64,000 nt of DNA from an uncultured Lachnospiraceae bacterium (GTDB lineage Bacteria > Bacillota > Clostridia > Lachnospirales > Lachnospiraceae). The position numbers and the translations under genes were made by a program. The notes under the pieces are model-generated. The model was not told the DNA's origin. It did not search any database and was given only the letters and a program-made list of their open reading frames with translations. This document shows positions 1 through 64,000 of this stretch, in pieces. Each line of letters opens with the position of its first letter. Position 1 is the stretch's first letter. The DNA lies in the NCBI GenBank assembly GCA_947167135.1, contig CAMVGV010000007.1:1-64000 (forward strand), in the 5' to 3' direction.

Positions 1-61
1 ACAGATCATTTTCAAAGCACCTCATTCTTCAAAATTCGTATCAGATTTGACCCTAGAGGAT

Positions 62-636
62 TTACAGGCACATTCTGAATATCTTCTCAACATCATTGGG
101 AGTCAAAGCAGTGATACCCTCAAGCTTACCCTTAGCCCCACATGCTTTCTTTGCCATAAGTGCGAAGTTCTTGTCATCGATTCCAAGATCGGAAAGGCGG
201 CTCTTTAAACCTAGCGTCTCATAGAAGAACTTCTCCAGAGCTTCAATCGCTGCCTTGGCACCGTCCATATCGGAGAGCGAAGCGTCAACGCCCAGTACAT
301 TCACTCCGAAACGTTTGATCTTCGGTGCGGTTTTCTCGCTCAGGATGTAGTTGAGCCACTTCGGGATAATGATCCCTTCTTACAGATCGCAGCTCCCTTA
401 TTTACAGTTGTATGATGAGGATTCGGCTCCACTCCGGGAAGTTCAAACACCGTCATGTCTGCTTTATTAAGTTCCTCCATCACCCTGTCATACAGTCCGA
501 TCCTTTTGATCGATCCGCCACCGTAAACTAGCAGTACCTTCTTTCCGAATTTCGAGGTCTCCTCACTCAGATGCTGAAGCTGATCCTTTCCGAAATAAAC
601 CTTTGTTGTGTTACTGAAAATAAAATCCTTCATCAT
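62..636 (-). pseudogene. iron-containing alcohol (butanol) dehydrogenase, internally deleted
   Basis: This is a broken gene of the iron-dependent (group III) alcohol dehydrogenase family, whose members reduce aldehydes with NAD(P)H in the cytoplasm. The first 88 or so codons from the ATG at 636 (RBS AGGAGG, six bases upstream) give the family N-terminus, with the nucleotide-binding stretch VLLVYGGGSIKR and the following PNPHHTTV. Near 375-385 the frame jumps to the family's C-terminal part (PKWLNYILSEK, then FGVNVLGV and ITALTPNDVEKIF), which stops at 62. About 190 central residues, including the iron-binding His/Asp residues, are missing and the two ends are in different frames, so no active enzyme can be made. 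It lies 16 bp downstream of a TetR gene, probably its former regulator. Confidence 0.85.
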
Positions 637-652
637 GTTGTTCCTCCTCTTA

Positions 653-1270
653 TTATTTTTTGTATGGCATAAGTGCCGGTTTTACTATGTTTCCACAAAA
701 AGAATCTATTTGTTTCGATCCAGCAATGATTCCATCTGTCATACACCATGCAACCATAAGACCGTAGAGCTGTGCGTTGATAAACAGAGCCATCTCATCT
801 ACGGGGACATCTTCTGAGAGTTCGCCTCTCCTGATGCCTTCATCAAGGAGCGATCTCATAGCCAGATAATCATGATCATACTTGGTGGTCATCTTCCCTT
901 CGATTTCCATTTCGACCGGCGTGATATTATTCCTGATCCACTGCCTGCAGATCTCAATCCCGACCCTTTCTATTTCCGCCAGAAACTCGCGACAGTAATA
1001 CTTCAGGCGTTCATTCAGATCCTTGTCCCTGATCTCATTAACGGTCTTTGCAAGAAGAAGGAAATCCGACTGGTTCAACTCTTCTATCACATCTTCTTTC
1101 TTCTTAAAATAGGTGTAGAAAGAACCCGTGGAAACTCCTGCTTCCTTTGCTATATCTTCGATAGCTACGCTTTCAAAGCCTTTCTCCGTGATCAATTTCT
1201 TCGCTGCCGCAACGATCTTTCTTCTTGTTTCAGCTGCTCTTACCTGTCTGACCTTTTCTTTCTTTTCCAT
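653..1270 (-). CDS. TetR/AcrR family transcriptional regulator
   Basis: This is a 205-residue one-component repressor. The N-terminal helix-turn-helix is clear at about residues 18-62: RRKIVAAAKKLITEKG, then IEDIAKEAGVSTGSFYTYF, the classic TetR signature. The rest is a helical ligand-binding and dimerisation domain with no recognisable ligand. The start at 1270 is preferred over an upstream in-frame ATG because AGAGGA precedes it at good spacing. It is followed after 16 bp by the alcohol dehydrogenase pseudogene, so it probably controlled that gene and itself. A long inverted repeat at 1313-1349, just upstream, is the likely operator. Confidence 0.9.
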   Translation of the reverse strand: MEKKEKVRQVRAAETRRKIVAAAKKLITEKGFESVAIEDIAKEAGVSTGSFYTYFKKKEDVIEELNQSDFLLLAKTVNEIRDKDLNERLKYYCREFLAEIERVGIEICRQWIRNNITPVEMEIEGKMTTKYDHDYLAMRSLLDEGIRRGELSEDVPVDEMALFINAQLYGLMVAWCMTDGIIAGSKQIDSFCGNIVKPALMPYKK

Positions 1271-1312
1271 AACATTTCCTCTTTTATGGTGACTCTGAAG
1301 GTATCTTAACAT

Positions 1313-1349
1313 AAAAATGAATATATTTCAATGAATTATATTCATTTTT
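1313..1349. promoter_or_regulatory. candidate TetR operator, inverted repeat
   Basis: A perfect 13-bp inverted repeat, AAAAATGAATATA and its complement, has an 11-bp spacer and lies about 43 bp upstream of the TetR start codon. An AT-rich palindrome in this position is typical of autoregulated TetR genes. That the protein binds here is inferred. Confidence 0.5.
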
Positions 1350-1383
1350 ATGTTTTTTCTGTAATAATCCGCTTCCTAGACAT

Positions 1384-1412
1384 AAAAAGAGACCGGTTTT
1401 CCGATCTCTAAA
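1384..1412 (-). terminator. Rho-independent terminator after the acetyltransferase
   Basis: Read on the minus strand, AGAGATCGG and CCGGTCTCT form a stem around an AAAA loop, followed directly by TTTTT. It lies about 55 bp past the stop codon of the Vat-like gene at 1465. Confidence 0.65.
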
Positions 1413-1464
1413 AAATATCTTCCGATATTATGTTCTAATGCTCATTTCGGCGAACCTGAATTTG

Positions 1465-2106
1465 TCACTCTATCCGTTTCTTTATTTCTTCTTTGACTTT
1501 ATCCGTTTCGCTGCAGGTCAGAAGCGGGATCAATTCGTTTATCTCATCTATACTCTTGTCCCACCATTTGAATGTGAGCAGTAAATCGATCAGCTCATCA
1601 TCAAATCGTTTTCTCAAAGGCTTTGCCGGATTCCCGACAACGATCGTGTACGGGTCGACGTCGCTGCCTACAACGCTATTTGCTCCAATGATCGCTCCGT
1701 CGTCGATATGTACGCCGGGAAGGATCACCGCATTCTGCCCGATCCATACGTCGTTACCGATCACGGTATCACCCTTCAGCGGCAGATCAGATGCCTTCGG
1801 CGGTTCCATATCCCAGCCTTCCAGCGTATAAAACGGGAAGGTCGAGACTGCGTTCATCTGATGATTTGCACCGTTCATAACAAATTCCACGCCAGCGGCA
1901 ATCTGGCAGAACTTGCCTATAACGAGTTTATCGCCGTTCCACTCATAAAGGTGCGTAACGTGGCTTTCAAAATCGGAGTCTGCGATATACGTAAAGTCTC
2001 CGACTATTATATTCAGATCCTTTATTGTCGGTTTTACATAGATCTCTTTATCATATCCGGCTATCGGGTGGATCACATTGGGATCCGGGTGCTTTTCGTT
2101 TTTCAT
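1465..2106 (-). CDS. Vat-family xenobiotic O-acetyltransferase
   Basis: This 213-residue left-handed beta-helix (hexapeptide repeat) acetyltransferase resembles the streptogramin A / chloramphenicol (CatB-type) group, which inactivate antibiotics by acetyl-CoA-dependent O-acetylation. Family landmarks are IHPIAGYDKEIYVKPTI near the N-terminus, the active-site segment GANHQMNAVSTFPF with its conserved His, then DTVIGNDVWIGQNAVILPGV, and YTIVVGNPAKPLRKRF. The chosen ATG at 2106 has AGAGGTG upstream; a longer in-frame start exists but has no RBS. The gene stands alone between a toxin-antitoxin remnant and a terminator. Whether it confers resistance cannot be told from sequence, since many environmental Vat homologues have unknown substrates. 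Confidence 0.85.
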   Translation of the reverse strand: MKNEKHPDPNVIHPIAGYDKEIYVKPTIKDLNIIVGDFTYIADSDFESHVTHLYEWNGDKLVIGKFCQIAAGVEFVMNGANHQMNAVSTFPFYTLEGWDMEPPKASDLPLKGDTVIGNDVWIGQNAVILPGVHIDDGAIIGANSVVGSDVDPYTIVVGNPAKPLRKRFDDELIDLLLTFKWWDKSIDEINELIPLLTCSETDKVKEEIKKRIE

Positions 2107-2165
2107 AGTTGAACACCTCTGCAAATTGCGATTTGTCTTAGTCTATTATCCTGAAAGATAATTCT

Positions 2166-2444
2166 TTATTCAGGTTGTTTTTCTTCAATAGGTGATAGCC
2201 GCTCCAAGAGATCCGGAATATCATATTTCAATGTTTCAAATACGATATTCAAATCAACATTCCCGTAATCATGCACTATACGGTTCCTAAGGCCAATCAG
2301 TTCATTCCATGGTAATTCGTTTTCGTTTTCTCTGTATTCTGTAGAGAGTTTCTTGACATTCTCCGAAATCCGGATCATCCTAAAGAGCATGGAATCAAGC
2401 AGTATCTCGTTATCGTTTAACTCCTGTGCATCCACGTCTTTCAT
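2166..2444 (-). pseudogene. HepT-like toxin (DUF86), start apparently lost
   Basis: This is the C-terminal 92 residues or more of a HepT-like helical protein, the HEPN RNase toxin partner of MNT-type nucleotidyltransferase antitoxins. The catalytic RX4HXY motif is present as RNRIVHDY. Family-like sequence continues upstream of the ATG at 2444 in the same frame (DHYYLDKIKTDLAFIVAHMK), reaching back to about 2500, but it contains no ATG, GTG or TTG before it meets a hairpin-rich insert and a stop at 2547-2549. The original start therefore seems to have been lost when that segment arrived. An internal start at 2444 would give a shortened protein that keeps the HEPN motif; activity is uncertain. 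Confidence 0.6.
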
Positions 2445-2524
2445 ATGTGCAACAATGAATGCTAAATCCGTTTTGATCTTATCGAGATAATAATGATCGT
2501 TTTTGGTATTATCCGTTAAACTCG

Positions 2525-2650
2525 CAAACGCTTCGCTTTTTGCTCGTTATAAAATCGCTGCTGACGCAGCTCTCCGGGTACGGGGCTTATAACCCCGCAC
2601 CCGAAATCAAGATATTCCCACCACCTAAAGGTGGTGGGTTATCTTGATTA
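2525..2650. mobile_element. hairpin-rich insert, possibly an IS200/IS605-type end or MITE
   Basis: About 120 bp between the MNT and HepT coding parts can fold into three successive hairpins on either strand. The first is CCCACCACCT against AGGTGGTGGG, extended by flanking AATCAAGATA and TATCTTGATT. The second is an 11-bp stem of CGGGTGCGGGG type. The third is GCTGC around GTCA. The MNT reading frame runs into the first hairpin and stops there, and the HepT frame emerges from the other side without a start. Subterminal hairpins like these are known at IS200/IS605 ends and in derived non-autonomous elements. No transposase is present, so the assignment is inference. Confidence 0.45.
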
Positions 2651-3122
2651 TTTTATATATTCTAATTCCATCCTTTAAAATCTCGTCCGTCAATTCCAGA
2701 TTATCCTTAAGCTGCTCAAGGCTAAATACATCAACCTTCTTATGTAGTGCTGTTCTGAGTTTTTCTACCATACCGTAGAACTTTAGCCCTTTTACATCTG
2801 ATGAAATAAGTAAATCAACATCACTGGTTTCTACGGCTTTCCCTTTAGAATAAGAACCAAACAAAATGCAATAATGAACCGGATATTCCGAAAGGACATC
2901 CTTGCATTTTTCTTTTATATAGTCCAACTCCAGGATTCCGTGTTCTTCGTCTATCGGATTTATAGCACTAAGCCTGTCAATAATATAGTTATATTTTAAA
3001 GTGCCGACCTTATCAGCATCGTTTTCATATGATTTATATGATCTCAAAGATATACCGAGTATCTCGGCCGCCTGCTGCTGGGTCAGTCTCTTTTCTTTTC
3101 TCAAGTCCTTAACCGTGCTCAT
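2625..3122 (-). CDS. HTH-MNT nucleotidyltransferase antitoxin (MntA-like)
   Basis: This 165-residue fusion has an N-terminal Xre-type helix-turn-helix (residues 5-30, KRLTQQQAAEILGISLRSYKSYE) and a minimal nucleotidyltransferase domain. The catalytic signature GSX10DXD is intact as GSYSKGKAVETSDVDLL. Known MntA proteins AMPylate a tyrosine of HepT and so neutralise it. RBS GGAGGTG precedes the ATG at 3122. The last few codons and the stop lie within the hairpin insert, so the native C-terminus has probably been replaced, just past the domain's usual end. Repeated ATATTGCAC-like boxes upstream suggest autoregulation by the HTH. The HepT partner follows after the insert. Confidence 0.85.
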   Translation of the reverse strand: MSTVKDLRKEKRLTQQQAAEILGISLRSYKSYENDADKVGTLKYNYIIDRLSAINPIDEEHGILELDYIKEKCKDVLSEYPVHYCILFGSYSKGKAVETSDVDLLISSDVKGLKFYGMVEKLRTALHKKVDVFSLEQLKDNLELTDEILKDGIRIYKIIKITHHL

Positions 3123-3192
3123 ATTGCACCTCCATTATCATCATAATGCAATATTTGCACTTAATTGTCAATAGGAAATGCAAATATTGCAC
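3121..3192. promoter_or_regulatory. candidate operator boxes of the mntA-like gene
   Basis: TGCAATATTTGCA at 3147-3159 and its exact reverse complement at 3179-3191 are spaced 32 bp centre to centre, about three helical turns. A third partial box, ATATTGCAC at 3121-3129, overlaps the RBS and start codon. They are probable binding sites for the HTH domain of the downstream antitoxin. The rest of the gap to 3514 shows no convincing gene or structure. Confidence 0.5.
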
Positions 3193-3514
3193 TTCCTATT
3201 TATCTTTCTCCAATCGTAGTTTTTTGGTAGTAAGAAAATGTTTATCGGGCAAGATATGCCGCATTATGCTGCGGTTCTGCGCTTATATGCAAGCCCCTAA
3301 CTACGTGGTGCCGTGGCAGATGAATAAGACCTTTATCGACATTTCATACCACCTAAATTGCATCTAAAGCTCTAAGTTTGCGCCGGTTTGCCAAGCTGCT
3401 GAAGTTTCAGTCATTTTACAGAAAATCGGGCCAAATGGCAAAGTCGCGCAAAGTGTGGCAAATCTTGGCCGTGAATCATAGTCAAATGTAAATCCGCACT
3501 CTATAAACCCTGTA

Positions 3515-3778
3515 CTAAGAGTCAGTTCCTTTATCATGGTCTTTGTGAGCAGTAATAATTGTGTAACTGCTGGCATTCACAGTAATAATGCAGCCTTCAA
3601 TACAAACATACCAATTCTTTCCCTTCCTGCTTATCTCTGCCTTTTCTGACATTATTTTAGACTTGCACCACTCGACAACATCAGCTTCATCAAGCGAAAG
3701 ATTCTTCTTTATTCTGTCCACACCCATGTCGGTTGTATGTATTTTATCTATGTTATCAAAAAGTATCTGTTTATCCAT
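3515..3778 (-). CDS. DUF3781 domain protein
   Basis: This small 87-residue cytoplasmic protein matches the DUF3781 family as I know it: DNIDKIHTTDMGVDRIKKNL, then VEWCKSKI, then KGKNWYVCIEGCIITVNASSYTIITAHK. The function is unknown; such genes are common singletons in gut Firmicutes. The ATG at 3778 lies two bases after the stop of the RhuM C-terminal frame, so the two were probably translationally coupled. There is no strong RBS of its own. The protein is near full length for the family. Confidence 0.75.
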   Translation of the reverse strand: MDKQILFDNIDKIHTTDMGVDRIKKNLSLDEADVVEWCKSKIMSEKAEISRKGKNWYVCIEGCIITVNASSYTIITAHKDHDKGTDS

Positions 3779-3780
3779 TT

Positions 3781-4654
3781 TTATCCCACACTCAAAAGAT
3801 TCATGACCATAGTCGTCATGATGTCTTTTTCCTTGGAATCAGACTCGGCTATCATGAGAGTGATAGCTACAAGAGCTCCGTCACTGATTACCTTATGTCC
3901 ATCTCTGAATAGCGCATTATTTCTGTTTAGAAATTCCCGCTTTCTCTTCCAAAGAAGGATAAACCTCACCACCAAATACATCTTGATATACGGCAGCCAG
4001 TATTCCTTCGATCTTGCCCGGTTCCTTTTCTACTCCGAACAAGTCGGATCTGAAACTGTCCTCCATGCGATCGACCATTGCTCTACAATCAGCATAAGTT
4101 ATCCTGTATATCGGCTGATTTCCTTCAGGCTTCTCCAGTGACTGATGATCATATTGGTCAAGTAATGTCAGAGCTTGAGTATAAAGGTTTACTGCCTTTA
4201 AAACCTCATCAGAGTCACCTTCAATGGCCGTAGCCAGCATCTTGGCCTGAATTTCCACAGTTTTTTGTAAGGCCTCCAAACGCTTGTCGTTAATGGCATA
4301 GCCTTTTATAATATAATCCTTCAAAACTTTATTGGCCCAGCGTCTGAATTCGATACCCCTCCGGGATTTAACGCGGTAGCCGACGGAAATGATGACGTCG
4401 AGATTATAATACTTTGTTTTATAATTTTTCCCGTCAGATGCAGTTGTCAAGAAATCCTTGACAACTGAGTCTTTGTCCAACTCTCCCTCTTTAAAGCAAT
4501 TGTTTATATGCAGGCTGACATTTTGTTTAGATGTATCAAACAATTCCGTCATTTGAGCTTGTGTCAGCCATACTGTATCTTCTTGGATAGGTACAGTTAA
4601 TCTTACTTTTGCATCCTCCGTTTCAAATAATACAATTTCATTTTCTTTACCCAT
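3781..4654 (-). pseudogene. rhuM: RhuM family (Fic/DOC-like) protein, core deleted and frameshifted
   Basis: From the ATG at 4654 (RBS AGGGGG) the N-terminal frame encodes a typical RhuM protein: TVWLTQAQMTELFDTSKQNVSLHINN, then YYNLDVIISVGYRVKSRRGIEFRRWA, and YRITYADCRAMVDRME. It reaches YPSLEEKAG and then reads ISKQK and a stop at 3917. The family's C-terminus continues in another frame (FLNRNNALFRDGHKVISDGALVAITLMIAES) to a stop at 3781. The stretch that should join them, about 27 residues holding the HPFxDGNKR-like motif, is absent. RhuM function is poorly defined; this copy has lost its putative catalytic core. It lies in an accessory cluster with other toxin-antitoxin-like genes. Confidence 0.8.
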
Positions 4655-4667
4655 ATTCATCCCCCTA

Positions 4668-4835
4668 TTACTTCTCGCTGATGCCATTCTCATTAAGCTT
4701 ATGCTGCATCTCGACATAATACGAAAGTAGTCTGAGTACATATGGGGGAGCATTCCTATGACCCAGTTCCCACTCGGTCATCGTTCCTATTTTACTGACC
4801 TGTCTATTTTTCAGTATCGCACAATATATTTTCAT
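4668..4835 (-). pseudogene. small HTH-type protein remnant
   Basis: This 55-codon reading frame lies between apt and rhuM. Its middle, KIGTMTEWELGHRNAPPYVLRLLSYYV, resembles the end of short Xre-like proteins that typically read SWExGxRxPPxYVVRLLEYY. The first helices of such a domain are not present, so this is probably a decayed fragment. A weak AGGGA sits directly against the ATG. It ends 13 bp before the rhuM start, suggesting a former regulator of that cluster. It is too short to be sure. Confidence 0.4.
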
Positions 4836-4862
4836 TCCCTGAGAATCAATACCGCCGCCGGA

Positions 4863-5387
4863 TCATTTTCCGGGGTAGGCAACTACGCTGCTGATCTCGT
4901 AATCCTTTAGCCTCTCACGTCCCTTAAGCCCGGCAAGCTCCAGAAGGAAGCTTATATGTACCACCTTTCCGCCGAGGCGCTCCACAAGCTTCACCACTGC
5001 TTCCACTGTACCGCCTGTAGCCATAAGATCGTCGATAATAACGACCCTCTGGCCCGGTGTGATAGCGTCCTTATGGATCTCTATGGTCGCCTGTCCGTAT
5101 TCAAGATCATAGGTCTCCTCAATGGTCTCTGCGGGAAGCTTTCCCTTCTTTCGTACCATCACGAAGCCCTTTCCCAGGTTGTAGGCAAGAGGCATACCGA
5201 ATACAAAGCCTCTGGACTCGGCACCGACTATAACATCAAAATCCAGACCCTCAATATCCTTCTGAAGGCTGTCGATCGCAAGCTTCAGTCCCTCCGGATC
5301 CTGAACTACCGTAGTAATATCGCGGAACATGATCCCGGGTTCGGGATAATCCGGTATAGTTCTGATATAATCCTCTATTTTTTTCAT
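4863..5387 (-). CDS. apt: adenine phosphoribosyltransferase
   Basis: This cytoplasmic purine salvage enzyme makes AMP from adenine and PRPP. The 174 residues cover the whole family length. Recognisable parts are the N-terminal DYIRTIPDYPEPGIMFRDIT, the flexible loop around FVMVRKKGKLPAET, the PRPP-binding loop VVIIDDLMATGGT, and the terminal VVAYPGK. RBS AAGGGAG lies 10 bases before the ATG. The next gene downstream is the HTH remnant, read in the same frame after the apt stop. The gene looks intact. Confidence 0.95.
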   Translation of the reverse strand: MKKIEDYIRTIPDYPEPGIMFRDITTVVQDPEGLKLAIDSLQKDIEGLDFDVIVGAESRGFVFGMPLAYNLGKGFVMVRKKGKLPAETIEETYDLEYGQATIEIHKDAITPGQRVVIIDDLMATGGTVEAVVKLVERLGGKVVHISFLLELAGLKGRERLKDYEISSVVAYPGK

Positions 5388-5430
5388 TTTTGTAAAGACT
5401 CCCTTCTTTTAACAATCTTTTACTGCCGGG

Positions 5431-5460
5431 GGGAAAGATTCTTCGGGCTTCGCCCTCAGG
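5431..5460. repeat. partial REP-like palindromic repeat (family A)
   Basis: The sequence AAAGATTCTTCGGGCTTCGC and the following CCTCAGG match one arm of the dispersed palindrome seen at 9953, 30376 and 59651. The mntP stop codon falls inside this copy. Confidence 0.7.
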
Positions 5461-6040
5461 AAATGAACATCCTTATCCCTATTAGAATGAGTATAATCCC
5501 TCCTAAGATTCCCGCACCGTGTGATATCCTGCTTCCTATCCTCTTGCCGAATACTATCCCCGTGAGACAGATTATAAATGTGACGGCTGCTATGATCAAG
5601 GCTGTCAGAAATGCTTCCGAAAAGCTGTAATCAGGAACCGTCAGACCCACGGAAAGCGCGTCTATAGAGGTCGCAAACCCCTGTATCATAAGGGAAAAGT
5701 GATCCAGAATATACTCTGACTTTTCGTCCTCACCCTTATTTCCGAGAGCAAGAATGCCCTCAATCAGCATCTTCCCTCCGATAAAAAGAAGGAGTATCAA
5801 TGCCGTTACCGGAATGTATGCCCTAAAGCCTTCAAATGCTCTCTTCATAAAGGTGACAAAAAACCATCCCGTCAGGGGCATAATAAACTGGAAAAAGGCA
5901 AAGGTCAAAGGGATAATCACAGTCTTTTTCCTGGACATCCCGGATTCATTAAGGCCGTTTACTACAGACACGGAAAAAGCATCCATGGCAAGAGCCGATC
6001 CAAGCAAAACACCCTTTAATACAAATTCAAACGAGTAAAT
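5456..6040 (-). CDS. mntP: MntP-type manganese efflux pump
   Basis: This six-helix inner-membrane manganese exporter has the two family repeats: SALAMDAFSVSVVNGL near the N-terminus and GFATSIDALSVGLTVPDY in the middle, each with the conserved Asp needed for Mn transport. The start is unclear. The family N-terminus (FEFVLKGVLLGSALAMDAF) begins upstream of the only usual start codon, a TTG at 6007 that would cut off part of helix 1. An ATT at 6040 is the best-placed codon, 10 bases after AGGGAGAG, giving 194 residues, and I have used it here. If only standard starts are allowed, translation begins at 6007 with 183 residues. Confidence 0.8.
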   Translation of the reverse strand: MYSFEFVLKGVLLGSALAMDAFSVSVVNGLNESGMSRKKTVIIPLTFAFFQFIMPLTGWFFVTFMKRAFEGFRAYIPVTALILLLFIGGKMLIEGILALGNKGEDEKSEYILDHFSLMIQGFATSIDALSVGLTVPDYSFSEAFLTALIIAAVTFIICLTGIVFGKRIGSRISHGAGILGGIILILIGIRMFIS

Positions 6041-6226
6041 AACAGTACTGCTCTCCCTATCCGCTTAATCTCTTTATTCTATCACAAATAAACCAAAGTG
6101 ACTATGTATAGCGGAAGCCTCCTCTGATACAATGCCGTTAAGAAAAGTATTATGTCATTTTTAACACCATTTCCTTTTATCGATGAAGCATAAAAGAAGC
6201 TTAAATTCTTAAAAATTGTTAAAGGA

Positions 6227-6255
6227 TTCACACAAAATCATCTTTCTGTGATAAT
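6227..6255 (+). promoter_or_regulatory. sigma-A promoter of the ECF S-component gene
   Basis: TTCACA (6227-6232), a 17-bp spacer and GATAAT (6250-6255) with TGT just before the -10 form a good vegetative promoter. Transcription from about 6262 would give a 5' leader of roughly 165 bases. The remaining part of the mntP to ECF gap (6061-6226) shows nothing else convincing. Confidence 0.6.
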
Positions 6256-6261
6256 ATGATC

Positions 6262-6392
6262 ACGTAACTTGTATTGTATCCCGAAATACCGGAATTCTTT
6301 AAGGATCGATACATCGTATCTAAAGGCATTGCATTACGCAGGGTAAGCAAGAGCCGGAGGAGATGCCTATATCAATATGATCCTTATTGATC
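6262..6392 (+). ncRNA. possible structured 5' leader (riboswitch-like)
   Basis: The leader can fold into several helices. TGTATC pairs with GATACA. GGCAT (6325-6329) pairs with ATGCC (6362-6366) and encloses a TTGC.TTAC / GTAA.GCAA hairpin followed by GAGCCGGAGG. A 7-bp ATCAATA/TATTGAT hairpin follows. ECF vitamin-uptake genes often sit behind riboswitches, but I cannot match this to a known class with confidence. The GCCGGAGGAGATGCC stretch only loosely resembles a B12 box. Confidence 0.3.
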
Positions 6393-6426
6393 CGACAAGC
6401 GGGAATAATAACAGGAGGAATTTATT

Positions 6427-7047
6427 ATGAATAATACCAATTCAAAGGTAGTACGGCTTGCTACCATGGCACTTCTTACAGCCGCGATCTTCGTTCTTCA
6501 GTTTGTAACAGTCCCCTTAGGAGCCATCACAGTTTCATTGAGTATGGTACCGGTTTCCATTGCTGCGATCACCTTAGGCCCCCTTTACGGTCTTCTGGCG
6601 GGAGCGATATGGGGACTTGCATCCATTATCAAGGCTCTTATGGGCTCCAGCGGACTTACCAGTACACTTTTTACCATAAGTCCGGTCCTTACGGTCATTC
6701 TCTGCTTTATACCGAGAATGCTGGACGGTTTTCTTCTTGGCTTTATCTACAGGGGGATGAGGAAATTTGCAAACGTGCTGATCTCGGGAACCGTGACCGG
6801 ATTTTTCTCGGCCTTCCTGAATACGGTATTCTTCATGTCCACCATCGTATTTCTTTTCGGAAATACGGAGTATGTACAAAACATGATGGCGGGAAGGAAC
6901 GTAATCATCTTTATCTGCTCCATAATCGCGGGAAACGCGGTATTTGAAATGCTTGTTGCAAGCATTGTGACAGGACCGGTTGCCCAAGCCTTAAAGGCCG
7001 CTAAACTCGTCCCATTGGAGGTCAAAGACCTTAGGGAAACGCTTTAA
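6427..7047 (+). CDS. ECF transporter S component (vitamin uptake)
   Basis: This 206-residue integral membrane protein has about six hydrophobic segments and the signature of energy-coupling-factor substrate-binding subunits: the short N-terminal region RLATMALLTAAIF, then SMVPVSIAAITLGPLYGLLAGAIWGLAS, and a C-terminal GNAVFEMLVASIVTGPV. It would bind a vitamin and work with EcfA/EcfT proteins encoded elsewhere. The pattern is closest to pantothenate-like S components, but the substrate cannot be assigned. RBS GGAGG precedes the ATG. Its 3' end overlaps the convergent EAL gene by 57 bp. Confidence 0.85.
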   Translation: MNNTNSKVVRLATMALLTAAIFVLQFVTVPLGAITVSLSMVPVSIAAITLGPLYGLLAGAIWGLASIIKALMGSSGLTSTLFTISPVLTVILCFIPRMLDGFLLGFIYRGMRKFANVLISGTVTGFFSAFLNTVFFMSTIVFLFGNTEYVQNMMAGRNVIIFICSIIAGNAVFEMLVASIVTGPVAQALKAAKLVPLEVKDLRETL

Positions 7048-8850
7048 GGGAACCGGACGGGAGAAATAGAAGCCCTGCAGGTAATTGCAGCCAAGCTCTA
7101 TCATCTCCTTTCCCATTGATTTGCTTTCTATACCCTCTGCGACCACGTCCATCCCCGAACTCCTTATATCCTCTATAAGGTGGGGAAGGACGCTGTTCGT
7201 GGGGTTATCGTGGTACTGCCACACCAGCTCTCTGTCGATCTTTACTGCCGTAAAGGGGAAATTGCTAAGGCGAAGCACATTGGAAAAGCCCACTCCGAAA
7301 TCGTCAAGCTCAAAGCAGAAGCCGTGATCCGACATTCTGAGCATCATTCTTTTCAGTTCTTCGTCATCCACCATGGCATCTTCTGTGATCTCAAGCTTAA
7401 GCTTCTCACCGGAGACGCCGTATTCATCGGAAATATCGAGAAGTGCCGACACCGGCTCCTCCGCAACGCACTGTATCGGTGACAGATTCACATTTATCCA
7501 TTGCAGTCTCTCATCTTGACTATCCCGTAAGAATGCGCAGGTTTTCCTGAAAACGGCTTCTCCCACTCTTACGATAAGCCCGTTCTTTTCTGCTATCGGA
7601 ATAAAATCATTGGGATACACCGTTCCCATCTCGGGATCTTCAATCCGTGCCAGGGCTTCCGCCCCCGTGATCCTCTTTTTTTCAACGGAATATATTGGCT
7701 GCAGGAATATCTGGATACCGTCATTCTGGATGGCATTGTTAAGAGCCTGCTGAACCCTGACATTACGGTTGATCTCCACAATATGGTCGCGGTCCACCAC
7801 AATGTGCTTACTTCTGACCTCTCCGTTAAGCTTTGAAAAAACGTCCCTCGCAACCTCTATAAGCTGTCCGGCATCATCTATCTGCAGATCCTCAGGAAAC
7901 TCAACGGTGCCTATTGAGACCATCTTGTTCCTTATATCCTTATAGTTAAAGGGCTTATCCCAGGCAACCATAAAGCGTCCGTTTCTTAAGTAAAATAACA
8001 CCTGCTCCGGATATTCTTTTCTGAGCCGGGCAGTAATATCCTTTAACTCCCGGTCCATCTGGGCACCGCCGAACATACGCCTGAGCTCATCATAATTAAC
8101 GATGCCGTAACCGTAGAGGTAGAGCCTTCCGGAGCCAAGATGCTCCACCACGTATTGATGAAAGGCCCTGTTATTAAAAAGCCCCACCCTCTGGTCCTCA
8201 AAAAGGTGTATATCCTGGAAGGAAAGAAAGATCACGAGGATGGCTGCGAGGCAGAAGGTATTCATCACAAGAAGCGTAGGAAGCTGGTACCTTAATATAA
8301 TGCCCATGAGAAGGATACTGACAAAGAGTATCCCGCTCTTAAATTCCCTTTTCGTGTACACATCCTTAAATGCCACAAAAAGGATGTACATTTCAAGAAT
8401 ACAGGAAAAATAAATGAAATAAATAATGTTGTAATAAATTCCCCTGTGATACCCGAGGGAATCCACGTAAAAGATCCATCTCGTAAATACGGAAAGAATG
8501 ATCACCGCTTCGAATATCAGGAAAAAGATCCTGTTAAACAATGATATACGGATAATGGCGGAGGATTGCTCCGGCACGGAAAGTACATAGTTGACAAAAA
8601 AGAATGCCGTGCCGATGAAAAACACAAAGAATAAGATATTGCAGACGATAAGGAGGGTCGTACTGAACATTGTGTAATTATTGTCCAAAAAAGACGAGAG
8701 TATATCAAATACGGCGGTAAGCCCGTGACAGACCACAAGCATAAGAAAGCTCCTGTTTCTTTTCACCGGAAGTGAAGAACCGGTAATAAAGTAAACAAGG
8801 AAAATTGTGTATATAAAGATTGCCGGAATTGTAAAATTATAGTTCCACAT
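6991..8850 (-). CDS. membrane EAL-domain c-di-GMP phosphodiesterase
   Basis: This 619-residue inner-membrane protein hydrolyses c-di-GMP to pGpG, judging by its domains. About seven transmembrane helices fill residues 1-210, followed by a degenerate GGDEF-like domain without the motif (about 220-340) and an EAL domain (about 365-600). Catalytic residues are visible: GAEALAR, INVNLS, LEITED, ELDDFGVGFS, VKIDREL, VAEGIES, QGFYFSRP. The start at 8850 follows GGAG by six bases and is preferred to the GTG 18 bases upstream. The last 57 bp overlap the convergent ECF gene. The N-terminal seven-helix part is probably the sensor. Confidence 0.88.
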   Translation of the reverse strand: MWNYNFTIPAIFIYTIFLVYFITGSSLPVKRNRSFLMLVVCHGLTAVFDILSSFLDNNYTMFSTTLLIVCNILFFVFFIGTAFFFVNYVLSVPEQSSAIIRISLFNRIFFLIFEAVIILSVFTRWIFYVDSLGYHRGIYYNIIYFIYFSCILEMYILFVAFKDVYTKREFKSGILFVSILLMGIILRYQLPTLLVMNTFCLAAILVIFLSFQDIHLFEDQRVGLFNNRAFHQYVVEHLGSGRLYLYGYGIVNYDELRRMFGGAQMDRELKDITARLRKEYPEQVLFYLRNGRFMVAWDKPFNYKDIRNKMVSIGTVEFPEDLQIDDAGQLIEVARDVFSKLNGEVRSKHIVVDRDHIVEINRNVRVQQALNNAIQNDGIQIFLQPIYSVEKKRITGAEALARIEDPEMGTVYPNDFIPIAEKNGLIVRVGEAVFRKTCAFLRDSQDERLQWINVNLSPIQCVAEEPVSALLDISDEYGVSGEKLKLEITEDAMVDDEELKRMMLRMSDHGFCFELDDFGVGFSNVLRLSNFPFTAVKIDRELVWQYHDNPTNSVLPHLIEDIRSSGMDVVAEGIESKSMGKEMIELGCNYLQGFYFSRPVPLKRFPKVFDLQWDEFSGL

Positions 8851-8904
8851 AGCTTTCTCCAATTGCACTCTTTACCAAGTATGATAACATATTTCAAGTT
8901 ATAT

Positions 8905-9717
8905 TTATAGCGGAACCTCTTTCCAGATAATATTTCCTCCGCTGTCGTGAAGAAGGATATTCGTACTCTTAAATCCGCACTGTCCCGCCATTTCCGCGGC
9001 AATATCAAAGGCGCCGGTCAGGACAGCGCTGTTATGGGCATCACTGCTTATCACGATCCTTCCGCCGAAATCGTGGAGCGCCCGTAAAAGGTACATACAG
9101 GGATACATATCCTTCTTCAACCCGCGGTAATAGGGTGCGGTGTTGATCTCAAAGGGAATATCGTATCCGGCAAGGTGCTCCAGGGTATCGAGAGCCGGTT
9201 TCAGGTAACGCGGGTCCTCTTCGTCCACGAAATGAAGCTCGTCATTATACTTTGTCACTATATCAAAGTGTCCGATAAAATCGGGCCTCACCACATCGAC
9301 AACGCTTGCCTCCAGCTCGAAATAAGCCTTTGTAAGCTTATACGGATCACCTCCAAAGTGTTCGGTACAGAGCTTTTTTAATATCTCCGGAGAGCTGTCA
9401 ACGGGTATTATCTCATCTCCCGCCATCAGCCCATGCGTGGAGCCGATTATATATTCGCAGTCCCGGGCCTTTGTCACATCGAAAAGCCTGTCAACCTCGG
9501 CTCCGAGAAGAATATCTATCCTGCCCCTGTATTTTTCCTGAAGAGAGCGTATCTCCTTCTTGTATTTATCTATATCCATATACACATCCGGATCAAAGTG
9601 TCCTGAAAAACCCAGATGCTTAAGCCCGGCCTTTAATGCCGCCTCCACCATCTCCTCAGGACTGTTTTTCCCGTCACAGAGATTCGTATGTGTATGATAA
9701 TTTGCCTTTATTTCCAA
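8905..9717 (-). CDS. PHP-domain histidinol-phosphatase family protein
   Basis: The 270 residues carry the PHP metal-binding motifs in order: NYHTHTNLCDGKNS, GFSGHFD, LLGAEVD, IIGSTHG, FIGHFDIV, and ISSDAHN. This pattern is typical of HisK/HisJ-type histidinol-phosphate phosphatase, the penultimate step of histidine synthesis, though the family also includes other phosphoesterases. The start is a TTG at 9717 supported by AAGGAG at proper spacing. No other his gene is nearby, so the substrate is not fixed by context. The gene lies 54 bp upstream of the EAL gene on the same strand. Confidence 0.85.
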   Translation of the reverse strand: MEIKANYHTHTNLCDGKNSPEEMVEAALKAGLKHLGFSGHFDPDVYMDIDKYKKEIRSLQEKYRGRIDILLGAEVDRLFDVTKARDCEYIIGSTHGLMAGDEIIPVDSSPEILKKLCTEHFGGDPYKLTKAYFELEASVVDVVRPDFIGHFDIVTKYNDELHFVDEEDPRYLKPALDTLEHLAGYDIPFEINTAPYYRGLKKDMYPCMYLLRALHDFGGRIVISSDAHNSAVLTGAFDIAAEMAGQCGFKSTNILLHDSGGNIIWKEVPL

Positions 9718-9774
9718 GTTTCTCTCCTTTATTAAAGCTGTTTTTCAATACTATGATTAAAGCGCCAAAAGTAA

Positions 9775-9912
9775 TTGTCACCACACAAGCTTGCTTGTGG
9801 TGGGGACAAGGACTTTGGGCGCACCCCAACACGAGCATGAAGTGGGGAAGGGGCCCCACGAAATGCGAGTGTGGGGTAGGATTGTGGGAGTGCGAAGCAC
9901 GGAACAATCCGT
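9775..9912. repeat. dispersed hairpin element with GA internal loops (family B)
   Basis: Three nested hairpins occur in a row. The first is CACAAGC/GCTTGTG. In the second, CCCCAACAC pairs with GTGTGGGG, then come a GA/GA internal loop, GCAT/ATGC, a GAA/GAA loop and GTGGGG/CCCCAC. In the third, GGATTGT pairs with ACAATCC around GGGA, GTGC, GAA, GCAC, GGA. The same architecture recurs at 34638-35063 with different paired bases, so this is a dispersed structured repeat. It occupies the histidinol-phosphatase to polymerase gap and no gene is visible here. Confidence 0.6.
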
Positions 9913-9952
9913 ATTTAATCAAAATGTGACTTTTGACGTCTGAATCATACTA

Positions 9953-10090
9953 TGTCATTCTGAACTCATTGGTGTCATTCTGAACTCATTGGTGTCATTC
10001 TGAGGGCGCAGCCCGAAGAATCTTCCCGTCGGGAGGAAAAGATCCTTCGCTGGCGCTCAGGATGACAAAGGCTGCGCTCAGGACGACAGT
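9953..10090. repeat. REP-like palindromic repeats (family A)
   Basis: Two short tandem partial copies begin GTCATTCTGAACTCATTGGT, followed by a complete palindrome. One arm reads GTCATTCTGAGGGCGCAGCC, the inner parts GAAGAATCTT and AAGATCCTTC, and the far arm GCTCAGGATGAC. A trailing half copy follows. Related copies lie at 5431, 16660, 30215, 34419 and 59651. Confidence 0.8.
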
Positions 10091-10107
10091 TCTCCTGTTA
10101 TCTCATC

Positions 10108-10145
10108 GAACAGGTGTTCACAACAGCATAAAATTATGATAAAAT
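10108..10145 (+). promoter_or_regulatory. SOS (LexA/DinR) box overlapping a promoter
   Basis: GAACAGGTGTTC at 10108-10119 fits the Gram-positive LexA (DinR) consensus GAACN4GTTC exactly. It overlaps TTCACA (10117-10122), which with TAAAAT (10140-10145) at 17-bp spacing forms a promoter. LexA binding would block it, so the polymerase downstream is predicted to be SOS-induced. Confidence 0.75.
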
Positions 10146-10156
10146 ATACCATAGTC

Positions 10157-11707
10157 ATGGATATTAATACAACCGCTGAAAAATCCTATGTTGCCATAGA
10201 TCTGAAATCTTTTTACGCATCGGTGGAAAGCCGGGAAATGGGTTATGATCCGCTGGATGTGTGTCTTCTTGTTGCGGACAGGAGCCGCACGGAAAAGACC
10301 ATCTGTCTCGCTGTTTCCCCCGCACTGAAGTCTTTCGGCCTATCCGGGCGTCCGAGGCTCTTTGAGGCGGATTCCCTTGTTAAAAAAATAAACCGGGACA
10401 GACTGAAGAACGCTCCGGGACACAGGTTCAGCGGCAGCAGCAACTCCTTAAGGGAATTAAAGGCTCATCCCGAGTACAGCCTTGATTTTATAACCGCTGT
10501 TCCCAGAATGTCCCTCTATATGCAGTACAGCTCAAGGATCTACGATATCTATCTGAAGTACATTTCCCCTGAGGATATCCATGTTTATTCCGTGGACGAG
10601 GTGTTTATGGATGTGACGGACTATCTGAAGATCTATGATACCACACCTAGGGATCTGGCCATAAAGATGATAAGGCACGTTTTAAGTGAAACCGGTATCA
10701 CTGCAACCGCCGGTATCGGTACAAATCTCTATCTTTCAAAGATCGCCATGGATATAGTGGCCAAGCATATGCCTCCCGACAGGGATGGCGTCAGGCTTGC
10801 GGAGCTTGATGAAATGAGCTACAGACAAAAGCTCTGGGCGCACAGGCCCCTGACCGACTTCTGGCGTATAGGCCGGGGCTATGCCTTAAAGCTTGAAAAA
10901 AACGGTATGTACACTATGGGTGATGTGGCAAGATGCTCCATAGGGAAGGAAAGTGATTATTATAATGAGGAGCTCCTCTATAAGCTTTTCGGCATAAATG
11001 CGGAGCTTCTGATCGACCACGCCTGGGGCTATGAACCCTGTGAAATAAAGGATATAAAGGCTTACAGGCCTGAAAATAACAGCTTAAGCGAGGGACAGGT
11101 GCTCCACGAACCCTACACCGTTGAGAAGGCACGGCTAATAGTCAGGGAAATGACCGACAACCTGGTACTGCAGCTTTTCGGAAAAGGACTGGTCACGGAC
11201 CAGATAGTACTGACCGTGGGTTACGATATCGAGTGCCTGAAGGATCCGGAGATCAGAAGCCGTTACAATGGTCCGGTTGAATATGACCACTACGGGAGGC
11301 TTATTCCGAAGTCTGCCCACGGCTCCATAAATCTCGGTGAATTCTCATCCTCAACGAGGCTTATCATAGATAAGGCCATGGAGCTCTATGACAGGATAAT
11401 GATCCCGGGTCTCCTGGTCCGGAGGATGTATGTGGTCGCAAATCATGTGATATATGAGTCCGATCTGGAGAAAAAGAAAGCAGAGGAAGAAAGCTACGAG
11501 CAGCTCGACCTTTTTACTGATTACGGCGCTCTTGAAGAGGAAAGAAAAAGATCCGAGGAATTTAAGAAAAAGGAAAAAAAGCTGCAGGAGGCCGTTTTGT
11601 CCATTAAAAGGAAATACGGAAAGAACGCAGTACTTAAGGGCATGAACCTTATGGAATATGCCACAATGAAGGACAGAAACGAACAGGTTGGAGGACACAG
11701 GGCTTGA
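10157..11707 (+). CDS. Y-family DNA polymerase (UvrX/UmuC-like)
   Basis: This 516-residue translesion polymerase has the catalytic motifs VAIDLKSFYASVE and YSVDEVFMDVTDYL, the helix-hairpin segment around GIGTNLYLSKIAMDIVAKH, and a little-finger region. A beta-clamp binding motif, QLDLF, lies near residue 455, followed by a charged C-terminal helix. These match the UvrX/ImpB-MucB-SamB subgroup common in Firmicutes. I place the start at the second ATG (10157): the predicted transcript begins about 10152, so the message would be almost leaderless, and no RBS is seen. A LexA box controls it. The YolD-like gene overlaps its stop. Confidence 0.88.
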   Translation: MDINTTAEKSYVAIDLKSFYASVESREMGYDPLDVCLLVADRSRTEKTICLAVSPALKSFGLSGRPRLFEADSLVKKINRDRLKNAPGHRFSGSSNSLRELKAHPEYSLDFITAVPRMSLYMQYSSRIYDIYLKYISPEDIHVYSVDEVFMDVTDYLKIYDTTPRDLAIKMIRHVLSETGITATAGIGTNLYLSKIAMDIVAKHMPPDRDGVRLAELDEMSYRQKLWAHRPLTDFWRIGRGYALKLEKNGMYTMGDVARCSIGKESDYYNEELLYKLFGINAELLIDHAWGYEPCEIKDIKAYRPENNSLSEGQVLHEPYTVEKARLIVREMTDNLVLQLFGKGLVTDQIVLTVGYDIECLKDPEIRSRYNGPVEYDHYGRLIPKSAHGSINLGEFSSSTRLIIDKAMELYDRIMIPGLLVRRMYVVANHVIYESDLEKKKAEEESYEQLDLFTDYGALEEERKRSEEFKKKEKKLQEAVLSIKRKYGKNAVLKGMNLMEYATMKDRNEQVGGHRA

Positions 11708-11892
11708 AAAAAAACAGTACCATAGAGGACTATCTGGATATCATAGATCTGCCCCATCCCGAATCAAAAAAACACGAACGGATGTCCGCATTAAACAGGG
11801 CCGCCCAGTTTGCGCCCTTTGCCGCACTTACAGGCTTCGGTGAAAGGATCGCCGATACGGAAAAAGCCTCGGAAGAAAAACGGAGCCTTTAG
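11704..11892 (+). CDS. small YolD-like protein, partner of the Y-polymerase
   Basis: This 62-residue protein has the core MSALNRAAQFAPFAALTGFGERI, a pattern that regularly follows UvrX-type polymerases in Clostridia, where YolD-like proteins are thought to assist or regulate them. The start is a TTG overlapping the polymerase stop (TTGA), with GGAGG eight bases upstream, so translation is coupled. It ends inside the stem of the terminator at 11881. The biochemical role is unknown. Confidence 0.75.
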   Translation: MKKNSTIEDYLDIIDLPHPESKKHERMSALNRAAQFAPFAALTGFGERIADTEKASEEKRSL

Positions 11893-11923
11893 GATCAGAC
11901 CTTCCTAAGGGCTCCGTGTTTTT
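11881..11923 (+). terminator. Rho-independent terminator of the polymerase operon
   Basis: CGGAGCC-T-TTAGGA pairs with TCCTAA-G-GGCTCCG, a 14-pair stem counting one U-G wobble, with an 8-base loop, followed by TGTTTTT. The stop codon of the YolD-like gene lies within the stem. It sits against the convergent yfbR gene. Confidence 0.85.
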
Positions 11924-12522
11924 CAGTCATTCAGTTCATCAAGTGTCTTTCCGTAGGCAGGCAGGAACTCATTCATAAAATCCCTGACCTCCGGCATTTC
12001 TTCGGCCATTTCACCGACCTTCCTCCGAAGGCTCTCTTCGGCTGTACGGAATTCGGAATTTCCGGCCTGCTTTTCCTCCATACACTTTATAAGAGCCGAG
12101 ATCTTGTCAGCCGCCTTTACAAGGCGCCTTAAATATTTTTCCTCGGGATCCCGGCTGTCAGATTTAAAGATCCCTGTAAATTCACCCTTCAGATCCTCCG
12201 GAAGCTTTGATAAGAGCTTTTCATCCGCGATCCTCTCCACATCCTTATATGCGGAACGTATATCGGGATTATAATACTTGACCGGAGTAGGCATATCGCC
12301 GGTAATGATCTCCGACGCATCATGGTAAATCCCGATAAGTGCAGCCTTCTCCGCGTCCATTTTGTGGCAGTAGCGGACATTTCCGAGAACAGCAAGAACG
12401 TGGGCAATCATGGCAACCTCCAGGGAATGCTCCGAAAGAGTCTCCTCTCTGGAATTACGCATGAGAGCCCAGCGTTCGATATATTTCATTCTGGATATTG
12501 CTGCAAAAAAACTGTATATCAT
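11923..12522 (-). CDS. yfbR: HD-domain 5'-deoxynucleotidase (YfbR type)
   Basis: This 199-residue cytoplasmic HD phosphohydrolase dephosphorylates deoxyribonucleoside 5'-monophosphates. The E. coli YfbR pattern is easy to see: ISRMKYIERWALMRNSREETLSEHSLEVA, then the metal site IYHDASEIITGDMPTPVKYY. The N-terminal MIYSFFAAISR aligns with the enterobacterial start (SHFFAHLSR), which supports the ATG at 12522 although no RBS is visible. It ends against the terminator of the convergent polymerase operon. Confidence 0.88.
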   Translation of the reverse strand: MIYSFFAAISRMKYIERWALMRNSREETLSEHSLEVAMIAHVLAVLGNVRYCHKMDAEKAALIGIYHDASEIITGDMPTPVKYYNPDIRSAYKDVERIADEKLLSKLPEDLKGEFTGIFKSDSRDPEEKYLRRLVKAADKISALIKCMEEKQAGNSEFRTAEESLRRKVGEMAEEMPEVRDFMNEFLPAYGKTLDELND

Positions 12523-12543
12523 CTAAGAATTCAAAAACACTGC

Positions 12544-14199
12544 TTACTTGAAGAAGCTGATATTCTTATTCAGCTGTTCTGCGATATTCTTCAGGTCATC
12601 AGCGGATTCCGCAAGAGTGATAACAGTAGCATTAAGCTCTTCGACGGATGCGGAGGTCTCCTGTGAGCTTGCGGCGTTCTCCTCCGAAACTGCGGAAAGA
12701 CCGCTCATGGCATCGATAACTCCGGCCTTGGAGCTGTCACAGGCACGGGCATAATTGGTAATTCCCTGAACCTCGGAAACGGTGGTGGTGATACCCTGAA
12801 GAAGGTCGTCAATCGCAACCGTGGTCTTCTCCATGATCTCTTTCTGGTTCTTAACGGATTCCTGAACAACAGCTGCTTCCTCAACCGCAGCTCCGGAATC
12901 GGTGATAAGCTTCTCCATGGTCTCCCGGATCTCCTTTGCGGAATTTGCGGAATCATCGGCAAGCTGCCTTATTTCGTCAGCCACAACGGCAAAGCCCCGT
13001 CCGGCCTCTCCTGCTCTGGCTGCCTCTATGGAAGCATTGAGTGAAAGAAGGTTTGTCTGGGCAGCTATATTATTGATTGCATCGACCTTTGAATTGATCT
13101 CGTCAACGGCAGAGCGTGTAGCCTGGATCTTCTCCGTAATGGAAGCAACGGACTCTGCCATTTCATCGGAGGCCTTGACCAGGGTTTCAAGAGCCGCAGC
13201 GGATTCCTTGGAGGTCTGGTTCATGGAATCAACTGTCTTTGAAAGAGTTCCCGCACTGTCTGTAACAGAAGCTATAGATTCACCCATGCTTCCGACATTC
13301 TCGGTCGCCGACTGGATATCCTGAGCCTGCTGGGTGGCACCGTTCGCCATCTCATTGACCGCCGTGGAAACACCGTCGGTGGTAAGTGACATCTGGGATG
13401 CGGCATCCGCAAGGGTCGAGCTGGAATGTCCCACACTCTCCGCCTCACGCTTAATATCCTCGACAATGCCCTGCAGCGTATCGATAACATCATTGGTATC
13501 CCGGATCATATCCCCCAGCTCGTCATTTCTGTCAAGATATTTATCAGCCTTGACAAATTCACCGTTTTCAAGATGCTCTATGGTTTCCAGGTTCACCCTT
13601 ACAACATCTGAAAGCCTGCTGGATATAAAATAAATAATGATAAGCGCTATGATCGACATTATTACACCAATTATTATGACTCTGAAGATCGTGGCGGCTA
13701 TCGTACCCTCGACAAGCGCAATGGGTTCACCGGCAAAGGCCATATCAACGGAACCGTCTTCATTAACTACAGGAACATAGGCAACGAAATAGGGCTTTCC
13801 GGCCACATCGGTATTCTTGGAGGTGTAGATCTGCTTCTTATTCATAACCGCATCTATAACCTCGTCGGCTGCGGCAGTTCCTATTGGTCTCGAGCCGTCA
13901 TCCTTGACAACGGAGGTGGAATACCGTTTTCCGTTCTGGAACCAGGTATAGTCGAAGCCCGTCTCCCGCTTCATACGGTCTTCAATGGTATTGTCGCCCT
14001 CGGGGGTATCCTGCATAAGGCCGTAATCTCCGTAAAGGAGGGCTGCAGCCTTCAGGCTGTCAAGCACCTTCTCTTCCAGGGAATTCTTCATGGATACTCC
14101 CATAATCGTAAGTATGGATATACCTACGATGAGAAGTGGAAGAGCTGCCTGCATAAGAAGCTGAAACTTGATTCCTAACCTTGGTTTTCCGTTTTTCAT
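12544..14199 (-). CDS. methyl-accepting chemotaxis protein, single-Cache type
   Basis: This 551-residue membrane chemoreceptor has a first transmembrane helix at about residues 12-32 and an extracytoplasmic sensor resembling single-Cache domains (about 40-170, including [15 protein letters not shown] and [10 protein letters not shown]). A second helix (about 177-200), HAMP (about 200-255) and a signalling domain (about 300-551) follow, with the conserved tip around [35 protein letters not shown] at 14199 has AGAGGT seven bases upstream; a TTG two codons earlier is less likely. It is transcribed alone from an extended -10 promoter. The ligand is unknown. Confidence 0.92.
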
Positions 14200-14251
14200 A
14201 ATCAATACCTCTCTCTTTAGATTCTGAAACCATTTCCCTCGGTTTCACGGC

Positions 14252-14332
14252 AGATTCCCCGTTGATCTGCCGGTCATCCGTGACTTTTTTTATTATATCA
14301 CGTCTCTGACAAAATATACAGTTTTTTGTCAA
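14252..14332 (-). promoter_or_regulatory. promoter, inverted repeat and leader hairpin of the chemoreceptor gene
   Basis: On the minus strand an extended -10, TGATATAAT, has its TATAAT at 14292-14297. An 8-bp inverted repeat, TGACAAAA/TTTTGTCA (14306-14331), lies over the -35 region and could be an operator. In the leader, CGGCAGAT and ATCTGCCG (14252-14276) form an 8-bp hairpin. The regulator is unknown. Confidence 0.5.
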
Positions 14333-14390
14333 CATAACTTGGAAATTCTGTATTTATTGACAGACAATCAGTATAGGCAGTATACAATCC

Positions 14391-15071
14391 TCACATTCCC
14401 GATGATTTATTATACTTTGTCTTCCTCCTTTTCCGTCTTGGCTTTTGGCTTATACCCTTCCTGTATGCGTTTATACGCTCTGCGATGGTATTATAATCCC
14501 TTTCAAAAAGCTCATCCGAAATCTGCTTATTTAAGAGCTCCTTATCCACGGATAAAAGTATCTTTTCCCGGACAAAATCCTTACTCTTCTGCTTATATAC
14601 AGGCAGGCCGTTAAGCTCCTGGATATGGGCAAGCTCCGGCCTCCATAGTATGTTTATCTTATTTTCCACAGACACATTGGGATTTTTCTTAAATGATCTC
14701 AGGATATAGAAATCCGGTCCCTCTTCGGTTTCATCTATCGTGATTATGCCCCAGTGATCCGGCACATGCTCCTCGATATGGGAAGCGTGTCTCGAACCCA
14801 CGGCAACCATATTGAAATCATAGTAGATATCGTAGTTTTTTACCTGCCTTTTGAGCCTTGCATAGCTGTCGGCATCGCTTTTTATCTCTATTCCGCAGAG
14901 GCTGTCGGGCATTATCATAAGGACGTCCGCCCGGGCAGTACCGGTCATCTTTTCTTCAAGTATCCTTATCCTTCCGTATTTTTCCTCGAGAAAATCAAAA
15001 AGCGGCTCTCTTATGTCCTTATCGTAAAGCATTTTAAAGTCCTCGTCCCGGATTTCACCAGTCACCTGCAT
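14391..15071 (-). CDS. sce7726 family protein, PD-(D/E)XK nuclease-like
   Basis: This 226-residue cytoplasmic protein resembles the sce7726 family. It shows a restriction-nuclease-like active site: D49 (RADVLMIM), E62 and K64 (GIEIKSD), and a RecB-type QxxxY motif (Q76, Y80; RQVKNY). The rest is a helical domain with a very basic tail (KPRRKRRKTK) suited to nucleic acid contact. The biological role is unknown; the family is often found beside phage or defence genes. It follows the FRG-domain gene after 31 bp on the same strand, suggesting the two are co-expressed. Confidence 0.75.
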   Translation of the reverse strand: MQVTGEIRDEDFKMLYDKDIREPLFDFLEEKYGRIRILEEKMTGTARADVLMIMPDSLCGIEIKSDADSYARLKRQVKNYDIYYDFNMVAVGSRHASHIEEHVPDHWGIITIDETEEGPDFYILRSFKKNPNVSVENKINILWRPELAHIQELNGLPVYKQKSKDFVREKILLSVDKELLNKQISDELFERDYNTIAERINAYRKGISQKPRRKRRKTKYNKSSGM

Positions 15072-15102
15072 TTCAGAAAGCGGCTGCTTTTTTAATTATT
15101 TA

Positions 15103-15906
15103 TCAGCCCTTCACGTAATAGTGGCGGGCAAGCCACTCCGAAAGGCCGTCAAGCCCGGGATATACTATTCTTTCACTGATATTCAGCTGGTCCAGAAGGT
15201 CACGCACCTGCCAGCGTATCTCCTTCTTTATTACATAACGGATGGTTTTATCCGTGTGCTCCTTAAGGAAGGCCTCCACGTCGTCCATCTCATAAGGAAC
15301 TATCGAAAAGAAGGAGTACTGGTTAATGATGCGCTGCTCGATGGAAGGCGGCTCTACTATGAGCATGGCTCTTCCCTGCATGTCCTCATCATATTCCAGC
15401 GGTCCCTCACAGGCCTCCTGCAGCATTTTCAGGGAAAAGACAGTGGTCTGCTCCTTACGCATGATGTTCTGGTACTTTTCGGGAAGCATCTCATGGAGCT
15501 CATCCACATCGATACTCCATACCACCGAGTCATGCTTATCCATTTTCTCAAGGTCTTTTTCGCTCATCGCAAAATGGAGGCTCGTAAGCGGCGAAAAGGA
15601 CCAGTCAAGGAGCCTCGTGGGAAGTCCGTGGTGCTGCCCGAGGATCATCTGCCTCCATACGCTCTGTTCAATGGAGGGATCCTCCAGAGCCGCGTATTTT
15701 GTGAAATTGGATAAAATAGCGGGCTCCAGCTGCCGCCTCTTATCCTTGCAGTTTCTCCTTAAGGAGGTGACTATCTTAAAGCCGGAATCCGGCATTCCCC
15801 TGTATATCTTCAGTGACCTGTACCTATTAAGGTCCGGCCTAAATCTCTGCTCCGTAAGGAGGCTTGATATCCCGAAAATATCATCGATCTCAACAGTCTT
15901 ATACAT
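15103..15906 (-). CDS. FRG domain-containing protein
   Basis: This 267-residue cytoplasmic protein has the FRG motifs: IYRGMPDSGFKIVTSL near residue 35, and MILGQHHGLPTRLLDWSFSPLTSLHFA in the middle. A later EPPSIEQRIINQYSFFSI segment is also typical. FRG domains are uncharacterised but recur in phage-defence neighbourhoods. I chose the ATG at 15906 because a purine-rich stretch precedes it; a start 39 bases upstream is possible. The downstream gene encodes a nuclease-like protein, so the pair may form one system. There is no sign of truncation. Confidence 0.8.
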   Translation of the reverse strand: MYKTVEIDDIFGISSLLTEQRFRPDLNRYRSLKIYRGMPDSGFKIVTSLRRNCKDKRRQLEPAILSNFTKYAALEDPSIEQSVWRQMILGQHHGLPTRLLDWSFSPLTSLHFAMSEKDLEKMDKHDSVVWSIDVDELHEMLPEKYQNIMRKEQTTVFSLKMLQEACEGPLEYDEDMQGRAMLIVEPPSIEQRIINQYSFFSIVPYEMDDVEAFLKEHTDKTIRYVIKKEIRWQVRDLLDQLNISERIVYPGLDGLSEWLARHYYVKG

Positions 15907-16055
15907 ATCACTTTTCCCCGATCCCGTGAATAACAGGCTGATCATAGCACAGAGCCCGAAGCCCTGACAATTATTTTAAGGGTGAACCGTAACACTATCT
16001 TAAACAATTTGGAAAAAATTTTAAAGACCTGCATCGTTTTTCCGTTTTGTCATGA

Positions 16056-16216
16056 TATAATGAATAGATTATTGATTTTCATCAGAAAATCAATAATCGT
16101 ACCTGACCAGCCGAGCGGCTTGCCGGTCGGCGTGTCCGGCGAAGCCGGATTCCTGCGGACAATTACCGATTTCGTCCGCAGGAAGTCATAACTGCCTTCA
16201 GGCGATGTCTTTTTTA
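16056..16216 (+). ncRNA. structured leader or small RNA upstream of the shell-protein gene
   Basis: TATAAT at 16056-16061 with TGA before it is an extended -10 promoter. The RNA from about 16068 would contain a 13-bp perfect hairpin (ATTATTGATTTTC around ATCA, 16068-16097). Then AGCC/GGCT, TCCGGC/GCCGGA and a long TTCCTGCGGAC/GTCCGCAGGAA stem follow, closed by TGAC/GTCA. It ends at GCCTTCAGGCGATGTCTTTTTT, a weak terminator-like end about 65 bases before the gene. No class I know fits. It could be a regulatory leader or a separate RNA. Confidence 0.4.
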
Positions 16217-16281
16217 TGTTGATGTGCCTTGATCTTTACCGGCAGGATCCGTAAACAGAAAGGAACGAAAAGCAAAGGATT

Positions 16282-16659
16282 ATGGAATTAAAAAATAACA
16301 GCAGTGAAACAGAGAGAATGAGGATAGTACAGGAGACCGTTGCGGGAAGAGAGATAACCTTCGCCCATATACTCGGAGGTCCATCCCCCGTCATTTATCA
16401 GAAGCTGGGCCTGAGTCCCCATGAAGACTACAAAAGCTCGGCCATAGGTATCATGAACCTTACCCCGCCGGAGTCAGCGGTCATTGCTTCGGATATTGCG
16501 GTAAAGAGCGGGAATATCGATCTCGGAGAGGCGGATCGGAAGACAGGCACCCTGATAATCACGGGAGAGCTTTCGGATGTGAAATCCGCTATGGAGGAGG
16601 TTGTGGGCTTCTTTCGTGATGAGATGAACTACGTTGTATGCAAAATCACAAAACGGTGA
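16282..16659 (+). CDS. EutS/PduU-type bacterial microcompartment shell protein (orphan)
   Basis: This 125-residue single BMC domain matches the circularly permuted EutS/PduU hexamers that form microcompartment shells: VQETVAGREITFAHILG at the N-terminus, then SSAIGIMNLTPPESAVIASDIAVKSGNIDLGEADRKTGTLIITG, and a C-terminal EVVGFFRDEMNYVVCKITK. Normally such genes sit in eut or pdu operons, but no other compartment gene is visible in this window. RBS AAAGGA is close to the ATG. It may assemble with shells encoded elsewhere, or be a relic. A structured leader lies upstream. Confidence 0.85.
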   Translation: MELKNNSSETERMRIVQETVAGREITFAHILGGPSPVIYQKLGLSPHEDYKSSAIGIMNLTPPESAVIASDIAVKSGNIDLGEADRKTGTLIITGELSDVKSAMEEVVGFFRDEMNYVVCKITKR

Positions 16660-16765
16660 AGATCCTTCGCTTCGCCCGTTAAAGATCCTTCGCTTCGCTC
16701 AGGATGACAGTGACGTGACCGCTCTGGATAACAGTGACGTGACCGCTCTGGATAACGGGGCTGCT
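16660..16765. repeat. REP-like repeat (family A) plus 24-bp tandem duplication
   Basis: AAGATCCTTCGCTTCG occurs twice, the second time completed by CTCAGGATGACAG. It is followed by two exact tandem copies of a 24-bp unit starting CAGTGACGTGACCGCTCTGG and part of a third. It lies between the convergent shell-protein and GGDEF/EAL genes. Confidence 0.75.
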
Positions 16766-19700
16766 CAGGGTGATAACGGTATCCACTCCCCCTTCATACG
16801 GAGTCTCGCAAGCTCAGCGATATCCTGCACCGTGTCTCGCTCGGACCCGAAGGAGGCTCCGTACACGGCCTTGATCCTGCACTGCCTGTTGTCTATTTCA
16901 TGTATCCCGTTTATGGAATCCATACATTTTTCGGAAAGTGTGATGACCCTCTCCCCGGTCACATTCTTCAGGATCACAGTAAAGGTGCAACCGTAGATCC
17001 TTGAGATGATCGCATTCCTTCCGTAAGCATTCAATATCTTTATACCGACCATCCTTATAAGATCATCCGCCACCTCGCTGCCGTAATCCTTGATGATATC
17101 GTTAAAGCGCTTGACCTCTATGGCGATGCTGGCAAAATCCTCATTGTTTTTAAGGAAATTGTCATAAAGACTTATGAGTGAAAGCATCTGGCCCTGCATA
17201 TTCATAAGTCCCGTTACCGGATCCCTCAGCATGCCCTTGGCAACTCCGTCCTCCGCCTCCACGTCAAAATCAAGATCTATCATATAGCCCATGAGACCGG
17301 ATATCTTCCCTCTGGTGTGAACCGGGAATCTGGTCATAAGGATATTTCTGAGCACCCCGTCGATCAAAACGCTGTCCACGGAATTTTTGACCACCTGGCC
17401 GCGCTTTATCACGTTGATCTCATCGTCTACGGAATAGCTGTCACTTAAAAACCAGCCAAGCTCCTCATCGGTCTTTCCCCTGATATCATCAACCGAGTCG
17501 TAACCGTAATATTCCAAAAAGGCCTTGCTCGCCCCAACATAGCGTCTCTCGGTGTCCTTCCAGAAGATCCTGATATCGGAGGCCTCCACCATGGAGCGGA
17601 TAAGATCGGAATCAGGATTCATGGCATCCGTATCAATTCTTGCATTTGTGGCAACCTCGGCAAGATCCGGCTGGAACTCAAGAACCGAGGGACGAACACA
17701 GAGAAGGAAACGCTTCCCGTCGGACTCGGGGATATGTATAACCGTAAAGTCTATCCAGGTATAGTTCCCGTTCTCGTCCTTCATCCTTACAGCGTCAGCA
17801 AAGATGCCCTTTCCCCTGTCATTAAAAATACCGTAAAAATCCTTTTTCCTTAACTGATCTATCCAGCGCTTATAGTCATCGGGATATATTTCACGGGCAG
17901 AATATTTGGAATAGAAGTGTTTAAGACCGTAGACCACGTCACCTACCGCTTCATTTGTGAGGCTTGATGAGATGACTGTCCTTGAATCATCATCAATATC
18001 TATGAGATATATGCTGTCATAAACAAGACTTATATTCCGGAGTATATCATCCATGACAGCCCTGGATTCCTGCTCCTCGAAAACAGAGCGGTCAATGGAA
18101 GCAAGAAGCATGCTTCCGAACCTTGAATCTGCCACGTCCAAAAAGGAAAAATGGAAGTAATTATTCCTTAATACAAAGGTCATGCGCTCGGTCTGCTTAC
18201 TCTTAATGGTCTTTTCCGCAAGATCACGGAATTGCTTGCTTATCCGGGAGCTTGAGGTATTCATGTTCTTTTCTATGATCTCTTCCGAGGTCAGGCCGGT
18301 CTTCGCGATGGTCTTAATATACTGTTCATTAAGGAAAACAGGCTTGAAAATACTGTTTTCATAAAAGAAAAGAGCTCTGGAAAGAGTGGTAGCCAGGTTC
18401 ACAAGTCCGGTCTTTTCATAAACAGAAGCAATTTCCTTATTTTCAAAACCAAAACCATGCTCTAAGAGATTCTCCATCTGCTCCTGATATGCCATCGGCT
18501 TCGCATAGTAATAGCCCTGTATCTTTTCACAGCCGATATTACGTAAGAATTCCACATGCTCAAGGGTCTCCACGCCCTCCGCCAGGGTATGGATGCCGAG
18601 TTCCTTTGCCATCTGTACGACCTTTGTCACGATTATCCTGGATTTATCCCCAAAATTACGGAGAAAGGCCATATCTATCTTTATTTCGTCGAAATCAAAG
18701 TCCTTTAAGACATTAAGGGAGGAATATCCGCTGCCGAAGTCGTCCATCCAGACCTCTATCCCTTCATAATGAAAGCGTTCAATGGCATCCTTAATGTATT
18801 CAGGCTGTTCGGTGAATGCACTCTCCGTTATTTCCACGCAAATAAGGGAGCGGCTCAGATTATACCGGTCCAGTGCCTCCACAATGATCTGTACCGGATC
18901 GCAGTAGAGAAAATCTGTCCTTGAAAGATTAACGGATACCGGGACAGGGTTCTTTCCCTCCTTAATTTCATTATAAAGGATCTCGATAACCTTCTCTACC
19001 ATATAGGTATCAAGCTTATAGGAAAGACCGGCGCTTTCAAGAAGCGGCACAAAATCTCCGGGGGAGATGAAGCCGTATCCCGGATCTATCCAGCGTGTAA
19101 GTGCTTCTCCGCTGCAAACCTGTCCGGTAAGGGTACGGACCACGGGCTGTAAAAACACCTTTATCCAGCCATTCGCAATCGCCATATCAACATGGCTCAA
19201 TATATACTCATTCTTCGAGAAATCCATTGTCATAGAGTCGTCATAGTAGCCTATGCTGGACCCGTAGAACTTCTTCTGGGTCTGACAGGCGAGACGGGCT
19301 CTCTCGTAGTGGTCAAATACAGAAATATCCTTATCGTAGGTCGTGATACCGATCTTTACGGGAAGGGTCCTGCCGTCCCTGTTATTCTGGAAGGAATCGA
19401 TGACCTCGCTTAAGATATCCTCCGCGCCGCCCTGATCGCAGTAGGCACAGAAATGATCCTCCCCGAATCTCGAGCAGAATTCACTCCCGAAGTTGATCCT
19501 AAGGATATCCCCGAAGGAGCGTAAAAGCCTGTCTCCCTCCTTAAAGCCGTACTTCGAATTGAAGCCCTTCATACCGTTAAAGTCAAAGGCGACGATCTCG
19601 GGATAACCCTCTCCGTTAAGCTCAGCTATACGTTTTTCAACGGACTTGAAAAATGCCTTCCTGTTCGGAAGACCGGTGACAGGATCGATCTTATCCTGGG

Positions 19701-20094
19701 GATCTGAAACAAATACATAGAAAAGAGGCCCCTCCTTAGGATCCTCGACATAGCTACCGAAGTCTTCGATATACTTGATCTTTCCGGAGCGGGTCTTTAT
19801 CCTGTAGGTGACATCATCAAATTTATTTTCGCTTTTTTCTATCTGGTCCTTTATGCTCTTTTCGATATGAGCGTAATCTTCATCTAATACGAGACCCTTA
19901 AATGTCCCTCCGGTAAGCTCTAAGAACTCCTCCTCCGTTTCACATTCAAAGATCTTAAGTAAAGCCTTATTGGCATAAATGATCTCTTCGGTTTCATAAT
20001 CCGCACGATAGACAAAGAATCCGCCCGGCATGGCAGAGATGCCGTTCGCGATGAAATCCTTATTGTTTCCTATAGCGGTGAGCCTGTCTGACAT
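16765..20094 (-). CDS. PAS-GGDEF(degenerate)-EAL-PAS multidomain c-di-GMP protein
   Basis: This 1109-residue protein has no transmembrane helix. In order: PAS (about 15-130); GGDEF-like domain (about 135-285) whose signature is RFGEDHF instead of GGDEF, so cyclase activity is doubtful; EAL domain (about 300-545) with an intact site (GEALTRW at 330, SVNLS, VEITES, MDDFGSGYSS, IKIDM, LAEGVET, QGYYYAKP); then PAS-like modules (about 565-820 and 855-960) and a second GGDEF-like domain (about 970-1100) with no motif. It is predicted to be a cytoplasmic phosphodiesterase tuned by several PAS sensors. It starts 20 bp after the vanW-like gene and may share its transcript. Confidence 0.9.
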   Translation of the reverse strand: MSDRLTAIGNNKDFIANGISAMPGGFFVYRADYETEEIIYANKALLKIFECETEEEFLELTGGTFKGLVLDEDYAHIEKSIKDQIEKSENKFDDVTYRIKTRSGKIKYIEDFGSYVEDPKEGPLFYVFVSDPQDKIDPVTGLPNRKAFFKSVEKRIAELNGEGYPEIVAFDFNGMKGFNSKYGFKEGDRLLRSFGDILRINFGSEFCSRFGEDHFCAYCDQGGAEDILSEVIDSFQNNRDGRTLPVKIGITTYDKDISVFDHYERARLACQTQKKFYGSSIGYYDDSMTMDFSKNEYILSHVDMAIANGWIKVFLQPVVRTLTGQVCSGEALTRWIDPGYGFISPGDFVPLLESAGLSYKLDTYMVEKVIEILYNEIKEGKNPVPVSVNLSRTDFLYCDPVQIIVEALDRYNLSRSLICVEITESAFTEQPEYIKDAIERFHYEGIEVWMDDFGSGYSSLNVLKDFDFDEIKIDMAFLRNFGDKSRIIVTKVVQMAKELGIHTLAEGVETLEHVEFLRNIGCEKIQGYYYAKPMAYQEQMENLLEHGFGFENKEIASVYEKTGLVNLATTLSRALFFYENSIFKPVFLNEQYIKTIAKTGLTSEEIIEKNMNTSSSRISKQFRDLAEKTIKSKQTERMTFVLRNNYFHFSFLDVADSRFGSMLLASIDRSVFEEQESRAVMDDILRNISLVYDSIYLIDIDDDSRTVISSSLTNEAVGDVVYGLKHFYSKYSAREIYPDDYKRWIDQLRKKDFYGIFNDRGKGIFADAVRMKDENGNYTWIDFTVIHIPESDGKRFLLCVRPSVLEFQPDLAEVATNARIDTDAMNPDSDLIRSMVEASDIRIFWKDTERRYVGASKAFLEYYGYDSVDDIRGKTDEELGWFLSDSYSVDDEINVIKRGQVVKNSVDSVLIDGVLRNILMTRFPVHTRGKISGLMGYMIDLDFDVEAEDGVAKGMLRDPVTGLMNMQGQMLSLISLYDNFLKNNEDFASIAIEVKRFNDIIKDYGSEVADDLIRMVGIKILNAYGRNAIISRIYGCTFTVILKNVTGERVITLSEKCMDSINGIHEIDNRQCRIKAVYGASFGSERDTVQDIAELARLRMKGEWIPLSP

Positions 20095-20114
20095 TCGTTA
20101 TTATCCTCACAGTC

Positions 20115-21668
20115 CTACTGGGTCTGGGGCTGTAGCTGAGCCTGTGCCGCCTGAAGTGCAAGAGCAGCCATGGCTGCATTGTATTCCTCCGGAGTCATGC
20201 CCTTCGGTATAAGGGGATTCACATATATCCTTGGGGTATGTCCCACGTATTTTGATTTGTGGTCAAATACCCTTGCGCTCTCTTCCCCGTCCTTATAGAC
20301 AACCTTGTACGCCTCCCAGATACTTCCTGCGGAACCGTTTTCCGCCTTCCCAGAGGAAATGTAGACGGGTGCAGGTACACCAAGAGTCGCTGTCTTATTT
20401 GAGACCAGATCCCACTTTTCTCCCTCGGGAAGGATCGGTACTCCAAATATGGACACCCTGACCTTCCTGTTCTCGTAATGAGCCTTTATACCCACCGGGT
20501 AGGGGGAATTATTGACAAATTTATAATCCGGACCGCCCCAGGATACTGTCGCATCAAGTCCCGGGGTCACGTAGCTTGGGGCAAAGGTGTGGCTTGTCCT
20601 TTCCGTACTCTGTAATCCCGCGCGGAACACTGCATTGTAAAGTGTGGTCGATACCTGGCAGACTCCGCCGCCGATCTCCTGTACCACTTCACCGTTAAGG
20701 TATGCTCCGGCCTCCCCGTAGCCCTTGTCCTTCGTACGCTTTCCAACCGTGCCGTTATAGGAGAATTCTTCACCCGGCTTTACGATGGTCCCGTTAATGG
20801 AATCTGCTGCTAAAGACACGTTTTTATTTCTGACGGCCACATTCGTGGTATGTGTTTCAAATGATGAAAGCTCCTGATATCTGTCCTTCAATTCATCGGC
20901 GGAAACGGCAAAGGTACTGCCCTCGGCCACTATTTTGCCGGTAAAATCACGTTCTTCAAAGCGTTTCCGAATTTCCCCGGCAAGCTTTTTGAAATCCACC
21001 TCATAGCCATCGTGTCCGCCGCCGAAAAGGAACTCGTTACTGTCCCTGTCAAAGGCTGTGATCACATTTACCGCTGCATCGGAGCTCCAGGCATCATGGA
21101 TAAGCTTGGCATAAAACTCTGCGTATTCGTCCTGAGGGAGCTCAAGACTATAGCTGTACTCCGAATCCCGTTCATCATTCATATGTTCATCATAGATCTC
21201 ATTTATCAGCTTATCCGCTTCGTCCGAAATAATATCGGGAAGTTCATAGCTTTTCTCCCCCACAATGTCTGAGGAAGCGGATATGATATCCCCGGATACG
21301 GTATCGGGATCATAGGATCTGCTACTGCCTTCAGCACTGTTGTCAGACAGGGAATAATCCCTGAAAGCTTCATAATAGGGATTTCCGTTATCTACACACA
21401 GGGAAAAATCGTAGCTGTCGCGTATCTTTTTTCTCGCTTCGTCCCGTGTAAGTGCATGAAGATTTATAACAGGCTCATCCAGGGTTATGGCCGAAATATT
21501 TAAATAGATATTTCCCGGCAGAGCTCCCGGAGGTATTACTTCCTTTACCTCCTCTGTCCTTAGATCAGAATCCGCAGGCAGATCATCATATCCTGTAAGG
21601 AAACCGCTGCAACCCGACAAAGCCGCTAAAATAACAGGCAGCACAAAAAAATACGCAAACTTCTTCAT
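20115..21668 (-). CDS. VanW family lipoprotein
   Basis: This 517-residue exported protein has an N-terminal signal peptide with a lipobox ending LSGC (Cys20). A poorly conserved Ser/Asp-rich region follows (residues 110-190), then the VanW domain at about 300-430: TTNVAVRNKNVSLAADSINGTIV, PGEEFSYNGTVGKRT, GGGVCQVSTTLYNAVFRAGL, TPGLDATVSWGGPDYKFVN. VanW proteins occur in many Gram-positives and some glycopeptide-resistance clusters; the function is unknown but is probably envelope-related. The C-terminal tail is Ala/Gln-rich. RBS GAGGAG supports the start. Confidence 0.85.
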   Translation of the reverse strand: MKKFAYFFVLPVILAALSGCSGFLTGYDDLPADSDLRTEEVKEVIPPGALPGNIYLNISAITLDEPVINLHALTRDEARKKIRDSYDFSLCVDNGNPYYEAFRDYSLSDNSAEGSSRSYDPDTVSGDIISASSDIVGEKSYELPDIISDEADKLINEIYDEHMNDERDSEYSYSLELPQDEYAEFYAKLIHDAWSSDAAVNVITAFDRDSNEFLFGGGHDGYEVDFKKLAGEIRKRFEERDFTGKIVAEGSTFAVSADELKDRYQELSSFETHTTNVAVRNKNVSLAADSINGTIVKPGEEFSYNGTVGKRTKDKGYGEAGAYLNGEVVQEIGGGVCQVSTTLYNAVFRAGLQSTERTSHTFAPSYVTPGLDATVSWGGPDYKFVNNSPYPVGIKAHYENRKVRVSIFGVPILPEGEKWDLVSNKTATLGVPAPVYISSGKAENGSAGSIWEAYKVVYKDGEESARVFDHKSKYVGHTPRIYVNPLIPKGMTPEEYNAAMAALALQAAQAQLQPQTQ

Positions 21669-21776
21669 AATAGAAAACTCCTCAAAAAATCCTCAAGCCG
21701 AATTATAGCACAGATAATCACAGCTTGTGAAGCAGATTATGTCGGGGAAATTACCGAATAAACAGAAGTGGTTTAC

Positions 21777-22433
21777 TTATATGATGAGCTCTCTGAAATC
21801 AGAAATGAAACCGTCCGAAAGCCTTCTCTTTTCATCCTCGACCGGGACAGAATAATCATCCTTAACTGCAAATACACGCATTCCGGCGGCTATTCCGGCA
21901 CGAATGCCCGGAATGATATCCTCGAAGACAACGCAGCGGAAGGGTTCGACCCTGAGATCCCCGGCATTCAAAAGATAGCAGTCCGGAAATGGCTTACTGT
22001 TCTCTACTTCGTTCGTAGTACGGACTGATTGGAAGTATTCCATAAAATGCAGGTTCCTCTCACAGGCGGATAAAAGCTCCTCGCTGTTACTGGTGGACAT
22101 ACCGCACTTGATCCCTGCCTTCCTGCATTCCTTAAGGAAGTCCAGGGCTCCGGGTTTATATGTTACCTCAAATTCATATTTTTCCATGGCGAGACCATTG
22201 ATCTCAGCCTTTATCTCATCGATGCTTTCTTTCAGACCAAATCTTTCCTTCATATAGACAACTGTCTGATTATAGGACATTCCCTCGATCTCTATCTGGA
22301 AATGCCTGTCAAAGGGAATACCCCTTTTTTCCATCATTTCCCTGTCAATTTCAGCCCACATCCACATGGAATCTACAAGGGTGCCGTCCATATCAAAAAG
22401 CGCAGCGTCTATATTTTCAAGCTTTATACCCAT
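21777..22433 (-). CDS. HAD-superfamily phosphatase (beta-phosphoglucomutase-like)
   Basis: This 218-residue cytoplasmic HAD subfamily IA enzyme has motif I FDMDGTLVDS, motif II GMSTSNS, a lysine in ENSKPFPDCYL, and motif IV VFEDIIPGIRAGIAAGM. The cap domain lies after motif I. Such proteins dephosphorylate sugar phosphates or related small molecules; the substrate is not predictable. Its ATG overlaps the last base of the pepD stop (TAATG), so the two are translationally coupled. Confidence 0.85.
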   Translation of the reverse strand: MGIKLENIDAALFDMDGTLVDSMWMWAEIDREMMEKRGIPFDRHFQIEIEGMSYNQTVVYMKERFGLKESIDEIKAEINGLAMEKYEFEVTYKPGALDFLKECRKAGIKCGMSTSNSEELLSACERNLHFMEYFQSVRTTNEVENSKPFPDCYLLNAGDLRVEPFRCVVFEDIIPGIRAGIAAGMRVFAVKDDYSVPVEDEKRRLSDGFISDFRELII

Positions 22434-23887
22434 TAAAGTTCTTCCAGAATACCCTTTATCAGCTCCCAGGTTCTTTTCACCGATCCTATATAGAGCTTTT
22501 CCTGGGGAGTGTGTACGCCTTCCATCTCGGGTCCGATGGAGATGATATCAAGACCCGGAATCTTCTCATAGAATATGCCGCATTCGATACCGGCGTGAAT
22601 GCCTACGACCTTCGGCTCATACCCGTATTGGGACTTAAATACCTCCACGGTCTTCTTTAAGAGATAGGAATCATCATTGAATTCCCAGGCGGGATAATCC
22701 CCGCTTGCTTCATAATGACCGCCTATGGTCTCGGTCAGATACTTAAGCTTATCTGAGAGAGCCTGCTTCGCAGAGGAAATGGAGCTCCTTACCGAAGCAT
22801 TCAAATAGAATTCCTTTTCCGTAAGCCTCATTATCCCGTTATTCAGTGAGGTTTCAACAAGACCCTTTGTGGCCTCCTCCTGACTCATCCTCTGTACCCC
22901 GTCCGGAACGGTGTTTAAGAGGAAAATAACCCTTTCCTGATGCTTCTTATGAAGGACTTCCTTTTCCGTGGTACCCTTATGATCGCAGTAGATCATTATA
23001 TTATTCTCATTTGCCCGGTACTCATTCTTTATGGTGCTTTCAAATTCACCTATAAGATCTTCAAACCTGTCCATATCCTCCTTTGAAAGAAGGAGGTCGC
23101 AGTCCGCATCCCTGGGTATCGCATTGTTCATAAGACCGCCGTCAAGACCCGTGACAAAGAATTCCAGCTCCTTTGACCTGAGAAAATGAAGCAGTCTTCC
23201 CATTATGATGATGGCATTTGCATGATAACGGTCGATCTCGGTACCGGAATGACCGCCCTTAAGGCCGCTTATTACGATCTTATACTCCTCCCCGGACATT
23301 TTCTTATACTTAACGGGGACGGACATTACCGCATTTAAGCCTCCTGCAGAGCTGGTGATTATCTCACCCTCATCCTCGGTATCAAGATTCAGCATGTAGG
23401 CGGCCCTTAAATCCGAGGTGTCGAGGAAAGCAGCTCCTTCCATGCCCACCTCCTCATCCACGGTAAAGATAAGCTCGAGAGCCGGATGCTTAAGCTCCTT
23501 ATCGGTTGCAGCAGCCAGTGCATAGGCAAGTGCGATCCCGTTGTCTCCGCCGAGGGTCGTTCCTCCGGCAAAGATCTCATCATCCATAACACGAAGATCC
23601 AGCGGATCCCTGGTGAAATCATGCTTTGAGTCGGAAACCTTTTCACAGACCATATCCATATGTCCCTGGAGGATAACAGGTTTCTTTTCCTCATATCCGG
23701 GTGTGGCCGGAACAAAGACCACCACGTTTCCCATCTCGTCCTGCCTTGCCTTAAAGCCATGGTCAAGGGCAAATTTATAGAGATAAGAAGATATGCCGGA
23801 GGTGTTGTGCGAGCCCCTTGGTATCATACTTATCTCTTCAAAATACTTAAATACTTCCTTCGGTTCCAAATCGGAAAGAACAGCCAT
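22433..23887 (-). CDS. pepD: aminoacyl-histidine dipeptidase (PepD, M20C)
   Basis: This 484-residue zinc dipeptidase cleaves Xaa-His and other dipeptides in the cytoplasm. Family landmarks: EISMIPRGSHNTSGIS at the N-terminus, VILQGHMDMVCEK with metal His and Asp, GTTLGGDNGIALAYALAA, FTVDEEVGMEGA with the catalytic Glu pair, LNLDTEDEGEI, GLKGGHSGTEID, and GIHAGIECGIFYEK near the end. All are present and the length is normal. It overlaps the HAD gene by one base and follows the coiled-coil gene by 14 bp, so it is part of the long operon running down from the topoisomerase genes. Confidence 0.95.
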   Translation of the reverse strand: MAVLSDLEPKEVFKYFEEISMIPRGSHNTSGISSYLYKFALDHGFKARQDEMGNVVVFVPATPGYEEKKPVILQGHMDMVCEKVSDSKHDFTRDPLDLRVMDDEIFAGGTTLGGDNGIALAYALAAATDKELKHPALELIFTVDEEVGMEGAAFLDTSDLRAAYMLNLDTEDEGEIITSSAGGLNAVMSVPVKYKKMSGEEYKIVISGLKGGHSGTEIDRYHANAIIIMGRLLHFLRSKELEFFVTGLDGGLMNNAIPRDADCDLLLSKEDMDRFEDLIGEFESTIKNEYRANENNIMIYCDHKGTTEKEVLHKKHQERVIFLLNTVPDGVQRMSQEEATKGLVETSLNNGIMRLTEKEFYLNASVRSSISSAKQALSDKLKYLTETIGGHYEASGDYPAWEFNDDSYLLKKTVEVFKSQYGYEPKVVGIHAGIECGIFYEKIPGLDIISIGPEMEGVHTPQEKLYIGSVKRTWELIKGILEEL

Positions 23888-23901
23888 ATTAACTTTTTAC
23901 C

Positions 23902-24735
23902 TCATTCCTCTGCTTCCAGTATTGCCTTTGATACACCGCCCTTGAATTTCCTTCCCGAATTCTTCGCAGAGGGAAGAGCCTCTGTAGTATCAGCAGGACT
24001 CTTTGCCGTATCAGCCGGTGTCCGGGCAGCTGCAGGAGCCTGAACGGTATTACCCGCTGTAGCTATGGAAGCCGGGGCAGCCTGGGGAGCACTCTCCGCA
24101 TAAGAAGGCAGTGCCTCAGCGGGATTCCGGGCAGCGTTCATAAGCCTCTCAGCCTCTGCTCTCTCTGCAATGGCGGCATTTCTCGCAAGTTCCTCCTCTT
24201 CGGGATGAAGCTCGGCGCGGTTTGCATTAACAACACTTAAAATCTGTGAAAGTGAATTAATAAGATTATTATTATTATCCTGTGTTTCCTGAATGGAAGC
24301 CATGAGTATCTGCTGTATATTCGCAAGTGAATCGTCAGTATACTGAATGGCTGATGACTGGATATTCTCAGCCTGCACCGAAGCGGTACCCATGATCTCC
24401 TGAGCCTGGAGATTTGCCTGCTTCACTATCTCCCCTGCCTGGGCATATGCCTGCTGCATTATCTCATGCTGGCTCACCATCTGATCCGAAAAATCCTGGG
24501 CCTTTTTCACCAGCTCATCGGCTTTTGCATGTGCATCCGCAAGAATGGCCTCCTTATTGCTGATGATCTTCTGACAGCGCATGATCTCGTCAGGCGTGTG
24601 TGTTTTCAGCTCGTGAAGAAGCTCGTCAATCTCTTCCTTGTCCACCAGTATCTTGGTGCTTGAAAAGGTTGCATACTTGCAGCCGTCGATAAGTTCTTCC
24701 ATTTCCTCGATTATCTGTTCAATCTTACTAACCAT
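23902..24735 (-). CDS. coiled-coil protein, V-ATPase subunit H / DivIVA-like
   Basis: This 277-residue cytoplasmic protein has a long helical, coiled-coil-rich first half (residues 1-170; for example ADAHAKADELVKKAQDFSDQM and repeated QAxEI segments) and a low-complexity Ala/Pro-rich tail (about 200-255) ending in KNSGRKFKGGVSKAILEAEE. Proteins of this kind are often annotated as ATPase subunit H-like or DivIVA-like and commonly lie next to coaD and rsmD in Lachnospiraceae. The role is unknown; a division or cell-pole scaffold is one guess. No transmembrane segment is visible. Confidence 0.7.
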   Translation of the reverse strand: MVSKIEQIIEEMEELIDGCKYATFSSTKILVDKEEIDELLHELKTHTPDEIMRCQKIISNKEAILADAHAKADELVKKAQDFSDQMVSQHEIMQQAYAQAGEIVKQANLQAQEIMGTASVQAENIQSSAIQYTDDSLANIQQILMASIQETQDNNNNLINSLSQILSVVNANRAELHPEEEELARNAAIAERAEAERLMNAARNPAEALPSYAESAPQAAPASIATAGNTVQAPAAARTPADTAKSPADTTEALPSAKNSGRKFKGGVSKAILEAEE

Positions 24736-24803
24736 TAGTACTTCCTCTTGCTGTTTTCAAGCTGACAGTCTTCGAATTCCGTAACTGTTCAGAGTCCTCC
24801 GGA

Positions 24804-25289
24804 TTATGATAATTTACCAAGTTTTTTATATACTGCTTCCGCCACCTCAGGGGTTACAAATTCACTGATATCCCCGCCATAGGAAGCCACCTCACGCACT
24901 ATGGATGAAGAAAGATAAGCATATTCCAAGCTGGTGGTGAGAAAAACCGTATCGAGACTCGGCAGTATCTTCCTGTTTGTCTGGGCCATCTGCAGCTCAT
25001 ACTCGAAGTCGGTCACGGCTCTTAAGCCCCTTATTATGACATCTGTACCGCTTTTCTTCGCATATTCCGCTGTAAGACCGGAAAAGGAATCTATCTCCAC
25101 ATTCGGAATATCCCGGCAGATCACGCGTAACATATTAACACGTTCCTCAGCGGAAAACAACGGACTCTTCTCCGAATTGTTGAGAACGCTGACTGTGAGA
25201 CGATCAAACATTTTTGCTGCTCTTCTGATGATATCCAGATGTCCCTTGGTTACCGGATCAAAGGAACCCGGATAAACCGCATTACTCAT
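24804..25289 (-). CDS. coaD: phosphopantetheine adenylyltransferase
   Basis: This 161-residue enzyme of coenzyme A synthesis transfers AMP from ATP to 4'-phosphopantetheine to form dephospho-CoA. The nucleotidyltransferase motif [16 protein letters not shown] is at the N-terminus and the second signature [16 protein letters not shown] lies near the end, with [15 protein letters not shown] between. The length is normal and the gene intact. It starts 8 bp after the rsmD stop, with GAGGATAA upstream. Confidence 0.96.
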
Positions 25290-25297
25290 AAAGCCAA

Positions 25298-25849
25298 TTA
25301 TCCTCTTTTTAGAAACAGATGACGGTTATGCTTATACAGCTTGTCCTTCTCAATAATATACCCCAAATCCTCCGTATAGGAAAGGTCGGTCTTTTTTGAA
25401 GCTTCAACTATAATGAGAGTATCCTCTCCGACAATAGTTGATGAGCTTAAGTATTCAAGCACGTTTTTCTCAAGCCCGCTTTCATATGGAGGGTCCATAT
25501 GGATTATATCAAATATTCCTTTTTCTTCAAAGCGGTTAAGGGCGATCATCACATCCGTTGAAAAAATCTGTCCCCTGTCTGAAAGACGGGTAAATTCCAG
25601 GTTTTCACGGATAATGGCCGCAGCCTTTCTGTTCTGCTCAACAAAATAAGCTTCGAGCGCTCCACGGGACAGAGCTTCTATCCCTATGGCACCGCTTCCG
25701 GAAAAGAGATCTAAAAACCTGCTGCCCGGAACCCGCATCTGTATCACATTAAAAAGCGTCTCCTTTATTATGTCCTGGGTCGGCCTCGTTTCCAGACCTT
25801 CAAGGGTTTTTAACGGCAGTCTCCTTGCACTTCCTGCTATGACTCTCAT
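25298..25849 (-). CDS. rsmD: 16S rRNA (guanine966-N2)-methyltransferase
   Basis: This 183-residue SAM-dependent rRNA methyltransferase begins with [13 protein letters not shown] and [15 protein letters not shown]. It has the SAM-binding [20 protein letters not shown] and the catalytic HMDPPYESG. These match RsmD, which methylates G966 of 16S rRNA during 30S assembly. Its start overlaps the parC-like stop by four bases (ATGA), indicating translational coupling. Topoisomerase, rsmD and coaD in this order is common in related Clostridia. Confidence 0.94.
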
Positions 25850-28098
25850 ACTCTTATCTTTGTGCCCTTCGTATCTCTGTGGGTGTTTTTGACATAGGTT
25901 AAGGGCAGGTCAATACCCTTATATTCAACAGTACGCTCATCCGCATAGTTCATAAGGTATGCGTTTTCAAGGGAATCCCCCTCCGAGAGCTTCATGGAAC
26001 GTACTCCGACGGCGCCCTTCTTCTTTTCGGGTATCTCCTCCAGGGCAAAGCGTAAGAAGAAGCCTTTTTTACTCTGAAGAAGTATCTGCCTGGTTTCATC
26101 CGTGACCGGTGAGATAAGAAGTATCCTGTCACCGTCGGAAAGGTTCGTTGCCGCAACGCTTCTTTTCAGTACATCGAATTCACTGCCGTCCACCATCTTA
26201 GCGAAGGCTTTTTCCGTAAGGAAGAGGAGCTTCATACGTATTATCCTTTCAAGATCATCGATATATACTATCTCCTCCTTTGAACTGTCAAAATTACTGA
26301 TATTGTCAACAGGCTTTCCCTTGTCCCTGAATTTTCCATGGGGTACATCCAGAACCTTGATAAGATGTGCCTGTCCGGCAGCGGTAAAGAGCATGATCCG
26401 CCCCGTGTTCCTGACGGGAATACAGTATTTATTCTCAGACCTCGCTGCCTCCTCATTTCTTTCAAAGGTTACAGTATCCACGGTATGAGCATATCCGAAG
26501 CGGTCCATAAGGAAATACACATCCATTTCTTCTATCGGCTTTTCTTCAAATACGGCGGCACCGGCATTAACGATCTCGGTTCTCCTGTCCCTGCCGAATT
26601 CCTTTGAATACCTGTCAAGATCCTTTATTATTGCTTTTTTCATGGATTCGGAGTGATTAAGAAGATCCTCATATTCGGAAATACGCTTCAATGTCTCATC
26701 ATGCTCACGTAAAAGTGCTTCTATCTCCAGACCGATCAGGCGGTGAAGCCTCATATCGAGTATGGCATTTGCCTGCCTCTCGGTAAATGCAAAGTTCTGG
26801 GCAAGGAGTGCATCCTCTTCTCTCCTGAACTTTATTTTTTCCGTATTTCCGGTCATCAGGCATTCCAGTGCGTCAGCCCTGCTCTTTGAGCCTCTTAAAG
26901 CCGCGATTATGATGTCTATAACATCAACAGCTTTTATGAGACCTTCCTCTACCTCTCTCTTTTCCCTGTCCTTCCTTAAGAGCTCGGTATACTTCCGGGT
27001 ATTTATCTCATATAAAAAACCTGCATGTGATGCAAGTATCTCCTTTAATCCCAGTGTTTCCGGCCTCCCGTGGCTTACCGAGAGCATGTTTACGCCGAAG
27101 GTATCTTCAAGCCTTGTTTTCTGGTACAGAAGATTCTTTATATTCTCAGGATCGGCTCCCTTTTTTAATTCGATGACAATACGGGTTCCTTCTTTGTCGG
27201 ACTGATTTGAAATGTCGGCTATGTCGGCGGTTTTCCGGCTTTCCACCAGGGAAGCCACATCCGACATGAATTTCCCGATACCGGCACCTATCATAGTGTA
27301 AGGGATCTCGGTAACCACCAGATTCTGCTTTCCGCCCTTTACGTCCTCGACTACGACCCTGCCCCTGAGCTTTATCTTTCCCTCGCCCTTTTCGTATATA
27401 TCCTTCAGATCATCCTTATTGACGACTATACCACCGGTTGGGAAATCCGGACCCTTGATGTATTCCATCAGTTCTTCCGTGGTGATATCTTCGTTTTTAA
27501 GATATGCCTTTTCGGCCTCAATGACTTCCCGGAGATTATGGGGAGGAGTGGATGTAGCCATTCCGACGGCAATACCCTCTGACCCGTTAATAAGGAAATT
27601 CGGGATCTTTACAGGCAGTACCTCGGGCTCACGTTCGGTCTCATCAAAATTCGGCACGAAATCAACGGTATTCTTATCAAGGTCGGACAAAAAAGCGTCC
27701 TCTGTGATCTTATGAAGCCTTGCCTCCGTATAACGCATTGCGGCTGCGCCGTCGCCCTCTATGGAGCCGAAGTTCCCGTGCCCGTCTATCAGAACCTGAC
27801 CTTTCTTAAAGTCCTGGGCCATAACCACCAGAGAATCGTATATGGAGCTGTCCCCGTGGGGATGGTACTTACCCATGGTATCTCCGACGATCCTCGCACA
27901 CTTCCTGTAGGGTCTGTCATGGCGGATATTCAGTTCACTCATATCGTAGAGGGTACGTCTCTGAACAGGCTTTAAGCCGTCCCTTACATCCGGGAGTGCC
28001 CTTGACACAATTACCGACATGGCGTAATCAATATAGTTTTTCTGCATTATCTCGGAATATTCGGTTCCGATTATCTGTTCCTTGATCTTTGACGACAT
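25846..28098 (-). CDS. parC: type IIA topoisomerase subunit A (ParC/GyrA-like)
   Basis: This 750-residue cleavage-rejoining subunit has YAMSVIVSRALPDVRDGLKPVQRR, the quinolone pocket KYHPHGDSSIYDS with wild-type-like Ser and Asp, and catalytic Tyr in AAAMRYTEARL. The C-terminal domain lacks an obvious QRRGGKG GyrA box, and the length is nearer ParC than GyrA, so I favour the topoisomerase IV-like decatenase; it could instead be a gyrase. It follows the B-subunit gene by 68 bp and overlaps rsmD by four bases. Confidence 0.9.
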   Translation of the reverse strand: MSSKIKEQIIGTEYSEIMQKNYIDYAMSVIVSRALPDVRDGLKPVQRRTLYDMSELNIRHDRPYRKCARIVGDTMGKYHPHGDSSIYDSLVVMAQDFKKGQVLIDGHGNFGSIEGDGAAAMRYTEARLHKITEDAFLSDLDKNTVDFVPNFDETEREPEVLPVKIPNFLINGSEGIAVGMATSTPPHNLREVIEAEKAYLKNEDITTEELMEYIKGPDFPTGGIVVNKDDLKDIYEKGEGKIKLRGRVVVEDVKGGKQNLVVTEIPYTMIGAGIGKFMSDVASLVESRKTADIADISNQSDKEGTRIVIELKKGADPENIKNLLYQKTRLEDTFGVNMLSVSHGRPETLGLKEILASHAGFLYEINTRKYTELLRKDREKREVEEGLIKAVDVIDIIIAALRGSKSRADALECLMTGNTEKIKFRREEDALLAQNFAFTERQANAILDMRLHRLIGLEIEALLREHDETLKRISEYEDLLNHSESMKKAIIKDLDRYSKEFGRDRRTEIVNAGAAVFEEKPIEEMDVYFLMDRFGYAHTVDTVTFERNEEAARSENKYCIPVRNTGRIMLFTAAGQAHLIKVLDVPHGKFRDKGKPVDNISNFDSSKEEIVYIDDLERIIRMKLLFLTEKAFAKMVDGSEFDVLKRSVAATNLSDGDRILLISPVTDETRQILLQSKKGFFLRFALEEIPEKKKGAVGVRSMKLSEGDSLENAYLMNYADERTVEYKGIDLPLTYVKNTHRDTKGTKIRV

Positions 28099-28166
28099 TT
28101 ATCTTTTCCTCTGGCTTTCAGGATCTGTTCAAAAAATAAAGCAATTTTGAACAGCCCCTTGTTTCT

Positions 28167-30089
28167 TCAGATATCCAGCTCCGCATCCAGTGCGTGGGAA
28201 TATATAAACTCTTTTCTCGGCGGGACATCATTCCCCATAAGGAGCTCGGTTACGGATGAAGCCATCCTTGCATCATCGATATTTACCTGCTTAAGAAGCC
28301 GCCTGTCGGGATCCAGTGTGGTCTCCCAGAGCTGCTGTGCATCCATTTCTCCGAGGCCCTTGTAGCGCTGCAGGGTAAAGCTTCCCTTATGCTTTTTCCT
28401 GTATTCCTCAAGAGCCCTGTCATCATAAAGGTACTCTTCTTTTCCCTTGGAGGGCTGGGCCTTATAAAGCGGAGGCATGGCGATATAAACATGCCCTTCG
28501 TAAATCAGCTCAGGCATAAAGCGGTAAAACAGGGTAAGTAAGAGGGTCGCTATATGGGCTCCGTCCACATCCGCATCCGCCATGATTATTATCTTGTCAT
28601 AGCGGAGCTTCGAAATATCAAAGTCCTGACCGTAACCCTCGGAAAAACCGCAGCCGAAGGCATTTATCATGGTCTTTATCTCGGCATTTGCAAGTACCTT
28701 GTCGATTGAAGCCTTCTCCACATTGAGTATCTTTCCCCTTATCGGAAGTATGGCCTGATACATTCGGTTTCTCGCGGTCTTTGCAGATCCTCCGGCGGAA
28801 TCACCCTCAACTATAAATATCTCGCACTTCGAAGCGTCACGGCTTACGCAGTTTGCAAGCTTCCCGTTACTGTCAAAGGAGTACTTCTGCTTTGTAAGCA
28901 GATTGGTCTTTGCTTTTTCCTCTGACTTCCTGATCTTTGCAGCCTTTTCCGCACACTCCAGTATGGACTTCAGAACGTCCAGATTTCTGTCAAAATAGAG
29001 CTGTATCTCGTCTCCGGTAACCTTTCCCACAGCCCTTGCGGCGTCCTGATTATCAAGCTTGGTCTTTGTCTGTCCCTCAAATCTGGGATCCGGATGCTTT
29101 ATGCTTATGACCCCGGTCATACCGTTACGTATATCCGCTCCGTTAAAATTCGCGTCCTTATCCTTAAGGATCCCGAGCTGTCTCGCATAGCTGTTCATTA
29201 CAGTGGTAAAGGTGGACTTGAAGCCGGTTAGGTGCGAACCGCCCTCGGAATTAAAGATATTATTGCAGAAACCAAGCACCTCCTCATGGAATTCATTTAT
29301 ATACTGGAAAGCGCATTCTATCTGCACATTTTCGGATTCGCCGTTAAAATATATTACCGGAGTGATTACATCTCTGGATTTATTCATATCCCTGACAAAG
29401 CCCTTGATGCCGTCGGGCTCATTAAAGATTTCTTCCTCTGATTCATCCCCTCTGTCATCCCTGAATTTTATGGTGAGCTCAGGGTTAAGATAAGCGGTCT
29501 CATGGAGGCGGCTTTTTATCTCCTCAGCCTTGAACCGGACCGTGTCAAAAATCTCCGGGTCGGGCTTAAAGCTTATCTTCGTGCCGGTTTTCCTGGTGGT
29601 TCCGATACAGGGCAGAAGCCCGTTAATAAGCTCAACGGTGGGCTTTCCCCTTTCGTATCTGTCATGGTTTATAAGTCCTTCCCTGCAGATAGTGATATCA
29701 AGCCATTCGGAAAGCGCATTTACCACAGAAGAGCCAACACCGTGAAGTCCGCCGCTGGTCTTATAGACTGTGTCATCAAATTTTCCGCCGGCATGGAGCG
29801 TGGTAAGTACCACCCTTTCAGCGCTTACTCCCTTTTCATGCATACCCACGGGTATACCGCGGCCGTTGTCCTCAACAGTGGCACTTCCGTCCCGGTTCAG
29901 GGTAACCTTTATTTCGCTGCAGTTTCCGGCGAGATGCTCATCTACCGAGTTGTCAACAATTTCATATACAAGATGATTGAGACCCCGGCTTCCGGTGCTC
30001 CCGATATACATACCGGGTCTCATCCTTACGGGCTCCAGTCCCTCCAGAACCTGTATCGAGGCCTCATCATAATTAACCGTATCGCTCAT
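28167..30089 (-). CDS. parE: type IIA topoisomerase subunit B (ParE/GyrB-like)
   Basis: The 640 residues form the ATPase subunit. N-terminal GHKL motifs are GLEPVRMRPGMYIGS, YEIVDNSVDEHLAG, VEDNGRGIPVGMH and GGLHGVGSSVVNALS. The Toprim domain shows IVEGDSAGGSAK and IIMADADVDGAHI with the metal-binding acids, followed by LQRYKGLGEMDAQQLW. It pairs with the downstream A subunit. Whether this is the cell's topoisomerase IV or gyrase depends on a second pair outside the window. It is the first gene of the long minus-strand operon. Confidence 0.92.
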   Translation of the reverse strand: MSDTVNYDEASIQVLEGLEPVRMRPGMYIGSTGSRGLNHLVYEIVDNSVDEHLAGNCSEIKVTLNRDGSATVEDNGRGIPVGMHEKGVSAERVVLTTLHAGGKFDDTVYKTSGGLHGVGSSVVNALSEWLDITICREGLINHDRYERGKPTVELINGLLPCIGTTRKTGTKISFKPDPEIFDTVRFKAEEIKSRLHETAYLNPELTIKFRDDRGDESEEEIFNEPDGIKGFVRDMNKSRDVITPVIYFNGESENVQIECAFQYINEFHEEVLGFCNNIFNSEGGSHLTGFKSTFTTVMNSYARQLGILKDKDANFNGADIRNGMTGVISIKHPDPRFEGQTKTKLDNQDAARAVGKVTGDEIQLYFDRNLDVLKSILECAEKAAKIRKSEEKAKTNLLTKQKYSFDSNGKLANCVSRDASKCEIFIVEGDSAGGSAKTARNRMYQAILPIRGKILNVEKASIDKVLANAEIKTMINAFGCGFSEGYGQDFDISKLRYDKIIIMADADVDGAHIATLLLTLFYRFMPELIYEGHVYIAMPPLYKAQPSKGKEEYLYDDRALEEYRKKHKGSFTLQRYKGLGEMDAQQLWETTLDPDRRLLKQVNIDDARMASSVTELLMGNDVPPRKEFIYSHALDAELDI

Positions 30090-30214
30090 TTTCTCTCCCT
30101 TATCAAGGATCCTTGGCGCCTTTGGAAACTTATCTTTTTACTCCCTTTCCCGCCACATTTTGCGATTTTACCACATAACAGTGCTGTTTTCAAGAATAAT
30201 CGAACATATTTTCG

Positions 30215-30424
30215 GTCATCCTGAGCGAAGCGTCCCTGTCATCCTGAGCGAAGCGTCCTTGTCATCCTGAGCGAAGCGCCCATGTCATCCTGAGCGAAGC
30301 GCCCATGTCATCCTGAGCGAAGCGTCCCTGTCATCCTGAGCGAAGCGCCCATGTCATCCTGAGCGAAGCGAAGGATCTTTTTTTCCGGGAGAAAGATTCT
30401 TCGGGCTTTGCCCTCAGAATGACA
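30215..30424. repeat. REP-like repeat (family A) with seven tandem half-units
   Basis: Seven consecutive 23-bp units each begin GTCATCCTGAGCGAAGCG and end in a variable 5-base piece (TCCCT, TCCTT, CCCAT, CCCAT, TCCCT, CCCAT, AAGGA), from 30215 to 30375. The last unit continues into a full palindrome: AAGGATC, a T run, AAAGATTCTTCGGGC, and the far arm CCTCAGAATGAC. It lies between divergent parE and the glycosyltransferase gene, where no gene is visible. Confidence 0.9.
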
Positions 30425-30483
30425 TTGTGTAGTCTCGGAATGACATTAACTTGACGCCATTGGAGCCGTCCTCATTAACTTCA

Positions 30484-30492
30484 TGGTATAAT
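30484..30492 (+). promoter_or_regulatory. extended -10 promoter of a leaderless gene
   Basis: TGGTATAAT (TG at 30484, TATAAT at 30487-30492) lies so close to the ATG at 30501 that transcription should begin at or just before the start codon. No RBS is present. The -35 region is poor, as expected with an extended -10. Confidence 0.55.
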
Positions 30493-30500
30493 ACGGTATT

Positions 30501-31736
30501 ATGAAGATCGTACTATTCAAAAATACCGTAGAGAGTCAGGAGTTTTTCTCCTTCGAGCTTGCAAAATGTTTTTCAATGCTGGGTCATGAGATCTATATCT
30601 ATGACTGTTCAGACCCCATTTCTTCAAAAAAGGGCCTCGATAATTTTGTAACTCCCGGCGACACCGTGTTCTTGTCCTTCAATTTTAACGGAATGATAAA
30701 CGATCCGCTGCTCTGTGAAAAGAACGGAAAGGATCCCGTATACCTTAAGAAAACCGGCATTCCCATAATAAATATCGTTGTAGACCATCCCTATTATTAT
30801 CATAAGGAATTCGTAAACATTCCCGAAAAATATGTACAGATCTCAATTGATGAAAACCATGCCGCCTATATGGAGAGATTCTTCCCTGAAATAAACGCAT
30901 CCACCGTTATTTACCTCGGAGGGACACAGCTCATCCCTTTTGAATCGGGAGTTTATAAGGAGGGAATGACTATAAGGGAATGCAGCGCTTCTGACCTTCT
31001 TCCCTTTGAAAAAAGAAGGGATGATATCATCTTCTGCGGAAATTATATGAGGCCCGAATACTTCTTAAAATATCTAAAGGACTGTGACAGGACCGTTGTT
31101 GATTTCTATATGGAATTATACGAGGAAATAAAGGCTGCTCCGGATAAAACCCTCGAAGAGACCGCCATAAAAAAGATAAAAGCGGAATTCGGGGATGAGG
31201 CAGACGACCCTTATTTACGGGACTGCCTTGAAAATATGATATTTCTTGATCTGATGGTACGACACTTTTTCCGTGGTAAAGCCATTTCCTCAATAGCGGA
31301 TGCCGGAATAAAGATCACTGTCTACGGTGCGGGCTATGATGAGCTTGACTGCCGCCACCCTGAAAATATCATAAAAATGGGTAACGTTGATTCCATAAGC
31401 TGTCTTAAAGCCATTGCAAATTCCAGGCTCTCTCTTAATATCATGCCCTGGTTTAAGAAGGGCGGCCACGACAGGGTCTACAATACCTGCCTTAACGGTG
31501 CCCTTTGCCTGTCAGACCCTTCAGAGGCTCTAAAAGAACAGTTTAGTGATCATGTGGATATGGTTTTCTTTGATATCGGGGATATTGATAATCTTGGAGA
31601 GAAGGTTTCCGCTCTTCTGTCGGCCCCGATTAGAATAAAGGATATAGCCATCAGGGGATATGAAAACGCCAGGCTTCATCACAGCTGGTTTAACCGCGCA
31701 CTGGAGCTTGAAAAGGTAATGCGGAATAGTCTTTAG
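30501..31736 (+). CDS. CgeB-like glycosyltransferase
   Basis: This 411-residue cytoplasmic protein has the two-lobed look of GT-B enzymes of the CgeB/DUF3880 type. The N-terminal lobe MKIVLFKNTVESQEFFSFELAKCFSMLGHEI has IVVDHPYYY further on. The C-terminal lobe has ITVYGAGYDE, IIKMGNVDSISCLKAIANSRLSLNIMPWFKKGGHDRVYNTCLNGALCLSDPS, where donor-binding residues usually lie, and a final GYENARLHHSW. CgeB relatives modify spore coats or make glycans; the target is unknown. The message appears leaderless. The gene overlaps the convergent PH-domain gene by four bases. Confidence 0.8.
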   Translation: MKIVLFKNTVESQEFFSFELAKCFSMLGHEIYIYDCSDPISSKKGLDNFVTPGDTVFLSFNFNGMINDPLLCEKNGKDPVYLKKTGIPIINIVVDHPYYYHKEFVNIPEKYVQISIDENHAAYMERFFPEINASTVIYLGGTQLIPFESGVYKEGMTIRECSASDLLPFEKRRDDIIFCGNYMRPEYFLKYLKDCDRTVVDFYMELYEEIKAAPDKTLEETAIKKIKAEFGDEADDPYLRDCLENMIFLDLMVRHFFRGKAISSIADAGIKITVYGAGYDELDCRHPENIIKMGNVDSISCLKAIANSRLSLNIMPWFKKGGHDRVYNTCLNGALCLSDPSEALKEQFSDHVDMVFFDIGDIDNLGEKVSALLSAPIRIKDIAIRGYENARLHHSWFNRALELEKVMRNSL

Positions 31737-32128
31737 CTTATCATTTTATTTATCATCTGTTCGAAGGCATGCGCCTGCCGCATCTTTCCGACCCTGTAGT
31801 TCTTTAAGCCATGTATCGTGACAGATCCGCTTTTTCCGATCTCCACTGATCTGACCTCTGTTATGGGTATCTGATGCTTTATCTCGTTTCCATGCTTTAC
31901 AACAATAAAATGCCTTGTGACAACGACACCGGTGACACAAAACTGCGCTTTTAACCAAATGAAAACAGTCAGGAAAAACCATAGAAGACCGAAAATCACT
32001 TCGGCAAGAAAAACATCTGCTGCCCTGCATGTAAAAAACATGATGGCAAGGAAGCATTCAAAGACTGCCATGGGAATTATCGGCATATCCTCCACAGGAA
32101 AGCTGCCTTTAACCTTTACGGTAGGCAT
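31733..32128 (-). CDS. membrane protein with bacterial PH domain
   Basis: This 131-residue protein has two transmembrane helices (about residues 20-36 and 42-62) followed by a bacterial PH-like domain (about 65-115: FCVTGVVVTRHFIVVKHGNEIKHQIPITEVRSVEIGKSGSVTIHG). Such domains face the cytoplasm and are of unknown function. It starts nine bases after the small FliM-peptide protein, so they are probably co-expressed. Its 3' end overlaps the convergent glycosyltransferase by four bases. Confidence 0.75.
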   Translation of the reverse strand: MPTVKVKGSFPVEDMPIIPMAVFECFLAIMFFTCRAADVFLAEVIFGLLWFFLTVFIWLKAQFCVTGVVVTRHFIVVKHGNEIKHQIPITEVRSVEIGKSGSVTIHGLKNYRVGKMRQAHAFEQMINKMIS

Positions 32129-32137
32129 ACCCTGCCC

Positions 32138-32362
32138 CTAATTTGCCATTGACGCAATAAGAGCGTCTATCTCCGCCTGGCTTAAGATTCTGCCGTCATC
32201 CCCTCCTCCGGCCGGTGCAGGAGCAGGTGCCGGAGCGGGAGCGGGAGCAGCCTGAGGCATTGCAGGTATAACGGGGTTATGAGCCGCCACCTGTGATGAA
32301 TTACCCATTATGCTGGCAAATAAAGCCTGTTGTTCAGGACTGAGTCCGCTTAAATTATCCAT
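32138..32362 (-). CDS. small protein with C-terminal FliM-like peptide
   Basis: This 74-residue cytoplasmic protein has three parts: LSPEQQALFASIMGN at the N-terminus, a flexible Pro/Ala linker (about residues 30-52) with GGGDD, and a C-terminal ILSQAEIDALIASM. The last part is almost identical to the N-terminal peptide of FliM (and FliY) that binds phosphorylated CheY. The two ends resemble each other (ALFASIMGN and ALIASMAN). RBS AAGGA is nine bases upstream. No FliM body is present and no flagellar gene is nearby. It may be a free ligand or tether for CheY-like receivers. It is not a family I recognise. Confidence 0.75.
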   Translation of the reverse strand: MDNLSGLSPEQQALFASIMGNSSQVAAHNPVIPAMPQAAPAPAPAPAPAPAGGGDDGRILSQAEIDALIASMAN

Positions 32363-32437
32363 ACATACAAATCCTTAAAAAGTATAAACGTATTTTTAAT
32401 AATGCCATTATTATGAATTTTTGTCAAATTAAACACC

Positions 32438-32854
32438 CTACAGCTCAAATGAATCGGGTAAAAGCTCTTTAAGCGTACGCACTACCGTGGTTCCTGCACT
32501 GTTTCTGGTAATTATCAAAAAATCATCGCCCCGGCAGAATTCCGACATAACCTGACGGCAGACCCCGCATGGAAAGCAGAGTTCACCTATCTCCCTGTTT
32601 TTTCCTCCCACTATGGCTATGGCTCTGAAGTCCCTTTCCCCCTCGGATACGGCTTTGAAAAAGGCGGTTCTTTCCGCACAGTTAGATGGGGAATAAGCGG
32701 CATTCTCTATATTACATCCCGTGTAGATCCTGTCTCCGTCAGTTAATAGTGCAGCCCCCACAGCAAAGCCTGAATACGGACAGTATGATCTCTGCTGCAT
32801 TTCATGAGCCTTTCCGATAAGGGTTTCGATCATCTCCCCGGGGAGCTCAGTCAT
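32438..32854 (-). CDS. cdd: cytidine deaminase
   Basis: This 138-residue cytosolic zinc enzyme of pyrimidine salvage deaminates cytidine and deoxycytidine. The signature is complete: YCPYSGFAVGAALL, GCNIENAAYSPSNCAERTAFFKAVSEG with the first zinc Cys and catalytic Glu, and FPCGVCRQVMSEF with the other two zinc Cys. The length is normal. The ATG overlaps by eight bases with the end of the upstream 59-residue gene, so translation may be coupled. Confidence 0.95.
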   Translation of the reverse strand: MTELPGEMIETLIGKAHEMQQRSYCPYSGFAVGAALLTDGDRIYTGCNIENAAYSPSNCAERTAFFKAVSEGERDFRAIAIVGGKNREIGELCFPCGVCRQVMSEFCRGDDFLIITRNSAGTTVVRTLKELLPDSFEL

Positions 32855-33026
32855 CCTTTTTCCTCTTTTTTTCGGTTCTGATAAACTTATCCGTTTCCAG
32901 ACTCAGCTTCACGTCGCTGTCCATGTAATTTGTTGCATTGGAGGCCTGCGAAACGGGCTTCATACTCTTATAACAGAAATAAACCACAATTGCCGTAATA
33001 ATTATCGATAATATAATACATAACAT
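32847..33026 (-). CDS. small single-pass membrane protein, 59 residues
   Basis: This short gene has an AAGGAG ribosome binding site seven bases before its ATG. It encodes an N-terminal hydrophobic helix (CIILSIIITAIVVYFCY) and a short charged tail (KLSLETDKFIRTEKKRKKDD). The stop TGA lies inside the first codons of cdd (8-base overlap), and the start is 18 bp after the zinc-ribbon gene. The good RBS and tight operon spacing argue that it is real. I do not recognise the family and propose no function. Confidence 0.65.
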   Translation of the reverse strand: MLCIILSIIITAIVVYFCYKSMKPVSQASNATNYMDSDVKLSLETDKFIRTEKKRKKDD

Positions 33027-33044
33027 AGTTTTTCTCCTTCCCTC

Positions 33045-34094
33045 TTACGAAACAGACCAGATAAGTGAGGTGATAATAAGGGATATGATAAATGTCCCTA
33101 TAGCGACCAGTGAAAGCTTCGATTTGCTCACGGGAAGATCACCTATAAATTTCCCTGTCTGTCCGTTCATTGCAAAGGTCCAGGTCTTTCCGTTCCAGTT
33201 TGTGGTAAGAAGCCAGACCGGAAGAAGGGCATATTTTGTATCATTGAAGCTTATCCTGATGTCCTCCGTCATAGGATTGCACTGATCGTGCTTAACAGTA
33301 TTTCTCATTTTATCCTTAACGGATTCTTCTACCCTCTTCTCAGCTCTCTTTTTGTCGTCATCCTCCTTGACATCGAATCTTTCCGCAAGGAAGCCGGGGA
33401 GATATGCCGTGGTGAATTCTTCAAGGGCATCGAACTTATAAGGCTCTATGGAATCCATAAGGTCATCCGCCATTCTGACGGAAGCGTCTGCCGGAACATG
33501 CTTAAAGCCAACTTTGCCCTCTCTGTTGCACTCGTAAAAATCGGTGATCTCAAAATTACCCTGGGTTTTTGTATCTCTGGCATCATATTTGCAAGTGGCA
33601 TCTGCTGTTCCGCTGAAAAGCCAGAAAGGCACATACACCCCCTGTATCTCATCTATCTTTGATGAAACCTTGAAGTCCTTCGGCAGCAGGAAACGCTTAT
33701 CGTAATATTCCTTGTATTTTGCGATGGCCTCTTTTTTCTCAAAAGCAAAGGGCAGCACGTAATCAGGCTTTAATGCACCCGCAAACTGTACCGGTGCTAT
33801 GGTCTGGTTTCCGCAGTATGGGCATCTCATCACAGCGGTATTCTGGTCCGCCATAAGCTCAGCACCGCAGGAGGAGCAGTTATATCCACGCATGGAATCC
33901 TTTTCTTCACCCCATTCCTTGTTCTGATCCTTATCCGCCATCTTCTGTTCTTTTTCGGCGAAATATTTTTCCACCTCTTCCTTGGTGAAAAGTGAATCGC
34001 AGTATTCACATTTGAGTTTGCCTTCCTTGGGGTTGAAGAGCATAGAGCCCCCGCACTCCGGACAGGTGTACGCCAGTACTGATTGTTCAGCCAT
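33045..34094 (-). CDS. membrane-anchored double zinc-ribbon protein
   Basis: This 349-residue protein starts with a TFIIB-like zinc ribbon (CPECGGSM near residue 11, CEYC near 29). A charged linker and a second ribbon follow (CSSCGAEL about 72, CPYCGN about 91). A conserved middle (LPFAFEKKEAIAKYKEYYDKRFLLP and GVYVPFWLFSGTADATCKYD) leads to LLPVWLLTTNWNGKTWTFAMNGQTGKFIGDLPVS and one C-terminal transmembrane helix. This layout is common in Firmicutes and sometimes misnamed PriA-like. The role is unknown; the ribbons should be cytoplasmic. It heads a short operon with the 59-residue gene and cdd. Confidence 0.8.
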   Translation of the reverse strand: MAEQSVLAYTCPECGGSMLFNPKEGKLKCEYCDSLFTKEEVEKYFAEKEQKMADKDQNKEWGEEKDSMRGYNCSSCGAELMADQNTAVMRCPYCGNQTIAPVQFAGALKPDYVLPFAFEKKEAIAKYKEYYDKRFLLPKDFKVSSKIDEIQGVYVPFWLFSGTADATCKYDARDTKTQGNFEITDFYECNREGKVGFKHVPADASVRMADDLMDSIEPYKFDALEEFTTAYLPGFLAERFDVKEDDDKKRAEKRVEESVKDKMRNTVKHDQCNPMTEDIRISFNDTKYALLPVWLLTTNWNGKTWTFAMNGQTGKFIGDLPVSKSKLSLVAIGTFIISLIITSLIWSVS

Positions 34095-34123
34095 TTTTTA
34101 CCTTCTTTCTAGTCATTACTTCA

Positions 34124-34438
34124 GTGTTCCTTTTCGCTTCCGTCATAGATGATCCGGGAATACCAGGCCATCAAAATATACATATCTCCTATGAAGCCTT
34201 GCCGAAAAAACTTATGCTCCTGTTTCAGAATATGGAGGATCCTGAATTGATAAAACACAGTTTATCTTACCATAAGGAGGGCTCAAAGTCACTACACGTC
34301 CTGAGAGAAGAAGTATATGAATCGCTGTACCAGGGAAAGATATCATCAGGAAATGAAATTTCCCCAGATAGAATTTTTGATTTTTCGCTTCATATCACAT
34401 CTCCGATGTGGGATATGCGTCGCTGGCGCTCAGGATGA
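34124..34438 (+). other. unassigned open frame, possible gene fragment
   Basis: A 104-codon frame opens with GTG and reads like protein (NIHISYEALPKKLMLLFQNM, then HKEGSKSLHVLREEVYESLY). It has no RBS, and its last codons run into a family A repeat fragment at 34419-34440. I cannot name it. It may be the end of a decayed gene or chance. The neighbouring sequence to 34475 shows nothing else. Confidence 0.25.
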
Positions 34439-34475
34439 CAAAATGCTTAACTTAACGGCATTAAAACCGTCCCCA

Positions 34476-34504
34476 TTGACTTATAACGAAAAATACCGTA
34501 TTAT
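34476..34504 (+). promoter_or_regulatory. promoter of tRNA-Gly
   Basis: TTGACT (34476-34481), a 17-bp spacer and TATTAT (34499-34504) form a near-consensus promoter about 38 bp before the tRNA. Confidence 0.7.
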
Positions 34505-34542
34505 AAAAAAGCTCCGCGAAGACCGCAGAGTACGTTATCTAA

Positions 34543-34613
34543 GCACGGTTAGTACATCGGTAGTATATCAGCTTCCCAAGCTGAGGAGGCGGGTCCGACT
34601 CCCGTACCGTGCT
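34543..34613 (+). tRNA. tRNA-Gly (anticodon CCC)
   Basis: The 71-nt cloverleaf has acceptor GCACGGT/ACCGTGC, a short D arm, anticodon stem TCAGC/GCTGA with loop TTCCCAA, and T arm GCGGG/CCCGT with loop TCCGACT. The anticodon CCC reads GGG. The CCA end is not encoded. A run of six T follows at once and can act as terminator. Confidence 0.92.
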
Positions 34614-34633
34614 TTTTTAGTGTCCTCAATGCT

Positions 34634-35063
34634 ATCCGAATGTCGCATTTATGCGATCATTCGGATATGCATTAGAGGACCTGTCCGACACGAGCATAAA
34701 AGCTACGCGAGTGTATACGAGCGGAGCGATATGCGAGTGCCGGCAGGCGATTGCGGGAGTTGCGAAGCAACGGAGCAATCGTCTAAAAAAAGAACATGTG
34801 CCGGGCACAGAGATTGCGGGAGCGCTCCAGCGCGAAGCAATCTCTGTATTTTAAAATTGAGAATGTCGCATTTATGCGATCATTCGGATATGCATTAGAG
34901 GACCTGTCCGACACGAGCATAAAAGCTACGCGAGTGTATACGAGCGGAGCGATATGCGAGTGCCGGCAGGCGATTGCGGGAGTTGCGAAGCAACGGAGCA
35001 ATCGTCTAAAAAAAGAACATGTGCCGGGCACAGAGATTGCGGGAGCGCTCCAGCGCGAAGCAA
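34634..35063. repeat. 203-bp perfect direct repeat of hairpin element (family B)
   Basis: 34638-34840 and 34861-35063 are identical over 203 bp, with a period of 223. Each holds nested hairpins. The first is ATCCGAATG, TCGCAT/ATGCGA, CATTCGGAT (34634-34666, outer arm in the first copy). The second is CCTG..CACGAGCAT/ATGCGAGTG..CAGG (34680-34747). The third is CGATTGC with GGGA, GTTGC, GAA, GCAAC, GGA, GCAATCG (34748-34781). The fourth, CAGAGATTGC/GCAATCTCTG (34808-34846), is complete only in the first copy. The block fills the gap from tRNA-Gly to the flavodiiron gene; open frames across it are not genes. Confidence 0.85.
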
Positions 35064-35071
35064 CGGGAATG

Positions 35072-36223
35072 CTACTTCATCTCCTCCGCCAGCTCTTCAA
35101 GCTTCGCGCGGCTCTCGTCATTCAAAGCGGACTTCACGGTCACAACCGGCTCTGCGAAGGTAATATCCTTGCTCTTTTCAAACATTCCCTTAATAACCTT
35201 AGCAGCCATAGGTGCCCAGGTGCCGTTTTCAATAATCCCTATCTTCCTCTTCTGATAATTCCGTTCAAGCAGGGCATCGATAAAGGTCCTCATAAAGGGG
35301 AAAACATCGCCGTTATAGGTGGGTGTGGCAAGCACAAGCCTGTCATACCTGAAAGCATCCTCAACAGCCTCGGCCATATCGTCCCTCGCAAGATCCGTTA
35401 TCGATACCTTTGGTGCTCCCTTCTTTTCAAGAAGCTCCTTTAATAGCTCTGCAGCCTCCTTTGTATGTCCGTATACGGAAGCATATGCGATTATTATGCC
35501 CGGATCCTCGGGTGTGTAGCTTGACCACTTATCATAAAGATCCAGATAGTACGAAAGGTTTTCTGTAAGGATGGGACCGTGCAGCGGACAAATAACCTCT
35601 ATTTTCAGTCCTGAAGCTGCCTTCAGAAGATTCTGTGCCTGTACGCCGTATTTACCGACAATACCGAAATAGTACCTTCTCGCTTCGCAGGCCCAGTCCT
35701 CATCCACATCGAGAGCACCGAACTTACCGAAGGCATCGGCGGAAAACAGCACGTTCTCCGGAGTCATATAGCTTACCATGACCTCCGGCCAGTGAACCAT
35801 CGGAGCAAAGACAAAGGTCAGCGTATTCTTCCCGAGCTCGAGTGTATCATTGTTTTTCACAACGAGCTTCTTCATATCATCGGGAAGCTCGAAAAACTGA
35901 CCCATCATATTAAAGGTCTGGGCATTTCCGACCACAGTAGTGTCCGGATATTTATCAAGGAAATTCCTGATATTTGCGGAATGATCCGGCTCCATATGGG
36001 AAACAACGAGATAATCCGGTTTCTTTCCGGAAAGCTCCCTCTCAATATTCCGGAGCCATTCATCCTTAAAGTTCAGGTCAACCGTATCCATTACCACGGT
36101 CTTCTCATCCAGGATGACATATGAATTATATGCCATGCCGTTCGGCACATCATACTGACCCTCGAAAAGATCGACCTTATGGTCATTAACTCCCACATAC
36201 CTTACTGAATCACTGATTCTCAT
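35072..36223 (-). CDS. fprA: flavodiiron protein (FprA, O2/NO reductase type)
   Basis: This 383-residue cytoplasmic enzyme reduces oxygen to water, or nitric oxide, protecting anaerobes. The N-terminal metallo-beta-lactamase-like domain has diiron ligands in VSHMEPDHSAN, a His in MVHWPEVMV, an Asp in LFSADAFGKFG, and a His in CPLHGPI. The C-terminal flavodoxin domain (about 250-383) has the FMN loop YASVYGHTKEAAE and ATPTYNGDVFPFM. The start at 36223 has AGGGAG nine bases upstream; a start 24 bases earlier is less likely. Its stop lies nine bases from the duplicated family B repeat. Confidence 0.93.
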   Translation of the reverse strand: MRISDSVRYVGVNDHKVDLFEGQYDVPNGMAYNSYVILDEKTVVMDTVDLNFKDEWLRNIERELSGKKPDYLVVSHMEPDHSANIRNFLDKYPDTTVVGNAQTFNMMGQFFELPDDMKKLVVKNNDTLELGKNTLTFVFAPMVHWPEVMVSYMTPENVLFSADAFGKFGALDVDEDWACEARRYYFGIVGKYGVQAQNLLKAASGLKIEVICPLHGPILTENLSYYLDLYDKWSSYTPEDPGIIIAYASVYGHTKEAAELLKELLEKKGAPKVSITDLARDDMAEAVEDAFRYDRLVLATPTYNGDVFPFMRTFIDALLERNYQKRKIGIIENGTWAPMAAKVIKGMFEKSKDITFAEPVVTVKSALNDESRAKLEELAEEMK

Positions 36224-36384
36224 ACAACACACTCCCTTTCTTTTCATATTTTATATTGTTTATCCGCAACTATTCAGAATCCAAAGACTTCTGAAGAGAA
36301 ACGATTTTCCAAGGTTTTCAAATGTCAGCTGCGTTTGGCAGGTGAATGTTCAAAATAATCCCCGATCTGACTGTTCCAAAATAA

Positions 36385-36413
36385 TTACCTTGATTTTTGC
36401 ATTAGTGTATAGT
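36385..36413 (+). promoter_or_regulatory. promoter of tRNA-Thr
   Basis: TTACCT (36385-36390), a 17-bp spacer and TATAGT (36408-36413) lie 25 bp before the tRNA. Confidence 0.5.
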
Positions 36414-36438
36414 AAACTAAGAAAGCTGATTTTCAAAT

Positions 36439-36511
<73 letters not shown>

Positions 36512-36528
36512 TATGTCGCCCCATCTTT

Positions 36529-39303
36529 CTATAGAATCACTTCCAGCCTGTCCAGTATCTCCTTTACCCTGACGTCATCAAATCTGTCTGCAGCATCATT
36601 TAAGCGTCCAAGCTCCTCTTTCAGCTCGTCCGTGAGCTTATATTCCTTTATTAGACGGATACTTGCAAGGATCCTGTCAAAATCAAAATCATCTGCGGCC
36701 TCCCTCACATCAAAGATAAACTGCATAAGGGTCTCTCTTCTAAGAGCCTCCCTGAACAGATCCTTCATAGCGGATTCATTGTCCATTTCGTCTGCATCAA
36801 GGTAATCTGCAAAGATAAAGGACATCACACCCTTAAGTGCCAGATAATCATTCAAAAGATCATCTGTACGCTTCTTTATCTCATCAATATTTCCTTCATT
36901 GCCGCAGCGCTCCAGATACTCAGCCTTGATGGAAAGATCCACAGCCCCGACTATTCTTGCAGAGCTCTTCAGGGCATGTACCTTTATGGTGTAATCCTCC
37001 ACCTCCCCCTTCTCCATAAAGCTCCGGATCTCCTCTGCCCTTTCGTCTATGGTTTTATAGAAGGTAATAGCTGAGTCCTTCAAAACCGAAACATCCCCGC
37101 AGCTTGCTATGGCAACATTGTAGCTCAATCCCTCAGCAGCCTGATAGGCATTAATGAAATCCTGATCCTCATTCCGCAGCTCCTCCCGGTCATCTTCAGC
37201 CGCAGCCTCATCCGCATCGACAAGCTCTATCTTCTCCGGAGGGAGATATCTTATAATGAGCTCCTCCAGCTCGGAGGGTGAAACGGGCTTTGAAATATAA
37301 TCATCAAATCCATAGCTTCTGTATTTTTCTTTGGATCCGGCACCGGCATTGGCGGTAAAGGCAACACTGGGAACACCGAGACTCTTGTTATCCTTCAGCT
37401 CATTCATGGCCTTTAAGGTATCTATTCCGTCCATTACCGGCATACGGTGGTCAATAAACATCATATCATAATGACGGGTGCGGACCATCTTAAGCGCATC
37501 ATTCCCGCTTGTTGCGGTATCAATGTTGATCCTGGTTTTCTTCAGAAGACCCTTAAATACGGTAAGGTTCATCTCCGTATCATCCACAACGAGGATAGCC
37601 GCATCAGGCGCCCTGAAAAGCTCCGTATACTTATTCTGCGTGAGAACTGACTTTTTATAAGCCTCGGCAAAATTGCCCATACTCTTCCAGTCAGCCACCT
37701 CCTGCCTCAGCCTGAAGGAGAAGGTGGATCCCTTGCCGTATTCACTGTTAAGCTCCAGCTTGGAGTCCATAATATGCAAAAGGTTCTGGACAATGCTTAA
37801 GCCGAGACCGGTTCCCTCGATATTCCTGTTTTTCTGCATATCGACACGCTCAAAGGGTGAGAAGAGCTTCACCTGATCCTCGGGTCTTATTCCTATGCCC
37901 GTATCTTTAACGCTTACTTCAAGGATTATGTCCTTGTCGGAGTTTTTGCTGAAATTCAGATCAAAGGTAACGCTTCCCTTTTCCGTATATTTCACGGCAT
38001 TGGTAAGAAGATTCAAGATACACTGCTTCACCCTGTCCTCGTCACCAAAGAGTACGGCGGGAAGAGCCGGATCAGCATTTACTATGAACTCCAGACCCTT
38101 ATTATGTGCCCGTACTGCGATCATATTCACAAGATCCGTGATCATAAAGCTGGTTTTGTATTCATCCTTCAATATCTCCATCTTTCCGGCTTCTATCTTT
38201 GAGAAGTCCAGGATATCATTGACAAGATTCAGAAGGGATTTTCCGGCATTATTGATATTTGTTGCATATTCAAGAATATGCTCATTGTCACTTTCACGGA
38301 TGATCATTTCATCCATGCCGAGAACGGCATTTATGGGTGTCCTTATCTCGTGTGACATGCTGGCAAGGAAATCGCTCTTTGCGCGGTTTGCCTCCTCCGC
38401 CTGCTGCTTTGCAAGCCTCAGCTCATCACTCTCCTCCGCTTTCTCCGTAGCGATTATGAGATAGAGACTGCCTATTGCATAAAGGATCAGAAGAAAAGCA
38501 AAGGCAAATATCACTATATTGGATGCGTCAAGGATCCCGGCAGTCATAATATCAGGCTCCATATAGCCCCGAAGACGGAAGGGTGTGTAGGGAATATCCG
38601 CGGTGAAAAAGATCTGGCGATCTCCGGCAACCGAATAGAAGCCGGCCGCTGAGGAATTAAGCTCCATTCTCTGACTTAAGTCATTAAATATATCCCTGTA
38701 GTTTCTGCTTTCAAAATATGCAGCCTCATTATTCGTGACGTCACTGAAGGGCATAATGATATCCCCGGCTCTGGTCGTAATGACTATCTTTCTGCTGTCA
38801 TCGGAAAGAAGGGACAGGTTTTCCTTCAGGGCATAATCATCAAACAGCTCATAGATAACATAGCGCACATTTTTTTTGTTATAAACCGGTGAAGTAAACA
38901 GAAGCCCTTCATTTTTTACGTAGCTTATGGAGGATACTCCCCTGAAGGCCTCCTGTATCCCGGGAAAGATCATTACATCCAATGCCTCCCCGCTGAGCGC
39001 ACTGCCTGCAAGGGTCTGGACCCCCATTTTTCTGTGTATGCTGTTTGAGGAAACCGCATCGACCACATGTCCGCCATGGTTTTCGATGATTCTTGCGATA
39101 TAATGCAGCTGATCCGTTTCCCTGTACAGTTTTTCGGACACCACGGAAGCCATACGGTCAGCCTGCTCGCAGACCTGACTCTCGATATAGCCCTGCATTA
39201 TACCGGTAAGCCGTTTATTCAGGAGAATACCCGAAACAACGAATACCACTATGAAAAGAATCCAGACTATTACAATCCTTATTCTTTCACTGATCCTTGT
39301 CAT
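36529..39303 (-). CDS. hybrid histidine kinase with receiver and HPt domains
   Basis: This 924-residue inner-membrane sensor has a first helix at about residues 9-29 and a large extracytoplasmic region (30-255) without a domain I can name. A second helix follows (about 257-280), then the dimerisation/phospho-His domain with FLASMSHEIRTPINAVLGMDEM (about 310-375), ATPase domain with NLLTNAVKYTEKG, DTGIGI and GTGLGLSI (about 420-540), receiver with VVDDTEMN and FIDHRMPVMDG (about 570-690), and HPt with VHALKSSARIVGA. It overlaps the upstream BMP-type gene by 17 bases. With the two binding proteins it probably forms a LuxPQ-like nucleoside or small-molecule sensor. Confidence 0.92.
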   Translation of the reverse strand: MTRISERIRIVIVWILFIVVFVVSGILLNKRLTGIMQGYIESQVCEQADRMASVVSEKLYRETDQLHYIARIIENHGGHVVDAVSSNSIHRKMGVQTLAGSALSGEALDVMIFPGIQEAFRGVSSISYVKNEGLLFTSPVYNKKNVRYVIYELFDDYALKENLSLLSDDSRKIVITTRAGDIIMPFSDVTNNEAAYFESRNYRDIFNDLSQRMELNSSAAGFYSVAGDRQIFFTADIPYTPFRLRGYMEPDIMTAGILDASNIVIFAFAFLLILYAIGSLYLIIATEKAEESDELRLAKQQAEEANRAKSDFLASMSHEIRTPINAVLGMDEMIIRESDNEHILEYATNINNAGKSLLNLVNDILDFSKIEAGKMEILKDEYKTSFMITDLVNMIAVRAHNKGLEFIVNADPALPAVLFGDEDRVKQCILNLLTNAVKYTEKGSVTFDLNFSKNSDKDIILEVSVKDTGIGIRPEDQVKLFSPFERVDMQKNRNIEGTGLGLSIVQNLLHIMDSKLELNSEYGKGSTFSFRLRQEVADWKSMGNFAEAYKKSVLTQNKYTELFRAPDAAILVVDDTEMNLTVFKGLLKKTRINIDTATSGNDALKMVRTRHYDMMFIDHRMPVMDGIDTLKAMNELKDNKSLGVPSVAFTANAGAGSKEKYRSYGFDDYISKPVSPSELEELIIRYLPPEKIELVDADEAAAEDDREELRNEDQDFINAYQAAEGLSYNVAIASCGDVSVLKDSAITFYKTIDERAEEIRSFMEKGEVEDYTIKVHALKSSARIVGAVDLSIKAEYLERCGNEGNIDEIKKRTDDLLNDYLALKGVMSFIFADYLDADEMDNESAMKDLFREALRRETLMQFIFDVREAADDFDFDRILASIRLIKEYKLTDELKEELGRLNDAADRFDDVRVKEILDRLEVIL

Positions 39304-40399
39304 CTAATACTTCTACTCCCCTGACATACCAGTTCATATCATCAACAAGCCTTACATCAGGCATGATCTCTCCTGAACGGCAAAGTGTGTTCCCCTTATC
39401 GTCCCTTATCATGTTGCTGAAAACATCCATGCCCTTCAAGATACGCTTTCTTTCCGAATCAACCCTGTTCTTTACCTTATCCGGAACCAGATAAGAAATA
39501 AAACCGAGCCCAACATAATTATCTTCGAGTCCGTACCAGTAGGTACTTTCACTTACAATATTGCCCTTCATAAACTCCCTGAGAAGATCTGTATAGATCT
39601 TTTCCCAATCGGCATCAACGCTGGCAAGCTCGCTTTCGCTCCCTGTTGGTCTGTGACAGCCTATATAATGCACCTTATATTTATTTGCTGTTTCCATCGT
39701 GCTGTTCACATTTGTATGGGCTGTATAAATATCACAGCCGTATTCACTGATAAGCCGCTTAGCCGCCTCATTTTCTTTTCTGCTGTCGTTGTAGCTTCCG
39801 GTAAAGATCACGTGTATCTTTGCATCCGCATTAACGGACTGGACGCCAAGGGCAAAAGCATTTATTCCGCGGTTTCCCTCGGCATCGGGAATTGCCCCGA
39901 TATATCCGAGCTTATTGCTCTCAGTCATCATCCCGGCAATCACGCCCGATAAATATCTGGCCTGATACATCCTGGAGGAATAATTTACAAAATTCAATAC
40001 CCCCGCGTTGGAGGCATTGCAGAAAAAGGTGATGTCCGAGAATTCCGCGGAATACTTTTCCATCAGGCTTTCAAAATTGCCGCTGCTGAGTACTATGGCC
40101 CTGCAGCCCTTGTCGGCCATACTTCTTACGGTCTCATAGAGCCGCCCCTCGGATCCCCCTATATTATCCTGGAGAAACAGTTCAAAATCCAGATTGTCCC
40201 GGGCGGCTTCTATTCCCTCGGCATTACTTTCATTCCAGCCGTTGTCCTTCAGATCCCCGTCCAGTATAAAGCCGATCTTTTTTTTATGCGATCCGCTCCC
40301 TGCCCCGAAGGTCAGGATAGTATAGTAAAGAGCAAGAGATATAAGTATGAATAACAGTGCAAAAAGAAGATGTACGGTAAAATGCTTTCCTTTATTCAT
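39287..40399 (-). CDS. membrane-anchored BMP family binding protein (second copy)
   Basis: This 370-residue extracytoplasmic protein has an N-terminal uncleaved-looking helix (HLLFALLFILISLALYYTIL, residues 9-28) with no lipobox. The basic membrane protein fold follows: KIGFILDGDLKDNGWNESNAEGIEAA, CRAIVLSSGNFESLM, YSSRMYQARYLSGVIAGMMTES, GYIGAIPDAEGNRGINAFALGVQSVN, YGCDIYTAHTNVN. BMP proteins usually bind nucleosides for ABC uptake, but no transporter is here. Overlaps with the next binding protein (8 bases) and the kinase (17 bases) imply a sensing role. Confidence 0.85.
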   Translation of the reverse strand: MNKGKHFTVHLLFALLFILISLALYYTILTFGAGSGSHKKKIGFILDGDLKDNGWNESNAEGIEAARDNLDFELFLQDNIGGSEGRLYETVRSMADKGCRAIVLSSGNFESLMEKYSAEFSDITFFCNASNAGVLNFVNYSSRMYQARYLSGVIAGMMTESNKLGYIGAIPDAEGNRGINAFALGVQSVNADAKIHVIFTGSYNDSRKENEAAKRLISEYGCDIYTAHTNVNSTMETANKYKVHYIGCHRPTGSESELASVDADWEKIYTDLLREFMKGNIVSESTYWYGLEDNYVGLGFISYLVPDKVKNRVDSERKRILKGMDVFSNMIRDDKGNTLCRSGEIMPDVRLVDDMNWYVRGVEVLDDKDQ

Positions 40400-41477
40400 C
40401 TATTTTCACCCCGGAAACATACCAGTTCTGATTATAAAATACTTCCCTGTCAGGCATGGATTCACCGCTGAACACCCTTTCTTCACCGTTACGGTCATAT
40501 ATCGGGCCATAAAACACATCGGTCTTTCTCGATTTCAGGAGTTCTCTTTCCAAAGAGATCTTCTCTTCTATGCCTTCCTTGACATTTTTTGTCAAAGGAG
40601 CAATATCCACGGCGTCCTCATCGATCCCGAGAATCAGGTTATCTCCCCTGAAAACACCCTCCTCGCAGTTTCTGATCTGCTCATCATAAAAGGAGTGAAA
40701 ATCCCACACTGCGGCAGTCAGATATGTGCCGGGATATGAAGAGCCGTTATCAAGATGGATCCCGATTGTTCCGATACCGAGCTCATCGGCAGTTTTAAGA
40801 GGTTTGTCGGAATCTCCGTCGCAGGCCAGTATATCAATATTGTATTCATCCTTAAGCTCCCTGACATTATCCGAATCCTCTTTTCCGTTCTTGTATTTTA
40901 AGATCACATCCGCAAAGGGATTTGCTCTTTTCACACCCAGAGTAAAGGCATTGACACCGCAGATAAGCATATGGTCCACATTCTCGGAGTAAAATCCTAC
41001 CTTACCGCTGTCGGTCTGCAGTCCGGCAGCTATTCCCGTCAGATAATGAGCCTGGTAAAGCCTTCCGGAAAATACCAGAAAATTATTCTGATAGCTTTTT
41101 CCGAAGAAACATACAAAGCAGACATCGGGATGCTTAGTGGATACATCCCGGGCATATCTCTCATAATAAGCGGAATTCACGACTATGAATCTGCAGCCGT
41201 CATCCACCAGTTCCTCCAGTATATCCCCGGCAGTGCTGTCATAGGGAACATTTTCATAATACTCCAGCACCATATCCCTCTTTTTTACAATGTCATAAAG
41301 GGGATCGTAATGAATCTGGGACATACCTCCGTCATCATGGGTTCCGTTAAGTACAAGACCGATCTTTAACCTGCCGTTTTCTTCGGTATTTCTGTTTGAA
41401 TATTGCAGGATCACTATGATAAATCCCAGAAATAGAATTATAAAACCTATGATGATAGCGAAATACTTATTCTTCAT
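40392..41477 (-). CDS. membrane-anchored BMP family binding protein (first copy)
   Basis: This 361-residue protein is related in layout to the following gene: N-terminal anchor helix (FAIIIGFIILFLGFIIVIL, residues 6-24) and BMP-type domain with KIGLVLNGTHDDGGMSQ, CRFIVVNSAYYERYA, FSGRLYQAHYLTGIAAGLQTDS, VDHMLICGVNAFTLGVKRANP, YNIDILACDGDSD and ELGIGTIGIHLDNG. The end (MPDREVFYNQNWYVSG) resembles MPDVRLVDDMNWYVRG of its neighbour, so the pair arose by duplication. It heads the sensor operon. ATGATACA boxes upstream may control it and the divergent hydrolase gene. Confidence 0.85.
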   Translation of the reverse strand: MKNKYFAIIIGFIILFLGFIIVILQYSNRNTEENGRLKIGLVLNGTHDDGGMSQIHYDPLYDIVKKRDMVLEYYENVPYDSTAGDILEELVDDGCRFIVVNSAYYERYARDVSTKHPDVCFVCFFGKSYQNNFLVFSGRLYQAHYLTGIAAGLQTDSGKVGFYSENVDHMLICGVNAFTLGVKRANPFADVILKYKNGKEDSDNVRELKDEYNIDILACDGDSDKPLKTADELGIGTIGIHLDNGSSYPGTYLTAAVWDFHSFYDEQIRNCEEGVFRGDNLILGIDEDAVDIAPLTKNVKEGIEEKISLERELLKSRKTDVFYGPIYDRNGEERVFSGESMPDREVFYNQNWYVSGVKIDE

Positions 41478-41497
41478 GGATTGATTTCCAAATCTGA

Positions 41498-41553
41498 TGT
41501 ATCATAAAATATGATGATACAAACGTCAAAAGACCAAATGGCGTTTGTATCAT
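41498..41553. promoter_or_regulatory. triple ATGATACA operator region between divergent genes
   Basis: Three copies of an 8-bp box occur: TGTATCAT at 41498-41505, ATGATACA at 41514-41521 and TGTATCAT at 41546-41553. The last two extend to a perfect 12-bp inverted repeat, ATGATACAAACG/CGTTTGTATCAT (41514-41553). They sit in the divergent promoter region of the BMP/kinase operon and the secreted hydrolase. A shared regulator is inferred. Confidence 0.5.
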
Positions 41554-41589
41554 ACTGTATTTTATCACCATGTGGGGAATTTGAAAATA

Positions 41590-42492
41590 ATGAAGCAGGC
41601 GAAAACCCTTTCTTTTATCATATTGTTCTTTATTTTGACCAGTTCCTGCGCCGGCGATTCCGGAACCGGAACAGGCATCTCTTTTCCGCCGGTTATCCCG
41701 GTTACCGAATCCGGCGGTACCAAAGGCTCTGAAACTGAAAGCGGTGATTTCCGCGTTACCTGCTTTGATGTCGGAAAGGGGGATGCCTTTCTGATAAACT
41801 CACATGACTTTGATCTTCTTATCGACTGCGGTTACAAGGATAATGCGGATGATATTCTGGACGGACTCAGAAAAAAAGCCGACGGCGATCTGGATCTTTT
41901 GATCATTTCCCACTTTGACAAGGATCACGTCGGAGGAGCCTCAAAGATCATTAAAAACTATCCGGTTCTTAAGGTGATCACCACCTATAAGACCAATTCC
42001 GGCAAGAGAACCGAAAAGTTCTTTGAAGCCCTGTCAAAAAAGGGACTTGAAAATGAGGTCCCTTCATCCGATATAAATATAGATGCAGGTGATATTAATA
42101 TTCTTATCATCCCTCCAAAAAAAGCTGATTACCCCGACAGCGACGACAATAATTCCTCACTTATTGTCAAGGTTGAGTCTCCCAAAGGATCCATGCTGTT
42201 TACCGGTGATGCGGAGGATTACAGGCTTTCCGAGGTTCTTGACCGTAAGGATCTTAACTGCGATGTGCTGAAGCTGCCTGCCCACGGCAGGGATTTTGAA
42301 AGTGTGGATGAGCTTATCGATGCTACAACCCCCGAAATGGCGGTGATAACCTCCTCCTCCGAAGAGCCTGCATCTGAGATTATACTAAGTGAGCTAAAGG
42401 AAAATAACATCGAATTCTATGACACAAAGGACAACGGTTCCTTTGAGATCGTCTTTGACAAAGAGGGAATAAGGGAAACCCGCAGCGATTAA
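41590..42492 (+). CDS. secreted ComEC-like metallo-beta-lactamase-fold lipoprotein
   Basis: This 300-residue lipoprotein has a signal peptide ending TSSC, then a Gly/Thr/Ser-rich linker and an MBL-fold domain like the C-terminal part of ComEC: VTCFDVGKGDAFLINSHDFDLLIDCG, the metal site IISHFDKDHVGGASKI, DNNSSLIVKVESPKGSMLFTGDAE, and LKLPAHGRDF. Such stand-alone proteins are probably extracellular phosphodiesterases or nucleases; the substrate is unknown. The ATG at 41590 is chosen because it begins the signal peptide. Its stop overlaps the next start by one base. Confidence 0.83.
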   Translation: MKQAKTLSFIILFFILTSSCAGDSGTGTGISFPPVIPVTESGGTKGSETESGDFRVTCFDVGKGDAFLINSHDFDLLIDCGYKDNADDILDGLRKKADGDLDLLIISHFDKDHVGGASKIIKNYPVLKVITTYKTNSGKRTEKFFEALSKKGLENEVPSSDINIDAGDINILIIPPKKADYPDSDDNNSSLIVKVESPKGSMLFTGDAEDYRLSEVLDRKDLNCDVLKLPAHGRDFESVDELIDATTPEMAVITSSSEEPASEIILSELKENNIEFYDTKDNGSFEIVFDKEGIRETRSD

Positions 42493-43007
42493 TGAAGAAA
42501 ACAGTATTTATAGTTTTATCCATATTATTTCTGATCTCCGGTATCACGGGTCTTTATGAGGCGAGGGCGGAAACAGACGGTCCGGCTCTTACTATACTTG
42601 ACAACCATTCAATGAGACCCAATAACAATGTCACCGGGATACATATCGGAGAGGGTGTGGAATCCATAGCTTCAGACACCTTCAGAAACCAGATCAACCT
42701 TAAATACATAGAGGTTGCAGCGGGAAACCCTTACTTTAGCTCCTTCAGCTACTGCCTATATGACAAGGATATGACCACCCTTATCTGCTTCCCGCAGGCT
42801 CTTGACAAGGCCGAGATACCGGGAAGCGTCACAAAGATCAACCAGTTTGCCCTCTACGGCGTGGAGCCTGAAATAAAGGAAGCTGTTAAGGAAGCTATAA
42901 AAGAAAATGCCGCAAAACGCGGCACAGAATTTGAATACATCCGGTATAATGCTTTTCCGTACAATAAAGAGTGGCCCTGGAACTGCGAATACCCTCTTAC
43001 AAACTGA
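42492..43007 (+). CDS. secreted leucine-rich-repeat (BspA-like) protein
   Basis: This 171-residue exported protein has an N-terminal signal peptide (VFIVLSILFLISGITGLYEARA). It carries BspA/TpLRR-type repeats: GIHIGEGVESIASDTFRNQINLKYIEVAAGNPYFSS, CLYDKDMTTLICFPQ, and AEIPGSVTKINQFALYGV. Proteins of this type often mediate adhesion or surface interactions, but this one is short. It overlaps the upstream hydrolase by one base (TAATG), so they are co-translated, and overlaps the convergent GGDEF/EAL gene by 11 bases. Confidence 0.75.
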   Translation: MKKTVFIVLSILFLISGITGLYEARAETDGPALTILDNHSMRPNNNVTGIHIGEGVESIASDTFRNQINLKYIEVAAGNPYFSSFSYCLYDKDMTTLICFPQALDKAEIPGSVTKINQFALYGVEPEIKEAVKEAIKENAAKRGTEFEYIRYNAFPYNKEWPWNCEYPLTN

Positions 43008-45648
43008 ATTCGGTATCCCGGTAAACCAGCTCGAAGCTCTCCGGCGATACCGGCTTCGAGAAATAAAAGCCCTGAAAGATATCACAGCCCATTTCCGACA
43101 GAAATCCCAGCTGCTTCTTGCTTTCGACGCCCTCTGCGATGACAGTCATCCCCAGCCTTTTTGCCATGGAAATGACCGAATCCAGGATCACCCGAGCTCT
43201 TTCCTCATCCTCAGTGGTATTCAAAAAGCCCATATCTATCTTCAATACATCGATCTTTATATCCTTTAGCATATTAAGGGAGGAATAGCCGCTGCCGAAA
43301 TCATCCATCTCCACCTGAAAGCCCTGCTCCTGCAGCTTGTCCACAAGCTTTGATCCGTCTGTTCTGTCAAGCATTACCGCAGTTTCCGTGATCTCAAGCT
43401 TCAGCTTGTCGGGGGTAAGGTCATACTTTGCCCTAAGTTCCCTTAAATTATTCTCTATATCCAGATAATATATATCTTTCGGAGAGATATTGACCGATAT
43501 GCTCATTTTTTCAAGGGGTGTGCCCTTCCAGTCATTAAGCTTTTTCGCAGCCTTTTCCCATATTACCTCATCGAGCCTGTAGATCTGGTTTGTCTTTTCC
43601 AGTACCGGAATGAATTCGCCGGGGGAAACCACCTTTCCATCCGAAACCCAGCGAGCAAGAGCCTCAGCTCCCAGAAGATTCCCATCCTTATCGACCTGGG
43701 GCTGCAGATACATCTTAAATTCGTCATTAAGAAGAGCCTTGTCAAAGCGGGAAAGAACCTCATTCTCGATAAGAGTATCCTTCATCATGTCCTCGGTATA
43801 GTAGACAAGCTCGGTTTCCTCATCATCATATACGCTCTTCAGAGCCATGGCAGTCTTATCCAGCATAATGGCAGGACTCATGTCCGGATTCTCCACCTCA
43901 TAAACACCGATCTTTATTACCATCCGGTAGCCGTCACCCACGGCATTCTTTGCAAAATCCTTTATGAAGGACAGAAGCTCCCCTTCATTATAGGCATCCT
44001 TATCGATAAGAAGGGAAAACAGGTCTCCGTTTATCCGGGCACAGATCATTCCCTTTTCCCCGTATTCAATGGTTAAAAGCCGCGCTTCATTGACCAGGAC
44101 CTCATTTCCCTTTCCCATCCCGTACAGCTGGTTAATGATCTTAAAATTCCGTATGTCGGTACTTATCATATAGTAACCGGAAATGCTGTTTTCCTTGAGC
44201 CGTAAAGATACTGCCTTAAAGAAGCCGTCCCTGTTATAGAGACCGGTCATCACATCATGGTCAAACCAGTAAGAACCGCCGGTATCCATGCTTTTCTGCA
44301 ATGCCTTGTCCTTATACATTTCCGAATCTGCGATCTGGATCACAGCTTCACTGTCGGTACCGTCCTCAGGATAACGGGCATAGCCGCAGCTTATGGATAC
44401 ATTGACAGCCTTTCCGGATAATGTGACCTTTCTGTTCATCACATCCTTCATCCTGCGGATGATGCCTTCAAAAAAAACCTTTTCATGGTCACCCCGGATG
44501 ATGGCAGCGAATTCGTCTCCTCCTATCCTGTACACCGTATCACCAAGTCGGATCACATTAGCCAGCCTTTCCGCTGTGATATGCAGTATCTCGTCACCGG
44601 TCTTATGGCCGTATGTATCGTTTATCTTTTTAAAATCATTTACATCAATATAGATGATTCCGTATTTTTCCTGATTTGATCTGAGTTCCTCAAGAGCACT
44701 TGTATAGGCCCTGGAATTCTTTACCTTTGTAAGTGGATCTGAATATGAAAGCCTTCTGAGATCCTCTTCCCTTCCCTTAAGGGATAAAAACAGATAAAAA
44801 ACAACAGACGCCAGAAGGGCTACTATAGCCGCTATTGTAAGGCCGGCGGCAATCTCGGCGGTGTTTACCCACCCGCCGTTAAGTGAAAGGAGGAGATGCC
44901 ACCTTTCAAGATTCGGCATCGTTATATCCACTGCCACGGGCTGGGTTATGAACTCCTCTCCAAAGGCAGCCAGATTCCTGACTAACCCGGTAGCTGGATT
45001 GATCCTGTAAAACCTGTAATTATAACCCTGATTGCTGAGATCATATACACCTGATCTTCTAAGAAGCTCCTCCTGGTCGATAATTACAACGGCATAGCCC
45101 ATCCTTTCCGAACCTTCCGGTGCACCATCCGAATCCTCTCTGAAAAACTGGACTATGGCAAAAACCTTCTCTCCGCTTAAAAGGTTAAAGGAGTCGGAAA
45201 TAATCTTACCCCCGTTCACCCTTGAATATGCAGCCTCGCTGGACAGAGTGTTCCCCTCCGTCAAAAGATCCGGAACAATGACACCGCGGGCATCCGAGGG
45301 GTAAATATACTCAAGCTCATCCCCGTTAAATATCATTACCATCTTCAGAATGTCGTACTCGCCGTTCATGAATTTTTCGCAGGCGGAATCGATCTTCTCC
45401 TTCTCTCTGATGCCGTAGCCGGTGCATATGATATTAAGCATATCAGTACAGTACATACCCGTATCGACATACTCGATAAGGCGGGATTCCACAGCCTTTC
45501 CGGCATCCAGAGCCAGCTTCATCCTCCGGTTCCTGTAATGCCGGTAAACCTGAAAAAGCACAACAAGAAAAGCGGAGAGGCAAATGAGAAAAATGCCTCC
45601 CGCTTTAATCAGATTCTTATTCTTTTTGTCAGTCACCGGATCTGACAT
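42997..45648 (-). CDS. membrane dual-GGDEF/EAL c-di-GMP enzyme
   Basis: This 883-residue protein has a transmembrane helix at about 14-34, an extracytoplasmic sensor (about 35-262) and a second helix (about 265-292). GGDEF domain 1 is intact (RIGGDEFAAII, about residue 388). A second GGDEF-like domain (about 475-610) has RINGDLF in place of the motif. The EAL domain (about 640-875) has an intact site (GAEALARW, SVNISP, LEITETAV, MDDFGSGYSS, LKIDMG, IAEGVES, QGFYFSKP). It could both make and degrade c-di-GMP. RBS AGGAG overlaps the stop of the preceding chemoreceptor gene, so the two are co-expressed. Confidence 0.92.
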   Translation of the reverse strand: MSDPVTDKKNKNLIKAGGIFLICLSAFLVVLFQVYRHYRNRRMKLALDAGKAVESRLIEYVDTGMYCTDMLNIICTGYGIREKEKIDSACEKFMNGEYDILKMVMIFNGDELEYIYPSDARGVIVPDLLTEGNTLSSEAAYSRVNGGKIISDSFNLLSGEKVFAIVQFFREDSDGAPEGSERMGYAVVIIDQEELLRRSGVYDLSNQGYNYRFYRINPATGLVRNLAAFGEEFITQPVAVDITMPNLERWHLLLSLNGGWVNTAEIAAGLTIAAIVALLASVVFYLFLSLKGREEDLRRLSYSDPLTKVKNSRAYTSALEELRSNQEKYGIIYIDVNDFKKINDTYGHKTGDEILHITAERLANVIRLGDTVYRIGGDEFAAIIRGDHEKVFFEGIIRRMKDVMNRKVTLSGKAVNVSISCGYARYPEDGTDSEAVIQIADSEMYKDKALQKSMDTGGSYWFDHDVMTGLYNRDGFFKAVSLRLKENSISGYYMISTDIRNFKIINQLYGMGKGNEVLVNEARLLTIEYGEKGMICARINGDLFSLLIDKDAYNEGELLSFIKDFAKNAVGDGYRMVIKIGVYEVENPDMSPAIMLDKTAMALKSVYDDEETELVYYTEDMMKDTLIENEVLSRFDKALLNDEFKMYLQPQVDKDGNLLGAEALARWVSDGKVVSPGEFIPVLEKTNQIYRLDEVIWEKAAKKLNDWKGTPLEKMSISVNISPKDIYYLDIENNLRELRAKYDLTPDKLKLEITETAVMLDRTDGSKLVDKLQEQGFQVEMDDFGSGYSSLNMLKDIKIDVLKIDMGFLNTTEDEERARVILDSVISMAKRLGMTVIAEGVESKKQLGFLSEMGCDIFQGFYFSKPVSPESFELVYRDTEFSL

Positions 45649-45653
45649 AGCTC

Positions 45654-47690
45654 CTAATTCTTAAAAAATGCCATTTCGTCATTAAGCTGCTTTGCGATAT
45701 CCTTCAGGCTGTTTGCCTCTCCGGCAAGTGTAGTCACCGTAGCGGACAGCTCTTCCATTGAAGCACCGGTCTCCTCGCTGGATGCCGCATTTTCCTCTGA
45801 TATTGCAGAGAGCGCGCTCATGGCATCTACAACTGTATTCTTTGAAGTATCACAGGTTTCGGCACCCTCTGAGATCTGCTGGACTCCGCCAACGGTATCA
45901 TTTATATCCGTGATCATCCCGTTAATGGATTCAATGGTCTCTCCGAGAGCGGTCTGCTGCTCCATATTGCCCTGACGGACTTCATCCGCAACGCCGACAG
46001 CCGCATTTGACTGCTGCAGCAGCACATCCATTTCCTTACGGATCTCTTCTGCCATTATCCTGGAATCATCAGCCAGCTTTCCTATCTCCTCCGCAACAAC
46101 AGCGAAGCCTCTTCCGGCTTCCCCGGCTCTTGCAGCCTCTATTGACGCATTAAGCGAAAGAAGGTTTGTCTGGCTCGCAATGGAGGAAATCCCCTCCACC
46201 TTGTCATTGATATTGGAAACAGCATTCTGTGTGGCCTCAATAGCGCTGGTTATGTTGTCGATCTTTGATGTCATCTCGCTGGATGAATTCTGCAATGCCT
46301 CAAGAGATTTTCCGGAAACCTCTGAAGCAACCTTCATCTTTCCGGCCAGCTCCTGCAGATTGCCTGAAGAACCCTTCACATCCTGTACAGCATCTCCTAT
46401 CCTTCCGACATTCTCGGACGCAGACTGTATCTCATCCGCCTGCTGGGTTGCGCCGCTGGCGATCTGCTGAACAGCATTTGAAACATCCTCAGTGGTTAAT
46501 GAGATCTGATTAGCCATATCGGAAAGATCTTCGGAGGATTGTCCTACTCCCGCGGCTGATTCCTTGATATGTGTGACGATCTCGGACAGCTTGTCGATAA
46601 CATCATTTGTGGATCTGGAAATCAGTCCGAATTCATCCCTTCTCCCTCCGAATTTTTTTACCTTGGTAAACCGTCCGTCGGACAGATCATCAAGAGATTC
46701 ACTGATAGCGGTTATAGGAGAAGTAAAGCTGCCTGCCATAAAAATCGAGATGATCACGGCAATTATCAGCATAACGATGCCGACTATTACAGTGATTATG
46801 GCAGAACGGGTAGCAGATTCCAGCACCGTTTTTGAATTATTGGCGGTGACAACAGCAAAATGTGTCTTCGGCTCTATAACATAAGCTATATACGCGCTGT
46901 AGCCCTTTCCGGTATCTGCCGTATAGAATCCCTCTTCTTTGCCGGAAACCATGAATTCACTGGTTGCCCTTGATTCCTCCTCATGAGCTCCCTCCCCGTA
47001 TTCATACTGGGCGTGAGCCAGAAGATCACCGTTTCTGTCAGCGACGAATGCATCACCGGATTTCGATGCAAGGAAGTCATGGAGATCCGAAAGCTCATAG
47101 TTTCTCTGTACAATACCGACAGTCTCGGTATCAGATCCTTCAGCATATACCGGAACCGCAATGGTTATCTGCCTCTTTCCGGTAGATTTGCTGACGATAA
47201 GGTCTGACACATACATCTGGCCGGACATAGCCTGCTTAAAGTATTCCCTATCGGACACATCTACACAGTCTCCCTTTGAACGGAGGATCTGCATACCTTC
47301 GGCATTGGTGATACAGGTTCCGTTGCCGTCCGCCAGGAAATTATCAACGCCTTGAAGCTGGGCCATCATATTCTCTACAGGAACCGTTCCACCTGACGGA
47401 TCATTCATATACGCAATGGTACTGGGAGCCTCAGCCAAGGTCTTCATAGCTGCCATATTGGTCTCGATTATCTTCGAGAAATTATCCTCCAGATACCAGG
47501 CCTGCCATTCAAGGGATTCCTGGGCATCTGCGATAGCCTTTGCTCTGGCGGTATTGTAGCTCACTATACTGGAGATAATAAGAGGAACTGCAGTAAGAAG
47601 AACCATAACAAGCAATAGCTTGGTCTTTATGCTGTCACTGAATGAAACACCTTTTGATCCCCTTTTGCCGGTATTATTTTCCTTACCCAT
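45654..47690 (-). CDS. methyl-accepting chemotaxis protein, double-Cache type
   Basis: This 678-residue chemoreceptor has a transmembrane helix near 27-47 and an extracytoplasmic dCache sensor (about 50-290), with [67 protein letters not shown] and [16 protein letters not shown] second helix (about 300-325), HAMP and the long signalling domain with [32 protein letters not shown] follow. dCache receptors often bind amino acids or related metabolites; the ligand here is unknown. RBS AGGAGG supports the start. The c-di-GMP gene follows five bases after the stop. Confidence 0.92.
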
Positions 47691-47776
47691 ATGAAAATCC
47701 TCCTACTAATACAGATAAACAAGGGAGAGCGAAGAATGGAACAGTCTCCGCTCTGCCTGAATTCACATTTATTATT

Positions 47777-48523
47777 CTATGCGTTAACTATCTTGCCGAA
47801 ATCTTCCTTAAGTGAAGCGCCTCCGATAAGTCCGCCGTCGATATTGTCCTTACTAAGGAGTTCGGCAGCATTTCCGGCGTTCATTGATCCGCCGTACTGT
47901 ATACGTACTTCCTCAGCTGTTGCAGCATCATACATCTCAGCGATCTGCTCTCTTATCATCTTGCAGACCTCTTCTGCCTGATCTGCGGTTGCGGTCTCGC
48001 CAGTACCGATTGCCCAAATAGGCTCATAGGCTATAACGAGCTTTTTAACCTGATCAGCGCTTACGCCGTCCAGATCCCACTTGATCTGACGTGCGATCCA
48101 CTCCTTATATGTCCCGGCCTTACGGAGTGAAAGTGACTCCCCGCAGCAGAGGATGGGATTTAAGCCCGCAGCAAATGCCTTCTTCACCTTTGCATTGATA
48201 AGCACATCATTTTCTCCGAAGATATCCCTTCTTTCTGAATGTCCGATAATGATATACTCAACTCCGGCATCCTTAAGCATGGGAGCCGAAATCTCACCGG
48301 TAAAAGCACCCTTGTCCTCAATATAGAAGTTCTCTGCTCCCACATGCACATTGCTTCCCTTTACGGCTTCCGCTACCGGTACTATATCAATAGCAGGTAC
48401 ACAGTAAACAACATCCACAGCATCATTCTTAACAAGATCCTTCAAGGTATTGCAAAGCTCCACTGCCTCGCTGGGTGTCTTGTTCATCTTCCAGTTGCCG
48501 GCAATTATTCTTCTTCTAGCCAT
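47777..48523 (-). CDS. tpiA: triosephosphate isomerase
   Basis: This 248-residue TIM-barrel enzyme of glycolysis interconverts dihydroxyacetone phosphate and glyceraldehyde 3-phosphate. It begins [20 protein letters not shown] with the catalytic Lys, has [16 protein letters not shown] with catalytic His, [16 protein letters not shown] with catalytic Glu, and the phosphate loop [17 protein letters not shown]. Length normal. RBS AAAGGAG. It is the last gene of the gap-pgk-tpiA set and is separated from pgk by a 690-bp repeat-rich gap. Confidence 0.97.
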
Positions 48524-48544
48524 TTTTATTCTCCTTTTCCTTTA

Positions 48545-48780
48545 TTAATTTAATCCGCCTCCGTTAAACGGAAGGCTTTCTTATTTTATCCGCCGCCCCG
48601 GTTACAGTTTTTTTCTCACATCCACCGTCCCGGTTACAGCTCTTCTTATTCATCCGCCTCCGCTGAACCCCTGTATTTCTGAACGGCTCAGACGGTTCTA
48701 TAACTCGGGCTTCGCATTGTAGCAGGCGCCACGTTTTCTTCCTCATTCGCCGCCCCGGCTACAGGTTTTTTTCTACATCC
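48545..48780. repeat. degenerate direct repeats and partial family C element
   Basis: Three related stretches start CCGCCCCGGTTACAG or close variants (about 48591, 48625 and 48750), two followed by a T-rich piece. 48656-48730 repeats the first half of the structured element at 48781 (GCCTCCGCTG, TGTATTTCTGAACGGCTCAG, GCAGGCGCC) but lacks the second half. It looks like an incomplete copy produced by a duplication of about 125 bp. No gene is visible. Confidence 0.65.
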
Positions 48781-48941
48781 GCCTCCGCTGTACATATGTA
48801 TTTCTGAACGGCTCAGACGGTTCTAGGACTTGAACTTCGCACTGTAGCAGGCGCCGCTATAGAAGCGGGCGGCGCCACAGTGCTCGTTCTCGTCAAGAAC
48901 CGCTGGCTAATTGTTCAGAAATACATTGTTTCAGCGGAGGC
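48781..48941. repeat. family C structured element, copy 1 (161-bp imperfect hairpin)
   Basis: The element folds on itself almost completely. From outside in: GCCTCCGCTG/CAGCGGAGGC; a 7x7 loop; GTATTTCTGAAC (48798-48809)/GTTCAGAAATAC (48913-48924); CGGTTCT/AGAACCG (48818, 48896); GCACTGT/ACAGTGC (48839, 48877); and a core GGCGCCGC/GCGGCGCC (48850, 48869). It lies between pgk and tpiA. An inverted copy is at 48982-49144. Confidence 0.75.
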
Positions 48942-48981
48942 TGCATATTTTATTTTGTACCCCGGTGTTGTAGATATCAAA

Positions 48982-49144
48982 CGGTCGAAGTGTGACGTAG
49001 TTGTTCCCAAACAATAAGCCAGAAGTTCTTAATAAGTCGGAGTCCTGTGGCGCCGCCCGCTTCTATAGCGGCGCCTGTTACAGGACGAACGACGAATTTA
49101 GAACTTGCTGAGCCGTTTGGGAATAACTACTCACACGAAGACCG
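48982..49144. repeat. family C structured element, copy 2 (inverted)
   Basis: The 163-bp hairpin is in opposite orientation to copy 1: CGGTC/GACCG; GAA/GAA loop; GTGTGA/TCACAC; GTAGTTGTTCCCAAAC (48997)/GTTTGGGAATAACTAC (49115); AAGTTCT/AGAACTT (49023, 49100); GTCCTGT/ACAGGAC (49042, 49080); core GGCGCCGC/GCGGCGCC (49049, 49068). The core loop is identical to copy 1, while paired positions outside it have changed in a compensating way. Neither copy contains a gene. Confidence 0.75.
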
Positions 49145-49215
49145 ATAGTCAAAGCCGTGAGTAAATACTGACTTCCGCGAGACCCTGTCGAAAAACATCA
49201 ATATGTAATTATGTT

Positions 49216-50454
49216 CTATTTGTCGTCTGCGGAAATAACGCCCGGAAGCTCCTTGCCCTCAAGGAACTCAAGCGAAGCGCCGCCGCCTGTGGAAATATGG
49301 GTCATCTTGTCGCCGAAGCCAAGGTTATTGACAGCGGCGGCGGAATCACCACCTCCGATGATGGTAGTGGCATCGGTAGCCGCCAGAGCCTCTGCAACAG
49401 CGACGGTCCCGGCTGCCAGAACAGGGTTCTCGGAAACGCCCATAGGTCCGTTCCATACAACGGTCTTTGCGGACTTAACAGCATCAGCATAGATCTTCCT
49501 GGTCTCGGGTCCGATATCCAGTCCTTCCTTGTCATCGGGAATAGAGTCGGTATTTACAATAACGGTCTGAAGATTAGGATCGTCAATAGGATCGGGGAAA
49601 GAATCTGCAGCAACTGTATCAATGGGAAGAAGCAGCTTCTTTCCGAGCTTCTCTGCCTTATCCATCATCTCCTTGCAGTAATCAAGCTTGGTGTCGTCAA
49701 CAAGAGACTTGCCGACCTTGCCGCCCTGAGCCTTTACAAAAGTATAGGCCATTCCACCGCCGATAATAAGCGTATCGCACTTATTAAGAAGGTTATCTAT
49801 AACTGCAAGCTTGTCAGCAACCTTGGCACCGCCAAGGATAGCAACGAAGGGACGAACCGGGTTCTCAACCGCATTTCCGAGGAACTTGATCTCCTTTTCC
49901 ATAAGGTAGCCCACTGCATTGGTGCCGCCCTTCTTTGAAATATACTTTGTTACAACTGCAACAGAGGCATGGGCTCTGTGGGCAGAACCGAAGGCGTCAC
50001 ATACATAGTCGTCCGCAAGCTCTGAGAGCTCCTCGGCAAACTTTTCACCGGCCTTCTCGGGCTTGGTCTCCTCTTCCAGACGGAATCTGGTGTTCTGAAG
50101 AAGGATCACATCTCCCTCATTCATTGCATTAACCGCATCGGTAGCCTTTGCTCCGGTAACGTTATCATCATCAATAAACTTTACATCCTTTCCAAGCTTC
50201 TCGGAAAGTTTCTTTGCAACGGGTGCTAAGGACTTTCCGTCCTTGTCATCAGCAGTCTTCACCTTGCCGAGATGTGAGCAGAGGATAACCTTAGCTCCGT
50301 CTCCCGCAAGCTTCTTGATAGTAGGAAGAGCCGCATTTATCCTGGTCTCATCGGTGATCTCACCTCCCTTAAGGGGTACGTTAAAGTCACAGCGCACCAG
50401 AACTCTTCTGCCCTTTGCATTAAAATCGTCAACAGTCTTTTTGTTTAAAGCCAT
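49216..50454 (-). CDS. pgk: phosphoglycerate kinase
   Basis: This 412-residue glycolytic enzyme transfers the acyl phosphate of 1,3-bisphosphoglycerate to ADP. Signature [23 protein letters not shown] is at the N-terminus, followed by [51 protein letters not shown] and the C-terminal [17 protein letters not shown]. Length normal, RBS AAAGGAG. A strong hairpin terminator lies between it and the upstream gap gene, so pgk may depend on read-through or a promoter not evident here. Confidence 0.97.
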
Positions 50455-50507
50455 TATATCTTCTCCTTTATTCTTTTTGCGATCCTGCGGATAAAACCAA
50501 AAGGATC

Positions 50508-50547
50508 AAAAAGCGGTCCGGATCCGATACATACCGGACCGGACCGC
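50508..50547 (-). terminator. Rho-independent terminator between gap and pgk
   Basis: On the minus strand GCGGTCCGG pairs with CCGGACCGC, a long GC-rich stem with a small inner helix, followed by TTTTT. Its place inside the glycolytic cluster should lower pgk-tpiA transcription relative to gap. Confidence 0.8.
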
Positions 50548-50566
50548 ATAATGTCAAAAAGCTTTA

Positions 50567-51595
50567 TCAGCCGAGCTCAGCGAAATACTTGATGGTACGA
50601 ACCATCTGTGATGTGTATGAGTTCTCGTTGTCATACCATGAAACAACCTCAACCTGAGTCTTGCCGCCGTCAAGAGGGCTTACCATGGTCTGAGTTGCAT
50701 CAAAGAGTGAACCGAATCTCATTCCGATAACGTCGCTGGATACGATCTGCTCCTCAGTATATCCGAAGGACTCTGTAGCAGCGGCCTTCATAGCCTTGTT
50801 GATATCATCCTTTGATACTTCCTTGTCAACAACTGCGAAAAGAAGTGTGGTTGAACCTGTAGGGGTGGGAACTCTCTGTGCAGCTCCGATGAGCTTTCCG
50901 TTAAGCTCAGGGATAACAAGGCCGATAGCCTTTGCAGCACCTGTGCTGTTGGGAACGATGTTGCAGGCACCAGCACGGGATCTTCTTAAATCACCCTTTC
51001 TCTGGGGGCCGTCGAGGATCATCTGATCTCCGGTATAAGCGTGGATCGTGCACATAATACCCGACTCGATGGGAGCAAGGTCATTAAGAGCCTTAGCCAT
51101 AGGAGCAAGGCAGTTTGTGGTGCAGGATGCGGCAGAAATGATCTTGTCATCCTTTGTAAGTGTCTTGTGGTTAACGTTATAAACGATCGTAGGAAGATCA
51201 TTTCCTGCAGGTGCAGAGATAACAACCTTCTTAGCGCCGGCATTGATGTGAGCCTGAGCCTTTTCCTTTGATGTATAGAAGCCTGAGCACTCCAGAACAA
51301 CATCAACGTTTATCTCACCCCAAGGGCAGTTATTGGCATCGGGCTCCTTGTAGATCTTGATGGTCTGGCCCTTAACGGTGATGGTTCCTGCCTCGTCATC
51401 CGCAGTAACTTCATCCTCCTTGCCGAAGTCAACATAGCGACCCTGTGATGTGTCATACTTTAAGAGATGTGCAAGCATCTTGGGAGATGTAAGGTCGTTT
51501 ATTGCGACTACCTCATAACCCTCAGCCTGGAACATCTGCCTGAATGCAAGACGACCGATACGTCCGAATCCATTGATTGCAACTCTTACTGCCAT
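50567..51595 (-). CDS. gap: glyceraldehyde-3-phosphate dehydrogenase
   Basis: This 342-residue NAD-dependent enzyme has the N-terminal [19 protein letters not shown] dinucleotide fold, catalytic Cys in [19 protein letters not shown], and later [17 protein letters not shown] and [18 protein letters not shown]. Complete and typical of the phosphorylating glycolytic enzyme. RBS AGGAGG supports the start. First gene of the cluster and likely the most strongly expressed, since a terminator follows its stop. Confidence 0.97.
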
Positions 51596-51727
51596 TATTA
51601 AATCCTCCTGATCTTAAAAAAATATAATACCGGGAATACCCGGCTGTAACCGGGGATGTGAATCCCTGTTCCAATACGCAAATATCATTGTAAGCGATTG
51701 ACAAAAAAAACACAAGTATTTTTTCGG

Positions 51728-51756
51728 TTGTAATAAGCTTAGGATAATTGTACAAT
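51728..51756 (+). promoter_or_regulatory. promoter of the leaderless acyltransferase gene
   Basis: TTGTAA (51728-51733), 17-bp spacer and TACAAT (51751-51756). Transcription would begin near 51763, three bases before the ATG at 51766, and no RBS is present. Confidence 0.6.
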
Positions 51757-51765
51757 CAGTGTGCT

Positions 51766-52905
51766 ATGAGAAAACCTTACGAACCAAGCTTTGATGTAAT
51801 ACGTGCAGTTAGTGCTCTTGCAATCGTCTTAAGCCACTACAGCTATACATTTTACGAATATGCCATAAGGGAAAGCGGTCCCGAATTCCTGGGTTTTAAG
51901 AACGGGGATATGGGCGGTATTTTTGTGGATATCTTCTTTATGCTTAGCGGCGCGGCACTTCTTTATAACCATGAAAGCTTCAATTCTTTTAAGGAAGTCC
52001 TCCTATTCTATAAGAAAAGATGGCTTTCCATCTTTCCCGCTTTTTATATCGCCTGGACAATTATGTATGTGATAAATTCGCTGAGAGTGGGATCCTGGTT
52101 CTGGGGAGGCCCAAGGAAGCTTTTTCTCCTGTCCTTCATCGGAATGGACGGATATTTCCTTCATCTCGGGATGAACTACTACAATCTCGGCGAATGGTTT
52201 CTCGGAGCAATAATTCTCCTTTATTTACTTTATCCCCTTCTTCTTTTCCTGTGGAATAAATGTAAGATCCCGTCAACTGTCCTTATAGTATTCATTTTCC
52301 TGTTCAATCTCCGGCGTCATTATTTTTCCAGCGCCCCGGATACGAATATTTTCATAGTATTGGTAAAGTACTATAACAGCCACATTGTGATAAGCGACAA
52401 TATGTGTCTGTGGACCTGCATCATGAATTTCTGGGCGGGCTTTATCCTGGTGAGCAGTTTCCTGCCCTTTGCAAAAAAGCTTGGCCGGAAAAGCTCCCTT
52501 ATACTGTCACTTGTGCTGATACTCTTCATTGCCCAGTTTTTCCTGTTTCCGCTTCCGTTTAATAAGCAGGAAAGCTGTACGATACTTGCAGTTCTGGTTT
52601 ATATGCTCCTTACCCTTTTGTCCGGTTCTTTGACTATTCCCGCTCCGGTTGAAAAAACGGTCAGGATAATAAGCAAGTATTCCTATGGCATCTTTCTCGT
52701 GCACCATGTTACTCTCTACGGAGTGATGTGGCTTGTAAAGGGCTTTACCTTCTCGTGGATCTCCTCCATGATATTCTTTATCCCCCTTTTCACGCTGATA
52801 CTTCTTATTGGGATGCTTCTCATCGCTTCAAGCAACGCCTTAGTGAACGGTATATCACGCATGCTCCGTACACTCCCGCCGTCAGGAAAAGCGGCAGATA
52901 TGTAA
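51766..52905 (+). CDS. acyltransferase 3 family membrane protein (OafA/YrhL-like)
   Basis: This 379-residue integral membrane enzyme with about ten helices O-acetylates surface sugars in this family. The N-terminal signature FDVIRAVSALAIVLSHYSYTF contains the conserved Arg and His, followed by GDMGGIFVDIFFMLSGAALLYNH, with YGIFLVHHVTLYGV near the end. The ATG at 51766 is preferred to a TTG 18 bases upstream because the predicted message starts between them, making it leaderless. Its last 86 bases overlap the convergent GT-C gene. Confidence 0.85.
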   Translation: MRKPYEPSFDVIRAVSALAIVLSHYSYTFYEYAIRESGPEFLGFKNGDMGGIFVDIFFMLSGAALLYNHESFNSFKEVLLFYKKRWLSIFPAFYIAWTIMYVINSLRVGSWFWGGPRKLFLLSFIGMDGYFLHLGMNYYNLGEWFLGAIILLYLLYPLLLFLWNKCKIPSTVLIVFIFLFNLRRHYFSSAPDTNIFIVLVKYYNSHIVISDNMCLWTCIMNFWAGFILVSSFLPFAKKLGRKSSLILSLVLILFIAQFFLFPLPFNKQESCTILAVLVYMLLTLLSGSLTIPAPVEKTVRIISKYSYGIFLVHHVTLYGVMWLVKGFTFSWISSMIFFIPLFTLILLIGMLLIASSNALVNGISRMLRTLPPSGKAADM

Positions 52906-54364
52906 AAAGATATCTGGCCTTCGCTTCAAAAATAAGCTCAAATACTGTCAGCCCGTATAGTGACAAAAACAAGACTCCCAATGTATATAATGCAGGAATT
53001 CCTTCAAAATCTCTTCTGACAAGCCTTTTTAATGCATATATCTCTCCGACTGATGCGAAAAAAAGAACCGTAAGCCAGAAAAGCTGCATAAGATCCCGAT
53101 ATTTATCATAATTCCTTTCTCCGGCAATGATGAAGGAATGTATCAGAGGTCTAAAGGGACTGTCCTCTCTTACGGCAGGCATATCTCCCAGTACGGGTCC
53201 TGCAAAAAAGTTTCCGTCTATACCCCAGGAAAAGGTTCCGTCACAGAAATTGATAAGCTGTTTTCTTTTCAGGTGCCCGAGAAGTCCCTTTAATCCGTAA
53301 GCCTTCAGCCTTTCTTCGGTCACACGCAGGTTTTCCTCTCTCCTTATAGAAGGATCCTTTATGGAATTTGTGAATTCCGTGTCTTCATTTGAATATACCC
53401 CGTCAGTCTCCGGATTTAAGCCCATCATAATATAATGGGAAAAACCGAAGCTTTTTGCCTTATCAAGCTCCAGACCCAGGGAAGGGTAGATGACATAATT
53501 GACCGTAATAAGGACAGCCGGAAACACAATAACCGCAGCAATAACGGCGTAAAGCTGCTTCCTGTTCTTCCTTAGGAAAAATCCGAAAGCCGTCACAATG
53601 ATACCTGCAATAAAAACTATAACAGTCTGCGGCTTTACAGCATATCCCAAGGCCGCAAAGACTCCTGCAACAGCAGCCGTGGGAATCACCGTGTTTCCCT
53701 TTTTCATCAGTAATACCAGCTGAAAGAGCCTTAAAATAACAAGCGGAAAGATCAGTCCGACAGCATCGGAATAGGTAATAAAGAGGTAGGGATTAAACCC
53801 GATCCAGAATACATATAAAAAATAGGAAAGAAAGGCTGCCTTTAGTGATAACAGATCATGCACAATATAGAAAAACAGTACTCCACCCAGGGAAAAAAGC
53901 AGAGCCTGAAGGATAACAATGGAGATCACACTTTCGGTACCGAAAAGACCGGCAGTTCTTAATACCGAAAGATAAGTGCATACAAGCATCAGGTTATTCG
54001 GATGGGCGGAAAAATAATCGATGTTTATCTCTCCGCTCCTGCCACGGAGAAGCTTATATACACAGTCGAGAACCCCGGCAGGATCCCAGTCTGAATAAAA
54101 AAACGCAGAGGCAGCATAAAGCACCTCCGCAATGAAAAACAGTAATGACAGCAGAGCTATGATGCTCCCTGCATGTTTTCTTATTCTTATCTTAAGCTCA
54201 CTGCTGATATGCCTGTCAGCAGCCGAAAATACAAACATAAGAAAAAAGCTTATCAGCACTCCGGCAAGAAGATATACCGCTTCCGGCTTTGAAAGCTCCG
54301 GCTTCAGAAAGAAGTCACTGTTGTCCGCTGTAAATATAATGAGTAGTAAGGTAAGAAACAGCAT
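52820..54364 (-). CDS. GT-C type multi-pass membrane glycosyltransferase-like protein
   Basis: This 514-residue protein has roughly twelve hydrophobic helices. The first extracytoplasmic loop holds acidic residues (YSDWDPAGVLDCVYKLLRG) and a second DYFSAHPNNLMLVCTY, as in lipid-linked-sugar GT-C enzymes (PMT/ArnT-like). The middle has YSDAVGLIFPLVILRL and GYAVKPQTVIVF, and the C-terminus ends VIYRSLRRCLKR. The likely substrate is a polyprenyl-linked sugar and the acceptor a surface glycan or protein; both are unknown. The 3' end overlaps the acyltransferase gene by 86 bp on the other strand. Confidence 0.75.
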   Translation of the reverse strand: MLFLTLLLIIFTADNSDFFLKPELSKPEAVYLLAGVLISFFLMFVFSAADRHISSELKIRIRKHAGSIIALLSLLFFIAEVLYAASAFFYSDWDPAGVLDCVYKLLRGRSGEINIDYFSAHPNNLMLVCTYLSVLRTAGLFGTESVISIVILQALLFSLGGVLFFYIVHDLLSLKAAFLSYFLYVFWIGFNPYLFITYSDAVGLIFPLVILRLFQLVLLMKKGNTVIPTAAVAGVFAALGYAVKPQTVIVFIAGIIVTAFGFFLRKNRKQLYAVIAAVIVFPAVLITVNYVIYPSLGLELDKAKSFGFSHYIMMGLNPETDGVYSNEDTEFTNSIKDPSIRREENLRVTEERLKAYGLKGLLGHLKRKQLINFCDGTFSWGIDGNFFAGPVLGDMPAVREDSPFRPLIHSFIIAGERNYDKYRDLMQLFWLTVLFFASVGEIYALKRLVRRDFEGIPALYTLGVLFLSLYGLTVFELIFEAKARYLFTYLPLFLTAGVYGACVIYRSLRRCLKR

Positions 54365-54372
54365 ATTAAACC

Positions 54373-55347
54373 TTACCTTGTTATCTGTGAAATGCCCTTA
54401 ATATTATTCAGAGCCCAGTCTTCATTATTGATTGTCACTACACTTCCGCAGTACGGACACCTGGCAGTCTGATTGATGTCAAGAGGTGCTCCGCACTTAG
54501 GGCAGGATACACTCTGTATCTTATCCGTCTGACCGGTAATGACTCCGCTCTTTCTGATAAGATCCCATTCGTATTCCATAAATTTTTCTCTTGATCGGTC
54601 GCCGCTTATAACCTGTCCCGTATTGTCGTCAATGGTATACGCCACAAGCTTTGAACGGACAGTTATAACGAGATGATCCATCCCCGCAGCCTGATAAAAG
54701 CCCCTGGGTGTAACCTCCAGAACCGCAACTCTCTCGGTGCAGGGTGTCTGCCCCTGCTTTCTCTTCAAATCAAGCTGATGTTCACTCTGATTGTAAAATG
54801 CATCAGTAAAGTAAGGCTTCAGGCTTTCAATATTCCTGTTATGCCAGGCTTCCTGCATCTGTACATAGAGATTGGAAAGCCTCTCGCGTAAAGCGGCCTC
54901 ATTATATCCCGGATCAAGTCTTAAGAATTCTGACATTGGCTTTAGAGCAGAGACTGCAGTCCGCTGTGCACCCATTGGACGCGGTTGGTCTCCGCCCGGT
55001 CTTCCGGATCTGTTCCTGCCGTTAATTAAAAATGATCCTCCGCCAAGAAATGCTGCGAGTAACAGAACCGTAAAAACAAGCTCACCCATAGTCCAGCCGG
55101 AAGAATCTCCGGATGAGCTGTCTGAGTACCTGTCGTCATCATCATCCGAGTCCCAGACGTCACCGCCTGTATCCCAGGAATCACCTGAATCCCAGGAATC
55201 ACCTGAGTCCCAGGAATCGCCGTAATCACTGTCTCCCGCAAAGTCACCAAAATCAGCCCTTGCATTAAGGGGCTTTTTTGCGAACATCAGTATCAGTATA
55301 ACAAGAATAAAAAGCAGGAGATATTTGAGACGATCCCTCTTTATCAT
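54373..55347 (-). CDS. membrane Tim44-like protein with C-terminal zinc ribbon
   Basis: This 324-residue protein has an N-terminal transmembrane helix (YLLLFILVILILMF), a repetitive Asp/Ser/Gly/Trp-rich extracytoplasmic segment (about 33-80, GDSWDSGDSWDSGDSWDTGG), and a second helix (about 88-106). A Tim44-like domain follows (about 130-265: LSNLYVQMQEAWHNRNIESLKPYFTDAFYNQ, then LVITVRSKLVAYTIDD), then a zinc ribbon (CPKCGAPL, CPYCGS). Tim44-like proteins in Firmicutes have unknown roles at the membrane. RBS GAGGTC overlaps the end of the lyxose isomerase relic. It shares a C-terminal ribbon idea with the protein at 33045 but is not closely similar. Confidence 0.78.
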   Translation of the reverse strand: MIKRDRLKYLLLFILVILILMFAKKPLNARADFGDFAGDSDYGDSWDSGDSWDSGDSWDTGGDVWDSDDDDDRYSDSSSGDSSGWTMGELVFTVLLLAAFLGGGSFLINGRNRSGRPGGDQPRPMGAQRTAVSALKPMSEFLRLDPGYNEAALRERLSNLYVQMQEAWHNRNIESLKPYFTDAFYNQSEHQLDLKRKQGQTPCTERVAVLEVTPRGFYQAAGMDHLVITVRSKLVAYTIDDNTGQVISGDRSREKFMEYEWDLIRKSGVITGQTDKIQSVSCPKCGAPLDINQTARCPYCGSVVTINNEDWALNNIKGISQITR

Positions 55348-55358
55348 TAATCAAGACC

Positions 55359-55726
55359 TCAAACCGCAGCCGGATACTCATTGCAGAGCAGCCTGTAGGG
55401 CGGCGCATACATCCGAATCTGCAAGCCCTCCGTTTCCGTCGTCATTATAGACCTTTATCAGAAGGGTTCCGCCTCCGCGGTTTATGATGTCCTCGCTCTT
55501 TACCCAGTGGAAGTGCATGGGTGCCATCATATCATCCCTTAGAAACAAAAGCTTCTCCGCATATACCTTTTTATATTTCGGATCATGCTGGTTTCCGTTA
55601 CGCAGCGTAATGAGCCCAAAGCCGCACCTCCGGAGTCCAATTGCAGAAGGGAGGCAGATGGAAGCCGTTAGCGGCTATGAGCTCTTCCATTTCTTTTATA
55701 ATACTGTTTATCTCAGAACGCTTCAA
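55359..55726 (-). pseudogene. D-lyxose ketol-isomerase, two internal deletions
   Basis: From a TTG at 55726 (AAGGA nine bases upstream) the frame reads KRSEINSIIKEMEELIAAN and GFHLPPFCNWTPE, the start of a D-lyxose isomerase. After a gap of about 30 residues the family resumes in another frame: GFGLITLRNGNQHDPKYKKV, YAEKLLFLRDDMMAPMHFHW, SEDIINRGGGTLLIKVYNDD. It then jumps again, missing roughly 100 residues, to the family's last residues YRLLCNEYPAA and a stop at 55359. All segments are clear, so the gene was once whole. It is the last gene of the sugar ABC operon and suggests the transporter served D-lyxose or a related sugar. Confidence 0.85.
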
Positions 55727-55750
55727 TTCTCAGATCCTTATTATAGATGA

Positions 55751-56740
55751 TCAACCCTTTTTCCTTGTCCTGAAGAAGTCAAGCATAACAGCGAGAAGGA
55801 TAACAACACCCTTTACTACAGTCTGCCAGAAGGAATTGACGTTCATAAGGTTCAGTCCGTTATTCAGTATACCGATGATCAGAGCACCGATCAGGGTTCC
55901 GCCGAGCTTACCGGAACCACCGGACATACTCGTTCCTCCGACTACAACCGCTGCGATGGCATCCATTTCCGCTCCTTCACCGGCTGTAGGCTGACCGGAG
56001 TACATACGTGATGCAAGGATGATTCCCGCAAGACCTGCCATTATTCCGGAATAGGTGTAAACAAAGAACTTAACTGTTGAAACATTGATTCCCGAATAAG
56101 TAGCAGCCAGATTGTTTCCGCCGACTGCGTAAATGTAGCGGCCCATCTTCGTACGGTTAATGATAAGAAGTGATGCAATAAAAATTATTATCATTATGAT
56201 AACCGGAACAGGAACGCCGAAGGCATATCCGGCTCCGATCCACTGCCATTCCTTTGTTACAACACGGACAGGAGAACCGCCCGTATATACTCCCGCAAGT
56301 CCTCTTGCGATATTCATTGTTGCAAGGGTAACGATGAAGGGAGGTATTGTTGTCTTTGAAATCACAAATCCGTTAAAGAGACCGAAAACTATACCTACCA
56401 GTAATCCCAGCATCATAGCCGGTACTATGGGAAGATTGTATCTTACCACGCCGCCTGCCGCGAGGACACCGCTCAGAGCGATAACGGAACCTACGGAAAG
56501 ATCGATACCTCCGAGGATGATGACCATTGTCATACCGCAGGCAAGAAGCAGGTTTGTCGATATCTGACGGAGAACGTTAAACAGGTTCTTCACAGTTACA
56601 AAGTATTCGCTGGTGCCCGGGAAGATACCCAGTATCAGGCAGAGCACTACGAGAGCTGCCAGGATACCGAGATTTTCAAAAATAAAGCTCATAAAGGCAT
56701 TTCTCGGTGCAGGCGCTGAAATCTTTTTCTTTTCATCCAT
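55751..56740 (-). CDS. sugar ABC transporter permease (RbsC family)
   Basis: This 329-residue inner-membrane permease with about nine helices has MTMVIILGGIDLSVGSVIALSG, IVTLATMNIARGLAGVYTGGSPV, VGGNNLAATYSGINVSTVKFFVYTYSGIMAGLAGIILASRMYSGQP, and AIAAVVVGGTSMSGGSGKLGGTLIGALIIGIL, the standard features of RbsC/XylH/MglC proteins. Complete; RBS AGGAGG. It follows the ATPase gene by 37 bp. The substrate is likely a pentose or related monosaccharide, with D-lyxose suggested by the next gene's remains. Confidence 0.92.
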   Translation of the reverse strand: MDEKKKISAPAPRNAFMSFIFENLGILAALVVLCLILGIFPGTSEYFVTVKNLFNVLRQISTNLLLACGMTMVIILGGIDLSVGSVIALSGVLAAGGVVRYNLPIVPAMMLGLLVGIVFGLFNGFVISKTTIPPFIVTLATMNIARGLAGVYTGGSPVRVVTKEWQWIGAGYAFGVPVPVIIMIIIFIASLLIINRTKMGRYIYAVGGNNLAATYSGINVSTVKFFVYTYSGIMAGLAGIILASRMYSGQPTAGEGAEMDAIAAVVVGGTSMSGGSGKLGGTLIGALIIGILNNGLNLMNVNSFWQTVVKGVVILLAVMLDFFRTRKKG

Positions 56741-56777
56741 TTTATATTTCCTCCTAATGTAAATCCTTCGGTTTTTC

Positions 56778-58262
56778 TCAGACAGCAGCCAGCTTCATGA
56801 TGGCTTCCTGCGAAATTTCCTCATGGTCTATACAGCCCTTAATTGTACCCTCTGCCATAACATATACCCTGTCTGACATATTGATGATCTCCGGCATTTC
56901 CGAAGATATCATAATAATGGATACGCCCTGCTTGATAAGACTGTTCATGATAGCATATATCTCAGCCTTGGCACCTACATCAATACCCCTCGTAGGCTCG
57001 TCCAGGATAAGTATCTGCGGATTCGTTGCAAGCCAGCGTCCGATAAGCACCTTCTGCTGGTTTCCACCGGACAGGTTTCCGATCACCTGCTGCTGTGAAG
57101 GGGTCTTTGTTGACATCATGTCTATGTATTTCTGGGTAACCTCGGCCTCCTTCGCGTGATTTACTCTCAGATTCTTTATAAACTGATCAAGTATCTCAAT
57201 GGTCGTATTGTATTTCACATCCTGTATGAGGAAGAGTCCCTGCTCCTTCCGGCTCTCCGGAACCATTACGAGACCGTTGTTCATAGCGTCGATAGGACTC
57301 TTTATTTCAACCTTTTTGCCGTTGATATAAATATTCCCGGTCACTCCCTTAGTCAGACCGAAAATCGCCTGCATAGTCTCACTCCGTCCTGCTCCCACAA
57401 GACCGGCAAAACCTACGATCTCTCCCTTCTTAAGATTGAAGGAAACATCAAATACCCGCTTATTATCGGTAATGTTTTCAACCTTCAGAACTTCTTCCCC
57501 TGGCTCTATGAAATCCCTCTCATAGTAGCTGGTAAGCTGACGGCCTACCATCATCGCTATAAGATCATCCCTGGAGGTATCCTTAACGACCCTTGTACCC
57601 ACATATTCGCCGTCACGCATAACTGTGACACGATCACATATTTCCTGAAGCTCACTCATCTTATGGGAAATATAGATTATGCCAACGCCATGGCTCGTCA
57701 GATCTCTCATTATCTTAAAGAGATTATCAACCTCTTTCTCACTAATGGAAGATGTGGGCTCATCCATAACGAGGATCTTTGAATTGGTGGCTACAGCCTT
57801 TGTGATCTCGACCATTTGCTGTTTTGCAATGGGAAGATCCTTTATCAAAGATCTCGCATCTATATCCATACCCAGTCTGTCCAGAACTTCCTGGGCTTCT
57901 TTTTCCTGTGCTTTTAGATTCACGCTGATTCCGGCTCCAAGCTCCCGGCCGAGGAAGATATTCTCCGCAACCGACATATAAGGAACCAGTACCAGTTCCT
58001 GATGAATGATGGCTATTCCGTTAGCTTCAGCATCCTGAACGCTGTTTATCTTTACTTCCTTGTCATTTATCTCTATCGTGCCGCCATCCGCATGATAGAT
58101 ACCGCCAAGCACCTTAATAAGTGTGGATTTACCTGCTCCGTTTTCCCCCAAAAGGGCGTGAACCTCTCCCTCCTTAAGATCAAAGTCCACTTCGCTTAAG
58201 GCTTTTACACCCGGAAAGGTCTTGGTGATCTTTTTCATTCTTAATATAGTTTTATCGCTCAC
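56778..58262 (-). CDS. sugar ABC transporter ATP-binding protein (RbsA/MglA family)
   Basis: This 494-residue protein has two fused ABC domains. The first has Walker A GENGAGKSTLIKVLGG, signature KQQMVEI in place of LSGGQ, and Walker B ILVMDEPTSSIS. The second has a degenerate Walker A (GLVGAGRSETMQAIFG), signature LSGGNQQKVLIGRWLATNP and Walker B ILILDEPTRGID. This asymmetry is normal for the monosaccharide class. The start codon is GTG. It lies between the binding protein and permease genes, and a stem-loop precedes it. Confidence 0.93.
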   Translation of the reverse strand: MSDKTILRMKKITKTFPGVKALSEVDFDLKEGEVHALLGENGAGKSTLIKVLGGIYHADGGTIEINDKEVKINSVQDAEANGIAIIHQELVLVPYMSVAENIFLGRELGAGISVNLKAQEKEAQEVLDRLGMDIDARSLIKDLPIAKQQMVEITKAVATNSKILVMDEPTSSISEKEVDNLFKIMRDLTSHGVGIIYISHKMSELQEICDRVTVMRDGEYVGTRVVKDTSRDDLIAMMVGRQLTSYYERDFIEPGEEVLKVENITDNKRVFDVSFNLKKGEIVGFAGLVGAGRSETMQAIFGLTKGVTGNIYINGKKVEIKSPIDAMNNGLVMVPESRKEQGLFLIQDVKYNTTIEILDQFIKNLRVNHAKEAEVTQKYIDMMSTKTPSQQQVIGNLSGGNQQKVLIGRWLATNPQILILDEPTRGIDVGAKAEIYAIMNSLIKQGVSIIMISSEMPEIINMSDRVYVMAEGTIKGCIDHEEISQEAIMKLAAV

Positions 58263-58323
58263 GTCAACACCACTCTTAAGTAAACACCGTCCCTGAATAC
58301 AAGAAACGGTAAAATCATATTAA

Positions 58324-58357
58324 GGCGCGGAGTTTCAGTCGGTCGAGACCCCGCGCC
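58324..58357 (-). terminator. intercistronic stem-loop after the binding-protein gene
   Basis: GGCGCGG pairs with CCGCGCC around a loop holding a small GGTC/GACC helix. Only a weak T stretch follows, so it probably acts as a partial terminator or 3' end stabiliser, keeping binding-protein mRNA more abundant than transporter mRNA. Confidence 0.55.
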
Positions 58358-58384
58358 CGTAGTTTCATATTTCAGATATTATTC

Positions 58385-59479
58385 TTACTGCCAGCCGTCT
58401 GTGCCATAGTCAGCAACGTTGTCAGCTGTGATAAGGAATGTCTCAACAGGATATCTGTCATCAACAGGCTTTCCTTCCATGTAATCATACATGATCTCAA
58501 CAGCCTTGTCGGCAATAGACTTGGGAGACTGTGCTCCTGTTCCCTCGATAAGGGTATCGCCGCTTGCAAGCTCAGCCTTGATATCAGGTGATCCATCAAC
58601 ACCGTAGATCTTGCAGTCCTTGATGCCTGCTGCGTTTGCTGCTGCAAGACATCCGAGAGCCGTAGGATCGTTTCCGCCGAAGATAGCTACTACATCGGGA
58701 TGTGCCTGAAGAAGGTCTTCTGCGATACCCATAGCAACTTCGAGGTTACCCTTTGCATCCTGCTGTCCAACTACGTTGAAGCCGTGTCCCTCGATAGCCT
58801 CAAGGAATCCGTTGGTTCTGTCGGTAACTGACTGCATTGTGGGAGAATCAAGAACGAGGATGTCTCCTCCGTTCGGGCACTTCTTCACAAGGTCTTCACC
58901 GCAAACCTTACCGGCATTGTAGTTATCGGAACCGGTGTAGGATACAAGGTAAGAAAGATCAGCAACCTCTGTATCGAAACCAACCATAGGAACTCCCTCA
59001 GCCTTTGCTGCATCAAGAGCAGGAAGGATACCTTCTGCATCTGCAGGGTTCATGAAGAGACCGTCAAGATTCTGTGAAAGCATATCCTCAACCTGTGAGA
59101 TCTGCTTTGTAACATCATTGCCGGGGTCTGTGATAACAAGCTCATCACCCTTTGCCTCGATAAGAGACTTCATCTCGTCCTGAATGGTAACGAAGAAGGG
59201 ATTTGTGCCGTCCATGCAGGTGTAGCCGAACTTGTAGTGCTTCTCACCGCTGTCTGCTGCGGGTGCTGCTTCTTCTGCTGCGGGAGCTGCCTCCTCTGCT
59301 GCAGGTGCTGCCTCCTCTTCTGCGGGTGCTGCTTCCTCTGCTGCGGGTGCTGCTTCCTCTGCTGCGGGTGCTGCTGCAGGTGCATCTGCTGCGGGTGCAC
59401 TAGCTGTGCTTCCGCCGCATGCTACAAGGCTTAAGGTCATACCTGCTGCCAAAGCTGCTGCAAAAAACTTTTTCATCAT
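58385..59479 (-). CDS. sugar-binding lipoprotein (RbsB family) with Ala/Pro/Glu repeat linker
   Basis: This 364-residue ABC substrate-binding protein has a signal peptide with lipobox LVAC (Cys21), then an unusual linker of about 55 residues built from EEAAPAA-like heptads. The periplasmic-binding fold follows: KFGYTCMDGTNPFFVTIQDEMKSL, LDGLFMNPADAEGILPALDAAKAEGVPMVGFDTEV, YTGSDNYNAGKVCGEDLV, AIFGGNDPTALGCLAAANAAG and KIYGVDGSPDIKAELASGDTLIEG. The linker probably lifts the domain through the cell wall. RBS GGAGG. First gene of the operon; D-lyxose-like sugars are a plausible ligand. Confidence 0.92.
   Translation of the reverse strand: MMKKFFAAALAAGMTLSLVACGGSTASAPAADAPAAAPAAEEAAPAAEEAAPAEEEAAPAAEEAAPAAEEAAPAADSGEKHYKFGYTCMDGTNPFFVTIQDEMKSLIEAKGDELVITDPGNDVTKQISQVEDMLSQNLDGLFMNPADAEGILPALDAAKAEGVPMVGFDTEVADLSYLVSYTGSDNYNAGKVCGEDLVKKCPNGGDILVLDSPTMQSVTDRTNGFLEAIEGHGFNVVGQQDAKGNLEVAMGIAEDLLQAHPDVVAIFGGNDPTALGCLAAANAAGIKDCKIYGVDGSPDIKAELASGDTLIEGTGAQSPKSIADKAVEIMYDYMEGKPVDDRYPVETFLITADNVADYGTDGWQ
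59237..59400. repeat. 21-bp tandem repeats encoding the lipoprotein linker
   Basis: Six or so units related to GCTGCGGGTGCTGCTTCCTC follow one another in frame inside the binding-protein gene. Because units are multiples of three, copy-number change would alter linker length without a frameshift. Long Cys/Leu-rich open frames on the other strand here are by-products. Confidence 0.75.
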
Positions 59480-59650
59480 CTTTACATTTTCCTCCTATAA
59501 AATTTTGTGCCGTTTTACGGCATCTATACTACGGAGACGCCCGGGTCGCCCCAAAAAAACGCTCCGTATGAAATATTAACAAACTATGAACAATTTATCA
59601 ATACATTTTTATTAATTTATGTTAAAATTTTTACGATTGAGTGAACATAT

Positions 59651-59712
59651 GTCATCCTGAGCAAAGCGAAGGATCTTTCAGGATTCTTTGGACTGCGCTC
59701 TCAGAATGACAA
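59651..59712. repeat. REP-like palindromic repeat (family A)
   Basis: GTCATCCTGAGCAAAGCG, AAGGATCTTTCA, GGATTCTTTGGACTGCGC and TCTCAGAATGACA form one complete palindrome between the sugar-binding gene and the double-receiver gene. Confidence 0.85.
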
Positions 59713-59734
59713 ATCGGAAGTGTATTACTGATAC

Positions 59735-60502
59735 TTATTGTATCTTCAATATATGATTTGCAAAGAAGTCGTCTATGCTCTCCAACAGCTGGTCCTTGGG
59801 AGTTGATTTAAGGAGATATCCGTCAGGCTTCTTCTCAAGGATCTGAATGACGCTTTCCTTATCGTCCTTCCCGGTCAGAAAAATGACCGGTATATCAGAG
59901 GTCTTCCAGGATTTCCTGATCTCGGACATAAATTCATAGCCGTTCATTTTCGGCATTTCATGATCCAGAAGGATAAGATCCGGTTTCTTTTCGGAAAGAT
60001 ATTTCATTGCTTCCTTGGCGGAATTGACAAAGTCCACATTGTACACGCCGTCAAACCAGGTGTAGGCGATCTGAAGAAAATCATAATCATCATCCACGAG
60101 GAGGATACTCTTTTTTCTGGCATATTCTATACGGGTACCAACCATGATCTTCAGATCCGATATGAATTTCCTAACATCCAGAGGTCTTTTGTAGCTTACG
60201 GTTATGATGCCGTCATCACAGGCCTCCTTTGCTCTCCTTAAGCTGTTTGATTCACCAATCATGCAGAGTGTCTTCCGATATTCGAGGCACATTCCGTTCA
60301 GGCATTTTAAGACCCGTCTCGAACCGATCTCAACATTTCCAAGGCAGTAGACTATTATATCGGAGGCAAACTGGTGTCTCTCGATCTCCGTCAGATCGGA
60401 ATTTATATCGATGACATCAAAGCCCGCTTCCTCGATATTATGCTTAATTGTCTGAACCATATACCCCGGCTCGTCATAGATAAAAACTATTGTCTCACTC
60501 AT
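59735..60502 (-). CDS. double-receiver response regulator without output domain
   Basis: This 255-residue cytoplasmic protein has an N-terminal receiver-like domain (residues 1-120; starts ETIVFIYDEPGYMVQTIKHNIEEAGFDV) lacking the usual phospho-acceptor Asp. The second receiver (about 130-250) is intact: ILLVDDDYDFLQIA, LILLDHEMPKMNGYEF with the phospho-Asp, VIFLTGKDD, and KPDGYLLKSTP with the conserved Lys. No DNA-binding or enzymatic output follows. It is last in the phosphorelay operon and overlaps the REC-HPt gene by four bases, so it is a likely phosphate acceptor in that relay. Confidence 0.88.
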   Translation of the reverse strand: MSETIVFIYDEPGYMVQTIKHNIEEAGFDVIDINSDLTEIERHQFASDIIVYCLGNVEIGSRRVLKCLNGMCLEYRKTLCMIGESNSLRRAKEACDDGIITVSYKRPLDVRKFISDLKIMVGTRIEYARKKSILLVDDDYDFLQIAYTWFDGVYNVDFVNSAKEAMKYLSEKKPDLILLDHEMPKMNGYEFMSEIRKSWKTSDIPVIFLTGKDDKESVIQILEKKPDGYLLKSTPKDQLLESIDDFFANHILKIQ

Positions 60503-61515
60503 TTGAATCCGCTTTCTTCATAGCTTGTGATAAGGTTTCTGGCACTTTCCCAATCCATTATCCTTAAATATTCCCTCAGCTTATAAAAGAAGTCCCTCCA
60601 TTGGGGCGGAAGACTTCTGTTCTTCAGGTAGTCAAGCAAGCTGTCAATGTTTTTCCTGTCATAGGTCTCAACAAGCTCACTTATGGCACCGAATGCATCC
60701 ATAAGCTCATCCTCCGAGATATCCTTTAATCCCTCCTCCGCATCGGTGTTTTCGTATATCTTCTTCAGCTCGTCGCCGATTTCCCTGTATTTCGACAGAA
60801 ATTCCGGTGTCAGACTGTAAACCAGAGGGATATTATGCTCATTGCATGCCTTTTCAAGAAGCTTTGCCATTTCCGAGATCTGCTTTGCCCCAACCGCAAG
60901 AGAGGTACTCTTCAGTGAGTGTACCGACATTTCCAGATCCTCGATATAGCCCCTTTTTATGAACTCGTCCATGTCGGACGATCTTTGATCGACAGATTTG
61001 CTGAAAATCTGAAGAGCAGTTAAAAAATCCCTTACCGAGCCGCAGTGCATGATACCGTATTCGGCGTCCACTCCCGGGATATTCCTGAAAGCATCGGGCA
61101 GGCGCTCGTCATCTACTTCTTCAACCTCTTCTGTTATCTCGGCATCCCTGGGTGCGTATTTATTCAGTATTTCAAGGAGGGCTTTCTTATTTATGGGCTT
61201 TGACATACAATCCGAAAAGCCCGCATTCATTATCTTTTTTTTCTCCTGCCTCCCTGAAAGCGCCGTGATGCAGATAACGGGTACCATTATCCCCCGTTGG
61301 CTTAATATCTTCATGGTCTGAAAGCCGTCCATTCCGGGCATCCTGATATCCAGAAAGACATAATCAAAGCGCTTTCTTTCGCAAAGCCTGATACATTCCT
61401 CTCCGTCTGAAGCAGAGGCAGATTCTATCCCGAAGCTTTTCAGAAGCTTTTCAAATATAAGTCTGTTTATTTTCTCATCGTCCACCACAAGGGCGCTGAG
61501 TCTCCCAACACTCAT
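60499..61515 (-). CDS. receiver-HPt phosphorelay protein
   Basis: This 338-residue cytoplasmic protein has a receiver at 7-125 (ALVVDDEKINRLIFEKLLK, YVFLDIRMPGMDGFQ with the phospho-Asp, CITALSG, CMSKPINK with the Lys). A Glu-rich linker and an HPt domain (about 150-240) follow, with phospho-His in MSVHSLKSTSLAVGA. The C-terminal 90 residues are helical with no name. It links the upstream hybrid kinase to the double receiver downstream. It starts 31 bp after the kinase stop; no good RBS is seen. Confidence 0.88.
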   Translation of the reverse strand: MSVGRLSALVVDDEKINRLIFEKLLKSFGIESASASDGEECIRLCERKRFDYVFLDIRMPGMDGFQTMKILSQRGIMVPVICITALSGRQEKKKIMNAGFSDCMSKPINKKALLEILNKYAPRDAEITEEVEEVDDERLPDAFRNIPGVDAEYGIMHCGSVRDFLTALQIFSKSVDQRSSDMDEFIKRGYIEDLEMSVHSLKSTSLAVGAKQISEMAKLLEKACNEHNIPLVYSLTPEFLSKYREIGDELKKIYENTDAEEGLKDISEDELMDAFGAISELVETYDRKNIDSLLDYLKNRSLPPQWRDFFYKLREYLRIMDWESARNLITSYEESGFK

Positions 61516-61546
61516 GCTGATATTGTACCCGATTTAAGGCTTCATA

Positions 61547-64000
61547 TCAATTAGCAGCGATCAAATTTTCGAGTGTGTCAAAGAGGATATCGGGCTGCAC
61601 GGGCTTTGAGAGATGTGCATTCATCCCTGCCTGCAGGCTTCTCTGAACATCCTCGTCAAATGCATTTGCGGTAATTGCGATTATAGGCACCTTACGGGCA
61701 TCATCCCGATTAAGGGCACGGATCCTTACTGTCGCCTCGAGTCCGTCCATTACCGGCATCCTAACATCCATGAGTATTGCGTCAAAATAATACAGCGGAG
61801 ATTCCCCGAATAGCTTCACCGCTTCCTCCCCGTTCTTCGAGAGCTCCGTCGTGATCTCCTTCATCGCAAGTATCTTCTCTAATATCCTCGCATTTATGCT
61901 CATGTCCTCGGCAAGAAGTATCCTTTTCCCGCTTAGAACCCCTTTACCCCTTTCTTTTTGTGCCTTTTCTTCTCTCTTCTTAAGCACTGATCTGAATTCC
62001 TCGAGAAGGTTTCCGGAAAAGAGCGGTTTGGCAACAAAGCTGTCAACACCGGCTTCGATGGCATCATCGCGGATATCATCCCAGTTATATGCGGTCAGGA
62101 TTATTATTGCGGATTCATCTCCGATAAAGGTACGTATGCCCTTGGTGGTTTCTATACCGTCCATTTCAGGCATCTTCCAGTCTATTATGATAAGATTGTA
62201 GGGCTCGCCCTTTTCGTGCCGGAGACGGACCATTTCAAGAGCCTCTTTACCGGAATTGGCCGACTCGGCACTTATTCCGGCCTTCTCAAGGACAAGCTTC
62301 GCATGCTCGCAGGCTATCGCCTCATCATCCACAATCAGCACACTCATACTTCCGGGCTCCAGATCCCTTTCCAGGGCTTCATTCCCGTCTCTCCTGTCGG
62401 AATCGGTAAGAGTGAGCGTTACCGTAAAGACCGTTCCCTCACCTTTCCTGCTTTCCACCTCTATATTTCCGTTCATCATTTCAACTATGTTTCTGGTGAT
62501 TGCCATTCCGAGACCGGAGCTCCCGTATCTGTTCAGGCTTTCCCTTGACTCCTGGCTGAAGGCTTCGAAAAGCTTCGGCATGTATTCCTCACTCATTCCT
62601 ACCCCGGTATCGCTTATCCTGAATTTAAGAGCAGATTTACCGTCGAAGTCGGCCGACTTTTCAACGTTCAGCTCCACCTGCCCGCCCTCGGGGGTGAATT
62701 TTACCGCGTTTCCGAGGATATTTATAAGTATCTGCTTTAGCTTTAGGCTGTCTCCGATATAATATTCGCTTAAGCTCCCGTTTATCCTGCAATTATAGCT
62801 TAAGCCTTTTTCCTGGCACTGACCGGAGAAAATCGTATTTATCTGTTCCAAAAGCTTCGAGAAGGAGAATTCTTCATTATTTAAGCTCATCCGGCCGGAC
62901 TCGATCCTTGACATATCAAGGATATCGTTGATAAGGCCCAAAAGATGCTCCGCAGAGCTTCCTATCTTTTCTAGATAATCCCTGATATTGTCGGAAATGT
63001 CTTCCTCATTCAGAGCAAGACTGTCAAGACCTATGATGGCATTCAGCGGAGTCCTTATCTCATGACTCATATTGGAGAGGAAAATTGTTTTAGCCTTGCT
63101 GGCTTCCTCCGCGGTCTTCAACGCATCCGAAAGAGCCCTGTTATTTTCGAGTGAATAGCGCATTTCCGCATCAATATCCGTAAAGCCTGCGCCGACAGCG
63201 TGAACCCTCCGGTCATCCCTGTCCCCGGGATGCCGTACTCCGGCCATTTTCAGCATTTCATATTTTTCCTCTCCGCCTCTGTTTACCAGATAACGCAAGG
63301 TGATGACGATATCCTTCTTTATGGCGGACCTTATATTCTCAGACTCCGTAAAGTCAAGAAAATCCTTCCTGTACTCCTCCGTCACATATTTTTCGGCATA
63401 ATCCGCAAAGAAAGCGGTATGACTGAAATCATCCCCTTCCTTTACCCCTGTTTCAAAGCCCTCTGTCATCCTGTAGCAGACACCCTTATCATTATCGAGG
63501 TCCAGATAAAAGACACTCTTGTAGTCGGATGCCATGGCGGTTATCATCTTGTCCTGCTCAGCCCTTGTCTTCTCCTGAGCCAGAAGCTCATCCTGCAGTG
63601 CTATCCTCTCCTCAAGCTCCTGCTGCATGGCTTCCGCATTTTCCCTCTCGGACTCCAGCCGTACTGCCTTCCTGACCTGGTTTATAAGCACCGCAAAGAC
63701 AGAAAACAGAACTATCGCCATAAGGACGGACTGGACCACGCTCCTCATTATGATCCCCTGGGAGATATTCCCTATCTGCTCGCTGATCACACTCTCCCGG
63801 ATCAGATATGTCAGCATCCAGCCGGTATTACGGACCGGAACGTAGCTTAAGGTCTCCCTTATGCCGTTATAGGTAAAGGAAACGATACCCTCCCTTCCCT
63901 CTTCAAAGTCCTGCCGGACACTGTCGGCGCTGTATCCCCTCTCATATTGTGCATTATCAAGGGCATCTAAAAGGTTGTCCTCCGATGAGAGTCCTCCGAG
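61547..64000 (-). CDS. hybrid histidine kinase with two receivers (5' end outside window)
   Basis: The frame stays open to the window edge, so the start is missing. The 817 visible residues begin with the end of an extracytoplasmic sensor (SFTYNGIRETLSYVPVRNTGWMLTYL, dCache-like). A transmembrane helix (VVQSVLMAIVLFSVFAVLI) and coiled coil follow, then a PAS-like region, kinase core (FLSNMSHEIRTPLNAIIGLDSL; ILGNAVKFTPEGG; DTGVGM; GSSGLGMAI), receiver 1 (LIVDDEAIA, IIDWKMPEMDG) and receiver 2 (ILLAEDMSINARI, LMDVRMPVMDG). It heads a phosphorelay operon with REC-HPt and double-receiver genes. Confidence 0.92.
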   Translation of the reverse strand, partial: LGGLSSEDNLLDALDNAQYERGYSADSVRQDFEEGREGIVSFTYNGIRETLSYVPVRNTGWMLTYLIRESVISEQIGNISQGIIMRSVVQSVLMAIVLFSVFAVLINQVRKAVRLESERENAEAMQQELEERIALQDELLAQEKTRAEQDKMITAMASDYKSVFYLDLDNDKGVCYRMTEGFETGVKEGDDFSHTAFFADYAEKYVTEEYRKDFLDFTESENIRSAIKKDIVITLRYLVNRGGEEKYEMLKMAGVRHPGDRDDRRVHAVGAGFTDIDAEMRYSLENNRALSDALKTAEEASKAKTIFLSNMSHEIRTPLNAIIGLDSLALNEEDISDNIRDYLEKIGSSAEHLLGLINDILDMSRIESGRMSLNNEEFSFSKLLEQINTIFSGQCQEKGLSYNCRINGSLSEYYIGDSLKLKQILINILGNAVKFTPEGGQVELNVEKSADFDGKSALKFRISDTGVGMSEEYMPKLFEAFSQESRESLNRYGSSGLGMAITRNIVEMMNGNIEVESRKGEGTVFTVTLTLTDSDRRDGNEALERDLEPGSMSVLIVDDEAIACEHAKLVLEKAGISAESANSGKEALEMVRLRHEKGEPYNLIIIDWKMPEMDGIETTKGIRTFIGDESAIIILTAYNWDDIRDDAIEAGVDSFVAKPLFSGNLLEEFRSVLKKREEKAQKERGKGVLSGKRILLAEDMSINARILEKILAMKEITTELSKNGEEAVKLFGESPLYYFDAILMDVRMPVMDGLEATVRIRALNRDDARKVPIIAITANAFDEDVQRSLQAGMNAHLSKPVQPDILFDTLENLIAAN

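Follow-up and report, generated by a model that had tools for sequence, protein, structure and literature searches.

A covarying palindromic repeat family of Lachnospiraceae with a fixed mismatched core, possibly kept in folded DNA form

Bacterial repeats such as ERIC, NEMIS/Correia, RUP and RU-3 are non-autonomous sequences of about 100-200 bp, present in many copies and able to form one long stem-loop, according to the main text of a review of such MITEs (PMC2229807), and the element described here resembles them in this; the word stem 'compensat' has no occurrence in that main text. The attC sites of integrons, as characterised in PMC2727003, are palindromes with little sequence conservation that are recognised as folded single-strand DNA through their extrahelical bases. 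Sponge mitochondria contain repetitive hairpin elements that, in the account given in PMC2800124, form hairpins, are thought to be mobile and have a patchy spread, as our element has. The REP and REPIN sequences associated with RAYT transposases are intergenic palindromes that also share with it the arrangement in inverted pairs found at several places. The double-hairpin elements of Allomyces mitochondria are reportedly another set of hairpin-forming repeats thought to be mobile. Two-sided covariation in a helix often counts as the strongest sign that an RNA is functional.

Here, we analysed 64,000 nucleotides of an uncultured Lachnospiraceae bacterium (assembly GCA_947167135.1, contig CAMVGV010000007.1, positions 1 to 64,000 of the forward strand), hereafter the window. 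Genomes, contigs and loci are given by our own handles. The genes pgk and tpiA, both on the minus strand, are separated by a gap of 692 nt. It contains two full copies of a palindrome that face opposite ways, together with a half copy, one orphan arm and a further, small palindrome:

48556..48576, no strand assigned: small palindrome GCCTCCG...CGGAAGGC, similar to copy 1's outer arms but lacking the core
48588..48783, plus strand: three direct repeats of 39 nt (ATCCGCCGCCCCGGTTACAG...), 74-100% alike, adjoining the element
48656..48730, plus strand: half copy, comprising the 5' arm and part of the apex, 87% identity with copy 1
48781..48941, plus strand: full copy 1, an imperfect palindrome of 161 bp with apex TATAGAAGCGG; covariance-model match 48797-48924, 143 bits
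48819..48835, plus strand: 5' side of the conserved core of copy 1, GGTTCTAGGACTTGAAC (commonest form in the family CTAAG..TC)
48891..48908, plus strand: 3' side of the conserved core of copy 1, CGTCAAGAACCGCTGGCT (commonest form in the family TC..CTAAG)
48982..49144, minus strand: full copy 2, 163 bp, in inverse orientation to copy 1; covariance-model match 49001-49127, 144.6 bits
about 49153..49203, minus strand: orphan 5' arm from a third element, truncated just inside ACGGCT

A sequence-only reading of this DNA had described two copies folding nearly end to end and a half copy at 48656. The observation is real, and stronger than first stated. Copy 1 folds at -96.4 kcal/mol (z -11.6) and copy 2 at -86.1 kcal/mol (z -10.9), with 0/200 shuffles as good in either case, and the opposite strands of both also fold. 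The half copy is present. The homologous helices that had been quoted are there as well: CGGTTCT/AGAACCG in one copy corresponds to AAGTTCT/AGAACTT in the other and GCACTGT/ACAGTGC to GTCCTGT/ACAGGAC, and the loop TATAGAAGCGG is identical in the two copies. At the orthologous place in G011 (L009) a full element bears the arm that is orphaned in the window; the outer part of this match probably represents flanking sequence common to both. Where the window has its 39-nt repeats, G011 and G037 have longer repeat series. Repeats of the outermost arm beside an element, as between pgk and tpiA, were also seen at L098 (G014:C15) and L069 (G022:C69).

The copies belong to a family with a common architecture. 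The full copies that were measured span about 160-240 bp, and shorter forms also exist. The outer arms differ among the copies of a single genome yet largely pair (ends of 66 copies), and pairing runs on outward past the model by a median of 24.5 nt (80 copies). Inside these arms, CGGCTC most commonly faces GGCTNATTG, an arrangement that includes a conserved G-U and a bulge; a short variable helix follows, and then the core. There, A faces A in 79 of the 82 distinct rows. The flanking pairs read CTAAG opposite CTAAG in 51 rows and CTAAA opposite TTAAG in 21, and since the two forms alternate, a pair close to the fixed A/A mismatch covaries too. The window carries two of the rarer variants, CTAGG/TCAAG in copy 1 and CTAAA/TTAAG in copy 2. 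Next to the A/A core, TC is opposite TC in 58 rows, with TC/TT in 17 and TT/TC in three (78 of the 82 rows in total). Further in come more short helices and an apical module of variable length and sequence. One such module, GCGGAACTCGCTTCGCTCA(A/G)ACAGTCCTC, is common to G199:C14, G000:C21, G032:C40 and G307:C28 and, with small changes, G126:C21; it is thus shared across genera while the arms differ. Elements form inverted pairs in the window, in G032, in G001:C18 and in G002:C11. At L010 (G037:C51, 1518-1644) we noticed a hybrid copy whose poorly pairing arms come from different element types, which reflects either recombination at the apex or misassembly.

Used as a BLAST query, copy 1 recovered further partial copies in its own genome; within the genus, 8 of 48 genomes had matches. 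A covariance model, the check that the sequence-only reading had proposed, recovered the same fold in further copies: built from 14 sequences and used at E up to 0.01 with stricter filters, it matched 23 of the 48 genomes, with a maximum of 24 per genome, among the matches listed. A broader model, at E up to 1e-5, matched 10 of 299 genomes of the family; the window's genus accounts for two of these, and the window's own genome gave nine matches. In other genera, five genomes have strong matches (G099, G126, G181, G199, G265) and three have weaker and shorter ones in which the CTAAG core is readable (G077, G086, G147). The spread of the element across scattered genomes of other Lachnospiraceae genera is patchy. 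The exact core pattern was found in 27 stretches of named genomes, 25 of them titled Lachnospiraceae, one Acetatifactor and one 'Chlorobiota', and 13 of the titles name the rumen. The 'Chlorobiota' match (L139) has no rod-like fold and was taken as chance. Viral contigs gave no match to the exact core pattern. A class-wide pattern search matched 14 of 391 genomes; among the sequences listed, by their first 80 letters, those of G000, G307 and perhaps G398 look real and most others resemble chance. Four candidates from a gapless search for short forms were dropped. Among the open-licence PMC papers listed by our literature searches, no title or abstract opening describes the element.

That paired sides change together, which had been proposed from two copies, applies to the family at large. 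Among 13 distinct sequences of the genus, pairing holds in 94.1% of cells, and both sides have changed in 34 of 47 pairs, where shuffles give a mean of 16.3 (0/500 as high). In a structure-free MAFFT alignment of 14 sequences, 100 cells show two-sided changes and one a one-sided change; leaving out the conserved wobble, four cells are G-U and eight A-C. Over all 82 distinct aligned rows, opposite-strand and short ones included, there are 1031 two-sided against 27 one-sided standard changes, and with the conserved wobble column set aside the pairs comprise 3210 Watson-Crick, 46 G-U, 56 A-C and 238 other. Because this last alignment was fitted to the structure, we also aligned each 5' arm with the reverse complement of its 3' arm without RNA scoring. 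In 81 of the 85 matches (two short copies, one on the opposite strand and one identical duplicate being left out), this gave 173 G-T, which includes about one conserved per copy, and 167 A-C. We agree with the earlier view that the pattern is more than simple decay.

Orthologous sites show how individual copies fare. Across 20 genomes, the gap between pgk and tpiA holds full elements in five (G000, G003, G011, G037, G032), shortened derivatives in two (G004, G001), a mere 15-61 nt in seven, and other sequence without a match in six, including G046, where the stretch read has no pgk; the broader model gave a concordant result at these loci. Fifteen regions orthologous to six copies of the window's own genome gave five full copies, two short forms, one half copy and seven regions without a copy, and in several of these seven the surrounding intergenic DNA differs as well. 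The orthologue of copy C9 in G003, counted here among the full copies, consists of two tandem copies over 476 nt. The short forms, C30 in G037 and C6 in G003, have a model match of 57 nt each and are joined at the CTAAG repeats, which are both direct and inverted. As both G000 and G003 have the long form at C30, G037 more probably lost sequence than the others gained it by insertion. Other internal deletions have different break points and may thus have arisen by slippage at the palindrome. Orthologous sites where a copy is absent, halved or internally deleted show that elements are gained and lost; no clean insertion junction was resolved in the 15 regions.

Sixteen non-independent comparisons between orthologous copies reveal the tempo of change in the stems. 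Ten close comparisons (at most 10 differences) have 18 single-sided changes in pairs and no two-sided one. C9 is left out of these counts because its G003 partner spans two tandem copies; adding it makes 22 single-sided and two two-sided changes in 11 comparisons. Over the 16 comparisons, single-sided changes led to G-U in seven cases, to A-C in 12 and to other mismatches in 21, and six started from non-Watson-Crick pairs. Two-sided changes number 30, of which 28 fall in the five comparisons with at least 18 differences. Hence, the two-sided pattern belongs to longer divergence, as is expected if spreading lineages must keep the fold, and template switching would look alike in part. Among close orthologues, 18 of 1,398 paired positions changed against 28 of 569 unpaired ones, which suggests that some constraint or correction acts even without movement. 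Uncompensated stem changes, which the sequence-only reading had named as evidence against selection on folding, do therefore occur between close orthologues, whereas across the family further copies abound and stem changes are compensated.

By a narrow balance of probability, we favour a mobile or formerly mobile family of palindromes that is maintained as folded DNA and mobilised in trans by a predicted enzyme. The form that matters would be the folded DNA, whether a single-strand hairpin or an extruded cruciform. A protein supplied in trans may recognise the folded core through its fixed mismatches and cut or join it there, in which case lineages that still spread would have to keep their helices. 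Resident copies would meanwhile decay slowly, by single-sided changes, halving and internal deletion. Our main reason for preferring recognition of folded DNA is that the mismatches persist between covarying helices. Several results weigh on the other side: no transposase or recombinase recognised in the small regions beside the copies, no target duplication visible in seven copies, no clean junction, the slower change of paired positions in close orthologues, and two-sided changes in place in more diverged ones. One might speculate further that this is a system beyond integrons and REP/IS200, a folded hairpin substrate read through the A/A in CTAAG/CTAAG and through TC/TC or TC/TT by a predicted Lachnospiraceae enzyme, with exchangeable apical modules and recurrent loss of the apex between two CTAAG. 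We hold this fuller version tentatively and think it rather improbable as a whole.

The main rival is template switching in replication (quasi-palindrome correction): one arm would be rewritten from the other, and an ordinary palindromic repeat would then need no selection for folding. A switch alters both sides in one event, so wobble would hardly appear; it predicts scarce G-U and two-sided changes, as observed. The process is described for RNA hairpins in the account of PMC8794818. Repeated arms, halves and the hybrid copy suggest trouble of replication or recombination at the palindrome. Even between close orthologues, change is slower at paired than at unpaired positions, and the two-sided changes in place in the more diverged orthologues also fit. 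Yet, template switching should erase mismatches, and A/A and TC/TC or TC/TT persist right beside helices of 3-7 bp that do change. Moreover, the ten close comparisons show single-sided changes exclusively. Taken with these points, we consider template switching a serious but unlikely explanation.

The sequence-only reading had left open whether folding was selected as RNA or as a DNA hairpin. The second option gains from our results and the first loses. When an RNA is selected on one strand, G-U is expected to be favoured on that strand. The c-di-GMP-I riboswitch of the same genus, a small control (22 of 29 matches, six truncated loci and the weakest being left out; 19 distinct sequences, 15 pairs), has 247 Watson-Crick, 27 G-U, 6 A-C and 5 other pairs, with 41 two-sided and 20 one-sided changes. 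The element differs from it both in the ratio of G-U to A-C (Fisher p 2.4e-4) and in that of two-sided to one-sided changes (Fisher p 7e-15). Nine tRNAs gave 183 Watson-Crick, 12 G-U, 0 A-C and 0 other pairs, although ARAGORN may favour G-U. In the element G-U is no commoner than A-C, unlike in these RNA controls, and the structured-RNA reading is thus disfavoured; the paired arm changes point to selection or copying at the level of DNA. Relative to neighbouring genes, the 81 copies lie along both in 26 cases, against both in 31, between convergent genes in 12 and divergent ones in 10, with two unassigned, so that a crude ORF caller shows no orientation preference. The suggested comparison with Rfam, including HEARO, returned nothing for the element: over the whole window, Rfam 15 has no family at gathering score on the palindromes, and the five matches at E up to 10 in 48400-49300 are all far below their gathering scores. 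Strong folding on either strand and very strong covariation would suit a structured non-coding RNA or a cis-regulatory RNA hairpin, but the base-pair balance, the mixed gene orientation and the Rfam result make either improbable.

Which enzyme might move such repeats? No transposase or recombinase was recognised beside the copies in the small regions around them. Neighbouring genes (230 ORFs) were clustered, and the recurring clusters listed look like housekeeping and transport functions, judged from sequence by eye; their recurrence largely reflects orthologous loci. A larger version with an internal gene was sought by BLAST of one element in four genomes, which yielded no gene-sized insert; the paired halves lie up to about 195 nt apart and some halves are partnerless. 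No integron integrase passed the cut-off in any of the 48 genomes, and weaker tyrosine-recombinase matches occur in 48/48 of them, likewise in 14/14 control genomes. Y1 transposases are found in 24 of the 48, RAYT-like ones (classed by score and length) in 14. A REP/BIME-type repeat moved by such a REP-associated Y1 transposase would be palindromic, intergenic and at several places paired in inversion, all of which the element is. The window's own genome also has REP-like repeats adjoining its copies: eight copies belonging to one subtype have GTGTCC...GGACAC, or a variant of it, as their ends, and the repeat TCATCCTGAGCG...GAAGGATC (TCATCCTGAGCGAAGCGAAGGATCTT, often in series; L277-L283, L094) is complete within about 200 nt of seven of the eight and partly present beside the eighth. 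No target-site duplication was seen by eye in seven own-genome copies. On the other side, no element copy lies at the 14 Y1 loci read (12 RAYT-like, one of them partial, and two IS200-like; 2-5 kb each). Elements are present in 7 of the 14 genomes that have a RAYT-like gene and in 16 of the 34 that lack one, among the matches listed and counting the weak fragment of G040 as none, so there is no correlation across the 48 genomes. The copies also exceed the 20-40 bp given for REPs in PMC3733652. Mobilisation by a RAYT thus seems a shade more improbable still than an RNA. Separately, a RAYT-like gene at L214 (G016:C4) has palindromes with 40-nt arms (GGGGAGACAGGGGGACGGTCC...) nearby.

Intrinsic terminators or mRNA-processing hairpins are highly improbable, for although T runs follow a few copies and the window's copies lie between co-directional genes, T runs stand beside the palindrome in 2 of the 80 copies counted (out of 81) against a background of 15/324, and there is no strand preference.

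The window also contains three Clostridiales-1 RNAs (RF01699):

9754-9921: Clostridiales-1 RNA
34612-34792: Clostridiales-1 RNA
34842-35011: Clostridiales-1 RNA

This family is present in 42 of the 48 genomes, with at least 46 matches in one genome, many of them near identical. Its helices show 247 two-sided against 14 one-sided changes, unlike the riboswitch control, and 17 G-U to 7 A-C, a balance that does not differ from that control (p 0.36). For a curated Rfam family with so few one-sided changes, the same question arises of whether it is kept as RNA or as DNA. Our element combines very strong covariation with no wobble preference, and the balance of G-U to A-C can hence separate pairing at the DNA level from pairing at the RNA level. 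If an enzyme reading folded DNA exists, the element would add a further folded-DNA mobility system to integrons and IS200/REP. If template switching makes the pattern, these repeats offer a rich natural data set for that mutational process.

How does the element compare with the systems from which we started? Clostridiales-1 RNA resembles it in its many copies in the same genomes and its strong two-sided covariation, but consists of three hairpins on a junction, and its covariance model has no match at 48400-49300. The element is likened to attC in that here too a folded strand whose unpaired bases are conserved seems to play a part. By the integrase test it is not attC, given that none of the 48 genomes has an integron integrase over the cut-off; its copies are scattered over contigs, and no cassette array was noticed at the loci read. 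In contrast to REP and REPIN, full copies reach about 160-240 bp, and the RAYT-like loci that were read contain none. The sponge elements, as far as PMC2800124 describes them, have constant stems and variable loops, whereas here it is the stems that vary, in pairs. Compared with ERIC, NEMIS/Correia, RUP and RU-3, the element lives in other hosts, shows no target duplication by eye in seven copies, and has arms that vary from copy to copy with pairing kept. It shares with MITEs the many short copies with inverted repeats and the presence or absence at orthologous sites. These repeats form a new palindromic family that behaves like a MITE, covaries at the DNA level and has a fixed mismatched core.
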